The position numbers were made by a program, and so were the translations under genes. Positions 1 to 64,000 of a stretch of DNA of 64,000 nucleotides are shown piece by piece; position 1 is the first letter of the stretch, and each line of letters starts with the position of its first letter. The notes beneath the pieces are model-generated. The model searched no databases, was not told where the DNA came from, and was given only the letters and a program-made list of their open reading frames with translations. Source of the DNA: Paramacrobiotus metropolitanus (lineage: Eukaryota > Tardigrada > Eutardigrada > Parachela > Macrobiotidae); the NCBI RefSeq assembly GCF_019649055.1, contig NW_026570327.1, positions 62,001-126,000 on the forward strand. The letters run 5' to 3'.

Positions 1-393
1 CGCAACATGGCAAAATGCAGCTTTTACGCAAAGCAGACAATCTATAGAGAAAACATCATCAATATCGATCCGCTTAATTATTTTAAAAATAATTTAAAGC
101 TACAGCGCGAATGCCTGCCTTATACTTGCACAGTACATATATATGCATCCTAGGCTAACTAATTTCCGATGTCACCTTTGTACGAGGATGATATAAGCAC
201 TATATTATGGATTTGTCGCATACCCATCGAATACAGTTTTAATATTGTGAATTTGAACAAAGAAGACCGCTTAATTTACTATCTGTAAATTAGATTAAAA
301 GGCCCAGCGCCGAAAGTATAACGTTGTTTTAAATTATTTTTCACGACAAGTTTAATCTGTCAATTTTAATTAATTGTCCCTTATTTTTTATAG

Positions 394-3300
394 TTTCCGG
401 CACCACCATCGTTGGCATCGTGCTGAGTGGCCTCCTGGTAGCGGTACTCAGTGTTCTGGCCATTCTCTCCGTCATCCGTAAATTCCGCGCCAAGAAAGCG
501 AACGATCTGCGTACTCCGCCGGCCGACATCGAGTGCGCTATCCTGGGTAAGGGCGTGGTCGCCCACGGTCCCCCCACCGAGCGTCGCCGTGTCCAGAAAC
601 ATATCCGCAGCGGCACCGTTGCGTCCTTGGCGGCATCCGGCAAGGCGTCCTCACCGTCCGGCAGTTCCAGTCATCCGGCATCCTGGACCGAGAGTGGTGG
701 GGCGTATGAGGAAGGCACTGAAGCGGAATACGACCTGGAGGAAGAGGATACCGAGGATGAGACGCTGACGGAAGAACGAGAAAATAAACCGGTCAGCTTT
801 GGGACACTGCATTTCAGTGCGCGGTACAATTTCGAGAGGAATGCACTGACCATTAATGTGCTGCGGTGTGAGGAACTGGTTAGCCGGACGACATCGAAGA
901 AAAGGTACAAAAATATTTCCTTACTACAGTACAGTATGCGTATTGCGTTCCTGTATATGGTTAAATGTATAATAACTATATCGCTTTAAAGCCCCGATTA
1001 TCTCGTTAATCTGTATTATTATTATGGCTGGCTGGACACGTTTTGCAGATCTGTTCTATAACCTACAAATTAAATGGTGTATATACGAATTACTTCAGGC
1101 ATAAACACGTGGTCGGTAATTATAAGGCGGGTGTAATGGTTGCCCATTTCTGAAAATTTCAGAGGTACGGCGAGCGTAATTATTTATTGGATGTACACGT
1201 GATGAAAAATTAATCGCGTTGCGCCGTCATAAGAGCCCACCGTAGTGCAGTAATAAGTAATTCCATCCCATCTATTAGCGGCCATTAATCCGCCAGCTGG
1301 ACAGTCGCTGCCCGCACACGGGAAGAACGGTGCCGACGTGCTTATTGTCTGCTCTTCCATGGTGTAGACGGGATATTAGGGCAGCGAAATTTGATTAATC
1401 TGTTGCATAATTCACATTGCTGGCAAACATTGTTATTGTGCATCCGGACTCATTTAACGACATTCATTCTGGCTGTCAATTTTGTCTCTATAATACGTCT
1501 CCAATGCATTTGACAAATGTTCTACACCACGGAAGCTTTTTATATACAGTAGCATATGCGGGCATCATATATATAGTGGGAAAAATCGATTTTAAGTATT
1601 CGATGCAGTGACATTATTGGGTCAGATAGGCGGCGTATATCTTCCGCGACTGGGATAAATTGTTGTATGCTGTCCGGTAATAAAAATATCCATTAATGCC
1701 CGCTATTGTGTTGCTTTTTTAATTCGCGCTTTTTACTCTCTCCGCGTCGAGTGCGAGAGTTTTTCAATAAAAATTTCTGTGAATGGCTGCAAATACAGTG
1801 CAGCGCATAGCTTTTACGGAGACTGTTTGGCGTTATGCTCAAAGGATATATTGACGTAATCGTTATCTAGAAATCCATTTACTAAGCGAACTTTCTTCAC
1901 ATTTGCATTTATATAGCTATTTCTGTTCATAGTATGAACAGAAATTAAAGTGTGGTATTCATGCATGCCTGTTTAAGGATGACACAGTATATATCAATTT
2001 ACGTCTAGAAATTATAGCACTCATTTTATAATAAGCTACAAAGTACAAAAACCTGTTTACGGGAAAGAGAAGAAGCTGCAGTGCACCTAATAAACTATTT
2101 TTTTAGGTGAATGGTAGCTCAAACATTGCTTAAATCTTTGAAGGTTTATTTTAAGGTCTTAAGGAATGTAGATTTATAGCGCGAACAGATAATGATTTCT
2201 TGTAATAGCGTCTAACTTTGTAAAATAATACATTAATCAGTTGGTTGACAAAAACCGGTAAGCCGTTCTAAAAATGCCATCGTAAATTACCAGCGATTAA
2301 ATGACAAGTACATCCGTCGTCGTATTATTATAGTGTGGATCCCTACGTCAAACTGCAGCTCTTACCGGAAAAGCAGCATCGGGCCAAAACCCGCGTCTTG
2401 CGCAACACCAACAATCCCATTTACAATGAGGAGTTCACATTCTTCGGATTAAATTACAATCAACTACAGGGCATGGTTATCCATTTCGCCATCATTAGCT
2501 TTGATCGGTATTCTCGCGATGAGATCCTCGGAGAACTGCTCTGCCCGCTTAGCTTAATCGATCTGTCGCAGTCTGATCAGGAAACAACACTCTCCAAGGA
2601 AATCTGCACCCGACAAAAGGTACTGGTGTTGCTGTGGATAATTAGCATTTCACGACGTCGAACGGGATGAGATTTTGTTCGATGTAAATTATATACGCTC
2701 GGCTAGGCTTGCTTACTTAGGAAAGTTTAAGTGCAGGGTCGTGCGGGAATTCTACATTGCGAAAGGCATACTTAGACTAAAATACGGGACGTTTCTTGAC
2801 CTTTCCCAAGTATAAAATAACAGTTGTATTGGATTGCTAATACGTGCATCCCAACCATTTGTTTATACCAAAAATAGCTTAGTAATGTTTTTTGCAGATT
2901 TCACAATACATTGCTGTAATTGCTAAACGCCAAATTCAATTTAAGCAATGCACTATTTAAGATTACTGTATTAAATACATCCTTTCATAATTTAATTGCC
3001 GTAAATAACAGCACAGGGTAAGCACTAAGCATACGTCCATTAATCATAATAGCAGTTATAGCTGATCTATAATTCGGTACGTACCGCGCGCGGTTGTTTT
3101 CTCCTTCGTTCTTTAAGTTTCAACGTGAGCACATTGTAATGTACACAAGCTTGTTTACGACTGTTTCGCTTGTAAAAAAAATTGTTTTTGAGCATATATG
3201 CAAAATAGTAAGCAAAGTAGGCTACCGGTAATTATGTTTTGAATTATTGTGACGCATGTCAAAACCTGTTTGTTTTCCGCATGTAGTCTTAAAGTGATTA

Positions 3301-6300
3301 AACCATGGGGTGCGGTGCGGTCCTTAAGACAGACTTGCTTACATACGTACTTTCCGTGGTATTAAAGCCTCGTAATCCTACGTCGCTCCCGTTTCCGCTT
3401 AATACCCTTCGAAATTATTTCAGTGCAGCTGGTGTACCTGAGCTTGTGGATGTGGCTTTTTGATTATGTTTGCGGGCATTTCGATTAACGATGATTCCAT
3501 AAAAAAAATTTGACTACATTAAAATTAGAATAGACAGCTGCCACCGAGTACAGTATATGGACTGATACTTATTTTTCTAATGAATGAAAAGGCTATATTA
3601 GCCGGCTTTGCATGAGACTCGCAATGTTTTCCGTAATATGACTGTGCAAATAAAAACTGTAATACAGTATACAGTATCTTTACGTACGATGTTATTAATG
3701 AAGCTGCACCACACAGGTTTTAATCATATTTACGCGCCAGAAAAAACTAACGCATAATTACTTTTGGGGGACATTTTTTATCAACCACACTTAATAGTCA
3801 AAAACCGTCGTAGGTACACTGTACGTAGTACGTACAAACCAAATATCGATTATTCAGAACATATGTATTTAGCCTGCGCCGAGTTTTAAAAACTGTTTAC
3901 TTGATAATGCATGCATCCGACTACGTAATCAGAAAGAGCATTGACATTATTTTGATAAGTGACAGCGTCCCTTTTTAAAATTGCAATCTGTTTCCTCACC
4001 GTAATTGGATAGCACAACAGTGCACTGTCATTAATGTGCAAATACATTAACTATTATGATCAGGTGACAAAATTAGACGTCAGGATTTACCGGCAACCAT
4101 GAATTGATAATAACTCCATATTTATACACATTACGATCATTATACTTTATATACATACACACCGTGATAAAGGGACCGCATGGAACAATTTACGCTAAAT
4201 ACTAAGTAAACCGTAAAGGTTAGCCGGTACATTTCCGGCTGACAAATACATGCACCATATGGCGCAAATGGCCCGCTGGTGTCTGACGTCACTTGACCTT
4301 TCCGGGGTTGCACACAATACATTAGTCGTGGCGTAGTCCTATGTGCCTGACAGAACCCAAGAATCTCCCGAGGGTCTCTTATGAATTCCTTTAATGACGC
4401 CTTTACATTCCCATTTGGCGTATGCATGTGTGCGCCAATACACCCATTCGCCGTTATTCATTCACGCACTGCTTTGCGCATAGCGCACCGCATCCATAGA
4501 AAATTAGCCCCTCACGCCCAACCGCCCATCAGCATATACGGCGTTGAAGTAAAAAAACCCAACAAAGCTGAAAAAGGAATTAAGAGAAAATAACGTGTGA
4601 TTTACATACATATCGATCTAGTAAAGGCGTGCTTCCGAACGGGCTAAGTTAATTATATTCGCATCACTTCGTATTTACTGTCAAAATACCGATAGATAAA
4701 TGTTTTGACAAGACCCAGCCGCGCTGACGTCGTCTAAGCCGGAAATCGATTTATCCTGTAAATCCCGGGCTGGGCTGATTGATTTGCTTCGTCAATGACA
4801 TTCCTTCGCACACTTTAATGCCCTGTATATACAAGAATACACAGACCGTAATTAATCTTTTATGTTATTCACAGGTCCGTTCACAAGGTCGCGGCGAAGT
4901 ATTGTTGTCCTTGTGCTATCAACCGGCAACCAACCGCTTGACATGTGTCATTCTCAAAGCCAAAGGACTCCCACGGAAGAACATAATGGACTTGGCAGGT
5001 ACTTGACAATTGTGGTGCAAACCCGGATGAGGCCTATTAGCTGACGCACTGACCACTTATTTTTCCTCCTTTTTTCCTCTTTCTCGCGGTTATGGTTCAA
5101 ACCGGTAAACAATACGCACATTGAAAGACATTCTCCTCCGTGTGGGTGGAAAATGGCTGGCGTAAGTCGTTCCCGGCATCACGCTCGCCTGTATATAATA
5201 TGCTCGATAACCGGCTTAATGGTTCATTACCTGGGGGCATATTCGGATCAGGGAAAGGTTAAAGCATCTTGGTTTAATCCAAAATCCAATAACTTCACCA
5301 TGACGTAACGCAATCAATATATGTGGCCAAATTATCACGAGTCTTTACAGCCGTTAACAAGATTTTTTTGGTGAAACTGAATCTCAGTTAGCTCTTCCGG
5401 CGCCCTTCGCCATGACAAATCAGATATTGACCTTAACGCCGTCTGGTACTTAGTGGCTGCCCAAAGAAATGTCGTTTTCCAATGCGGAAAATTGTAGCAA
5501 TCTGTAATATTATTTAAATAGTTAATCATTTGTGAACTTGATATTTGAAAAATGCCTGGTTTCCGCGTGCCGGTACGCAACCAATAATAATGCCAGTATA
5601 TCACCTTTTCATGGGTAAGTTTCCCAGTTTTCGTTTTTAATAGTTGTTTTGAAGTCATGCTTTATGAATTTATTTATTCTTTGCTGTTAGAACGGGGCAT
5701 TGCCTGTTCCAACTCAAGCCAGTCACAACATAGGCAAATGCCGTGCGGCTGTTGATTCTCAGTGGAAATGCCATGTTGATGTGGTTTTAATGCATTAGTC
5801 TTCGTTAAAATTGTAATAAGCAAAATGCAGTGTTGACATTTTCCTCGTTTGAAGAAAGTAATCAAAGCTTATTTAATGTCATCCATTAATAATTGTTAAC
5901 AAATGACAAAATGACTCATTAGCGACTATAAAGCAACGGTACTCGTAGATCGTCGTAGGCAAAAATCATAAATATCCGAAAATTAAAACAAATTTTCCCG
6001 CTCATGGAAACCCAGACTTAGCTGCCTGCATCTGTTTACGTTTGCATTATTGCTTGTAGCAAAAAGGCGTAAGCATTATTGAAAGAGAGTTTGATGGAAA
6101 GAACAAAAACGGAAAAGCTCGCACTAAGGCACCACAACAGCAGTGCGCCCAGTGCACAAGCTTATTTCCTTTCAGAAGCGCTGATATTAGCGATCGAAAC
6201 GTGCGCGTTAGAATTGTAAGCGAAAATAAGACTAGAAATCATTATTATTTTCGGTGTTATAAATCAGGATATCCAAAGGACTATCTGGTTGTACAAAGTA

Positions 6301-7321
6301 GTATGTAGCTGCAATATGAAAATGTTTTATTAATATCGAATGACACTGAATCGCATTACCAGTAACTTCTACCAAACCACATGTACTGCTTATATATAGA
6401 CAGACTCGTACAATCTTGTGAGCCGGGTTATTTGCCGGTAGTTCACTAATGACCAAAAGCAAACACGCTGCCAGTAATTGTCCAGGTCACGCAGTAACCT
6501 TTGGCCATTAAATATTTAAGTGGCATCCCTTAACAAGTTTTTAATAAATCCAATAACTCAAATGAAGAATTATGTAACTACATGAGGGCTGTTAGTGTAA
6601 CCGGAAAGAATCCTACAGCAAAAACGTGTTTGCTAACCTATCTTTTATTGTCCCATACCCTAATACTCCTGGCTTTTGCTTTCCTGGCTCCTGTAGAAAG
6701 CGTAAAATAAACACAGGGAAAATACTTGATATTATGTTGGCAGATTGCTGTTTATCGTGCGCGATGCCGGTTGGACTTGCAAGTACGGATGCCAAACGAC
6801 ACTGTTTTACCAAACTACGCTTTACTACATACGCATTCAGTTTTTAAATTTTCAAACAATTCGGAAACGGGTCGTTTTGAAATACGAATTCAACCGCGCA
6901 TATGTTGCATTTGATGCATGGTTGTAAGCTAATTATTATGTTGCTTTTTGTTAAATCTGCTGCAAAAGCGTTTTACGCGTGTGACCTTTACCATGTATTC
7001 TTTTCAGACCCATACATGAAGCTGTATCTGATCTGCAACGGCCAGCGTATTGCTAAAAAGAAGACCCACGTGAAGAAGCACACTTTGAATCCGGTGTTTA
7101 ACGAATCATTCGTCTTTGATCTGCCGGCTAACATTCAAGGCCTGGAAGGGGTCTCACTGGAGCTGATGCTATTGGATTTTGACCGGCTTACCAAAAACGA
7201 AGTCGTGGGAAGACTGGAGCTGGGCCCGAATGTTTTGGAGGAAACAGCACGCAAACATTGGCAGGACATTTGCAGCAGTCCACGGAAGCAGATTGCCGAA
7301 TGGCATAAACTGCAGGAATGA
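394..7321 (+). CDS. syt4: synaptotagmin-4-like (Syt4/Syt11 family), 5' end outside window
   Basis: Four exons are visible at 394-904, 2334-2619, 4875-4998 and 7008-7321 (stop TGA), all with GT-AG borders and matching phases. The first exon begins inside a transmembrane helix ([15 protein letters not shown], then basic RKFRAKK), so a short luminal N-terminus must lie upstream of the window. A linker rich in Ser and acidic residues leads to C2A ([22 protein letters not shown]) and C2B ([26 protein letters not shown], ending [10 protein letters not shown]). Synaptotagmins are vesicle C2 proteins that couple calcium and phospholipid binding to SNARE-driven exocytosis. In C2A the residue before FDRYSRDE is Ser rather than Asp, the known Syt4/Syt11 hallmark that weakens calcium binding. 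GRGE-(L/V)-L-L-S-L-C-Y between the domains is also typical of this family. Introns are large (1.4-2.3 kb). Confidence 0.88.
905..7007. other. introns of the synaptotagmin-4-like gene
   Basis: The three introns (905-2333, 2620-4874, 4999-7007) are AT-rich and contain no exon I can support. Two small minus-strand open frames at 5335-5658 and 5674-5865 lie in the last intron. They have no recognisable motif and no clear start context, so they are left uncalled. Confidence 0.6.
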
Positions 7322-8925
7322 TCGATGGGAGCGGAAGTCACATCTATTTATTTAACCTTTTCACCTGCTGCAGTGCAGTTTGTAGAGAATATCGTTCAGT
7401 TGATGTTCACATCGATTGCCACTTTCATTTTTTATAATTTGTGCGACAACTGGCTGTTTATATTCATCTATCGGTATAAGAACCCCTTCTGTTGGCGGCT
7501 GAAAATAACGGAAAGCATACAGTTATAAGCTTCTTATTGATAGCAAAGATATATTTTTTGAGCCTTTGCGCTTTTTTTGTTTTCAATTTTTTGCTTTGCA
7601 TTTCATGTTCAGATATCCACAACAACGAAATCATGCACGGCTTTTAAAGAACACCTTCACAAACTAATGGCCACCACAGTAATTATAGCCCGGCGTACGC
7701 TGAATAAAATCAAGAAAGCCCAACAACAACATTGTTAATACCGATGATTAAGGAGAAGAATATGCATGTTGTTGGCTAAATGCGAAAAGACATGACAGTA
7801 AATTATAAAGGCGCTTCGGCGCGTTTCGCCATTCAACCAGTGATCTTGTTGGTGTGACGTGTGTAGATTGTGAGCTTTATGTTTTGTTTTGTTCAACTGT
7901 CTTTGGTGTTTGGAAGATTTACGAGTGTTACTGTTGTTGACTTGTGATCAAATTACAGCGAATATGTATAACTGAAACGCGGTAGCACCAGATGCGGCGT
8001 AAATACAATAAACCAAATTAACTAACCAAGGAATAATTTTAGGGACCTTTACAGAATCGCGTTCTGCTTGTGTTCCGTCGGTTCGGGAAAATTAAATTAA
8101 ATAAACATATGCTTTTTTTAAACGGAATTAATAGCAAAGCATACTCAGTACTCACCAATTAAGAGTGGCTGAAACCACATTGCTGCCGGTTCGGTTATTT
8201 TTTACCGTACGGCATGCTATGAAGTGGTAATGGCAACATGAACAGTGGCCGGCTTACCATGAGTCCAGCAAGCTGCAAACGATTCACTTTCGCCGTTTCA
8301 TTTTTCTTTACTTAAATAAATTCTGAAGTTTTAATTTTAAATACAGTACCTTTTTTACAGTGTCTTCTATAAAAAATCGAAGTACGCCATCAGGCGATCA
8401 GGGCATCTGTCCCTTTTTGCACGTATTAGGTTAATCATGACTTAAATTTTTAGGTGTTCTCTTGCAGCATATTGGGTTTTCGGAACCATATGATGATATG
8501 ATGAGACTGGTTGTTTGAGATTCGAGCACATAATACGGTATTTATTTTCGCAGTGGATTTCTTCCGATCTAGGCTTGAAATGTTTGCTTTTTAGATGGGT
8601 GCGAAAGAACACCGCTTCTTTTTTCACTCTGAACATTCTCCCAAACCGGAGAAGACTTTGGAAACCACGGAATCGCACATGTCGTTTCTCCACCGTCGTC
8701 CAAGTCACACGTTTCTTCTCCATTTTGATTTGCGTAAGTTTGCTTTACATCGCTTTAGAGCATTTTGGATGAAGGGTTTCTTTTTGTTTTTTATGCTGTT
8801 CAGCGGTTAACGATTTAGGCTAAATTTGTAAAGCAGCCAGTGTTAATGTGTTGACAAAATCAATGCAGTGACTTTAAAATGTTGACATTGCTGTCCATTG
8901 TTAAGGGAAGAATAGCAGCGAGTTT
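7322..8925. other. intergenic region and probable 5' part of the PIAS gene
   Basis: The first 1.1 kb after the synaptotagmin stop shows no gene. At 8441-8733 there are several AG/GT borders and short open frames (for example 8615-8733 ending at a GTAAGT-like donor) that may be upstream exons of the SUMO ligase, where an N-terminal SAP domain would be expected. I could not identify the SAP motif, so no exon is called. Confidence 0.35.
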
Positions 8926-11128
8926 CCCGACACGACCACAGGAAACCCACGACGGACGAGCGAAGCCACTTTCCCTTACACTTATCGCAATACTGCGGAC
9001 CAGGTGGTCTTGATCAGTCTGGGCTTGGTTCCGGCGTCCGTTCGGGATCGCTGCGAGCGGATTGTGTATCCGCCCTGCGTTGAAGTGTTCTTTAATAAGC
9101 GGATGAAATTGCAGGTAGGATGAATTTTCGAAATTCGCTTTTTCGGTCAGCTAATTTCTTGTAATACCTGCCCGGTTTATCATGTTTATAGTAATATAAT
9201 TATAATTTCAGAATTGGTGTCATACTTTTTAATGTATTTTTAATTGTATTTGCTCTTGTTTTGACATTCGGTTGCTGTAAGCGCTTAGCATGGAAGTTTA
9301 GTAAAAGATCACTTACTTTTTTACCAGCACAGTCAAACTGTCAAACGACTTGTTGCGCCGGTAATTCTACAAAAGTTTCTTTGCTCTGTACAAAAGCCAA
9401 AACGTTATCAGGTACCAGCAGTTTTTGATCGAGTAACCGTGCATTTGGTTCTATGCTGTAAAAGTAAAAAAGGGGTTTTTTCAGTATACACATATATTTT
9501 TTTCCGCCTGCAGACATTTTTTGTTGTAGGTTACCCCCGTGGATCCCATACCGCACCCGGAAATCGCAGTTGAAGTACCCGTTTCGGAGTTGCTCGCGGA
9601 AAATCGACTGGCTGTCACATGGATGGATCCAGTAAACACCAGCCCAGATTTTCCGCTGAATTCTTCGCCACTTCCGGTTTGTGCATCTATAAACTTGCTG
9701 TAATTTTTTCGCTGGTGTTTTAATGCTGTTACATAGTTCATTATTTAAAAACGTATTACCGGTTGTTTTTTTGTAGTCTTATGCCGTATCCGTTTTCCTT
9801 ACGAGAAGGAAACGGATAACAACGATTGTCGAGGAAATCAAGTCGGCTGTCAAGTCACTTGACGAGTGTGTAGCTGAAGGTAAGACTTATCACGCTTGAC
9901 ATGCAATGCATTATTAGAATTTATTTTAAAGAAGCACTGTATTTTTCAAATAGATGATTAAGTGGCTCGATAAATATCTCAAAATGGTATTGTTTGTGTG
10001 TTTTATAAATTTTGCAATTGTGTTGTTACGTTATTTAGAGTGTCTGCGGTTCACATCAGCGGAGGATGAAGGCGTTTCTGCTGGAGAACGGTGTGTTTCA
10101 TTAGCTTGTCCAGTTTTGAAGAAGCGTCCACTTAATCCAGCTCGAGGCAGAAATTGTCCTCACGTTGAATGCTACGATGTCAGCGCGTATGTCTCCATCA
10201 ATTTTCCCAGCTCAAAAGCCCGCTGGAAGTGTCCATATTGCAGTCGCACAGTACTGCCACAGGATCTCCGTGTCGACGAGTATGGATAATTATGTAGCTG
10301 GATAATACTAAGACTATAAGAGTAATCAAAGAATTTGCCATGATAGTAATTGCTGGCACTTGATATTATAATTTGCGAAATTACGAGTATCTTAATGTTC
10401 TGTTTTGCATTTTTTGTTCGTTTTGCTAATTATGAGGTGAATAGCGTTTGACAAGTTTCATGTATGTCTATTTTCGGAATAAGCCTTGCTTTGTTTTTTT
10501 GCCAGATTTTTCCAAGAGTTGCTGAAATTTACTGATAAGGAAAAAATCGAATTATTCCGCGAAGGATTCGATCTCGTTATTCGGGAACCTTTGGACGACT
10601 CCATAGTTATTGATCTCGAAGAAGGTGAAATTATTTTAAAATAACAGAAAAGGGAGTGTGTCATTGTAACGAAACTTTGGAGAAACCTTTTGTCGAAGAT
10701 ACGCAGAAATTATATAATTTATTTTGACTTAATGCTGGACTTTAATTCATTTCAGTGAATTTTTTTGAAATCATGTGATTTCTGGGATTAATTTAACTTG
10801 TGTTTTTGCAGATGAATTGGATCTCGATACAAACCCAACTGTGAAAACCGCACAAGATAGGTGTTCACAGCCTGCCGAACTGTCCATTCAGGAGGACATA
10901 CAGGAGTACGTTCTGGATAGCGATAGCGACATATCCATACTGGGAATTAAGGATGATCAGTCTTTGGGCGATGAGGATGATGACAACAATCGTAGCGATA
11001 ACGATGAAATGGATGCAGATGATGATTCCGATCCACAATCGGCTGGCAGTTCCAGTGGTGGAGCGCCTGTTAGCCGTCAAACTTACCCGGAGCCAGAGGA
11101 TGATGACAGTGTGATTATTATTGACTGA
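8926..11128 (+). CDS. PIAS-type E3 SUMO-protein ligase (PINIT, SP-RING), 5' end unresolved
   Basis: Exons with consistent phase: about 8926-9114, 9530-9631, 9777-9879, 10039-10279, 10506-10624 and 10812-11128 (TGA). The first three give a PINIT-like region (VVLISLGLVPAS, then LAVTWMDP joined to SYAVSVFL). The fourth encodes the SP-RING zinc finger: CVSLACPV, RGRNCPHVECYD, RWKCPYCSRTV, LPQDLRVDE, with the Cys/His ligands of PIAS/Siz ligases. SP-RING proteins hold the E2 Ubc9 and pass SUMO to nuclear targets such as transcription factors. The last exon is acidic, with YVLDSDSDISIL and the C-terminal DDDSVIIID, both fitting SUMO-interacting motifs. The SP-RING exon is taken to end at donor GTATGG (10280), which avoids a TAA and joins in phase to FFQELLKF. 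The SAP-containing N-terminus was not found. Confidence 0.85.
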
Positions 11129-12115
11129 TGAGAATGCTCATAACAGAACGTTCTTTCCTTACATTATATGCCTTTACAGTAGATGTATATACTGTAAATA
11201 AGTTTTTGTTTCAGGTTCCTGTAACAGTGATCTTTTCTCGGAAGTTTGAGTGATTCTCGTACAAAAAAATAATGCATTTCCGTAAGGAATAGTATACTAC
11301 AGTATTTTTGTGTACTAAAGTTGTTGATGATTCTCTACGAGTATAGTTTTGTTGTACACATTCTGCAGATCTGCACATTGTTGTAAATGCGCTGTAAAAA
11401 GTGGTTTTACTTGCAATTCTTTTCGATGCTTTTTAATTTTTACGTATTGATGCTTGTCTCAAACACCGAAATATACGTAGCAGTCTGTCTGTAAAAAATA
11501 AATACGTATTGTAGATTATGTGCGAAATATTCAGTTGTTCCTTATTTAGAAAACTGTTCATGCAAGAAGGTGAATTCATGACAAAACCCATGTTTGTTAT
11601 GGAATTTTCCCTTGCATTAAAAGTGCCGACACATGCAAACTCATATTAATAATTATGCATATCATGCCTAGGTAGTTTGTTTCATGGGACAGGAAAAGAT
11701 TGCAATCTTGTATCATTAATTCAGTACGTTAGTGACAACTTGATAGGTGTTGTTTGTTGTAACATGTCACAGATAAATTATCATTTTCAACAAGTGCAAT
11801 ATGCTTCCACTATTTACCTGGTCGCTTGATAAAGTACTGGTTTAAATATGATAGCCGGATGAATAATGATTTTGTTTGCGTACCCACTAATGAATTCATT
11901 ATCGCCAAAGGTTATACGCATCTGATGAAGCGCTTTTTTTACTCTCTGATGTCCACAAGCGAAGTTACCCACGTGTTCATTTTATGTTTCGTCTAATAAC
12001 GCACAAGAATATTCATGTTTTCGAATTTTGACCATGCTTTAACTGATTGTGGTATACCGATATTACGTACCGGTACGAGTGCAACATATTTTATGCTGCT
12101 ACTCAATTGTCCATA
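11129..12115. other. intergenic, no gene seen
   Basis: An AT-rich stretch between the SUMO ligase and the Thr-rich gene. It must hold the 3' UTR of the former and the promoter of the latter. No repeat or RNA gene was recognised. Confidence 0.5.
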
Positions 12116-13590
12116 ATGCGAGGTTTTACTTGCGGACATAATTCGATATGTTTATGGATTTGCATTATTTTTATCACAGGTAAATGCTGGAGTTTCTTTA
12201 TCTTGCTTCTTGGTGGTACTTGTAGTAAACACGGTTCTGTTTCTTCTATTTTGCAGTTTTGCATTTAGAGGCTAGCACTGCTAAGTTGGTGCGGAAGAAA
12301 TCGGAAGATGATGACAGCACCGAATTATCCGATGTGCAACCCCGCTTCATTTCTATAATTCACCATTTCGATCACTTTCCCAAGGTACTGTTTAAGCTGA
12401 GAAATCTGTTGACCTACTGACTACTGAGTAGCAGTTAATACGTCTATATCGTGAAATTTTACGCTCTGATTTTAGAAAATATGTAAAAGCTATAAAAATC
12501 AAAAAAGCAAAATTTTATGACAGAGATTATAGAATACAATACGAGTGAAAAAAAATTATGTACGAAAAGAAAGGTGTGCCAATGTGTTTGTTACCGTGCA
12601 AATGTTTCCAAACGTTCTTTTTGAAGCAGTTGTTGTGCTGTTGAGACATCTTGTTGTGGGAGAGTAACGTAGCGTACAGAACGCATTTTTCCACTACACA
12701 AAAAGCTTTCTTTACCGCTAAAAAGTAACACATTTGTATTAATATGATTTACTTATTAATATCTGTACACAGACACCCTATCACTTACGGTTAGCTGGAT
12801 AATTTATTTTTCTTGATATTTGATATGCCGTTAACGCTTGAAAACTTTAAGCTTTTTCGCAATGTCGAGTGCAACTTGTTTAGTTATGTATGCATGTGCC
12901 GGTATGTGTATAAATATGTATTGTATTGTGAAAAAAATTTTAGATCGTAATTTTTTCATGAAATTGTTCTTAAACTTTACACCTGTACAAAACGGAGCGC
13001 TTATTTGCATTGATTTGTGCGTTTAGCCGAAAGGGATGACGACGACGACCGAGGAGCCGGAAGAGACAACAACTGAGGAAACAACCACCACCACTACCAC
13101 AAAAAGGACAAAGAGGAAGAGAAAGAAAACAACTACGACAACTACAACCACTACCACAGAAGAACCAACCACCACCGAGGAGCCGACCACAACCACGACA
13201 ACTCCGACTACGACCACTAGAACTACTACTATACCGACGACGACACCCACAACTACCACCAAAAAGAGAACAAAAAAGCCCACCACCACAACTACCACTA
13301 CTACTACCACTACACCGACCACGACGACAACCACCACGGAGCTGACAACGGAACAACGCAATATAGTGTACTGTGTGATAGAACGGGCCTACTACTATGA
13401 CAGATGTCCTGTGCATGTCGCGCAAACAACCAGACGACCCATGCAGAACCAAGCAGCGGCAGCCGCCGCCGCGGGCGGTGGAAGGGGCGCTGTAGGACCG
13501 GGTGGTCACGGGGTACCGGCGCGCGGTGCCGGGCAAGGTACCGGTGCAAGGGGAGGTGGACGGGGAGGCGGTGGCCGTGGACGGGGGTAA
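12116..13590 (+). CDS. secreted Thr-rich (mucin-like) protein with Gly/Arg-rich tail
   Basis: Three exons join in phase: 12116-12179, 12257-12384 and 13027-13590 (TAA), giving about 251 residues. Exon 1 starts at an ATG and encodes a hydrophobic signal peptide (ICLWICIIFIT) after a short N-terminus. Exon 2 is charged (KLVRKKSEDDDS) and ends HFDHFPK. Exon 3 has about 90 residues dominated by runs of Thr broken by EEP and KRTKRKRKK blocks, then a compact segment IVYCVIERAYYYDRCPVH, then an Ala run and a Gly/Arg-rich tail. Poly-Thr blocks suggest dense O-glycosylation of an extracellular or cuticular protein, but this is inference. The YC...CPVH segment recurs in the next gene downstream (about 15.4 kb). 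No known family is recognised. Confidence 0.72.
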
Positions 13591-15049
13591 AGGTCACATA
13601 TGAACTATTGCTGTTAACAACGACATCGTCGTGGCTAATCCTGAACATTAATTTATCTTTTTGTTAGTGTTGATGAATTTATTGTTGATGTTAATCAATA
13701 TTAAATGGTAATGCACATGCGATTTTACAAGCTTGTTTGTCGGCTAATTTTTCTATTTCAAATATGACGTGGAGTTGTGCGACTTTTGCGTCAGAATCGC
13801 AACTTTGTATGTCGGTTTGAATATTTACGAGCACAATTTATTGCTTTTGTGATATACGTTATTTGCATCGCCAACAACGATGATTTATTGCTTTTGTTCT
13901 ACTGCAAGCTACTTGATGAGATTAATAGTATATCATTACCGAGCGATATTAGACAGATTTTTATGCTGAAGCATCTAGCTGATTCACGGGCACAACGACC
14001 GGCTGCAGTCGACAAAAAACTCATTTACAATCTGAAAGCGTGCGTATTGTACGTAAACACCTACACGTAAACACTTGAATAATCATATTAGTAGGTGCTC
14101 ATACCTGTATTGTCACCTGCCGATGCGTTTCAGTTGGCGTACAATGCATACGAACACATTCCAAGTTCACTTCCGCACTGTCAAAAATGTGATCTGCACA
14201 AGCGCAACCAGTGACCTTAATACCGGCCCGTTATTGTGTACATACCATTCTACCAACATTGAATTAATATTATTCTCAGTGTGCACGCTGTGGTTAATTA
14301 AAGTGTAATATGCGGATATCGATGGGTGTAGATAATTATAATAATTTAGGGTTTATGTTATACTCGAATCAAATGCACAGTTTATCATATTTATTGTTGT
14401 CACTGCGTTTTCGCATGCGGAAGTAAGTATATACACAAATCTTCTCACATGGACATTGGACACGCACAAACAAAAATAAAATTCGCTCGTACCGGTATTG
14501 TCGTTAAAACACTGAAGAGTATTTTTCGTTTTGTTGTCATAGTTTTCAGTTCATGTAAGATATCGTATGCATATTTTCATACACTGATCAATGGCGCTTC
14601 CGGGCGGCTTTGGCTTCCAAATTTTTTGCTGCATTGCTGCCTTGGTATACTGTAAGCGAGATCGATGCGTACGGAACCATTAGCCAAACTAACCGCATAG
14701 AGCTTTAAAGGGTAGAACAGCTTTTAAATGCAGGTAGAATACGTTTTTCTCATTTGTAAACATCGTTATTCATTTGCCAAACACGCAAACAGTCTTCTGG
14801 ATCGCCATGTGCTTTAATAATGTTAAGATATTAATACTCCTAATGTGACAAAGATTACTATAAGACTTTTACGGCTACTCGATTTTGGGTAAATCATTTG
14901 CAAGTACTAATAACGAAATACTGCAAGCACAGCCTTACGAACAACTCGTACGGGTTGGCTCATTGCATAAAATGAATTACACCGATTGTAATCCTTAAAT
15001 ATATGCTGTTAAGGTTTAATTCCGGCCAGCGGTGGAATATTCTTATTCA
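13591..15049. other. intergenic, no supported gene
   Basis: Contains a 97-codon open frame (13777-14070) and other short frames, none with a domain, signal or splice structure I can defend. The first exon and promoter of the downstream Gly-rich gene probably lie here. Confidence 0.4.
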
Positions 15050-16213
15050 GGCGCCAATTTGGACAGTTTCCGAAATGGATTGATGCCCGCCCAAAGGTCA
15101 GTCAGTTCTTACAAAAACCATTAATTTTTAATAACTAAGGAAGAAATAATAGTTTATTTTCGTTCGTATATCCGGGGCATCTAAGAGTTCCTTTTATATT
15201 TTTAATAAAGACTACTCTGTAGTTAGCTAATAGCTATACAAAATCGTAATGTTTTCAAGTATTGATATGTTATCCTTTTATTGCTCGAACGTATAATTTT
15301 TTGTTCACCTGACATAACAGGTAGATACAAGTCATACAGGCATATGCATGTACTCTACAGTAGATCAACTGTCCAGCTGAATATTTAGGAAGCATACGAC
15401 GCATGGATCTTCGATGACCGTTCCATTGACCCTATTCCTTCGCCGGCAAATATCGGGAAATTAGTCTACTGTATCTTGGAAGATGCCTTTCTCCCTAAAT
15501 GTCCTGTTCACCGGCCCCAACCATGGTTATCGACTCTCCCCTACCGCGGCAACCAACCGCATCAATATGATCCTGATTATGTTCGTCAGCCGGCGAAACC
15601 GTTCACCTTCGCTAACAGCCCCTTCCTACATCCGCTTGCCCATCAAGACCTCACACCTCAACACGGGCGCCCGAATAAACCAAACAAACCCAAGCCGGTG
15701 AACAATGACGGGAACAAACCTTCGGACAGTAAACCGAACCATATCCCACCCAATGCCGGAAATGGTCAGAGCGGGAATCAGATCCGCCCAGAAGGTCATG
15801 GCGGGCATCCTGCAGCGGGAAGCGGGAACCATATTAATAATTATAAACCAATACAAGCGAGCAATCCGTTGACCGGAAGTGGCCAAGGTCACGGAGGGGC
15901 AGGAGAGCATCCACGGCCGCCCTCCTCTGCAACGAGCAATCATCAGAACTCCGGTGGCGGAAACCGACCAGGTGGTTCTCCAGGAGGCCAGCCAGGTCGA
16001 GGTTCTTCCGGAGGCTTAGGCGGTGGTAGTCACCCCGCCGGTGGAAGTGGCGGTGGAGGTAACCACGGAAGCGGTGGCGATGGTAGTGGAGGAGGTGGTA
16101 GAGGCGGTTCTTCAGGAGCACATGGAGGTGGTGGAGGCGGAGGCCAGGGAGGTGGCGGTCACGGAGGTGGTGGAGGTCATGGCAGGCGGAAGTGGAGGAG
16201 GAGGGTCAGGTGA
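15050..16213 (+). CDS. Gly-rich protein with YC...CPVH motif, probable paralogue of the Thr-rich gene
   Basis: Two exons are supported: about 15050-15096 (ending FGQFPKWIDARPK) and 15389 onward, joined in phase 0. The larger exon starts EAYDAWIFDDRS, carries LVYCILEDAFLPKCPVH, then a Pro/Asn-rich section and a long Gly-rich tail (GGG, GGHGG, GSGG repeats). The first exon, which should hold a signal peptide, was not identified. The Gly-rich frame ends at 16213 in an unnatural Arg/Trp-rich stretch (GRRKWRRRVR). Gly-rich coding potential continues in another frame to about 16250 and again at 16321-16376. The true 3' end may therefore lie downstream through an intron or a one-base indel. A structural cuticle-type protein is a guess from composition and signal-bearing relatives. 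Confidence 0.6.
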
Positions 16214-16376
16214 GGTGGCGGTCGTGTGGCACGCAGGAGAGGAGTGGTGAGTCAAGGGGAAGCGGCCGAGTGGGAGTGGTTCTGGTCACGGCAGGGGTGG
16301 GTCTGGCGGGGAGGTCACGTAGGAGGTGGTGGTGGTGGCCAAGGCGGAGGAGGAGGAAGAGGTGGTGGCCGTTGGT

Positions 16377-17107
16377 GAAAAATGGACACCCAGCCGAACT
16401 CAAACAACTGCTTACTACGTACAAAACGTGGATACAAATCATACAGTTAATCCTGATTCGAATTGCATATGCGCCAAGTTGATGCAGTATAATGATTGAA
16501 AACTGGCTTTACATATGCACTGGATATACATTATTTACACTTTATACTTTTAACTTAGTTGCTTTTAAATTTTCTTTACAGCGTAATTAATGCTAATTAA
16601 CTACACGCGTAGTAGCTCAACTTTATTCCTGTTGGACTGTATTTACTGCGCTGCACGTTCACATTCGTATTATGCAGGCATTAATAGTACAGCTACATTA
16701 ATTCAGAGCCACAGAAAAATTAACATATTTTATGATCATCAAAATACATTAACATCGTGAACCATGCCATATTTTGCACCACTGCCTATTAAAGTTTGCG
16801 TTTCTCAGCTATGCAGTTTGTGTTGTTGGTTACGCGCGAAATACGGCAAAATTACTAAATTCCGATTTTACTTTTAACCTCCATTAAGTTTTCATCACAA
16901 ATCTGTGGCAGTGTTAACAATAATACGACGCCTTTAAAATTAAAACAACATGTGCAATTTTCAGTACATGGAATTGTGGAAATGCCAATACAATACATGG
17001 AAATGTACAGTATATCTATCAACAATATTTACAGCTTAAACAGAAGTGTACATAAAGCGAATACTACAGAATATATAAAACATAATACTTCTATACATAT
17101 TTTGCAA
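16377..17107. other. AT-rich intergenic region between convergent genes
   Basis: Holds the 3' ends of the plus-strand Gly-rich gene and the minus-strand Gly-rich gene. No further coding region was seen. Confidence 0.5.
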
Positions 17108-18359
17108 TTAATAATCACCAAAACCCCCGAAACCACCGCCACCGAATCCGCCACCAAAATCACCAAAACCTCCCGCCATATCCGTTGACGACAGGGAATC
17201 CACGGCGCCGCTACCCCCGAAGCCCCCGAAGCCTCCGCCCATCCCACCAAACCCACCAATGGCATCCGTGACATCCATCGTATCCACCACGCCCCCGCCG
17301 CCACCTAATCCACCGAATCCCCCGCCTAATCCGCCACCGAAACCCCCAAATCCACCAATAGCGTCCGTCGCATCCACTGTATCCACCACGCCCCCGCCGC
17401 CACCCAATCCACCAAACCCACCACTTAATCCACCGAATCCCCCACCTAATCCACCACCGAAACCTCCAAGCCCGCCCAAGCCACCGCCGAATCCCCCTCC
17501 AAAACCTCCTCCAAGACCTCCCAGTCCTCCTCCAAATCCTCCCAACCCGCCTTCAAATCCCCCGCTAAAACCCGGGAAACCAAATTGCCGTTTAGTCCGG
17601 CGTCCTCCGCGGCGCCATGCTGCCGCACGCTGAAAGCGGCGCAGTTCGGGATTTTTTGGTGTCAGGACGGACTGAATATCGCTGGGCACTTTCTGCTGGG
17701 GATTGGTGACCGGGGATGGTTCCGTGAAGTTGTTAGTGCCGTTGACCGGAAGTGGTGCTGCCGATCCGATCTCGATGGTCCGTGTTGTGGTGGTGACCAG
17801 TTCATGGGGCGTGGCACCGAGGGAGATGGTTGATAGTCCGCTCCACTCGGCGGTTGTCGGCAGGGCGGTGGTGTTAGTGCCAATGTCCTGCAGTTCGCCA
17901 TTTCCTATAAAACATTTGTATCGCGCTGTTTGTAATCAAAATACCGTATCGACGTACACCAGAATTTGTTCTACTACGTATTATAAAAATAATGCGTAGT
18001 GTACCTGAATATATAAAATAAAGAATAAAGAAGCGAACCTACTCGCACAATATACAATACTTATATAACACGATATTTCTATACAATATTTAGTATGCAG
18101 CAGAATTTTACATTAAGTACATACTTAAGACTATAATATGAGCCTAACAAAGGAAGCACAGAATTTAAACACAATTGTACAAAAATCTGTGACTTCGATT
18201 TTTCAGTATAGGTAGTCTATACTTCTATGGATTGAAAGATGTACATACAGAGGTAAGTATGGCTAATGATACTTACTCGTTATGTATATTATGAGACTTA
18301 CCAAGGGCCATGTATACCAGTATAAGGAAACACATAAGATATATCAGACATTTTGCCAT
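17108..18359 (-). CDS. secreted Gly/Phe-rich protein with dibasic processing site
   Basis: Two exons: 18359-18302 (ATG, signal peptide with LIYLMCFLILVYMAL) and 17904-17108 (TAA), joined in phase 1. After a Thr/Ser-rich propeptide-like region comes RRGGRRTKRQ, a likely furin-type dibasic cleavage site, and then about 150 residues built of GGFGG, GGLGG and GGGFGG units. Two near-identical copies of GGGGGVVDTxDxTDAIGGFGG are seen, and a related SGAVDSLSSTD block follows, so the tail grew by internal duplication. Composition resembles secreted cuticle or adhesive glycine-rich proteins, with no specific family recognised. The opposite strand reads as Pro-rich open frames, which are shadows. Confidence 0.75.
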
Positions 18360-19412
18360 GCTGATTAGTTCACGATCAGTATAAACAATCCCAAGACACA
18401 TAAAAAATCAATGGTGAAGAGACTTTGTGACTACAATAAGCTGCGTCGCAGAATCGAAAAGATTAAATGTACTAGAAATTACGATTACATCTACCGTATC
18501 TTGTACCAGATCAAGCGACAAACAACATTAAAGGTCACCATATACATGGACGTATAGTGCATTGCAGTCACTGGTGTTACCGTATTATTACACTGTAATG
18601 GAGGTACTGTTAGTGGTGAACTTGGGCAGCAAAATTTATCAAATAAATCTGAGAGTTCTACATCTGGTAAAGCAATCTACACTCCATGGACGACATCCAC
18701 TAGAGTAGCCATATTTGATCGCTGTATATATTTGTACACCGTCCACCTGGAGCATGGGTTTCAGATGGCAACCGGCAAAGATTCACATTGTTATAATAAT
18801 GCCTTTGATATTCGGATGATGTAATCTCAGAAAATTCACTTGCACTTTCATTGATAAGGAAAACTGCAAGGAGACTGAAGGCTTTCCGTCGGTGTCTATC
18901 GGTAGAAGAGACTACATGACAGTCAGTCGCGACATTACAAAGTGACCAGCGGCTAATCCCAATGTGACCTATTTATTCTTATTCATGTGATGAATGTCCA
19001 TGAACTGGTCTTTTCAATACCCCTTTAATTACTGTTCATCGGTTGATAAAAACCGAAAACAAGCAATTAATTGGTCGTTTCTTCACTTATCGGGCTTTGA
19101 GCCCGGGAATCCCTGAGAGCATTGCATTTGCTTCACACCTCATTGTCAGAATTTCGTGGTTGGTACTGCAATACTTTCATCGACGTGGGTAATTTCAAAT
19201 AACAGCAAATAACGCAATATTCAATAAATGCCAGTTTATGGTGGGCTCTCTTAGGTAGAAACATCAGTACAAAAGGTACAAAACGTAAAAACTTATACAT
19301 GTACAGATGTAGGAGTAGTAAAAGTACAATTATTACGAAATGAGACCAAAAATAGCGTTCACATAATGCGTGCTGGATACATGGTGTCAACTAGAACAAT
19401 TATTGGGAGCGA
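18360..19412. other. intergenic, no gene seen
   Basis: Lies between the start of the Gly-rich gene and the 3' end of Slo-like gene D. Scattered short frames only. Confidence 0.5.
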
Positions 19413-22400
19413 TTACTTTGTCAAAACATAAACATGATCATCCCAACGTAGAAAGGATCGTTTGGGCGGATTGGTGAGAACGATCCGCTTTCCTGTCGAT
19501 TTATCGACACTTCCCTGCAGTTTTCGGGATATCCCAAGGCAGATCATGGAAAACTGGAGAGCCGTATTGAACAACACTCCGTATGTCAGATTCTACAAAA
19601 TAAACATTCAAAAGTTTAGGTTTTGATTGATATTATTCTAATGTCACTTCCTACTAATCTGAGCAAAATTTCCAGTATTAAACGAAATCCAGCAAGTAAC
19701 AAGTGCTTTCTATATAGTGTAAGTGTAGTGTAAGACTGCTTTCTATAGTGTAAGTAAAGGTTCCTGCAGCAAAGTATACGTACTACGTAGTAGCAAAATA
19801 ATGGACCAACATATATTTACGGAGCCATCACAATTAAATTTCCAGAAGTTCAATAAATAAAAAAGTAGCAATGTATAGCTGCATACGCTTTCCGTGAAGG
19901 ATCCCGTTGCTATCCATGGGCCGTCCTTCACCGGAATCAGCCGAATGCGAATGTTGCAGTCGGACAGTTTATCGGGTGAGTACTCGTCTCCGCCCATTAA
20001 TCCCACGCCTTCCGCTAGGTAACTTTCCATTAGAGGACTTTGAAATCCGTACAATAGGTGCTCCACCACGGCCACGGCCAGAGGAGTGAAATAACTCTAC
20101 ATTTTAGAACAAATTCCAGACTTTTAATGATATCATGAGGTGCCCGTAAGATACCAATTTACACACGCACAAAAAGCGGGCACTTGTTGATTCATGTTGC
20201 AATGCCGGTATTTGGATGGAATTACTAGATATTTGGATAGTATTATACGGTATTCTTGGTTTTATTACAAGAAAGTCACGTATGGTTAGTACGATAAATC
20301 TGTTAAAAAATGAATACGATAGTTAGTACAGATAATTACTCGTAAGCTATGTTTAGCCGCGCACTTACCGTGCAAACAAGGGAATCCAATGCTGAAATGG
20401 TCACGGTTTGTCCGCACATGTATGGTTCCATCAGGAATGCTTCGGTTACTTCCGTTTCCGATGGAGCACATTCGCTTAACATCCGCACGTTATGGTCGTG
20501 TTCTGTTGGCAGGTAGTTATCAAAATTAAATCAAAACACGTTACCAACATGTATTGATAAGAAAATGTTAAACGGCATTTAGTCAAAAACTACTCAATAG
20601 TTTAATTGTTCTATAGCTTACGAAGAGCCGTGACGATTGGCAGCTCGAAATCACTTCCGGCCATCTTCCCATCGGGATGGTCAAAGGGCATGGCTTTCAG
20701 GTTTAGTGTGGTCAACACGGCGGTCTTATCGTCTAAGATGGGGTCGATAGACTTGCCGGTCCATGCCGATAGAACCACGCACATGGCGGCGGTTTTTACT
20801 GAGACCGCTCGCAGATCTGCCCGGTTGAGCGGATCTCCGTCCACAACGGTGATCAGTGGCAGATTGCGGAGTTGCGGCCACTCCCTCTCCAAGTACACCG
20901 GATTGCCCAGTAGAACAATCTCTTTTAGCTCGTTATGCGGGATACGGCTGCTGCGCATCGGCACGACAAAATCCCGCAGATCCATGATGGGATCATCCGG
21001 ATGGGAAGATACCAGGACGATAATGTGGTTTTTAAATGGATAATCCAACGCCATACTTCGATCCTGAACAAATATCGTGTACCAATTTCATAAACGATCA
21101 AAAATTTTGCTAAGCTGTGTAAAACACATCTATATTAAGGCTGCAACAAGAAGAGTAAACAAAAACGTCACCGTCAACCGGACACTGTTTTTTTGGAGGC
21201 GAAATTTCATTGAGGTATTAACTTACCAACAGTATGGACGCAAAGGGGCGGCTCTCGCACCAGTAAAAATTGCGCGATATATCCAAGAAAATTTTGGTTT
21301 TGGCATGGACGGACTTTTTACGCAGGAGCCGGCTGTCGCTGTTGAAGTCTGCACTGTCTGTCAACCTGTTGAACACAGAACACCGACCTGATATAGAAGT
21401 ATACCGGTATATCATCGGAAACGTTTGCCGCTGCTATATTTTTAAAAACATCTCGAAATGCTCTTCATAAAGCTTAAAGCTAATCAAAGCTTAAGATAGT
21501 AGGATTTAAGGTTACAGCAGTGTAAATATTTCTATTTGTACATACGCATCACTGCGGATTTTGCGCATAAGCATATCTTCAAATCCAAATGAATGTTTCG
21601 TTGGCTTGAGGGATTTTATGGGCGCGGCGCCATCCGCTTCCACTTCTTCCCGCGATTGGCCCCAGATACTCCGGTAAGGATTCCTGCGCGCTTGAACACT
21701 GGATCGTTTCGCTTTTGCTCCTTAAATAATAAACCCATAATGGCACCAATGGCATCCATAAAATATATTTGGAAATGGCTATTGTCACCCCCCTGCACCC
21801 CCTTTTGACTATCGTCGCTCCCTTGCACCCCCTTTTGACTATTGTCACCCCCTTTATTTTAATAAAATACACACCCCCTTTGACTATTGTCACCCCTCAC
21901 AACACGCCCTTTTGGCTATTGTCACCACCTTTCAATTTATTTTAATAGTCAAAAGGGCGTGCAAGGGGGTGACAATAGCCAAAAGGGGGTGTGAGGGGGT
22001 GATAATAGTCGCACCCAATATATTTTGCATTGGTTCTGACAACAGATAGAGTAAAATCTGTTTTACAGAACACGCAGTTGTGAATTCCACTGGATTTCGT
22101 ATCGGTACTAGCGCAAAAGCGCACTCTGTTGGGCTTTCTTACCGTGCTTGCATTTGCATGGGACACATCGTCCGACATCCTTTAGATTAGCGTGGCATGC
22201 TTGACAGTACCAGGAAACTCTGCGCACGTCAATGGCTGACCGTGCAAGAAATATTCCGATACAGTCCTCGCTGATGATTACCGAACCATCACATAACAAC
22301 AGCCCACTCCTTCCGTTTGATTCTGGAGTGCTGGCATTAGTGCGCGCGGGAGTAAAGGTCCCGATGAGCACGACATCCAATTTGGAATAGCACAATCTGT

Positions 22401-25400
22401 ACATATGCATTAGTAATCAGGAGTATATAGATATATCTGTACACTTCCAGCAACAATGCAGTTAATTTACGTACTCGGCAGCCTGGAAGAAGGTCATCCC
22501 GTAACAGATCGGACTGAACGGGCCAGAATACATTTCCATATAGCATCCGTGGACGTAATCCTGTACTTCCTGTGATGCTTCGCCAATATCCAGAGATTCC
22601 GATAGACTCGCGCGGATCATGTTGGAGAGTAGCGTGGCACAGCCGGGAGCCAGGCAGTTCTGCGCGGTTAAGGCCAGTTCCAACTCTTGAAAGCAGATCA
22701 CCGTATCACCTCTCTCCATAAGAAACCCAGGAATACTGCTAAACTGAGACTGAAAATTAAAAAGAAAAATTTACTGTACGTTGTACACGTGTTCATTCTT
22801 TTACGCTACAGTGTATAATAACTTCATTCACGCTACATTGTATACAGTGTTAAGATCATATAATGCAAATCTTTTATAGCAATATCTGCATCTGAACACT
22901 GCAATTTTCTATCAATGTATGCTGCGCAAATACACTGCAAATTATCGTACATACTTTATAAACTTTTATTTCATTATATGAATTTTGTCGTACTATACCA
23001 TTGCTTTTATGTCATATTTACTGCATATTGTATACTCGTACACAATAACAAATTTGTTACGATCAGCACAAAGCTGTAGTTCGAAAGCTTCGAACAATGT
23101 TAACGTTTTTGTATTAACTATACTTCACGAATATTAAGTACTATGACTGTTGTATATTAAGTACTAAATTAAGTACTATGTTGTATATATTGTTATAATA
23201 TTAAGTACTATGTTGTATATATTGTAGTATTATTTTTTATATTAATATTGATTACTATTATAATTTACCTTGGTGCCATTTTGAAGCACTTCCGCAACAC
23301 AGCGCAGATAAGGATTCCAGCTTTTAATACTGGCTATCGTTAATAACGTCGTGGAATCGTCTTTATAGGGATCAACTGAACTGCGGTTGGCCACGTGCAG
23401 GTAGGCAACGGCTGCGTTGACTTTTGCGTTCTGCAGGCAGGCGGCATGCAGGAGGCTTCCTTGCACATACTGTACGTATGTCTGGACTTCTTTTAATAAC
23501 GACTTCATTTCCATGCTCGGCTCTTCCCTGAAAAAAGCAGTTGTAACATTTGTTGCAATTGCTTGCTTGTACAGTAACATCGTAAGGTAACATTTGTAAG
23601 GTTTGATAATTTGTCTGCATTGAGCATGCGGTACTCACGAATTAACGAAGACGAGATCAAGGCTTCTTTGTCGCCGGTCGGGTCGGCTGAGATCCTTGAT
23701 CAGCGCTTGCATTGTAGTGGCGGTAATATGACCGGAAACGATGACGTGCTGAATACCACTGCCCAGTTTGTACGGCGCAGTAAACTGCTGAAAGTTGCTA
23801 ATCAGTCCATAGATTTCCGGTACTGATGAGGCAAATAATGCCTAAATTTAACACACGTTACCCACTGGATCGCCTTTCAACGTATTGTGTAAGTCGGTAT
23901 TTGCGAAAACTTTTTAAATTACTAATAATAAACTGATCGATAAGCAGCAAAAATTAAAATGACAGAATTTAACTTACCTAAATAATTACTGACTATGAGC
24001 TTAAAGTAAAGAAGTCGTTCATACAGTACAGTACATACAACAAAAGTTTTAAGCAAGGTGTAATCATTTCCTTTTACGGATGGTACAAATATTTTGGTTT
24101 GAAATCAAAAAATACTAATTAAATCTCCCTGATCAACCAATCGCCAAACCGGTAAGTAGTGCGATACCATATTCAAGAGATGTTTTGTATTGTTCATACC
24201 AAAGCTCCAACAATGAACATGATGCAGAAAATTTGGCCAAGGGTGGATTTAGGCGAAAGGTCTCCATATCCGACGGTTGACCTAAAAAAACCATACCTCA
24301 TAAAGTTTTTGAAATTTTTTTATCTTATACAGGCTTTCTTCAAAATTTTTGCAGAATCAGTAGTAGAAATACTCCGGCAACTGGTATGTTTGAGAAACTG
24401 TCGAATCAATAAATTTCCAAATAATATTCTACATATATTCTTGTTGTACAATTTAAGCAAAATATCACATACATAGTGCAAAATATCGCGCTTGTGTTTT
24501 TTTATATGTTTTCTTCTACAACCTAGTATTTCCGGCTGGCATTATTCAACATCAATAACAGGAATGGACACAAGCTTCAATCTACGTACAAGGTCACCAC
24601 GGACATATAAACCCATTCCCAGTAGGTTTTGTCTTGTTGACCGACACGGGCGCCAATCCAATCATCGCCAGTCAGTTCCAACTGAAAAGTAAAACAAATC
24701 TTTTTTATAGTTCGGCTTGTATTCCCTTATTGCACGTTTTGCAACAATAAACACATTTTTTAGCAGGCATTTTTTAGCATTTTTTTCAGAATTACGCGAA
24801 CACCGCAGAATTTCGGGTTAATCGATGTGTAAAGGGTGCCGTGGTAAGTTTACTCCAACACAAAAAGTCTAACATCGCGTACAGCTGGATATAACGTATG
24901 TATAATTTACACTTGTGGGACTTCCGGCGAATCGGACATTAAACAATGCTGTCCATTGATAATTAATTTCGATATGCAACCGTTGCAGCCGCATTGTAGT
25001 GTGTGTGAGTATCGTGCGTGTGTGTTCCTTACCAAATGAAATATTCCAGCCGCCACCAGCGTCACGGTAACGATTACCGTGCAAATGTAAATCAATCGGC
25101 GAATAGTGGCTTTTTTAACCAGCTGGGAATAGCGGAAGTAGTCAGGGATAAACAACAGATGGCAGGCACGCAAGCATCGCAACCCTGTTAAATGCGAGTA
25201 TATAAAATGCCGGTTGACCCGGGAATAAATTGCACGCCACTGGGCCGCCGTGCAGAGTATTCACTAAGGATACTTGATACAATCTTGATACAATCTTGAT
25301 ACGATTTCAATGTTAAAATTCGGCTGCATTAAAGCAGTACACTGCTGCATGTACATGTATATTACTTTCATTTACCAATCCAATCGTGGTTGAAGATGAG

Positions 25401-27390
25401 GGTAAGAAACGATGGGGGAATGGTGAAGTAGGTGACCAAGGACTTAATCGATAACAAGAAATCCACTTTATCCATGGCGCCAATAAACTAAAAAAACTAA
25501 CACTTTTATCCGACGGGGACCAGCAAATATTTGCATTTCTGTAATGCAATTTTAGCAACCTCCGTACTCTTAGCATAAAGATGGACAACAAGATCGCGTT
25601 GCAGATGAACTCGACCTGCAAATCGATACGCTCCGTCCAGTTAACACAGCTTTCCACGGCAATGGTTTTTCTGCAAAATGTACAATCATAGTAGTAGTTA
25701 TATCGATGTACAATTGCATTGCATACTTGTTTACGGACGAAATACAGGACATCCATTATTGTTACAATTTACGGTATTCAAACAAAATATTATATGTATT
25801 AAGCATTTTTCAATAAATGACTGCTCAACTGTTTAAATGTGCACGCAGTTTTATCCATCGTTCTGATACGTATATTAATGAAAATGGGATTAATTTATAA
25901 AATTGGCTTTATAAAAACAATTGCGATGGATTTTGTTTAAATTTTGCCTGCATACGGCTGTTTCAAAATTTCATAGATTTAAGTTTTCAGCCGGCCGAAT
26001 TTTTGATGAAGAACAGCAGCTGTCCGCTAAACGATTGTGGGATACTACTTGTTATTCATGACAAAACTCGTTCGTTTTAAATTCCCAGCTGATAATACAC
26101 TCCAGAGCAATTCACTATGATACCGACACGCGCCGGTGCTATCCACTTAACCCTTGCAGATTAATGCAAAAAAAAAGAGCAATCCCGTCAAATGATACCA
26201 AAGTGGGCGAATCTCAGTTGTAAAATGCTGTCGCAATGAAGGATTACACCGGATGCAGATTAAACCGCGTTGTATAATAAGAAGCTCAATGCAGAGCATT
26301 TACTCGTAATCAAGGCATGCTGCCGATCGCATTCACCAATCACATAAACAAACGCACCCATACGTGTGGCAGACCGGAAATACGAAAAGTCAAATCAAAA
26401 GTGCAAATCCGTATTAGATGTTTGTTAATACGAGTATGAACCTACCTGGAGACATGGGAGAAATACAGAAACAGAACTGCCATTCCAAGGAAAAACTCCA
26501 AGAAAGCCTACAAAAGTGTGTCAGTCGTTTTTAGGTGTTGCAGATTGTGTGCACTAGCGGTGTTATACAGTATACAGCTGCAGTTCAAAAATTTCTCAAC
26601 AGTTCGGTAAAAAACTGAAACATAATGTACTAATTTTAATGGCAACATCCGGCAATGGCCGGTATATATACATCTAATTTTGCTAAAATACTCGTACATC
26701 TGATTCATATATTATGTAAGTATAGAGGTATCTAATTTAGGTTAAAATAACTTTACTTTATTATGTTTTGTACAAAGCGCTGCTGCAAAAATTGTAAACC
26801 ATATACTGCTTGCCATTATATTAGTATAAAAAATTCTTATGACATAAACAACCGCATATTTTATCTGAATACATATTCCACTAAATTAATTTTGTTCAAT
26901 TTAAGCACCAGCGTTCTTCCTGTTGTCGTCGATAGTGAGATAGTTTCCCCGATAACAAATTTCGCCGTGGACATCCAGCTGGGCCGTTCGTTGGCTCCAT
27001 GACCAGTTGGTAAGGCTCCGGGGACTAATTTGTAGCTTCGAGCATTTCGATGTTCCCAGACGGATAGCAGAGCCCTGCCTATCGCTAGTCCCAACGCCAT
27101 AACACTGCCGAACGCCACGCACGCAGCTAAAAAAATTGGCCACATCCGTTCGCCGCAGTGCACGTAGGGCATTGATGCCCAACTGTCAAAGTGAATAAAG
27201 CCTCTTTTAATCTTTTAAAAGACCCATTATAACAATAACAAGACCGTACCTCGCTTCCGTAATCGATTCCTGTGTGGCATTGTCGAGGGTGGCAGTGGTG
27301 TTATCCGTGTCCGAATAATTGATATTGGCGAAGCGAACACGCCGGCGAAAATGGTAGGGGCTGAATAGTGCCGATAAGCCATAATCCATT
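19413..27390 (-). CDS. Slo1/BK-like potassium channel, tandem copy D
   Basis: About 18 exons running right to left, roughly: 27390-27250 (ATG, MDYGLS), 27186-26909 (S0, MWPIFLAACVAFG), 26513-26447, 25668-25565, 25490-25377 (S3), 25185-25033 (S4-S5, GLRCLRACHLL), 24686-24590 (pore helix, TYWEWVYMSVVTL), 24285-24203 (filter STVGYGDLSPKSTLGQ), 23850-23640 (S6 end and RCK1, FASSVPEIYG), 23527-23271, 22749-22470, 22394-22132, 21690-21550, 21358-21228, 21067-20622 (RCK2), 20500-20370, 20092-19900 and 19595-19413 (stop TAA after VYVLTK). The total is near 1,100 residues. Slo1 channels are tetrameric, voltage- and calcium-gated K+ channels of the plasma membrane. S0, S4, TVGYGD, RCK1 and RCK2 are all present. 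The calcium-bowl position reads SECAPSETE rather than a run of Asp. The third S4 arginine is His. The protein ends directly after RCK2, without the long Slo1 tail. No frame break was found. Confidence 0.85.
21777..22011. repeat. foldback (inverted) repeat of a pyrimidine-rich unit in a gene D intron
   Basis: A unit of the form TTTTGRCTATTGTCACCCCC occurs about five times on the plus strand (near 21778, 21815, 21836, 21881, 21912), followed by about three copies in reverse orientation (near 21944, 21969, 21999). The two arms could fold into a long hairpin. It is flanked by AT-rich sequence and looks like a small foldback or MITE-type insertion. No open frame. Confidence 0.7.
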
Positions 27391-28458
27391 TTTATTTATT
27401 TTTAAATGTTATTCCCGATAACTTTACTACTTAAGTATATTCTAACTATCAAACACTATTTTTAAATTTTTAAATAAGAAAATATAAAACAGTTTGCCGT
27501 TGGTGAGTTAGAAACGGAAAATCGCTGCCAGCGCTAATTTTGCGTCAAAAGAAAAATGGAAGTATCTTCTTAAAGTGCCGGGATAATGGCTACAAGAAAC
27601 TGCCGGCACTAACGATCCAGCTCGACTTATGCCGGGTGTAGTCGAGCAGTGCCAATTATTTTCTCTGGAGTACGTTTGCCGGTGGCGCTGTTCGTTGCTC
27701 ATCCGCAGGCGACACCCATTTCGTGTAATAACGTGTGCTGCACTGGCGTGAGAAAACGGCAACAGCCAAACAACGCCCGTGTAACGCTACGGTATGACTC
27801 CCATGCACCCAGTATGTGGACGCGGAAGCTGTTCACCCATAACATACTCCGATCAATCGATGGATTTGTCAACCCATTTCTCGTAGCTAAACGCTTCTGC
27901 GCTTCCTGTGTTGTATACTGATAGCTAAAAAATAATAAACAACTACAAACCTTATCGTGTCCTGCACTCCATAACTAGACCAGTTTTGTCGCCAATTGTA
28001 AAAATTCTAATTACGCCGCGCTGCCAATAAAAGGTTTGTAACGTTTTTAATTTTACGCTTTCATAAAAAATGTATGAGTAGTAGGAATTTGGAAAACTGT
28101 CCGTAATCACGCAAAGCAAGCAGCATTGTATATATAAGTAAACTTCTCAGCATCGCAACGGGTCAAAAGGTCACCGCTACGTGTACCATATACACGAGTA
28201 TATGTGCGCAGTGCATTTTATCTATAACTGTGATAGTCGCGCTAAAATTTCTAGCGCTAATTTTGTTTAACACAAAGAGCGGTCAAAAAATGTAGTTTAC
28301 TTTAGCTGAAAGCCTGAAAGAACAGGTCAGTTAATCACGAAATTGTACAGAATAATGAGAACCGTTGTATCGGTAAGAGCTGAGAAAGACATTTTGTACT
28401 AGATGTTAAAAATTATATTTACAGCACAAAATCGTGCTTATTTGGTATCGTGCTGCAG
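27391..28458. other. spacer between Slo-like genes D and C
   Basis: A 1.07 kb spacer that should contain the promoter of gene D and the 3' end of gene C. The spacers between the tandem genes are uniformly short (1.07, 1.07 and 0.6 kb). No independent gene was seen. Confidence 0.5.
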
Positions 28459-29260
28459 CTACTTTGTCAAGACGTAAACATGGTCATCCCAGCGCAGTAC
28501 GCAGTGTTTCGATGGATTGGTTATGACAATTCGCTTTGTTGTTCGGTAATCATGTCCGTTCATTTTCCTGGATATCCCCAGACAGATCATACAGCATTTG
28601 AGGGCAGCGACAAATAACGTTGCATATGCCAGGTCCTGCCAATAAAAGGGCAGGAAGTTATACTGCACCGGTGGACATTATTGTTACGAAGCCAGTAATT
28701 TACGCATAACTATCCATCGAATACTTACGTTGTTTTCCGCAACGGAAATAATTGACGTCCAGGGACCATCCGTAACAGGAATCAGCCGGATTCTGACATT
28801 GTACTCGGAAAGTCTGTCGGAAGCATAATCGTCTCCGCCCATCAGCCCCACGCCTTCCGCTAAATAGCTCTCCATCAGTGGACTTTGAAACCCGTACAAC
28901 AGATGCTCGAATATAGGCACAGCGAGTGGAGTAAAATAACTCTGCAATTATTCCAAATCTGCCGTTTTCAACAAATTCAGCCCAGCAGGAAGAAAACAAA
29001 ATACCGTGCTGATTAGGGAATCAAGGGCCGAAATTGTTACAGTCTGTCCGCACATAAATGGTTCCATCAGGAAGGCTTCCGTTATTTTTGCCTCCGACTG
29101 TGCGCTGTCGCTCAGTATTCGTACGTTATGATCGTGTTCTGTAAATTGTCGGTTAAAAATTTTATTCAATATGAGCTTTAAAAGGTAAAGTGTATGACGT
29201 AGTATCAAATTAATAACTCGTAAGAATAAAGACAGTATTTTTAAGTCAAGTGCTATAATC

Positions 29261-30985
29261 GACCGAAGCGTAGCGAAGGTCCTCTATGTTCAGCGTTCAT
29301 GAAAAATGTGGTGTCTGTCGGTCACCGCCATCTAATGCACATATGCGCAACCTTTACACTGTAAAATGCCCATATGCGCGGTGGCCGTATATACTCAAGG
29401 TCATGGTCGGTTACCGCCATCTTATGCACACATGCAACCTTTAGACTGTCAAATGCACATAAGCGCGCTGGCCGTATATACTCAAGATGCATGCAAACTG
29501 TGGTGTCTGTCGGTCACCGCCATCCAATGCACATATGAGCAACCTTTACGCTGTAAAATGCCCATATGCGCGGTGGCCGTATATACACAAGGTCATGGTC
29601 GGTTACCGCCATCTTATGCACATATGCGCAACCTTTACACTGTAAAATTCCCATATGCGCGCTGGCCGTATATACTCAAGGTGCATGCAAACTGTGGTGT
29701 CTGTCGGTTACCGCCATCACTGCGCATATACGCGGCATTGCTAGTACGCTACTACTAGATTGCTACAGTAATAAAATGCATACATACATTACGGTTACCC
29801 ACCGCCATCTAATGCATATCTGTACGGTCACCACATACGATGAAACGCACACATGCACGGTCACCCTACTATCAAAACCCGAAGTGATGGCTGGTCGTAT
29901 ATACTCGGGCCGCGTGTTATAAGGTGTCCAGAGGCGCGGTAGCCGTATAAAAATACTGTGCTGCCTACTGCCGTTTCAGAGAATGTTATATTTATCTCGT
30001 TGATAATTCGAGGTAACTATTTTGTATTCCTATCTTTGCACCTTACGTAAACCATTGTGTCTATCGGTCACCGGCACCCTGCTTAAAAGGGTAAAAGGCG
30101 CTGTGTCCATTTGTACTCGAGGTTTGTGGCTACCGTAAGGTCTTTTTTTGGTAACCGATACAACGGTACCCTTTTACCGTTGCACTATTTGTTGCAAAAA
30201 TCATTAAGTTCTGAATACTGTAACCGCTCCATGAGACTTTAACACAGAGCCTGGAAGTCCGGAAATTGTCATAGCTGCTTGGTGTGACCAGCGCACTGCC
30301 GGCATGCCCAAGCTAAGTCATGATCTGACCGTAGGTAGGGCAGTTTTATGCATGGAAGGCTACATTAGTTTAATGAGTAACTATTCTTAAAACCGCTTTT
30401 GACAGTCAGCTCATGAGTCATGTGGAAAATGTTTTGGCATTTTGCCGGGAAAGTTACCGCCATCTACTCGAACGCCGATCAGTTGAACAAACAAACAAGA
30501 CTTGACTACCTGATTTTTCAAAGAAATTTAGAAATTGCATTAAATATTGTCCAGAAACTCGTCTGTAGCCAGCCGGTGAAACCATGCATCCGCCGGCCCA
30601 GAAGGACGTTCACCGCAACTGAGACCGTAAACACTTACATATACGAACGAGTATGTCCCTTCAAGTAGGCTTTAGTTTCACACAATGTTTTTCGTTATGA
30701 CCGGCAAAAATGTCCGATTCAAAACTTTTGCCATATTCTGAAAACAGGAGAATATTGATCTGCCTGGAAGGCCTCATTGGTCACATGGTTGTACTTGTAC
30801 CGCTGCCGCTCTGTACATTAGTGCAGATTAGTGCAGAGTGGCAGAGTCTGTCTGCAGTAATGAAGAGCGGCAATGGTTGCACTCTACAGACACTGTACGT
30901 ACTTTAAAACCGTAACATTCATTCCGCAAATTTTTGCTAATAAGTAGATAAAAAATATTTATAAATTTATTGCTACGCTTCGGTC
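29261..30985. mobile_element. possible non-autonomous element bounded by a 14-bp inverted repeat
   Basis: GACCGAAGCGTAGC at 29261-29274 is found as its exact reverse complement at 30972-30985, enclosing the tandem repeat in a 1.7 kb block inside an intron of gene C. The left copy is also followed by a second inverted GGTC, so it can form its own hairpin. No clear target-site duplication and no coding region were seen, so the mobile nature is inferred. Confidence 0.4.
29290..29830. repeat. tandem repeat with alternating 89/103-105 bp units (higher-order period about 192 bp)
   Basis: The marker ACCGCCATC occurs at 29324, 29413, 29516, 29605, 29710 and 29801, with spacings 89, 103, 89, 105 and 91. 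Each unit also carries GCCGTATATACTCAAG and CATATGCGC-type words. Two unit types alternate, one with GGTCATGGTCGG and one with GATGCATGCAAACTG. Degenerate copies continue to about 30.1 kb. The 130-codon open frame across it is a repeat artefact. It lies in an intron of pseudogene C. Confidence 0.8.
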
Positions 30986-32362
30986 ATACAGTGCCCGCCA
31001 GAAGCGAGTGCACTTTCCTAGTTATGAGCAAGTAAACAGTCAGCAATCGTACAATGACTGCATGCTTGCTGATTGGTCACTTCCAGTTTTATATGCGAGT
31101 AGGAGGTTTTAATTTTCACCTCTATTTCGTAAACGAATTTTTTTGTTAGTCAGTAAATCCGATTATCATCTACCCCCCAGTAGTAAGGCGTTTAGCTTGC
31201 AGCACTTGGCGTCTGCTATCATAACATTTTAGGTAAACATCGATAACTAACTGTAGCTTACGCAGAGCGGTAACAATGGTGAGTTCAAAAGGAACTTCCG
31301 TCATTTTCCCAGCGGGATGGTCAAAGGCATGGCCTTCAGATTCAGTGTCGTCAGCACAGCGGTTTTATCGTCCAGTACCGGATCCACGGATTTGCCACTC
31401 CAGGCGGAGAGCACTACGCACACCGAGGCGGATTTGACGGAGACGGCCCGCAGATCCGCCCGGTCAAGGGGATCGCCGTCCACGACGGTGATCAGCGGCA
31501 GATTGCGCAGCTGCGGCCACTCTCTAACCAGATACTGCGCGTTGCCCAGAAACACGATTTCCTTTAGTTCGTCATGGGGGATGCGACTGCTGCGCAGAGG
31601 CACGACGAAATCGCGCAAGTCCATGATGGGGTCATCGGGACGCGCGGAAACCAGGACAACAATGTGATTATCAAAAGTATAATTTAGCGCCATCCTGCGA
31701 TTCTGTAATGATACTTTGTAGTTGTACTTGTAATACAATGCAAAACTGCAAATGAGTTAATTATAGTGCACGATGAATTTTCGCTTTCTTGCAGGTGCAT
31801 ATCTTACCATCAATATTGAAGAAAATGGACGGCTTTCACACCAATAAAAATTTCGAGTAACATCCAAGGAAATTCTGATTTCAGCATTGTGAAGTGAAGT
31901 GAAGTTTATTGTCCTTGCAACGAGGCGATTGCCCCCTCTAGGCTTCAGACAGCAGAAAGAAAACAGAGTGTAGAAACAATATCCAGAAATATAAACATGA
32001 AAACATGAAGGTCTTTTAAAACAAGCAGGAAACAAAACAAGCAAAGTAACACGCGTTGGCCATTAGCACATGAATAGGCAGAAAGGAAGTGAGTACTTTT
32101 ACTGCGGTTGCGAAAAGTCGTTTTTACCAATGTGGAAAAAGGGAGGGAGACGATCGCGCTGGGGTCGATGCGTAAAACCGAAACCCACGAAATGTACAAA
32201 GTAATTATTAAGTTTCTCAAAATTTTCAAAAGAAAACCGTGGGGAAAGGAAAGCACCGACACTTACGCACGTAATCGCCTTGTACTATCGTTGTCAACTA
32301 TATCGCAACCGTGAAATAATTGCAGGAAAGAAAGAGAAGTTAACACCAAACATTAAGTAACT

Positions 32363-35350
32363 TCACAAACAATAAATATTCGAGTAAAAAACATTTAAAC
32401 AAGAGTTTTCACTTTTAACACTTTCTTTCAAGATCTTTACTGATGGCAAATTGTTCAGTTTCACGGTATTCAGGGCTTCGGTAAAGGTGGCCAGCGTTAC
32501 ATACGCAATGGATTGTAGCGGAAGGTCATTCCAGACGGACACGAGTCTGTTGAGATATGATTCATGGGTGACTGGAACTGTTCTACCACAAATGGTTGTT
32601 GGAGCCGGTTTGATAGGACATGGATGCTTCAGGAGACGGTCAGATGTTCTGGTGTTACCTGCAACAGACTCAAGCACAGCAGCCGAGAGCGTGAGCGGTG
32701 ATACGATTTGGTCACCCAACGGAATTACTTGGAACACCAATTTGTAAATAAACAACAAGGCTTTTTTCAAACGACGTATGCTTAGATCGTCCCATTTTAG
32801 CTCTTTTAGCCGTTTGTTGTAATTCAGGACACCGTTGCCTAAGCGTAGGGTTTTGGTAAATCTTCTTTGACAACGTTCGATTATTTTTCTTGACTGTTTC
32901 AGCACCGGATGCGTTAGGGAGCAGCAGTAATCGAGAACTGAGAGGACGAGTGATTCGAAAAGCCGAATGCGAGCCCCGTAGTCCGTGTATCGAAAAACAT
33001 GATTAATGTAGCCAATTCTTTGGTTACATTTTTTTGCTACATTTTCACTGTTAACTTTAAAATTAAGTTTTCGATCAACAGACACTCCAAGGTGCTTAAC
33101 ATGATCACATTTCGGAACGGGAACGTCATTTATACTGTACTGGAATGGTGAGATCTTATCTTTTCTTCGAGAAATGAACATGGGCAGATTTACTGGGATT
33201 GAGAATCAGCTGCTTGGTGTTAAGCCATTCATTCAAATTTTTCAGGTCTCCCTGCAGCAACTGGCTATCTGTAGTGTTGGTAACAGGACGTAGCAGAACA
33301 ATGTCGTCCGCGAAAACGTACACAGCGCTTCCGTTTTTCAGTGCACGAATAATGAAATTTAGGACGCATATGAACAGTAAAGGTCCCAACACAGAACCCT
33401 GAGGTACGCCGCTGTACACTGGTAGTTCATCGGAGATTTCGTTATCAACAACGACACGTTGCAGGCGGTTTTTCAAATAGTCAGAAATTAGGTGCACAAT
33501 CTGACTAGGGAGATTCATTTCGGTTAACGCACTGATTATTGATTCGTGAGAAAGCTTATCGAAAGCTTTAGAACAGTCCAAAAATACGGCGTCTACAGCA
33601 ATACCGTTATTAATAAAATCGTTAACAGTTTTAACAAAAAGAAAGAGCTGTAATTCAGTTGATCTTTTATGCCGGTAAGCAAACTGATGGTCGAAAAGAA
33701 TTTTATTTTTATTTAAGTGATCACGAATTAGTTGGTCAAGACATCGCTCAAAATTTTCGAAACAGGGTTCAACATCGACACTGGTCTGTAACTGCCCGGT
33801 TTTCTGTGATCTGTTGCAACCTTCGGCACCGGGGTGATGTAAGATTGCTTCCATCTTGCAGGAAACTGACCCTCGTTAATAGCAGCACTGAATACCAATT
33901 TAAGCGGAGCGATGATTGACGGCGCAGCAATTTTAAGAAGCTTGTTTGTTATTTCGAATTTTCCGCTAGATGTTGTAACAGAAATTTTTTGCTAATTGTT
34001 CGAAAATTAAAAGTTCTGAGATTTCCCAAATTTCATTGTTATTACAAATTAAATTTAAGTTCGAGCCACTACAGTGCCCATCGCACGGAGACTGAGAATC
34101 ACGGTATAAAGAGTTCAGAGTATCTGCCTTATCCCTGTCCGTAGTTACTAGTTTGCCATCGCCAACGTTGAGCGGTGGCATACCGATTCGGCCATTTAAC
34201 GACTTCATGTACCGCCAAAATTTCGAAGGATTATTTCTATAAGCCGTAGATACATCACTAAGCTTATGCTGGCCGAACTTCCTGATAAGAGAGGTACATT
34301 TTTTAGAAAGATTTTTCCATTTTATTTTTTCGTCAGCCGACTTTATGTTTTCACGGTACAATCTAAAAGCACGATCTCTCGAATTAATTATTTTTTTAAT
34401 GTTTCTGGGATATTTCATAGATCCTTTACGTATTTTTACTTCGGCATATGTAAAAAACGATCTAGCAATCTCAAGAAAGGTTTTTTCGAATTTTTCCGCA
34501 CGCTGGTTAGCATTAAGGTTAGCGAACAGGTTTGTCCAATCAACAGCTTTAAGCCCATCATTAAAATTACTAATAAGGTTACTCTCAATTTTCCACCGCA
34601 TTACTGTACGGAATCTTCTCCGAAACTTTTTAACTTTTAAAAAAAATTCAAAACCAATATGATCATTGGAAGAAGAGGGCGGACAAATCGGCTTAGCTGG
34701 TTCGAATAGCGCGTTTGCACTTATCAAGCACAAATCAAGACAATTTTGCTCTCTAGTTGGAAAGTCGATTATTTGCGCTAATCCGAATTCTTTTACCGCA
34801 TTTAACAATTCCCTGCTGGCTGGTCTAATTGCTGTTTTATTTGACCAGTTGATATCGGGCCGATTAAAATCACCCAAAATTACACACCTTGCAAACAATT
34901 GAGGAGAGAAATTAGAACGCAGATGTTCAATTAGGGCAGGGACAGCGTGCATGCATTTATCTGGAGACGAATAGAAGGCAATAAAATTCGCTTGAGTGAC
35001 CGAGATTCTACACACAAAATTTCCAGTGCAGGTGACTCTAGCTCCGGCCTGTGAATCGCTCGTAAAGAATTGCGTATAACAATGGCCACACCGCCACGAC
35101 CATCAGCTCTAGCTTTTCGAAAGACAATAAAATTATCTAGGTCAGCAAAACAGGAATCTGTCGTAGAAGGCCTGTCGTGAGTTTCAGTAAGAATGGTCAC
35201 ATCACTGCCTGAACAGAATAATTTTACTTCGTCTTTTTTGTTGCTAACGCTATTCACATTACAACACCGCACACGGATGTTTTCTAAAGAAGACGGATGT
35301 TTCGGCTGCCCTACAACTTCGGCATGATCAGTAATTTTAAAATTATTCAA
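32363..35350 (-). pseudogene. LINE ORF2, endonuclease and reverse transcriptase, frameshifted
   Basis: An N-terminal exonuclease-endonuclease-phosphatase-like domain (RVRCCNVNSVSNK, ILTETH, GDFNRPDINW, SNDHIGFEF) is followed by a reverse transcriptase: SYRPVSMLN, DCSKAFDKLSH, GVPQGSVLGPLLF, YVFADDIVLL (the catalytic FADD box) and the C-terminal connection region to 32363. The frame breaks near 35020, 33985, 33757 and 33170, so the protein is not producible as it stands. At least one break lies in a T run, so part of this could be homopolymer sequencing error. Confidence 0.78.
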
Positions 35351-35385
35351 ATAAGCAAGATCGTTAGTTTCAAAAGTCCCTAACT

Positions 35386-36490
35386 TTAGCGGTAACGTGG
35401 CACGTTTTTTAGGGAGCTATTATAAAACATTCTCGACTTATAAATTTCTTGGTAGACAGTGCAGTATTCATAAGCAAAAGCCGCATGCGAATTTTTAACA
35501 TCGTGTTTACCAGCCGCTTTGCAGTTCACACACACGTATTTAAACAAAGGGTCTGTTTCGGGACAATCAGTAGAAAGATGTTGTTTTCCACAGTATCCAC
35601 ATACTGCACTCTTCTCACACTTTGAAGTAACGTGATAGTATTCACAACATTTCTTGCATTGCGGAACGTAGAAATGGTCACTGACAGGGCATGAATACCA
35701 ACCCAACAATACGGACTTTTTGGTATTCAAAGCGTTGCGCGTCTCAGCATCGACGTCAATGACAACTGCATAGGTCAGCGGGTTAGGGCGATTACTTGTA
35801 AGTTTTGTTTACTACTTTAACTTCACACTCATCATGTAAATTTTTGGACTTCAGCTCAGTGACAAAATTATCTTCGGACATAGCAACTGGAACCCTGCGA
35901 ATTATCATACGATGTTTACGGGCTTTCGGCTTTTCAACATGTACTCCAAGGGCTTCACTATGCTTGTTAAATAGTTCTTCCCCTTTTGCCACATCGTCTG
36001 ACGTTTTAAATTCAACAACGACTGACTTACCAAAACCCGGACGAACTTTCGTTACATTCGCTCCCTGAGCTCCGGTCGGAATAGTAGTAGACAAAATGTT
36101 GCAAAAATCCGTCATTTCCTTGGCCGTTTTGCGGGACTGAGTGGACGTGGGCGCTTCTTTCGGTTTCAGCACCAGGATTTTCTTGCTGGATGCGGCATTT
36201 GGGAATGTTCCATGGGATGACACAGATGCGTAGGTGCTTCTTGAAGCGATTGCCGGGACATTCTGACGGTGAAAAGACTCAATTTCCAAAAGTGCGGTTT
36301 TGTGTAGTTGTTGTAGGGAGTCAGTCAGCTCCAGCACTGCACGGCCATCGGTGGTCAACGCAGTGAAATCCGCTAATTTTTTACACGTAAGAAAATCCGT
36401 AATGAACCGATTAATTTTGGCAACTGATTGGGAAAAATCAAGCAAGGGAATTTCCGACGTCTTAATCGAACTTTTACTGTTTTCCCCCAT
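35386..36490 (-). pseudogene. LINE ORF1, gag-like with zinc knuckles, frameshifted
   Basis: Starts MGENSKSSIKTSE at 36490. The first frame runs to 35792 and the product continues in another frame from about 35790 to 35386. The junction near 35790 (TYK then NRPNPLTY) needs one base. The second half has repeated Cys motifs of zinc-knuckle type (CKKCCEYYHVTSKC, CGYCGKQHLSTDC, CVNCKAAGKHDV), as in ORF1 proteins of R1/Jockey-like elements that bind the element RNA. The N-terminal half has no clear domain. Confidence 0.7.
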
Positions 36491-38471
36491 GATGGGGAAA
36501 ACGAAAGGTCAAGCCTCAATCAACACAGTTAACTGAATCCGGATATGTTATTCTCGCAAGCAAGAAAAGTTAGATGCGCACGCGAGACTGCTTAAGCGAG
36601 AATGAGACTGCTTAAGCGAGAATGAAGTGATTCACTTCGTATTTGCTGCTCGTGATGTATGACAGAAAGGTCAATGAATTTTCAGAGTACTCGGTCAACC
36701 TAGGTAAAATTATAATAAAGCTGGCTTCGCCATGATGGCACAAATAACGTACCTATTTATTTTGCGAAATTTTTTCGTACATTGTTATAGTCCTGCTCTT
36801 TTCAAAATAGTAAATTTTCGTACATAGTTATAGTCCTGCTCTTTTCACTCTTTTCCTGCTCTTTGGCAGAACGTTTTTTTTACAGTTACTACTAGAGGCG
36901 TTGTAGGTCACTGTTAAATCTAGCCGAGCGAACGTACGCATCATTGCGAATTTTGTTCATCAACACATTCTCCCATCCAAAGCAGTAACTTGGCCCTCGG
37001 GTGCAGTCGAGCTTGGATTCCTCCTGGCACTGAATCCAAATATTTCGGTGTGGATTTTGCGGCGCTTCAGTGTTCAGTTTCTTAACTTTAACACCTAGAG
37101 TAAATCGAATTCGATTTGTAGTCCAGACTATTGCGGATAACGAATCAAATTTTTTACGAGCACCAGTCAAAATCATTTTACCGTACTGGCAGTTGCAGGG
37201 CTTGCACTGTGTTATGTCCAGTAGTTCGTTGTGGCATAGCCCACAATACCAGGACACTCTAAAAACAAACCAAGGTTAGAGACAACTAATGGGTGCTGAT
37301 TTTATAATACAAAATAATTCTACAGTGCGCACGAAGATTTAATATACTTAATTTGTAAGTGCCTGTGCGACTAAACACTGTACCAATGTACCTGTGCATG
37401 TCGGTAGCCGAACTAGCAAGAAATAATCCCAAACATTCCTCTTTTATCGTAGCGGAAGAATTACACAAAAGGAAACCGGTTTGCCCGCTAATTTTCTTGG
37501 CAGAACGTGACGACGAAAACGTTCCAATAAGCACCACACCCAGTTTGGAGTAGCAGAATCTGAATGTAGCAAAATTTAAGAAAATTAATTTTTTATCCTA
37601 TGCGATTACTACAGTTATAATACATGTACAGATGTTCTGTATATTACTCGTGGATAAAAAGATATAGATATATCGATTTGTTTTGGTTATAGAACTATAT
37701 TCATTATCAATATATGTTTATATTGTAGATATAGCTGTAATATGTGAACGAACGTTAACGTACTCGGCTGCATGGAAAAATGTCATCCCGTGGAAAACTG
37801 GACTAAAAGACCCGGAATGCAGCTCCATGTAGCAGCCGTGCAGATAATCTTGCACGTCTTGCGAAGCATGCTTAACATCCGAAACCGGTCCGGACATGCC
37901 GCGGATAAGGTTGGACAGTAACGTGGCACACCCCGGCGCTAAGCAGTTCTGCGCGGTGAGAGCCCATTCCAGTTCTTGGAAACAGATTACCGCATCGCCA
38001 CGTTCCATTAGAAAACCCGGTATGGTGCTGAACTGGGACTTCAAATAGAATTATCGAATATGTCAGCAATCATTGTCAACAGCGGCAGTACGTATATGCA
38101 ATTGCAACCTGCTCCGCAAACTCTGTACGTGTGATGTCAATTGAAACTTAGCGTACATTTTAAGAAAATACATTCATATTCTTTATGTGCAGATGTTGAC
38201 AGTCCTTCATGAAAAATTATATCCTTATACATAGATAATTTTTGACAATCCTTATGTGCATCTGTTATCCAAATCTATTACTACAGATTTATACAGAAAA
38301 ATAGTTTGACCTTTATTGCATACAGATACATTTGTACCTTGGTACCGTTTTGCAGCACTTCCACAACGCACCGCAAATACGGGTTGGCGCTTTTTATGCT
38401 GGCTATCGTGAGCAGCGTCGTAGAGTCCTCCTTGTAAGGATCCACAGAACTTCGGTTAGCCAAATGCAGAT

Positions 38472-38483
38472 CCCATAAAAAAG
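38472..38483. repeat. left terminal inverted repeat and GAT target duplication
   Basis: CCCATAAAAAAG preceded by GAT (38469-38471). The first eight bases match the right end (50373-50380) exactly in inverse orientation. Removing everything between the two GAT copies, together with one GAT, restores the gene C reading frame. Confidence 0.75.
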
Positions 38484-38927
38484 TCGCAAAGGTAGATTGT
38501 ATTTTAAATGTAAAGTTGTCTCGTGGGATTTCAGATCGCTTGCCGACCAGGATAGTTGTCAATAATAGGTCGCACAGTAACTTGTATTCGCTTCCTATCT
38601 ACACCTCAAAGCCTCATATAGGAATTCTTGTAACTGAAAATACTTGTTTTCCGTCAGTAGAAAGCAATCTGCTGACCACGAATACGGACCCCAATACCGA
38701 TCCAAATTAAAATCGTGTTTGTGTTGGTATTCGGCCTGCTTTTGAGTATTCGGCCGCTAGCGGCGGAAGTACGAAAAGCGAGCAACGTAACTGCCCTTGA
38801 AGCAGTTTTACCACTTGCCACAAATGTCAAAATCACCACAACTATCTGTCGCATTTCAGTTCCAAAAAAAGTTTGACATTGTGAATTTAAACATTTATGA
38901 TTCAGATTCGCTTTAGTTTATTTAAAA

Positions 38928-40138
38928 ATGAAACTGGCTACGTTAATGAAGTTGTATCTCCGGAAAAATATCTCTCGACGGCTGTTTTTAATTCTGCGAC
39001 GTAAGATACTTCGACGGAGACGAAAAACATATTTTCATGACGAATGGCGTGCAGCATCATTTAGCCTGAATGCTTTAAGCGAGAAGGAATGCTGGGATTT
39101 TTTCCGCTTTAAGAAGCATGATCTTCCTATGTTGGCGACGGCGCTTAAAATTCCGGATTTGGTCTGGACTGCAGAAGGAGACTGTGTGAATGCTGTGGAG
39201 GCCTTGTGCATTTTGTTGCGCCGTCTGTGTTATCCAAATCGATGGATTGAACTGCGTACATTTTTTGGCCGTTCCCAAGGTTCTATGTCGAGAATTTTCT
39301 ACGCGGTCTTGTCAGTACTGGATCGCTTGTGGTCGAAGCATCTTTCCCGCCTGGATCATCCCTGGTTGTCAGAAGAAGATCTCGCAGGGTACGCGTCGGC
39401 TATCTCACAGAAAGGAGGTGTTTTCCCTGATGTTTTTGCCTTTATTGACGGGACGGCGCGCCCCATTTGCCGACCAACATATAACCAGAAGATCATGTAC
39501 AGCGGCCATAAACGTCTCCACTGCACCAAGTGGCAGTCTATTTTACTACCAAACGGTAAATTCATATTTTTTGTCAATTAATAAATTACTGTAAATTTGT
39601 AATTGTTTTTTTAAACTTCCTTCACTGAGATTTAGTACATTTCAATAATTTTTGGATGTTACATTTATTGAAGTTCTGACATTTTGCTTTAGGATTAATT
39701 TGCAACCTGTACGGCGGTGAACCTGGTAGTGTCCATGACAGTCGCATGTTTCAAGAGAGTAAAATGCTCGGGCGACTGAAAACCATGCAGAGCACCTTTT
39801 GCCGGAAATTCGCGTTATATGGAGATTCTGGTTATGGAATGAACGATTATTTAAGGAAGCCGTACTCAAAACTTCAGACAGCGTACAACCGCGTGAAGAG
39901 ACACCAGAACGATGCCATGAAAACTGTTCGGGAATCTGTGGAATGGGGGTTCAAGGAAGTGGTTGTTAAATTCGCTTTTGTAGACTTCAGAAAACAGATG
40001 AAGTTATTCGAGAAACCCGTTAACAAAATTTTTCGTATGGCTGTTTTTTTGACAAATTGTTGTAACTGTTTGTACCCTAACCAAGCAAGTCAGTATTTTA
40101 ATGTTGAACCACCAACACTGGAAGAATACCTGTGTTAA
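38928..40138 (+). CDS. PIF/Harbinger DDE transposase
   Basis: Two exons: 38928-39555 and 39693-40138 (TAA), with a 137-bp intron whose removal gives LPNGLICNLYGG. The protein is about 357 residues: a basic N-terminus, an HTH-like central region (LRTFFGRSQGSMSRI) and a DDE_Tnp_4 nuclease fold. The catalytic triad is visible as FIDGTARPIC (Asp), GSVHDSRMF (Asp) and RESVEWGFKEV (Glu). It would cut the element ends and insert at TWA sites. No frame break was seen, so this copy may encode an active enzyme. The start at 38928 is the first in-frame ATG after stops, and a second ATG lies six codons on. Confidence 0.87.
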
Positions 40139-40242
40139 ACATCGGAAATAAATTTCGGTAATCTACAATGAGAAAATATTTCAATAAAAAACATCTCAAA
40201 AAATAAAACAACAAATAAAACAAAAATCTGAAAAAATCACAT

Positions 40243-40662
40243 TTACAAATCAAAAAAATTGTTATTTGACCCCCGGCCTAAAATTGCCTGCCATTTTAAT
40301 TTCTCCACTGCAATTCTCTCACGTTCAATATCCAGTTTTTTTAATTCGATCTCTTTTGCGTCAGCGGCTTGCTGTTCTTTGAATTTCAGCTTTTTCTCGT
40401 CCTGCTCTTTCATAAAATTCATCCACATAATGTCACTTTCTGCTTCCTTATCTTTTCGCATAGCTCGGGAAGATTTGAATTTCCTCTCTTCTGACATTTG
40501 TGGGACAGTGGCTGCTTTTTCTGCCCGTCGGAGACGAACTTCCTCTTGCCAATCTTGAATGTCGCCGCCGTTGGCGCTGAGCCAGTCGTTCATGGCATCT
40601 TCATCATCTAGAATTCGAAAGCCCCGGTAATAGTTTGAAATGTTGTGCATAAAGACGAGCAT
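40243..40662 (-). CDS. Harbinger accessory protein, charged coiled-coil
   Basis: 139 residues, beginning MLVFMHNISNYYRG with DDEDAMNDWLSANGGD, then a long Lys/Glu-rich helix (KKLKFKEQQAADAKEIELKK, then IERERIAVEKLK) that predicts a coiled coil. It is probably the second exon of, or a partner to, the upstream Myb-like frame at 40951-41416, but I could not make the phases join. Harbinger elements commonly carry a second, DNA-binding protein that brings the transposase to the ends. Confidence 0.6.
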   Translation of the reverse strand: MLVFMHNISNYYRGFRILDDEDAMNDWLSANGGDIQDWQEEVRLRRAEKAATVPQMSEERKFKSSRAMRKDKEAESDIMWMNFMKEQDEKKLKFKEQQAADAKEIELKKLDIERERIAVEKLKWQAILGRGSNNNFFDL

Positions 40663-40950
40663 CTAAATGTCCTAAAAGTAATAAAATTTCTATGAAATTA
40701 CGTAATCCAGCAATCAAATTTGACGTGACGTACTTACGGGAACTGTCGGAAAAAATAAAAAATTTAAAACTGAAAATCTTCAAAATCTAACACGAACCAA
40801 ATCAGCGATATTTTCTCAAGAAATCAGAAATACTAGATATCTACAAGTAGAACTTAAACGTGCATTTGTATATACCGTACATCAACATACCGTACATCAA
40901 CATCCATTTACGTAATTTTTTTAGATTATTTTGGTTGTTAAGCTTCTTAC

Positions 40951-41416
40951 CGGATAAAACGGAGACATCGTCAGGAGCTTCCTGCTCGCCCTTCTTTCGC
41001 CCGTGCTCTCCTGCAGAAACCATGAAGGCCGCTGTCCGCTTACGCATCGCCATTTGCTCAGCATGGGCCTTAGATTTCTGCTGACGCGTTTCATCGGCGC
41101 TCTTTACAAGAGTCAAAATTTCCTGGAGTAGCTGCTCCATCTTGTTGTAGTCCTCCTCCGTTCCACTTCGGAACTTCTTTTGCAGGTCGTTCGCCTGGAA
41201 TGCCGTGATGAGCACGCTGAGTCTTTCTTTCACAGCTCGGACGTCCAGAGACTTTGAAAACAGAGCAGCATCGTTCAGACTTTTCACCACATCCATCCAC
41301 GCTTTCTCCTTGTTTTCAGCCGCATAGGGATTAAAATGTTGGACTTCACCCAACAAAGCCAAATCAGCTTTCGCGTAGAATCGATTATAAGTTTTTTTAA
41401 CTAGAGTTTTTTCCAT
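40951..41416 (-). CDS. Harbinger accessory Myb/SANT-like protein
   Basis: Starts MEKTLVKKTYNRFY at 41416. The segment HFNPYAAENKEKAWMDVVKS, followed by a helix-rich RAVKERLSVLITAF, resembles the Myb/SANT-like DNA-binding proteins encoded by animal Harbinger elements. A donor GTAAGA at 40950 suggests splicing to another exon, and the frame otherwise reads on to 40841. C-terminal KKGEQEAPDDVSVLSG. Confidence 0.65.
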
Positions 41417-42302
41417 TATGAACGTTTGTGAAACAACAAGTTAAAAATTAAAATAAAATACTACGTATAATTTGAAAATAACGCACGACTGACACGAGCC
41501 AGTGCACACAAGGCAACCTATGTGTATTACTGCAATATACCGCGGCCAAATTAGATTTTACAGCCTGTTTCGGTGCTCTCCTGGGATTCATATTTTCATT
41601 GTTTATTTCGGCTTTTATCGCCCGACAAAACATATCAGAAGATAGGAAATGTTTTTTTCTATCATTCTGCAAAAACAAAACGGAAATTGGTCCACTACAT
41701 GTTCCACAGCAGCATTTCGCAACAGACACACGATTCAAAGCATAAATTCCGTATTTTACGGAATCGTACGAAACGAATGGGGCTATGACTCACGCAAAAG
41801 AGGCGGAGATTAGTATTAGGGTCCGTATTCGTGGTGCGCAGATTACTTTCTAGTGACAACACTTGAGTATGACTCTTGAACGGGCTGTTCTCCGTGTACA
41901 TCATCACTACGATGTAACCCTGCAGAGCACTATTATTGAAAGTCGTATCGATCATGACTTGACTGGATTTCCGATCGGTATCAATGTAAGATCACTATGA
42001 ATATAATTGTGATTTTCACGCATATACTGTTATGGTCAATTATATCGTTCCCGCGCTTTTTGTTTTGATTCTTCACACAGTCTCACAACCGTCAACACCG
42101 CTAGTAGAAAAAAGTAGCGGAGAACGCTAAACTAAAAGTAAAACCATTTAACAATCACTGCAGACAATTCACGAATTAAATCCTGTAATTCACAAACGTG
42201 CCGCAAAAACTTTCTAGTCACATTTTGTAAATCATTAAAATGATTAAGGAAATTGTCACAAAAGCAACTGGATATCCATAACCTCTTAATACGTCAGTTT
42301 CT

Positions 42303-44760
42303 TTATTCATCCGTTGCTTTTCGTTTCTTCGGCACTGCACCCATAGCATGCATGCGTGTTTTGTAGAGGTTGATCAGCTTGTTGTTCATCATAGCTTTGA
42401 ACACGGTGAGCTCTTTCATGGGTTGCTGAAGCTTGTAAAGGTCCGTGACATACGCTAAAACAGCACATGATGTCCGTAAATTGTATGTTGCATTGTTTAA
42501 TGTGGATATCCATAAAGAAAAATTATACGAGTACAAATAACACTAAGCGCATACCACAGAATGGAGAAAAACTCACATAAAACGGCCTGCAAAGTGTTTC
42601 GGCCAAGGAGAAAGTCCGCGCCCTGATTGTCGTACTTGTTTTCGTAGCACGCAATAATGCCCTCGTCGCCGCCCATGAGATGCTGAACTAGCTCCCAAGC
42701 ATGCCCGATACATGTTTTGGGATTCCAGATGGGACACTTCACCTTGCAGTCGTCAAGGATGGTCTCGTAGACATAAATGTCGTATCCTTTTCGCAGCTGA
42801 ACACTTCCATCGGATTTGGATTGCCAGTACCAGATGAACTTCTTGTAGCCTCCTTGGTTCATTATGATGCGTGGATTATTTTCACGTATGATTACTGCAT
42901 GATCGTTACTGCGGATATCCGTGCCATGTCGATTTCGGACAACTACATTTCTCACGCCGGGCATGCCGGTAATTGGTCGAAGATGACTGGGCAGACCATT
43001 TTTCTCTGCTGAATAAAGCGCAATGTTTTCGGCATTCAAAATAGGTGGGATATCCCGAGCCTGGTTTCGAGCTGCAACAAAATCGTAAAATATTAAGAAC
43101 GATCTAACGTAACGTAAGTCGGGGAACGTGCACTTAACACAACATCTCAAGATCAGCCTTAACTTACCCGCCGGTAAAACAATGGATGTGCTGTTTCCAG
43201 ATAATAAAGTATGGCTATCCAAAGCTTTCGTAACTTCATCTACAAATAACCCGCCCTAAAAGATTTCGTAACAGATAGAGCATCTACGTTTAGCGCTTAC
43301 TCGGTGCACTGGACGTCCCTGGTGTGGGAGAAAAATCATCGTCACAAAGAATACTGTTGTTGCCTAGAAAAGTCATTTCTTTTTTCGGATTACGCACTAA
43401 GGAAAACATGCAACGCAGCAAAATCTGGAATAGGCGATGAAGAAATTAACCAGTTTTATTCAGCCGCATTACTGCTGTTTGCACCGACTGATTTCGGATT
43501 ACATATGTTGTTGACGTGCTTGTACTGTAAAGTGCAAAGTATCTTACTGTTTTCAGCAGCATTCAGCGCTCGGTCACACTGCTTTTCTGGAACAGCCGCT
43601 CGTTTCTGTGATGCTTGGATATCCAGCTCAGTAGATTGTAGCCCCCCGCTTAATTCCCCATTATGACCGTTTGCATCTTCAGAATGAACTTCGGCTTGAG
43701 TAGTACCTGTTGCAAACGTTTTCACGAAACATTTAAAAATTAATAAAACTACGTACTTCCGCCAACGAATCTCGCATAATCAGCAATACTTGGCTGCGAA
43801 GATGTAAGCGTGGCGTAATCCTGCCCGTAGAAGCCGGGTGCATGTATACCTAACTCAAAACTTTATATGAAAGATAATGCAGCAAGCGCCGGCAAATCAT
43901 TGTAATTACCCTCCCAAACCGGCGACAACGGTAGTAAATTTAGTGCTGTTGCAATTCCAACATTTTCTAAACAATTAATTTTATCCTTAACGAGTGCAGT
44001 CGAAGTTACACTTCCATTGTACTAACCAACGGTAAGGATATCCTTCGATGGCGTTCGTCCAGTATCAGCTGCATGCATCCCCGGCAACGTATTGCTATCT
44101 ACACAAAGTTCCTTCAGTCTCTCTGCATCCTGTAAAAAAAAACTCATCTAGTTTAACGCATAAAATTATTCGGCGTAACTATGGCACTGTTACAAGGCGG
44201 CACCTTAATAGTTGCATTAGCAGCAGCAAACTAACAGCATCAGAAGGGGAAAATGGATATCCAGCATAAAACGTACTTTTACAGTTCGTCCCGTTTTCTT
44301 GCTTTCTTTAAACTTCTCCACAAGCCGGCACTTCACGTCCTGCGCTTCCTTCTCCGTCTCACATATGTCGGCTATCTCGCATACGTAAAATCCCGCAGTA
44401 AAGCCTTTCGATTTAGGAAACCAGGCCGCGACCTTATCTTCCTTCTGATATTCCGCTCCATAGCTCCCATTCTGTACCTCGTTTTCCAAAAGCCGAAAAG
44501 ATGTCTTTTCTGTGCGTTTACGGGAAAAGTCCACAACTCGAACGCAGCTATCGTGATCACTTACGACGACAAAAAAATCTACAAAAATGCAATACTGCGC
44601 CAAAAGTCATTATGGGTAGGGCCAGCGTACGTTTCTTAGCTTCCTTGCACCGGTGATGGCTATCCAACTCCTGCTGCTTTCGCTCGAATTCTCCCAGTAA
44701 GTCTTTGTTGCGCTCCGAACTGCAGGACCGGCTCCGAGAAGAGCGACGCATAACAGACAT
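42303..44760 (-). CDS. element-encoded protein with a BEN-like C-terminal region (multi-exon)
   Basis: Proposed exons, right to left: 44760-44630 (MSVMRRSSRSRSCSSER), about 44567-44267 (VAAWFPKSKGFTAGFYVCE), 44131-44040 (DAERLKELCVDS, ending SKDILT), about 43848-43760 (PGFYGQDYATLTSS), 43707-43540 (acidic, STELDIQASQ), 43240-43160, about 43072-42577 (ARDIPPIL, HGTDIRSND, HAWELVQHLMGGDEG) and 42461-42303 (TAA). Splice borders are canonical, but internal phases were not all checked. The last two exons have the spacing and helix pattern of a BEN domain, a DNA-binding fold found in some animal transposon proteins, and this is tentative. It is transcribed divergently from the transposase across a gap of about 500 bp. 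The coding exons contain several GGATATCC palindromes, each read as Asp-Ile on this strand. Confidence 0.55.
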
Positions 44761-45266
44761 CTTCAACAGACACAAGAGAAAAGTATGTCAGTAGCACGTA
44801 TAACGTACAAAAGAAAAAAATGCTCGAAGTGCAACTGAAATTTAAATACAAGCAGTTTAACTGCACACTAATAACTAAATGATGGCTTTGCAAGCGCCTC
44901 TCGAAACATCAAAAGATGCCGACAACGGGCAGAGTTGCTACTAAGCCGCCAAAGGCACGCAACGTTAAAATCCACTGAGGTAGTGGAATTCACCACTACA
45001 GCACAGTGGCAACTAGCACTACTTGCATTTCGATGTCCTGTATTGGGAATTCCATTTACGGCGTCGTATGACATAAGACTGGATATCCATTGGCGTTGTT
45101 GTAACTGGCCTTTATTTAAGCGGTTCTTTTATATTTTTATTGGTGGTGGTCTTGTTTCGCAATTTCGTATGCAAAAACTGGTTTTTAACTCGTAAGTTGC
45201 TTTTGCACACATTAGTGTTTAGTTGTAAATATGATAGTCATTTCACTGTGTCCGATTCATTTGACA

Positions 45267-47896
45267 ATGAATCGGAAGAGCACCGGAAATCTCCGAAGAT
45301 TTGCGCCAAAAACCGGTCGTTTGAGCAGGACCAGTATTTATCGCCGACTTTCAAGTTTAAGCGAGAATTCTGCTGAAGGATATCCTGATGCACTTGCAGG
45401 TAGCTAATCGTAACGGGAAACGTTTTGCAACAGTAAGATGTGAAGTACCTTAATTTTAAGTACTGCATAATTCAAAACTTCCGTAGATCGCGCGGAGAAA
45501 ATCGGCACTACCTTTCACGAGTTTGAGTTCCATGACAGCAGCAGCTACTGTGAAGCTAGTTCAGCTAAAGAATTCGCAACAGACGGATATCCGGATGAGA
45601 GCGTGACTGGATGCTCGACTTCAGCTGATTTACTGTATGATGGATGCGATGTTCTTCGGAAGGAAGCTGTTGAAGAACTCCTGCTTATTTTTCAAAAATC
45701 AAATTGCAGTAATGCGGTTCAAGAACGAATATTGTCTTTTATCGGCCGGATACTCCCTCCGGGCCACAATTTTCCATCGTCCCATTTTCTTTTGACGGCG
45801 TTTGTACGTAAAGAAAGACCGGAAATTTTCGAATATATTCATTGTGTTGAAAAAGGAACTGCCCGCGTTGCTGCCGAACCTTTAGTCTGCTGTCAGGAGA
45901 CGGAGATCACCAGAGCCAACCATGTGAAATTTTATTGTTTATCGTTAAAGGATAGCCTGCTTCAACTGTTAAAAGATCCAGATGTTTTGGAACTTATTAG
46001 TGCTCCAATCCCGGGGAATTATTTGGATATCCAGCATGGAAACAGATTATCTATGCTACCTTGCAGAAGCAACTGCCGACGTTTGACATTATTGCTTTGG
46101 TTTGACGGGGCGGATATAAAGGGAAGAAAAAACAGCTTATGGGTGGTAGCGTGGACGGTGGCTGAGTTGCCTTTGCAGTACCGGTGGAGGTTTGCGCGTT
46201 TTGCCACAGTATATGTGGGCCAGAAGAAGCCATCTGCAAACGTTTTATTCAAAACCTTAGTGACAGAGTTGCTGGCTATCCAAAACGATTCACTGTGTGT
46301 AAAGTCCGGAGAAAATACTCTCCATTTTGACGTCGACATTGGACTGTGTTGCTGTCATTCTCCGGCACGAGCTGACATCCGAGGGAGCCGGCTTTACAAT
46401 TCAAAACAGCGTGGTTGTACAAGCTGTATAATGGATGGGATGCAAGAAAACAAAAGCGTTCGTTACCCTTACACTCACGGTGATGCTGTCTGCTGGAGAA
46501 CGAACGATGGCCTAAGACAACAAGCTATCAACTGGTTACAAAAGAGAATGACAGCACAGTCAGCGAAAGAGATTCTGGAGTCGGAAGTCGGGGAGGATGG
46601 AATCAATAATTATTCTGAGATGCTCAGAGTTCCAGCGGCAAGATTTGACATGATTAAGTGCTTCCCACATGACTTAATGCACGTGATAACGAACATATCT
46701 GAACGATTGTTTTTCATTCTAAAAGAAGTGGATATCCAAGATCTACCAATTGCAAAGCAGTTCAATTTTGGCAGCCAAAAACGTTTATTAGACAAGCGCT
46801 GTGTGGACCTGCTGAGTGGCATTATGGAAACGGAAATCAAGTATCCCAGTAATTATAACCGAATCCCCGGTCCTCTCAACGAAACAAATGACTATAAAAA
46901 CAGTCAGTTCCTGCATTTATTCCTTCATACGTTTCCCTTATTGTTTCAAAGGAGGGGTGACAACGTTGACCAGGCTGTGCACCCATCTGTGCGAAAGTTA
47001 TTGCTGACATTTTCTTATGCGCTGACACATCTTTTATGCGATTATTATTCTTCGGATAGCAATCCAAAGGATATCCTGATTAACCGTGGTAAAATGGCTA
47101 AGCGACTGACCAGTGATTTCGTGCATATGGCAAACCTGTATTTCGGCACTGCACATATGACTTATGCCTTTCACCAGCTCTTGCACTGCTGCGAAAACTA
47201 TTTGGACTTTGGTCCGGCTTACGCATGGAGCGCCTGGGGATAGGAAGCGCTATTCAATCCGTTAAAGAAGAAGCAGCATGGAACTAAAAACGCAGGAAAA
47301 GAGCTAGCTAACAAGGTAGCACACGATCAGGCAGTTAGATCTGTGATCGGTGTTTCAAAGTCTGCTTGTGATTTTATTGTATCGGGATATCCCAAGTCTT
47401 TTAACACGCTCCCGGGTGAGCAAATCGCGGCACTGGAAAGGTCAACCGGACTAAAGCTTGGAGACCATAGCATCAATGCCCGAGTTTACAGTAGCATTCG
47501 TTTTGCTGATGGAAGGATAGCAGAATCTGTCAACTCTCATCACTTGACTGCTCGGTGCAATGCGGTGTGGAGGCTCAAAATTCAAAGATCGTCCAGATTT
47601 TAAATTTTGTGACATTGCAAACCGTTTCTGAAAAAGCGACTTACGTCATCGCGAAGTATTTATCGGCGGCCAGCAGTGCTGTTCCTGTGGTTTGGAAGGA
47701 AGCGGGAATCGCTTCGAGCAGCCCTACTAACCTTGAGATACCGGTGTTGTATAGACAAACGCCCCTGAACCAGCCAAGAAGCGATGCAGTAGTTGCGGTG
47801 GAACAACTTGATATCCCTTTGTTTGGTATAAACTCTAGATGCAAGCTGTTCGTTACGTATCTTTGTCCTGCAGTGAAAAACGTGCCATCAGACTAA
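45267..47896 (+). pseudogene. CACTA/EnSpm (Tnp2-like) transposase with in-frame TAG and a frameshift
   Basis: Exon 1 is 45267 to about 45409 (MNRKSTGNLRRFAPKTGRLS, then RTSIYRRLSSLS). Exon 2 opens near 45490 and reads to TAG at 47241-47243, then continues in the same frame to about 47575, then one base shifted to 47896. Key blocks are LLLWFDGADIKGRKNSLW and LPLQYRWRFA, then GQKKPSANVLFK (the DG...W...LP..R pattern of Tnp2-type transposases), FDVDIGLCCCHSPARADIRG and GCTSCIMDGM (second Asp region and zinc-like Cys pair), FPHDLMHVI, KQFNFGSQKR and MTYAFHQLLHC, then GPAYAWSAWG. The TAG comes directly before EALFNPLKKKQHG, where the family has its conserved Glu, so the truncated protein would lack that residue. 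TAG may be a nonsense change of an aromatic codon. The enzyme should cut the CCCATAAA ends. Confidence 0.78.
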
Positions 47897-48280
47897 TACG
47901 GTTTTACATTACAGCTGTTTTTTGTTAAACAACTTTTTGATGCAGGCAATAATACTTGTTTTCTATAGCTGGATATCCAGATGAATAATGTACACGGTAA
48001 ATCTGTGTTTAACGATGAAATCGAACAATTCTTCACCCAATACATTCTACGTGATCATAAAAATATCAGTCGGTGTACTTAACTTTTGCCACTTGTTACC
48101 CAGATATGGACAGGATACAAAATAAACAGGTAGTAGTGAACGAGCATCTAGACGTTACGATCGAAAATAATCGCTTAACGCAATCACGACTTTATAAGCA
48201 CTCACCAGTCAGTGCTACTCCACAACGTGTAAAAAAAACAATGACAGACTTTCTGCCCACAATACCGACCAATTACTCTA

Positions 48281-49940
48281 TCACAAAAGAAAGAACAATT
48301 CCGTTTCCAATACGAAACGCTCACCACCCTCGACCAAATCCGGACCATTGAGCGCAACATTGAGATTCCGCACAAGGGCGCCTTCACGCAGCGTGGCACA
48401 ACCGAAACAAAATTCGGAAAAAAGTAATTCTGTGCAGCATCTAATGAACAGCCATAAAAAGTGCAGCGAGAACACAAGTCAGATTCCTTATCAACTTATC
48501 ACGGTGGGATATCCCGCATCGTTTAACCTCCATGAATCTCAAACGCAAAATCTCCAGCCTGGTTGTACTGCAGCGCAACGTCACCGTTGATTCCGTTCCC
48601 GCGGCGCAGTCGGCGATGGAACTCTTTGCCAACCGGAAAAACGCGTCCATTCGGTGGCAGCAGATCATCGTAGAGCGCCCCGTCCATAAACGGGCAGACG
48701 CTGGCATGGTACGTTGCGTCCGCGCTTGTACTCCCCGTCGGGCCGCGTACCGGCAAGTGACACTTTTCGCACTCAAAACCACCTTGCATCTACCAAAAAC
48801 AACAGATACAGGGATATCCCGAATATCGATTTTGGGTACTACAATAAATATACGCACAAACTGTTCTCGATGGATATCCATCACATGCTGATTCAGGCGG
48901 TGAGCCACGGGATCCGCCGGGCAATACGGGCATCGAACCCGATGAATGTAGTGGCCTGAATCGCGCTGCTCACGCCTAATAAAAGAAACGTTACACTCTT
49001 TATTGCGCTGTAATTTTACTTATTAACTTGCATTTGGCGGATGTGATGTTCACAGCTACGAATGCAGTCGCGAACGCGTTGGAAGGAATAAGCTCCATCA
49101 GCTATCAAATGCTCTGTGTGGACAACATTTGCGAGTTTGGGGATGCCGCAGTGCAGCGCCAGCTGCATGAAAAACTGTAAAAAACGACACCATGTTTATG
49201 TGCTTCTAGTTTCTTTGACTTAACGTCTGCAAATGGATATCCAGACTAAAATGACTTACTGATTTATCACGAAAAGAAAATACCACATCGTACATATACA
49301 GTATTCCGCATTTTTAGCACACTGTATTACCGTAAGCTGTATACTTGTTTATCACAAATAGACAGTGACAGACTATTCTACCTGCGGGTCACGGTCAGCA
49401 CCAACAGCAAACGGACGCAAGAACGCATCAAAGAAAACCACACGAAAGTAACTGTTTCCCGTACGCCAGCGCAGTCCGTCTGGCAGCACAACTGCCTTGA
49501 TAACTTCTTCTTTCACTCGCCAACGTTTCATGAACTGGCCCAAGTTCACTATATCCGAAAAATTCCAACGATCCAGCACCATTGCCGAATGAACTTCCTT
49601 CCCAATTGTCGGGATATCCCCATTGCTGCAACCAATTGAACTTGCCACTACATATGTACATTTTGTGCACGCAAACTAGATACAATATTGTCAAAAAATA
49701 ATTTCATACACGCTACTGCCAACGCTTCGAAGACTTTCAGGAAATGAATGTCAGCGGCTGGAACAACTTCCAAATTCTGGAGGGTGATGGGGATATCCCG
49801 ATACAGTTCAGCGCTAAGATCAACCACGACGAACAAACCCGCATGAACCTGATGATTCATGATTTCTTGGACAACACCACTCTGCCAATCCAGTTGCTGT
49901 GCCATTTTGACGCAGATATAAATGGGAGTTTTAAGGAAAC
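48281..49940 (-). CDS. element-encoded C2H2-type zinc-finger protein (multi-exon, start unresolved)
   Basis: Exons, right to left: about 49940-49730 (DWQSGVVQEIMNHQ, YRDIPITLQN), 49640-49395 (NGDIPTIGKEVHS, RWRVKEEVIKAVVLPDG), about 49170-49030 (MQLALHCGIPKLANVVHTEH), about 48970-48858 (SGHYIHRVRCPYCPAD, NQHVMDIHREQF), 48789-48528 (GGFECEKCHLPVRG, HASVCPFMDG) and 48429-48281 (LREGALVRNLNVALNGP, stop). The fourth exon holds a C-x2-C-x12-H-x4-H finger, and the fifth has CxxC...HxxxC. The last two exons join in phase across a 98-bp intron, itself bearing one palindrome copy. The start codon and the junction near 49.65 kb are unclear. A DNA-binding partner of the transposase is inferred. It is convergent with the transposase gene. 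Confidence 0.55.
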
Positions 49941-50368
49941 AAAAATATCTCAGGAACAAGAACAAAGTACGAATGTTTGGGAAGTACCAAAGAACACTTT
50001 CACAAAGAAATGAAAACACAAGGCTCAAGCCAAAAATCTGCTTGATCACGCTCCTCAATGCAGGTCACATTATACGGTACGTACCGTATAACGTGTACGT
50101 TCTACGCCGACTACGCGTATCCCGCTCACTTTCGTGCGCACGCGGCATATGCGGTATGCTTTTGTTTTGCACATAGTTCCAATACGGCACTGCTGCAATA
50201 TGACTTTAAGGCTGATCGAGAATGTAATATTTAATCTGCCCACGATGAACTACTGATATCTATGTGTCCTGGCTTAATTTTAAATCTAACGTTGTATGAC
50301 TTGGATCTGGGCGGAAGCCTTCTTCGAAGCAACCGAAAAAGATTCAAATTGTAGTCCTGACAGCCGTT

Positions 50369-50380
50369 TTTCTTTATGGG
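50369..50380. repeat. right terminal inverted repeat and GAT target duplication
   Basis: TTTCTTTATGGG, followed by GAT (50381-50383). It is the inverted partner of the left end. Confidence 0.75.
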
Positions 50381-51802
50381 GATAGGCTTCGGCGTCGTTG
50401 ATTTTAACATTTTGCAGACAAGCGGCATAAAGCAGACTTCCTTGAACATAATGTACATACGTCTGGACTTCCTTTAAAAAAGACTTGACCTCCATGCTTG
50501 GTTCGCTCCTAAAGAATGCCATAGTTTGCGTATGCGAGCAAAATAACATGTTGATTGCTGTGGAAGGTACCCACGGACTAATAAAAACAATATCGAGACA
50601 GTACTGTCGTCGATCTGGTCGGCTCAAATCCTTGACCAGCGACTGCATCGTTCCAATGGTGATGTGCCCGGAAACCACAATGTGGTGCACACCGCGCTCC
50701 GGTTGGTAAGGCGCGGCGAATTTGTGCCAGTTGCTGATGATTTCGTATATTTCTGGTACTGCCGAGGCAAACAATGCCTGAAATAATATAATGATGATTT
50801 CTGTGGATTACAGAAATTAGTTAACAAAAAAAGGGTAACAATGACTGCCAAAAAAACTGTCGTACCAAAACTCCCACTATCAGCATAATGCAGAAGATCT
50901 GGCCAAGAGTCGATTTGGGTGAAATGTCGCCGAATCCTACTGTCGATCTGCGGGAAACGTTGATTGGTTTCTTCTCGAAAATTCAAGCACGTAATTTAAT
51001 TTTCAAATATTTTATGATGGGGTCGATAGATTTTTATGCAGCCGATTTCAAAGTGACAACGTACAAAGTGACAACGGACATGTACACCCATTCCCAGTAT
51101 GACTTGTCCTGACGAGTAGCATCGCTGTCAACTTGCAACCAGTCATCCCCAGTTAATTCCAGCTAAAAAAATTAGTAAATTTTAAAATGTGTTATAACTT
51201 ATAACTAGTGTCGCCTTAAAATGGATACAACGTTGCTTAACGATGTACGCATTCGGCCATCAACCTTTAACAAATTAAAAAGTTAGAATTTTTTATTGTT
51301 AGAAGTTTTTTTACGATTTCATGAATTGATGTTCGTGAATTAAAGTGAATTCAGGTGACAGAGTTAAAAAAAGAATATCACAGTGCAACAACAAAAACAA
51401 CAATATTGACTCATTACTATTAGAATGAAGTGAAATTGATCCATTATTCTTCATACTTCATAGTATATGTACTGCAATGTATCGTTCTTACTTCTTACAA
51501 GTTACATTAATTTTTATACTACGTAAAACGTAGACCCTGTCGACCGCCCGCAGCGGACGAACGGAGTTGAGACAACGAACCCCGCTCGGTGACAGCCAGC
51601 GTGCAAAGTATTGCGTTCAGCACTTTAGCTGCTAAACTTTAGCAACAAGAGTATGACGTATTGTACAGCGAATTAAGCGTATCCTCCCAGCCACCAAGAA
51701 AGAAGTTCCAGAGTTCGTTAATTTTAATTTTTAGGAATCAGCTGTTATGAGTGTTATCATAATTATTATGCTACGTAGATATAGCATGTTGAATATCTTA
51801 AA

Positions 51803-52198
51803 ATGGCTAGCCTGTCGAAACGTGACCTCCGCGCTATTATGTATTTTAATTTCTTGAAAAAGATGAATGCAGTTGAATGTCATACGGAAATGCATGCCTT
51901 ATTCGAGAATCAGTGTCCTTCAGTAAAGACTGTGGAGCGATGGTTTCGGTGTTTTCGTTGTGGAAAATTCGACCTGGACGATGATAGGAGATCGGGACGA
52001 CCTTCAGCGAAGACTCCAAGAATGATCGCAGCGGTGCAGAAGTTAGTTAATGAGGATCCGCAGATATCTATCAAAAAGATAGCTGATGAAGTGGGGATTG
52101 GTGCGGGCACTGTTTTTTCTATTCTGCGCGTGGACCTGAAATTGCACAAGAGTGCTTGTGGTTGGGTGCCTCGTACGGGAAAGCGCTCCCGTGTTTAA
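51803..52198 (+). mobile_element. mariner (Mos1-like) transposase N-terminal HTH fragment
   Basis: 131 residues with the paired-like double helix-turn-helix of mariner transposases: LSKRDLRAIMYFNFLKKMNA, CPSVKTVERWFRCFRCGKF, the DDDRRSGRPS linker and a second HTH (ISIKKIADEVGIGAGTVFSI). The frame then ends, and only a short basic stretch follows (to about 52400). No catalytic DDE/D motifs were found, so it is a truncated copy. It lies in the intron of gene C between the S4-S5 and pore exons. No terminal repeats were identified. Confidence 0.75.
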
Positions 52199-54232
52199 TT
52201 GGCCGAGCGCACAAAGATTTTGTACTGCCCGTCAGTAAAAAGTTCAATGGGAGTCTGGAACGATGGATCCTGATGTACTCTCATGGTCTAAAATATCGGT
52301 ACAAGAAACAAGTCTGCCGCAGGAGTTAGAATTCAGCAACTGGGAAGCAGCCGGCTGCCGACGATCCCTTGGAATTTTGGAAAGGCATGCCATTGTACAG
52401 ATAAAAATTTTATCATGGTAATTACTTGTGCTTTTAATTTTGTTACTGATATAGATACCGCAGCATCGACATTGCGTGAACGAGTGACGTGGGATTGTTT
52501 TAGTTAATCAATACTACATATTTCTGCATGGTATTGTGTTTTGTGCGACTGCTTGTTCATATAAACTATAAAGTACTCTAAGTATTATTTATATTATTTA
52601 TTTAATTTAGTGTTCATATATATTGGTATTTTTTGTTTAACTTTTTGTTAAAAGCCGTAACAACTTTTCGTACACGTGTTATTCAGTTATTGTCACAGGT
52701 TTCCTGGTAAATAACGGTAACTAATACTTCCACAACTTTCAGGCTTATTTTAGATTGAAAATACGCGTAGGCAAACCCAGTTTTTTAAAACTACGGTAGT
52801 GTACAAAGGTGAGATTACGTTTCACTTACCAAATGAAATATTCCCGCTGCCACTAGAGTAACAGTGACGATAACTGTGCAAATGTGAATTAATCGCCGCA
52901 CAGTAGCCTTCTTAATCAATTGGGTGTAGCGGAAGTAATCCGATATAAATAACAAATGACAAGCACGAAGACACCGCAGCCCTAAAAAACATGCGATAGA
53001 CTAGTAGCGAGTCTAGCTTTCCTTGGGTTGACAGTGAAACCTCATCGTACGTACACCCCGAAGAAACGTATAGTACATCCCTCTATTACGTTCGAAAAAT
53101 GCTGTCCATATACAATTGTACTTGGTACGTCAAACTTTTCCTCCTACTGCAGAAGCTTTCGTTTTAAAAAATTAATGATAAGCAAATATATCGGAGTTGA
53201 GTCGACGTCTAGGGTTCAATCAATTACAGCTACGTTTAGTTTTCCCAAATATACATTCTGAAATGTCTTACCGATCCAATCATGATTAAAAATCATGGAG
53301 AGGAATGATGGAGGTATGGTGAAATATGTTACCATCGCTTTAATCGACAACAAAAACTCCACTTTATCCATAGCACCAGTGAACTGAAGATAGAGAAAAG
53401 GTCACGGTTGTGTACAAATACAAAAATGGCGCCAGATACAGAAATGGCGGCAAAAATACATAATCGGTTGATTTTAAGAAAATTCGGCTTTAATTGTTTG
53501 GTTGGTCTTTAGTTTTACCTGGAATGCGAAGAAAAGGAAGAGGACAGTGTTGCAGATACATTCAAGCTGTAAGTCCGGACGCTGCGTCCACTTAATGCAG
53601 CTTTCTACAGCGGTTATCTTCCTAAATGCAATAAAACCCTGGTTAACATGGCTGAAGGCTTAATACGTACTAAGTAGTAGGACAGTATGGCTCTTTTTCG
53701 AAAAGGAAGGCTGACCCCGAGACCCTCGAGAAGTAGATGATAAGGACTGTCATTCCCAGACAAAATTCCAGGAAAGCCTACAGTCGGAAAAATACATCGC
53801 AGGAAACAGTACACCAGGTAAATGTTATCATTTGGATTTGGTAAGGACTGCAGCGTGATAATTTTGACCTACCAACGCTCTTCCTGTCGCTGTGGACAGT
53901 GAAAGAAATTCGCCCACAACAAACTTCACCGTGGACATCCAGCTAGGTTGTTCGCGTATGCGCATTTTATCCGCAACACCCGATGCTGGTCTGTAGAGTC
54001 TCCTGTGACGGTATTCCCATACAGCCAAAAGTCCCCGCCCCACGGCCAGCCCTATCCACATTGCACCGGCAAAGGTAAAACACGAAGCCAGAAAGAGCGG
54101 CCACATCCGCTGCCCACAGGTATTCGTCCAGTCTCTACAGATGCAGTCTTTACTTTTCCCCGGTAATTAAACATTGAGGCGAAACTTACAGAATTACTCC
54201 CGATGCTGATTTGAATGTGCCGTTGTCCATTT

Positions 54233-55306
54233 TTGTTGTTAGTAAGTGATTCACACAAAAATATTACATTCGCCACCGAGACGACGCTTTCTTCGTACCA
54301 CACATTGATTTTCCGGTACATGTAAGTACCCGTATAATTACAACTTCCTGATAGTCCTGCTATTGCTACATTTTATTTCCAGTAAAGTGGCAGAAGGGGA
54401 ATTATGCGGAAAAACAAGCGCAATATAAAAATAAGTACACAAATGCACACATGTTTCCACTTAGTTCAACGTTCATGTCATGCACGTACTGTACATGTGC
54501 ATTACAACCTTCAAGTGCGTATAATATGCATCGTCCAACAATATCTCCGGGAATTAAGGTAAAATAGATAAGTGTCCTTCATTAGGAAAATATGACGCTT
54601 TATAAAAATGCAACATGCTGACTTCAGAGTGCGGCCTTTTTTCGAAATGACTATGCCGTCTGGAGCGCTAATTATGTGTACATGTATTCCACCGTGGCGT
54701 ATAATATAAAAATTGGAAACTTGTAAAATGCTATTTAGAGTTGATGCGAATTTGCACATAAGCATACTCTAACGAAAGAAAAACCTGACAATGTGTTAAT
54801 ATTGCTCGTAACTCCTCGCACCGATCCGCATTTCCGGTCTGTTCAGAGCTGGATGTCTTGCGATATTTTTATCGCCACGTGTATGTAATACTATAGCCCT
54901 GGCAGTCATTTGTTAGAAGGCGAGGGCGATTCCTGCCAGATTAATCCCACAGTTGAAACTCAGCAGCAGTTTGCATAATACCCGTTGAACGAAAATAAAC
55001 TGCCGTCAAATCCCATAATCTTTTTTGCCTGTCTATTCGCAACAGCTTGCGCAGTGTCAGTTACTTCCTACGTGCACATTAATTAGCACTAATCTTACAC
55101 TTCTAAACGACAACGGCGATCCGAAAATGCTTCTGCAGTATTTCGAAATACAGCATCAGTAAAGTGTATTGTAATTTATACAGTGTTTAAACACGCGATA
55201 TAAAAATTTTTAAAAGATAAATCTGAGGCACCACTAAAAGCCCATAATTTAATGATATATAAATAGAAGTATCTAGCGATAAAAAAATTCACATTTTCAT
55301 TTGGTT
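54233..55306. other. spacer between Slo-like genes C and B
   Basis: A 1.07 kb spacer that should carry the promoter of gene C and the 3' end of gene B. One 84-codon minus frame (54511-54765) has no supporting feature and is not called. Confidence 0.5.
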
Positions 55307-58300
55307 TTATTTCGTGAGCACATAAACTTGATCATCCCAGCGCAGCACTGTTTGTCTGGGTGGATTGCTGATAATAATTCGTTTTGGTGCGGTTGTGGCA
55401 TTTTCTGGTTGGAACATTCTTGAGATCCCCAGGCAGACCATTGAAGAGTGTAGTGCATGTACGAATAACTCTCCATACGACAGATTCTGCAACACAATCG
55501 AAGCAAGTTTCACTTGCGCATTTAATGTGAAATATTCCAGAATAATAACTACTGTATGTATGCGCGCAGTGGTCTGATTATGTACAAAGTACATAAATTG
55601 CCACATCTGACGAATGCATAAATTTACAACTTCATCATTTGATTGACTTACGGTGGTGCTAGTGTTGAGAGTGTGTGATTGCGTCCACGGACCATCCCTA
55701 ACGGTGATAAGCCGCACGCGAATATTGTACGGTGAAAGCTCGTCCGGATTGTATTCATCGCCTCCCATTAATCCCACCCCTTCGGCCAAATAACTTTCCA
55801 TTACCGGACTCTGGAAACCGTATAGCAGATGCTCTACCACCGGTACAGCCAGCGGCGTAAAATAGCTCTGCAAATGAATTATTGTAACTGTAATATGCCA
55901 GCAATGTGGCGCACGCAAAAGCAAAACCTCATAGCATAAAAATATCATATCAATCTTTCGTACCGTGCTGATCAAGGAGTACAGCGCCGAAATGGTCACT
56001 GTTTGTCCACACATGAACGGTTCCATCATGAAGGATTCCCTCACCTCCACTTCCGATGAAGCGTCTTCGCTCAATAATCGTACATTGCGATTGTGCTCTA
56101 CGATCAATCATTATTTTTATTGGTTAAAAAATTAGCAGAAATTGATACGAGAAGGGCTAAGATGGGCTGATATTAATGTATTCCACAATGCGGTTATTTT
56201 CATTGGCGCAATTTTTTCGGTGCAAGTTACAGTACAGTCAGTACCTGTACGGCTATTTCCTTGGGTACACCGTACAAGTACATTATTTTACCAGCACCAG
56301 CCCATCCCCTACACCCAGAGCTTACGTAAATTTCGTAAGCCCCAGTTTAATTTTTGAGTTAAATTCTTACGAAGCGCGGTAACAATGGGCAGTTCGAAAT
56401 GCGCATCCATCCCTTCCGGATGGTCAAAGGGCATCGCGCGGACGTTTAACGTTGTGAGAACCGCGGTCTTATCATCCAACACTGGATCCACCGATTTCCC
56501 GGTCCAGGCTGACAACACCACACAGACCGAAGCTGTCTTGATGGAGACCGCTCGCAGATCGGCGCGATTCAGCGGATCCCCATCGACGACGGTCACCAGC
56601 GGCAAATTGCGCAGTTGCGGCCATTCACGGTGCAGGTATTCCGCATTGCCCAGCAGAACGATTTCCTTGACTTCGTCGTACGGAATCCGACTGCTGCGCA
56701 TGGGCACCACGAAATCCCGCAGTCCCATGGGTGGATCATCAGGATGGGAGGAAATCAAGACAACGATATGACCGCTTAACGGATAATCTAATGCCATGCG
56801 ACGGTCCTAAAACAATATAAGGGTATCTCCACAAGTTTGATCTTTAATTTAAACTGACTGATGTTATTTTTTTAATTTTTATTCAATTTTTTAAATTTTA
56901 AATTCCAGTAACAAGATCATTCAGTATGGAAACCATTGAAAGTATGCGGCACCGAGGTGTTACCTATTTCTTACATGTATTAATTGGCCATTTTCAACTA
57001 TGAAATAAGAATACGAACATACGAGATACATAGGCTGAAATTTTCTATCAGCCTGCATTACGTACCAAAAGTACCGACGCAAAGGGCCGACTTTCACACC
57101 AGTAAAAGTTACGAGAAACATCCAAACAAATTTGTGTGTTGGCATGCACAGATTCCTTGCGCATAAACTTCGCATGCCGTGGATTAGTAGGAGGGCTGCT
57201 GCTCGGCTGCGAATAATTTTCCTCCACTGTACTATACGGGGTACAATACAAATTTATTTTAATTAATGATTTTTATCAGTTCACGTAGTTAGGTTGTAAG
57301 CGTTTGAATTATTAGCAGCACCGCTATCGCGATCGCTCCTGCAGCTATTGCCAAATTGTGCATTTAAATTTAGCCCAGATACTCTAAATATGCAGATATG
57401 ATTGCGCATTAGGACACCATATTACATGTATCTGATTATCCAGTGAGTTCTAATTACATTCAAGAATTTAGATTTGCAAGTCTGTACGTACGCATCACTT
57501 CGAATTTTGTGCATAAGTGCATCCTCCCATCCCAGTGGCTGCCGACGTGTTTTACTGTATTTCGGCACAGCATTGTTGACGTCCTGGTGCGAGTGATCCC
57601 ACAGATGACGGTACGAAACCTGGTCCAGTTGTTTCACTCGTACGCCTGTCGCAGCAAAATACTCGTACAGCTTTACGATATTACGTCATTTACACAATCA
57701 ACCAAATCGCGTGGTCAACCGGAATATAGTTAAGAATGGGTGACCTTTTCATTACTACTTTACAGACCATGCATTAACTTGCCATACATCCTTTCCGCCA
57801 CTATCTTTCGCTCTTAAACGTTATTTACTAAGTAAAACATAGAACGTACTCCAGGTAGCGAGCAAAACTATATATACCTACCGGTATATGCGCAAAGTAT
57901 ACGGAGCTAAAAGGAGTGCTTAAGATTGGTCTTCTAAAAATTGCAGTAATTAATATGTATCCGTATGTTACCATTTTCACAGTTGCAAGGTGCCAGCTGA
58001 GTAATATCCGGTAACTTTTCGTGGCATGACTGGCAGTACCAATGCACTCTGTGAAAACAAAATGCATTTTTGTTTGTATCTTTTTCGAATAAGCAAGACC
58101 CGCTCGCAGCTCCCGTTACCTTCTTGCATGAATGGCAGATCGTGCCAAGAATATCCCGATACAGCCTCCTTCAATACGGACGTTAGCATTACACAACAGG
58201 GGACCGTTTTGTGTGCCGTTCTGCGCCGTTCTCGCCGGCGAGAAAGTTCCAATGAGCACCACATTCAGTTTCGAGTAGCAGAACCTGTATGTTTCACACT

Positions 58301-61300
58301 ATCATATATAAGTAAGAAGCTTTGCACAGCTGTGCGACACCGCACCAAACCTACTCGGCGGCTTGGAAAAAGGTCATTCCATGACAAGCTGCTGTGAACG
58401 GGCCGGAATGCAGTTCCATGTGGCAGCCCTGCAGATAATCATGCATTTCCTGTGGGGCATCCTTCAGTTCCACGGCGCCATGAAAAGCGCGTATGAGATT
58501 GGAGAGGAGTGTTGATGAGCCCGGCGCCAAACAGTTCTGCGCGGTCAGCGCCAATTCCAGCTCTTGAAGCAAATCACCGCATCGCCGCGCTTCATCAGAA
58601 AACCCGGGATGCTGCTAAACTGCGACTGCACCAGATAAAAAGAATTACACCGTGGGTATATATTGATAAATTATGTATAAAGGTTTAATTTTACCAGTTG
58701 CCGTTTTACATAATATTGTTGCAGGTATAATACAATATAGATGTTTGTACCTTTGTACTGCTTTGCAGAATTTGCACCACACACCGCAAATACGGATTGG
58801 CACTCTTAACACTGGCCACCGTAAGTAAGGTCGTGGAATCATCTTTCTCGGGATCATCCGATCGTCGATTAGCTAGATGGAGGTATGCTTCGGCCTCGTG
58901 GACCTTCGTGTTCTGCAAGCAGGCAGCATGCAGGAGACTGCCTTCCACGTAGCGCACATACGTCTGCACTTCCTTAAGAAATGACTTCATTTCGATATCC
59001 GGTTCTTCTCTGTTAGAGAACAATCAGTTGTCCAGAATTGCATAAGTACATGTGCCTTCAAAGCAATTTATTTACGGGTTAACAAAGACGATATCCAGTT
59101 TCCTCTGACGTCGGTCTGGCCGACTAAGGTCATTAACCAAGGACCGCATGGTTTCGATGGTAATGTTGCCGGAAACAATTATGTGTTGCGTGCCCCGTGC
59201 CGGTCGGTAAGGTTTTGTAAACTTTTGCAAGTTGCTGATGATTCCGTGAATTTCTGGTATAGAAGAGGCAAATAACGCCTGCAGTTTAAAAATACGACCG
59301 CTGAAAAGATTACCGTAGATGACATTAAGTTTATTTATAGCTGCATAAACCAAAAAACCCATGTACTATGCAGAAGGACCATTGCAATAAATTTTATATG
59401 CAATTTCATTTTGAGAATCCAATGTGATGTTTTAACAAATCATTTACCAGTGCTCCAATGATAAACATGACGCAAAACACTTGACCAAGCGTTGATTTCG
59501 GTGAGATGTCTCCATACCCAACAGTCGACCTACCAGTAATCGGCAGATTAATACACAGAATACACTATAGTGGCTATACAGTCATTTAATGAAGGTAATA
59601 ATTTAGTTTTAAAATTGCTGAAAATCGTTTCTGCTTAACTGTTATCTGTACGAGTATAAACGGGCGCGCAGATATTTGTCGCAGTGTGAACTTACAAAGT
59701 GACAACTGACATATACACCCATTCCCAATAGGTTTTTTCCTGTTTGCCGGTAACGTTGTCCACCCAGTCATCCCCGGTCAAATCCAGCTAACAACAATAA
59801 CAGGCAATAGAAGGGGGTAATAAAAGGCAGAAACTGATTGTTTGGAATAAGCCTAAGTACAGCAAACTGCATATACGGTAGGTACAGTATGTGTAATTAT
59901 ATGTGTGCATGCATCTACTTTACAATTGTTAGTAGTTTTTGCATATATACAGCCGACAAAATTGAACAGGTATTCGGAAATCGTAACTGTAATCAGAGAG
60001 CAATCAAGAGAATCTGTTTATACCAAGTGAAATATCCCTGCTGCCACCAAAATAACCGTAGCCACAATCGTGCAGATATGCATCAGCCGCAATAAAGTGG
60101 CTTTCCTGATTAAACGGGAGTAGAATACATATCGAGGAATGGACAACAAGTGACAAGCACGTAGGCATCGTAATCCTGTTATTAGGAACAAGAGGTCAGA
60201 AAGATGACAAGGTACAGTGTATGTCCCGCTTACCGAGAACGATAATGTATTTACATGAAAGAAGCAATATTTGAAAAACACCTAAAATATCTAACGATAA
60301 ATAATCTTCAGGAAGATCAAGCACGCACGGTTTATTCTGCTTAAGCTCGACAATATAAAGTGATGCTAATGCAGGACAAAAAACTAATTTGATAAATTAA
60401 CATTGGCAAGACCTAATGTGAAACTGTGTTTTTGGTATCATCGCGAATCGAGTCATAGTACTATGCGCCTTCGACATTGATGCTATGATCGAGTGTATGC
60501 TACAGTAAATTTTCAACTTATTTACGCGCACGTAAATTACTATACCGAAAATAAAATATTAATACTTTATTATATTATAATTTTCACATTACAATACGCG
60601 CTACGCAATCATTTACAGCCGTTATAAAAACTGTAAAATTGCAACATTACATACCAATCCAATCACGACTAAGGATTACGGTAACAAACGACGGAGGAAT
60701 CGTAAAATAGGTGACTATTGCGTCGAGCGATATTAGAAACTCCAGTGTGTCCATGGCGCCGATAAACTGCAACACAACAAGGGCAAAAATGTTTTACTGT
60801 TTCTGCATACCGTTACTAGCAATTGCAGTTTTTACTCGAAGTATAAAAATGCAGAGCAGGATGATATTGCAAACAAACTCAATTTGCAGATCCAGTCGTT
60901 CGCTCCAGATGACACAGCTTTCCACAGTGGCACTTGTGTATCTGCAACGCACAAAAGCATAAAACCACAATCTAACTAAATAAAAGCTAAAGTAACGACT
61001 GTAAATAAGAATTCTGAGCGAATGACTCTAACATTACAGTAGTTAACACTACAGTAGTACAATAATTATGCAGTGACGTACAATAAGTGATGTTTACATT
61101 TAATGACCTTATGGACAAATCGCTATTGTTTCCTATTTTGTATTGCATCCGGATTATTTTTAGGTATACAAAAATGATTTTAAATGGTAGTTATTAATAT
61201 GGGAATGAGATATAGTACTCCCTTCTAGGGAGCCCTATTGTAGGATGAGTTCAAAACTGGAGCCATTCCACATTCTTAACACCGCCGGTATTTTCATCCT

Positions 61301-62127
61301 GAACGTTTTGATACTGTTTAAAATACAGTGCCTATGTAGTTACGAAATTTAAATTTTCTCCGTTGTGACTAAATCGTAGAATGCACTCACCTCGAAACAC
61401 GTGCATAATAAATAAACAGCACCGTCATTCCTAAGCCAAATTCCAAAAAGGCCTAAAAACAAATACGCTAGAGGCAAGGTAGCTAGTAAAACCATGACAT
61501 TAACGTGAATTATCGCGAGTGCTATCAATCAGCTGTTGAATACTTCGGTTTTGCCCGCATTTTATTACTTCTGTATAAAACATTATACTCGCAAACGTAA
61601 CATGTCCGTTTGGATCCTAATATTTATTGAAACAGGTAACTTCCTGTCGCAATTTTTCAATTAAAAACATAGACCAAAACGTTTGCGTTTATTTGTGCTG
61701 CTGCACGGCAAGTTAAGGAATATGTAATTAATAATAATTATTACTTACCACTGCCTTGCCGCTGAAAGTGGATGCCGACATAAATTCTCCCACAATAAAT
61801 TTCACCGTAGACATACAGCTGGCCTGTTCACGAAGTTTATTCGGACCGGGAGAGCGGCCGTCTGCCACTAATTTGTACCGTGGCTTGCTCCTGCGATAAT
61901 CACGAATGGCCCATATTAATCTGGCAACGGCCAATCCCAATCCCATTACGGCGGCGAACACCAGACATGATGCCAAGAAAACGGGCCACATCCGCTGTCC
62001 GCACTGCGTAACATCGCTACCGATAGAAACAACTGTTAACAGCGGTGTGGATTGCACAGTTATTTTAACCAAGGTCATTCCCATAAGAAGTCACTTACGG
62101 AGCGATCGTACTAGCACCGTGGTCCAT
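55307..62127 (-). CDS. Slo1/BK-like potassium channel, tandem copy B (one apparent frameshift)
   Basis: The exon plan is the same as copy D, in 6.8 kb: 62127-62099 (MDHGASTIA), about 62035-61750 (S0, RMWPVFLASCLVFAAVM), 61455-61391, 60943-60840, 60767-60655, 60177-60027 (GLRCLRACHLLSI), 59790-59695 (pore helix), 59530-59452 (STVGYGDISPKSTLGQ), 59280-59080 (S6/RCK1), 59012-58755, 58628-58350, 58286-58110, 58049-57960, 57640-57487, 57215-57080, 56809-56366 (RCK2), 56099-55966 (SEDASSEVEVRES at the calcium-bowl position), 55866-55650 and 55500-55307 (ends VYVLTK). In the 58628-58350 exon a codon run that reads ICFQELEL in copies C and D has lost one T near 58570, shifting the frame. This is either a real lesion or a homopolymer error. 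All other exons are open. Confidence 0.82.
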
Positions 62128-62734
62128 TTTTGTGCTTATTACTACAATCAGCAGATTAACCGCGCGAATTGCGGTTGATGTTTTATGTTGACATCTGTTG
62201 TAGTTTCATACTCGTACATGGCAATCACAATGCGAAATGCGAATGCATGGACTCTTCCATTCAAAAACGCCAAAACTTGCAAAACTTTGTTCTCGCCAAA
62301 TTGACCTGCGGGCTAAAGCCGGTGCGATATAACATTTTAACCGACCCCGAGGAGATTCGAAATGATGATGACAAAAGTACAGTATCAAATAGAATTCTTA
62401 CCATTAGTTACTGTACTACTTAAGACAGTTAAAAAATAAACAGAACAGTGTATACCGCAATAAATTAATTATTTGCGCTATGTTCATGTGTTTACTAAAA
62501 AAACACGAAACCAACTGATTTTTTATTAATCAAACACACAGCATATTTTCTGAATTCTACATGAAAACAAAATTGCAAATAAATTTCTAAAAACTATATA
62601 CACATTCAACTTCTCAAGAAACACTGCAACAATAACCAGAATAACAAAATAGGAAACTTGGGGGGGGGGAGAGAACTAGCGGCAAAAATCTGAGCAAAAT
62701 TGTGCAATAGTATGCAGTGAGCATAAACGTGTAA
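62128..62734. other. spacer between Slo-like genes B and A
   Basis: A 0.6 kb AT-rich spacer with a G run at about 62661. No gene was seen. Confidence 0.5.
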
Positions 62735-63794
62735 TCATCTAGTCAGAACATAAACCCCATCATCATGCTGCAGCGGAAAATCCTTCCGCGGATTACTAAT
62801 AACACACCGTCGAGGCTGTAGCGACTCTTCCTGCTCAGCATGAACCGGTAAATAGCGGGCAATGCCCAAACAAATCACTCCTTTCTGTAGAGCGCTCTCG
62901 AATATCGTTCGATACAAGACAACCTAAAATCAACAAACAGCTGCGTGAATATTACAGTACTTTTGTATATGTGAAAATTTTGTCGCACTTCACAGCGAGG
63001 AGACATTCAATATTCTTCCTAACCGTGTGCGTACTGCGTAACACTCGCAACAGTATAGTAACACTCTGACTTCTGAGTAATCGTTTTGGTTAAAAATTAT
63101 GAAGTTCACGCGAAATGATCACTGTTTCAACCAGTTTTTATCTGTTATACAAACAACATATGACATATCCAAGAATACTACGACCATTGGTTAGCTCTAA
63201 TAAATTATGTAAATGGTTTTGAAATCCTATATAGAAGTCAAATGAAATAAGTTAAAAACTTCACAGAAATACCAGTTTTCCGAAATTCGACCCGGTGAGT
63301 TTTCGTGCCGCTGTATTCCAGTTAAGTAGGCTCATACCGTAGTCAACAGACCGTGCTCATACTGCATTCCAACGCACCTGACTGGATGAAAAATGTTCCT
63401 TCCACGATGCAGATGTAAGCGAGATCAGCTGGATACGAGTAGTAAATTCTGATATCTTTTCTCTAGTATACACTTCACCGGGGATCAATCCCGCACCTTC
63501 GGCATCAAGCATGTCCATCAACGGACTCTGATAGCCATAAAGTAACGCTTGAAGGATAGGTGTCGCTAACGGACTCATGTAACTCTACAATAAATCATTA
63601 TGGAAAACAAATTTCAAAGAACATGCGTTGTTACATATGGTTGACAACTTGACATACAGTGACAAGCATGGAATCAAGTGCACTAATTGTAACCGTTTCG
63701 CCACACATGAACGGTTCCGTAAGGTAGACCACTTCGTGTCCAGAACTTTTCCGATCATATTCACTTAGCAGCCGCACATTAATATCATGCTCTG
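62735..63794 (-). CDS. Slo1/BK-like potassium channel, tandem copy A, last exons only
   Basis: Three 3' exons are visible: about 63794-63665 (HDINVRLLSEYDRKSSGHEV, then EPFMCGETVTISALDS), 63585-63375 (SYMSPLATPILQALLYGYQS) and 62922-62735 (KGVICLGIARYLPVHAEQEE, ending VYVLTR). They match the last three exons of copies B-D (RCK2) and lie beyond the right edge upstream. The calcium-bowl position again lacks the Asp run. This copy is the most diverged of the four. Confidence 0.75.
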
Positions 63795-64000
63795 AAAGAT
63801 ACAAAATATAGTTTTCATCACAAACAGTACATCACACGTCATATAATTATATTTTGCACTGAGAAGTACTCCGTTACGAAATATTTGTCTGGGTTGCCCG
63901 GCTCGAATTAACCGTTCCTTATTTTTAGTTTTGTGTTAAATAAGCTTGTTTCTCGATGCTTTAGCCATCCGTGTTTCACTTGATATAAAATAAACATCTG

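Follow-up and report, generated by a model that had tools for sequence, protein, structure and literature searches.

Dispersed palindrome arrays with complementary free bases in related tardigrade DNA transposons: candidate binding sites for an element-encoded Tudor-BEN protein

HIP1 of cyanobacteria is a highly iterated short palindrome that occurs genome-wide and far above chance. In the CACTA element Spm/En, a short motif repeated near the ends is bound by the element-encoded protein TnpA. The VANDAL elements of Arabidopsis contain the motifs YAGTATTAY and AGTTGTCC/AC within tandem repeats of non-coding DNA, and their description does not call them palindromes (PMC5735166). The BEN domains of NAC1 and Insv bind the palindromes ACATGT and CCAATTGG (PMC7764960). 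Our literature search returned no paper on BEN domains in transposons, and the search for palindromes iterated in transposons gave matches on bacteria or oligomer statistics only.

A first-pass annotation of a 64-kb window, the whole stretch of DNA analysed here, described the palindrome GGATATCC as iterated 21 times (25 with variants) along a single DNA transposon. The iteration was confirmed, and the observation is larger than first reported. The repeated unit is longer than the original palindrome, and the feature is present in several subfamilies of related elements, each with its own motif, rather than in a single transposon. The complementarity of variable bases between the two arms of the sites is new in this analysis and is its most novel part. 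The pattern points to an undescribed recognition system in which the partner of the element is probably a protein of its own.

Distribution of the palindrome in the window element

The window contains 24 exact copies of GGATATCC, and 21 of these are located within 42270-49798. Simulating 42200-49900 with a first-order Markov model produced 0.07 copies on average (maximum 1), and the average over 100 dinucleotide shuffles of the entire window was 0.51 (maximum 3). Four variant sites (TGGCTATCCA at 43213, 44658 and 46274; AGGATAGCCT at 45950) bring the array to 25, with GGCTATCC/GGATAGCC as the variant classes. The commonest degenerate site, GGCTATCC, carries one A->C change, and a sister copy described below often has GGATATCC at the matching places; GGCTATCC may be a tolerated variant rather than a product of decay.

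The exact sites occur in the transposase ORF, in both minus-strand genes and in the spacers between them, which bears out the dispersal through coding and non-coding DNA noted in the first pass. The confinement to the element was likewise borne out. Three copies were found in the other 56 kb (at 6267, 19527 and 28570), and the Harbinger element that adjoins the array, which serves as an internal negative control, contains none; both counts had been given in the first-pass annotation. The isolated copies at 19527 and 28570 have further sequence in common (GGATATCCc.AG.CAGATCAT), as if they derived from duplicated exons or genes. Genome-wide, GGATATCC occurs 2819 times in 169.8 Mb, which is near the approximately 2300 expected from composition by our own arithmetic, and corresponds to one copy per 60 kb compared with one per 0.36 kb in the array. 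This background density rules out GGATATCC as a genome-wide feature. A tandem-repeat or duplication origin of the array was also rejected, because the flanks of the sites are mutually unrelated. In a codon-preserving control of the transposase ORF, a mean of 0.9 copies (maximum 5) was obtained against the five observed. This control is weaker on its own because the codon pairs required are common in the ORF, and the argument therefore relies on the element as a whole together with its related copies.

A DNA search of the genome revealed one further close copy (C1:3533975-3535312, 74% identity). The sister element to which it belongs, C1:3531441-3539514, shares approximately 62% DNA identity overall with the window element and also contains 21 copies of GGATATCC, so the enrichment recurs in another copy. 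Eighteen of the 21 window sites are matched at aligned sister positions with at most two core changes. Neither of the two outcomes that the first-pass annotation named as refuting, copies lacking the enrichment or a similar density throughout the genome, was obtained. Between the two elements, the flanks of the sites changed at 83 of 180 positions, the core at 7 of 144 and the pair of bases immediately outside the core at 3 of 36.

The sites in the window array have a mean spacing of 313 bp and a coefficient of variation (CV) of 0.43, compared with 0.94 for random placement. Mean spacing across all copies, including those of the related subfamilies below, ranges from 268 to 454 bp, and 8 of the 11 copies have a CV of 0.26-0.50, where random placement gives 0.93. 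Of the remaining copies, two are not significantly even and one is weakly even, and each has one long gap. This distribution bears on the possibility that the array serves the transposition machinery, with either the transposase or an accessory factor binding there so that the entire element can undergo synapsis or be packed, much as TnpA acts at Spm/CACTA ends. Sites that are limited to elements and differ by subfamily would suit such a function, but the sites extend evenly over the full length of the element, even through the middle of the transposase ORF, and are not concentrated at the ends, which makes it quite unlikely.

The coordinates of the features are listed in Table 1. Judged by eye alone, the conserved transposase motifs resemble the TNP2/TnpD type (CACTA/EnSpm); in Pfam, the window copy matched only DUF1258, below the cut-off, and its relatives had no relevant match. 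The window transposase copy is probably inactive. Neither CACTA-type ends nor an obvious target-site duplication was found in three copies of group B, whose ends read CCCCCGTGAAAA...GACGGCTT. A 22-bp perfect palindrome, TTATACGGTACGTACCGTATAA, is located at 50070-50091 just right of the third gene, possibly near the element end, and a Mariner-like helix-turn-helix ORF (51785-52198), recognised by eye, adjoins the element and appears broken downstream.

Table 1. Features of the window element and the adjoining Harbinger element.
Feature	Position	Strand	Description
Harbinger	38653..41857	.	TIRs 38653-38702 / 41808-41857; adjoins array on left
GGATATCC array	42270..49798	.	21 exact 10-bp palindromes N-GGATATCC-N' and 4 variants
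Tudor-BEN last exon	42303..42462	-	C-terminal part of BEN-like domain (AYVTDLYKLQQPMKELTVFKAMMNNKLINLYKTR...); splice sites by eye
BEN-like main exon	42581..42994	-	GSVQLRKGYDIYVYETILDD...GRNTLQAVL
N-terminal Tudor-like domain, same protein	44301..44579	-	DFFVVVSDHDSCVRVV...
Tudor-BEN first exon region	44557..44787	-	MSVMRRSSRSRSCSSERNKDLLGEFERKQQEL...
Transposase ORF	45471..47603	+	590 aa, stop TAG 47241-47243, frame open to 47603
Third gene, several exons	48441..50064	-	Cys/His-rich, weak zf-Di19 match; conserved with sister element

Complementary free bases between the arms

The two bases that flank GGATATCC are complementary to each other at all 21 window sites (T..A 10, G..C 6, A..T 3, C..G 2), which extends the palindromic unit to 10 bp, its outermost pair being free. 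When the right-hand bases were permuted 20,000 times, the number of complementary sites did not exceed 16 in any permutation. The flanks of the four variant sites are complementary too, as are those of 20 of the 21 sites in the sister element, and one double change (C..G -> T..A) separates the free pairs of the two elements. One base further out, complementarity was observed at 3 of the 21 window sites, which indicates no relation.

A protein search identified transposase relatives at 22-28% amino acid identity. Their elements contain no GGATATCC array; instead, other dispersed dyads were found at similar density, namely GTCGAC-based, GGAGCTCC, GGAWWTCC and GCG-ANNT-CGC motifs. GTCGAC occurs 17-21 times per 9.5 kb in two subfamilies (seven copies), GGAGCTCC 18-21 times in three copies, and GGAWWTCC 28 and 34 times in two copies. 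GCGANNTCGC was found in one copy and resolved as GCGNNNNCGC, with 40 copies. No iterated dyad, gapped dyads included, was found in the C76/C11/C320/C9:191500 subfamily (L033-L036). Together with L043, this related subfamily has a gene with Tudor-like and BEN-like domains yet lacks an iterated dyad, and provides a natural contrast. A further relative (C346, 38% amino acid identity) was rejected as an array carrier; this copy is decayed and of low complexity, and no array was seen.

GTCGAC subfamily A has palindromic 16-bp sites that follow TG-NNN-GTCGAC-N'N'N'-CA with minor variation. Their three inner positions vary by site and are complementary in 16-19 of 19-21 sites. Between the copies L024 and L025, flanks changed at 74 of 180 positions and free positions at 6 of 108, with one compensatory change. 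At the right end of this subfamily, diverged GGTTAC/GTAACC-rich repeats (L024 7400-9430 and L028 7440-8360) are nearly without GTCGAC sites. GTCGAC subfamily B has one coupled free position (17/17, 21/21 and 17/17 sites), as does the GGAGCTCC subfamily (20/21), in which a double change, T..A -> A..T, distinguishes L041 from L042. Thus, in four subfamilies the bases next to the core vary between sites yet are nearly always complementary across the arms. The free bases of GGAWWTCC and GCGANNTCGC sites are not coupled.

Across the coupled copies, free positions are complementary in 334 of 361 pairs, a total that counts homologous copies, which are not independent, and so exaggerates how many events occurred; the permutation tests within single copies are unaffected. 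The three copy comparisons yielded three compensatory double changes, where approximately 0.1 would be expected from the observed single-change rates (our own arithmetic). Central positions, where variable, are not coupled. The mismatches among the 27 broken pairs include three G.T and four A.C. RNA hairpins were rejected as the cause on the basis that G.T is not in excess, although transcription of both strands could hide such an excess.

These observations raise the possibility that the arms are compared by base pairing, with a DNA hairpin or cruciform either being the working form of the site or serving to maintain it. Pervasive complementarity, the compensatory double changes and uncoupled central positions are all in line with pairing, G.T mismatches no commoner than A.C favour DNA over RNA, and folding energies of -3.3 to -4.7 kcal/mol were obtained for the 16-bp sites. 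However, folding is marginal for the 10-bp window sites (-0.1 to -0.4 kcal/mol), which are coupled equally strictly, and GGATTTCC sites of about equal folding ability are not coupled. We regard hairpin or cruciform formation as unlikely.

A mutational process could also render the arms complementary with no selection for complementarity. In this case quasipalindromes would be corrected through template switching, or through cis gene conversion, where a site is strongly bound. Correction of this type has been described (PMC7202029, PMC3820800), and one of the compensatory changes lies between copies only approximately 4% apart. On the other side, ordinary palindromes in this DNA are not extended: of 242 with a length of 8 bp in window 1-38600, 65 reach 10 bp, where about one in four is expected. 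This result also led us to reject a general palindrome excess in the surrounding DNA as the cause. In addition, coupling ends sharply, at +2 in the window element and at +6 among the 16-bp sites, and subfamilies whose cores are similar do not share it to the same extent. Correction of this kind retains a slim chance. Because the 10-bp hairpins are unstable and ordinary palindromes are not extended, simple folding does not account for the complementarity, and a general bias in repair does not either.

No standard model of a dimer site leads to complementarity of free bases, because each monomer reads its own half. To our knowledge, no known direct-readout protein would impose arm complementarity on free bases, and we know of no precedent for covariation between the arms of a double-stranded DNA site that is compensatory as in RNA stems. 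We tentatively propose, as a possibility somewhat short of even odds, a type of DNA signal that combines a fixed core with free bases, beside or within it, that have to be complementary across the arms. The signal would be repeated approximately 20 times per transposon, and self-complementarity itself would be the property that is recognised or maintained. Arm covariation of this type would need a new mechanism of recognition or maintenance.

A candidate reader encoded beside the transposase

The multi-exon Tudor-BEN gene is located left of the transposase and runs in the opposite direction, and this divergent arrangement was observed in several subfamilies. The N-terminal domain was modelled with a pLDDT of 76. 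Its eleven best structural matches are all Tudor domains, with modest Z scores of 4.4-5.8 (ARID4B, 5.8; RBBP1, 5.6; JMJD2A, 5.0), and a weak match to the SGF29_Tudor profile was obtained (E 0.0037). Foldseek alone gave no significant match for this domain, and the Tudor assignment derives from the second structural comparison.

The BEN-like domain was aligned across six elements that were spliced by eye. The resulting profile, compared with 177,635 PDB sequences, matched only the BEN domain of NAC1, over 25 positions and at non-significant E values of 0.43 and 0.59. Pfam BEN (PF10523) gave no match over the cut-off in the domains of the window element, group A, group B, L037 and L038, nor in a scan of the element's own genome. 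The AlphaFold model of the single BEN-like exon is poor (pLDDT 36). The domain is present in the GGATATCC subfamily, in both GTCGAC subfamilies and in the GGAWWTCC subfamily. It was not found in the fetched parts of the GGAGCTCC subfamily, and the GCGANNTCGC copy has a weak candidate only (E 0.037). The array-less C76/C11/C320/C9:191500 subfamily has both the Tudor-like and the BEN-like domain, as read in C76; here the role of the BEN-like domain must differ, or the sites must be of an undetected kind.

Even coverage, replacement of the motif between subfamilies and linkage to a gene for a chromatin-type protein speak for an element that is coated by the protein it encodes. We estimate a probability of about 0.5 that the palindromes form a family-specific, whole-body array of binding sites for the element's Tudor-BEN protein, which keeps the element from silencing. 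The first-pass suggestion of a site for an element-encoded BEN-like protein thereby appears, from sequence, to be the best reading. The protein, which would combine a Tudor-like chromatin domain with a C-terminal BEN-like domain and is encoded divergently from the transposase, would bind the palindrome through its BEN-like domain every 300-450 bp along the whole element body. Such a coating would set the chromatin state of the element, most plausibly allowing escape from silencing, as VANC does on plant VANDAL elements; the anti-silencing outcome is proposed by analogy with that system. An argument against binding by the element's own protein is that a dimer reading the DNA directly has no means of imposing complementarity on the free bases.

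The sites might instead be targets at which a host protein silences or marks the elements, and be kept since elements benefit from regulated silence. Conserved sites at a chromatin-scale spacing would fit a host protein, but the motif differs from subfamily to subfamily, and several subfamilies encode their own putative reader beside the transposase. Co-evolution with a linked gene explains the change of motif between subfamilies more easily, which makes a host protein very improbable.

If the element's Tudor-BEN protein reads the arrays, the system would be an animal counterpart of plant VANC/VANDAL in which a single genome contains several pairs of motif and protein that evolved together, and the evolution of DNA-binding specificity and escape from silencing would become directly testable. 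Proteins of the window type and of the GTCGAC type should then each bind only their own core among TGGATATCCA, GGGATATCCC, GGAGCTCC and TTGATGTCGACATCAA, and asymmetric flanks, such as TGGATATCCC, should reduce binding.

Comparison with known systems

The first-pass annotation likened the array to the iterated palindromes of bacteria. This likeness did not hold, as the motifs here are family-specific and confined to elements; unlike HIP1, they differ between subfamilies. Compared with the subterminal sites of Spm/En TnpA, the sites cover the whole body of the element. Insv, Elba1 and NAC1 are chromatin proteins that bind short palindromes (PMC7764960), whereas the BEN-like gene described here is located in a transposon, encodes a highly diverged domain and has its candidate sites on its own element.

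The VANDAL/VANC system of Arabidopsis shares with these elements a short enriched motif that is repeated in the element and differs between related families (PMC5735166). In that system, an element-encoded protein has an effect that reaches the whole element (PMC5735166), and the correspondence proposed here is one of functional analogy only; VANC proteins and the Tudor-BEN protein are not known to be related. The VANDAL motifs lie in non-coding tandem repeats, whereas the sites of the present elements are dyads that are dispersed, evenly spaced and conserved in position, and that also occur in coding sequence, including the transposase ORF.

Follow-up and report, generated by a model that had tools for sequence, protein, structure and literature searches.

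The closest described systems are transposons whose own proteins recognise short repeated motifs. In En/Spm (CACTA), the accessory DNA-binding proteins TNPA and TNP1 are encoded by the element, and a short, family-dependent repeat also serves non-autonomous copies in cis (PMC2613891). The tardigrade element described here is similar in these respects, its binding protein being a candidate. However, the En/Spm repeats are subterminal, whereas the 25 sites here span 42269 to 49799 and also lie within coding exons, and covarying palindromic arms are not mentioned in the excerpts of that paper. VANC of Arabidopsis VANDAL elements is likewise element-encoded (again a candidate in our case) and recognises short family-specific motifs that change between related families, with an effect that spans the whole element (PMC5735166). 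In the excerpts of that source its motifs, YAGTATTAY and AGTTGTCC, are non-palindromic, tandem and non-coding, whereas the sites here are single, spread and found in coding sequence too. BEN proteins bind short palindromes as well (ACATGT for NAC1, CCAATTGG for Insv and Elba1; PMC7764960). Unlike the sites here, those given in the excerpts of that account have fixed bases, and NAC1 retained binding despite mutations outside its CATG core, so no outer-base coupling is described there; the element protein is only a candidate BEN member.

In its arrangement, the system reported here resembles the TNPA and VANC tag systems, with an added coupling rule. A description of this rule was not found in the open-access literature searched. 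Bacterial DNA, too, carries dispersed short tags in very many copies, namely HIP1 palindromes and DNA uptake sequences. Unlike the present tags, these do not belong to transposon families, and we know of no coupled variable arms in them.

Outer-base pairing in the window element

The window, the whole stretch of 64,000 nucleotides of Paramacrobiotus metropolitanus DNA that was analysed, was scanned for exact and one-mismatch sites of GGATATCC. Within the element span (42269-49799) we identified 21 exact sites and four that differ at one central base (GGCTATCC at 43213, 44658 and 46274; GGATAGCC at 45950), giving the 25 sites of Table 1. These stand singly, with gaps of 60-586 bp, and 14 of them fall in frames taken for exons, whose borders are approximate. 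Another one-mismatch site inside the span, TGATATCC at 47809, has unpaired flanks (T..C) and may be a chance occurrence.

The sequence-only reading had claimed that the bases flanking the 8-mer are complementary at every site, and this observation is real. Outer bases were paired at all 21 exact sites (T..A 10, G..C 6, A..T 3 and C..G 2) and at all four central variants, where the core itself is asymmetric; the outer bases of NGGATATCCN allow 16 combinations, 4 paired and 12 mismatched. Chance pairing, put at about 0.26 per site, was measured as 0.257 for background at the same distance. The observed flank composition predicts 7.1 pairs in 21, and none of 20,000 shuffles attained 21. Exact copies outside the element were unpaired in two of three cases (6267 and 28570; the copy at 19527 is paired), also as claimed. 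One position further out, 3 of the 25 sites have complementary bases, which is chance level, so the symmetry ends sharply at 10 bp. A target-site duplication was rejected as the source of the flanks because the two are complementary rather than identical.

Table 1. Palindromic sites and candidate coding features of the window element (window positions)
Feature	Position	Strand	Remarks
Site 1	42269..42278		TGGATATCCA
Site 2	42503..42512		TGGATATCCA
Site 3	42912..42921		CGGATATCCG; C1 relative has T..A (compensatory)
Site 4	43047..43056		GGGATATCCC
Site 5	43212..43221		TGGCTATCCA, central variant
Site 6	43616..43625		TGGATATCCA
Site 7	44035..44044		AGGATATCCT
Site 8	44254..44263		TGGATATCCA
Site 9	44657..44666		TGGCTATCCA, central variant
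Site 10	45080..45089		TGGATATCCA
Site 11	45377..45386		AGGATATCCT
Site 12	45584..45593		CGGATATCCG
Site 13	45949..45958		AGGATAGCCT, central variant
Site 14	46024..46033		TGGATATCCA
Site 15	46273..46282		TGGCTATCCA, central variant
Site 16	46729..46738		TGGATATCCA
Site 17	47068..47077		AGGATATCCT
Site 18	47384..47393		GGGATATCCC
Site 19	47970..47979		TGGATATCCA
Site 20	48506..48515		GGGATATCCC
Site 21	48811..48820		GGGATATCCC
Site 22	48871..48880		TGGATATCCA
Site 23	49234..49243		TGGATATCCA
Site 24	49611..49620		GGGATATCCC
Site 25	49790..49799		GGGATATCCC
Candidate C-terminal exon, gene with Tudor-like and BEN-like exons	42303..42542	-	49% identity to C1 across 65 aa
Putative BEN-like exon P0002, accompanying gene	42587..43072	-	assigned by eye, weak
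Tudor-like exon, same gene, open frame	44217..44606	-	SGF29_Tudor E 0.0037, below cut-off
Candidate Mirage/DUF1258-like transposase frame P0001, 546 aa	45603..47243	+	ended by in-frame TAG
Third gene, several exons, Cys/His-rich by eye	48441..50064	-	frames 50-86% identical to C1; borders approximate

The pairing rule in related families

The 170 Mb genome contains a diverged copy of the window element (C1), in which 20 of 21 sites are paired, as are the outer bases of two of its three central variants. Three further Mirage-like families (A, B and D) show this pairing too, with cores and arm lengths that differ from those of the window element: NGGAGCTCCN, NNGTCGACNN and TG-NNN-GTCGAC-N'N'N'-CA. 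Coupling was far above the flank-composition expectation in the window element, C1, A, B and D. The core differs per family, A and B both having GTCGAC with unlike arms, and the number of free arm pairs is one, two or three; one family is closed by a mostly fixed TG..CA. A single family A copy, A24, has 14 different 5-base arms. Symmetry ends sharply at a family-specific length in the window element and family A, and fades over one more pair in B and D. The sites of families C and E are dispersed as well, and their two sides are coupled weakly at most (marginal in copy C41, 11/23 paired, p 0.04). Pairing is hence not required of such tags in general. Among the matches listed for WGGATATCCW genome-wide outside the C1 element, 23 of 36 were paired versus 18 expected, and thus no clear coupling was seen there. 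Palindrome, word and dyad scans found no motif in L022, L032, L033 and L039.

Tiling is more even than random in four of the six families. The coefficient of variation of spacing was 0.26-0.52 in the window element, A24, A29, B28, C38 and C41, compared to 0.92-0.95 for random placement, and P was below 0.001 in 6 of 10 copies (A24, A29, B28 and E40 trimmed to 7-8.6 kb); among these ten, evenness was not significant in C1, D42, D43 and E40. Short gene-less copies keep tags with paired arms, and therefore the tags act in cis. Such copies of 2.4 kb carry CCCTCGTCA as inverted ends, flanked on either side by TAT in two of three; terminal inverted repeats and a short target-site duplication were not found for the window copy.

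The paired positions are conserved. Between the window element and C1, outer bases are identical in 32 of 34 cases versus 20 of 34 for the next base out. In family A, conservation is 0.935 for the 5-base arms (0.622 adjoining) and 0.907 for the free triplets (0.641 adjoining). Counting only sites that are intact in both copies of a comparison, we found one double change in each of the window family, A and D, and all were compensatory: C..G to T..A against C1, with no half-changes in 17 sites, G..C to A..T in A, and T..A to A..T in D. Such events are few overall, and half-changed pairs also occur (A 4/48, B 1/42, D 2/13). The check named in the sequence-only reading, compensatory change at orthologous sites, was thus positive, and it supports the proposal made there that what is kept is pairing rather than any particular outer base; of the causes offered in that reading, the hairpin and repair-templated symmetrisation, the latter in a neutral form, fared less well, as discussed below. 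Since the arms are coupled, function is not the sum of two half-sites, and the arms must be complementary.

Genes of the element and a candidate binding protein

The frame P0001 matches Pfam DUF1258 with E 7.5e-5 and 22.8 bits, under the curated cut-off of 33.1, and coding sequence homologous to the C1 copy extends past its stop to about 47893. DUF1258 corresponds to Mirage and is placed beside Transposase_21/CACTA in the part of the source available (PMC3985635). Homologues of P0001 are present at 12 other places in its own genome, and more were detected with the family A protein, a dispersed multicopy occurrence of the kind expected of the Mirage group and other CMC DNA transposons. No homologue of P0001 was detected at E 0.001 in a set of 5.8 billion proteins, and the family A protein had no match in viral contigs.

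The accompanying minus-strand gene includes a Tudor-like exon, with 75.5% identity to C1 across 98 aa, and P0002, whose frame has 62% identity to C1 across 185 aa. A BEN assignment is weakly suggested. P0002 was chosen via a loose sequence pattern; it had no BEN match in PDB, and the top Pfam match of the frame 42497-43102 was Phage_ABA_S (E 0.0018, below cut-off). Pfam BEN had no match among ten frames that included candidate exons of the window element and families A, C, D and E (5/5 families). When run against PDB, a profile built from the exons of families A, B and C retrieved only two NAC1 BEN chains (E 0.99 and 1.3), and fold prediction of a BEN-like exon without an alignment gave pLDDT 33. 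BLAST links the A exon to the B exon only; the C, D, E and window-element exons were matched by eye or loose pattern, and the matches of a further profile to these exons are by construction because it was built from one exon per family. The gene-tag link is imperfect, since L022 (C346), a relative of the window element with four stops in its transposase, has the exon-frame homologue and lacks recognisable tags.

Reading of the tags

We consider it about an even bet (probability near 0.5) that the palindromes are family-specific self tags, likely bound by an element-encoded protein, with arm pairing under selection. The tags would tile a Mirage-like (CACTA-Mirage-Chapaev group) DNA transposon end to end, and the gene with Tudor-like and BEN-like exons is the candidate for their most likely binder. 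Binding would mark element DNA as self over its length, which might help a long element to enter the transposition complex or protect it from silencing. Pairing could be sensed within a strand, through a cruciform or hairpin stabilised by protein, or by a protein assembly that accepts whatever arm sequence is present, but only when the two halves are identical. We tentatively suggest that the rule reads symmetry rather than sequence, the fixed core naming the family and the arms being free as long as the site is self-complementary. If true, tags would be individually variable yet palindromic. We know of no transposon accessory protein with such non-additive, pairing-coupled DNA recognition.

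That the sites are simply small hairpins or cruciforms, their arms sensed by intrastrand base pairing, is possible, although we lean against it. Stems can be drawn as NGG/CCN with loop ATAT, or as NNG/CNN and TGNNNG/CNNNCA with loop TCGA; the arms accept any base pair and seldom contain mismatches, and the loop of the window element tolerates asymmetry (4/25 sites) with outer bases still paired. Two family A sites folded at -3.7 and -5.7 kcal/mol (z about -2.7) and one B site at -3.6 (z -1.8). However, three window sites gave -0.2 to -1.7 kcal/mol (z 0.25, -0.05 and -1.09), at most about one SD better than shuffles, and a D site preferred another fold. In addition, GGAAATCC of family C could make a similar stem yet has no clear coupling, and a palindromic loop is not needed by a hairpin, yet TCGA, ATAT and AGCT are all palindromic. 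Ordinary homodimer sites served by a set of related proteins that differ in the outer base they prefer seem unlikely; such sites account for symmetric pairs of each kind in a genome with several related elements, but the 14 arms of A24 would require about as many proteins, and a little-coupled dimer site is what families C and E exemplify.

It is quite unlikely that template switching or short conversion copied one arm to the other without selection. The family D change favours such an event: it looks like a single one because two transversions occurred at 92% identity with neighbours unchanged. Arm pairs, however, would then drift at about the neutral rate, whereas they are conserved, with double changes at 1 of 48 family A pairs versus about 18 expected at 62% identity, and 1 of 17 versus about 6 in the window family; nor does the symmetry of these two families fade beyond its limit. 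That a small number of ancestral 10-mers or 16-mers were recently amplified appears very improbable. Some A24 arms recur (TGAAG and TGCAT three times each), adjacent sites sometimes have the same arms, imperfect similarities of 16-27 bases surround some window sites, and an exact 16-base inverted match links 47378 and 49790. Such similarity is nevertheless short and confined to a few bases around the sites, A24 alone has too varied a set of arms, and copies that share no more than 62% identity overall carry these sites with unchanged arms, which marks the arms as old and maintained.

Protein-DNA recognition is usually modelled as a sum over half-sites. Four families that break this model at defined positions offer natural material for studying non-additive, symmetry-dependent recognition, with sister families C and E as built-in controls that have little or no coupling. 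The self-tag reading would extend to Mirage-like elements an idea familiar from TNPA and VANC. Because the tags cover whole elements and are kept by gene-less copies, such systems could be searched for by sequence alone.

Outer-base pairing and the element that carries it

A window scan gave 21 exact GGATATCC sites within the tag span, together with four central one-change variants (GGCTATCC three times and GGATAGCC once). The sequence-only reading had claimed complementary outer bases at every one of these palindromic sites (tags), and the recount agreed (25/25 paired). Permuting right flanks among the exact sites gave an expectation of 7.1 pairs in 21, and 21 was reached in 0 of 20,000 trials; pairs 2 to 6 outward were at the permutation expectation. 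In addition, the second base 3′ of the core on the plus-strand side was G at 13 of 25 window sites and C once, and the mirrored position was C at 6 of 25, a possible orientation signal.

The tag span coincides with a mobile element of three genes: a transposase, interrupted in the window copy by an in-frame stop, and two minus-strand genes, one with Tudor-like and BEN-like exons and a remaining third gene. Tags fall both inside and outside presumed exon frames. PMC3985635 places DUF1258 in the Mirage group, near CACTA transposases. Homologues of the transposase frame (P0001) were detected at 12 other places in the genome (169.8 Mb, window included), the closest being on contig C1. The channel-like fragments beside the element were not matched by tblastn around the C1 copy and are therefore probably adjoining host sequence.

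Features in and around the window element
Feature	Position	Strand	Remark
Tag span	42269-49799		
P0001, transposase open frame	45603-47243	+	DUF1258 match weak, under Pfam cut-off
Other one-mismatch site within span (one)	47809		Unpaired
Alignment with C1	~42.3 kb to ~50.3 kb		
Channel-like fragments	50231-50995	-	Resembling a Slo-type large-conductance potassium channel
191-aa frame	40841-41416	-	Resembling a Myb/MADF-type domain such as other transposons carry

Families with and without coupled arms

Twenty element loci were examined, window included, and ten further listed places were left out. Dispersed motifs were present at 16 of the 20, and none was found at L022, L032, L033 and L039. 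For the window family, W (NGGATATCCN), flanks were paired at 21/21 sites in the window and 20/21 in C1. Family D (NGGAGCTCCN) was paired at 16/17, 18/19 and 12/14 sites in L042, L043 and L047, respectively; its second pair outward had some surplus pairing (L042, 10/17, p 0.007; L043, 8/19, p 0.09). In copies B27, B30, B28 and B31 of family B (NNGTCGACNN), the first pair was matched at 21/21, 21/21, 24/24 and 19/20 sites and the second at 19/21, 19/21, 22/24 and 19/20; the third was matched at about 60%. Family A, also coupled, has the motif TG-NNN-GTCGAC-N'N'N'-CA (TT replaces TG in 2 of 18 paired sites of copy A24). With all GTCGAC occurrences counted, including those due to chance, pairs 1 to 5 were matched at 18, 19, 18, 17 and 19 of 19 sites in A24, at 17, 17, 18, 17 and 16 of 18 in A29, at 15, 15, 16, 14 and 16 of 17 in A26, and at 18, 17, 17, 17 and 20 of 22 in A25, with pair 6 matched at 3, 2, 1 and 2 sites, respectively. 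A24 alone contained 14 distinct five-base arms and 12 distinct free triplets.

Coupling was slight or absent in two further families. The family C motif (GGAAATCC), found in both orientations at L038 and L041, had flanks paired at 8/24 (p 0.45, expected 7.3) and 11/23 sites (p 0.04, expected 6.7). Pairing at its third position outward (11/24 and 11/23) is accounted for by flank composition alone, as in a motif that is longer and symmetric yet uncoupled. Among 22 exact sites of family E (GCGANNTCGC; L040), the centre was self-complementary at 6 and the flanks paired at 7. Families C and E show a picture of nearly additive dimer sites within the same element type.

Tags were placed more regularly than random (spacing CV 0.92-0.95) in W (0.43), A24 (0.35), A29 (0.26), B28 (0.36), L038 (0.46) and L041 (0.52), with A24, A29, B28 and L040 trimmed to 7-8.6 kb; by the same comparison, spacing was not significantly even in C1, L042, L043 and L040. 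Private short motifs that differ between families, and an element-encoded protein (here putative), recall the En/Spm TNPA system with its subterminal repeats (PMC2613891) and VANC/VANDAL anti-silencing (PMC5735166). However, as laid out in the available parts of these sources, TNPA repeats are subterminal only and VANC motifs tandem and non-coding, and the tags fit neither; covarying arms had no counterpart in the portions of the literature searched, TNPA and VANC accounts included.

Compensatory change and how pairing may be sensed

The check put forward by the sequence-only reading, a search for matched flank changes between element copies, revealed three compensatory changes (in W, A and D; single genome), and half-changes in A, B and D. 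A24 and A25 were 62% identical overall and beside sites, and 93.5% identical in the five-base arms. Both copies kept the core intact at 16 sites; of the 48 free pairs there, 43 were unchanged, one had been replaced on both arms by a different pair, and four were half-changed, of which three belong to two decaying sites and the fourth to a chance core. Further pair breaks occurred at A25 sites with the core lost or misaligned. Between W and C1, 16 of 17 sites were unchanged and one had a double change (C..G to T..A), with no half-changes; identity was 32/34 positions at the outer base and 20/34 at the next. The other 8 of 25 W sites had no intact counterpart in the C1 alignment, four being broken pairs, and some may be misaligned, as non-coding parts align poorly. 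D43 and D47 (L043 and L047) shared 13 sites, of which 10 were unchanged, one had a double change (T..A to A..T) with neighbours unchanged and one a half-change; the last differed between the copies but was paired in neither. B27 and B28 had 41 of 42 pairs unchanged and one half-change.

A neutral copying process agrees poorly with these counts, since it would have altered about 38% of the pairs of both W and A. A constraint on complementarity would predict the pattern seen, in which free letters vary between sites but are conserved per site, with occasional changes in step; the earlier suggestion, selection or templating of pairing itself, is upheld on the side of selection to this extent. Its hairpin form met with divided evidence. 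Arms would be compared across the core by one strand pairing with itself as stem and loop, to our knowledge the only simple sequence-independent check of complementarity, and such self-pairing might be the sensor: asymmetry is tolerated at the W centre (4/25) but not at the outer pair, much as a loop is freer than its stem, and two family A sites folded into a stable hairpin. However, three W sites folded without one, and families C and E manage without clear coupling.

The BEN-like exon is a weak candidate for tag binding, chosen because BEN domains bind palindromes (PMC7764960) and because a profile built on exons from A, B and C matched only NAC1 BEN chains in PDB (E 0.99 and 1.3). The candidacy is weak since Pfam detected no BEN domain in candidate exons, BLAST linked only those of A and B, and the C, D, E and W exons were matched by eye or loose pattern. 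A second profile, built from one exon per family and matching those families by construction, found nothing above threshold in tag-less L032, L033 and L039; the W exon frame, however, has a homologue in L022, which likewise lacks recognisable tags.

Tags on gene-less copies: a probable role in cis

A genome-wide TGNNNGTCGACNNNCA scan gave 363 places, and the reversed pattern 236. Among 50 matches listed, 27 were in clusters of at least two within 3 kb, and all three free pairs were matched at 23/27 clustered versus 0/23 isolated places. Three clusters (L044, L045 and L046, on C3, C4 and C5) belong to a gene-less element of 2.4 kb, its copies having a mutual identity of 93-95%, inverted ends CCCTCGTCA and, in two of the three, TAT flanks on both sides. 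One such copy had just a 62-base stretch in common with A29. All five arm pairs were matched at 13 of 19 GTCGAC/GTTGAC sites in these copies (5/7, 5/6 and 3/6). Because the 2.4 kb copies carry family A tags, tags are kept, or gained, by elements without genes.
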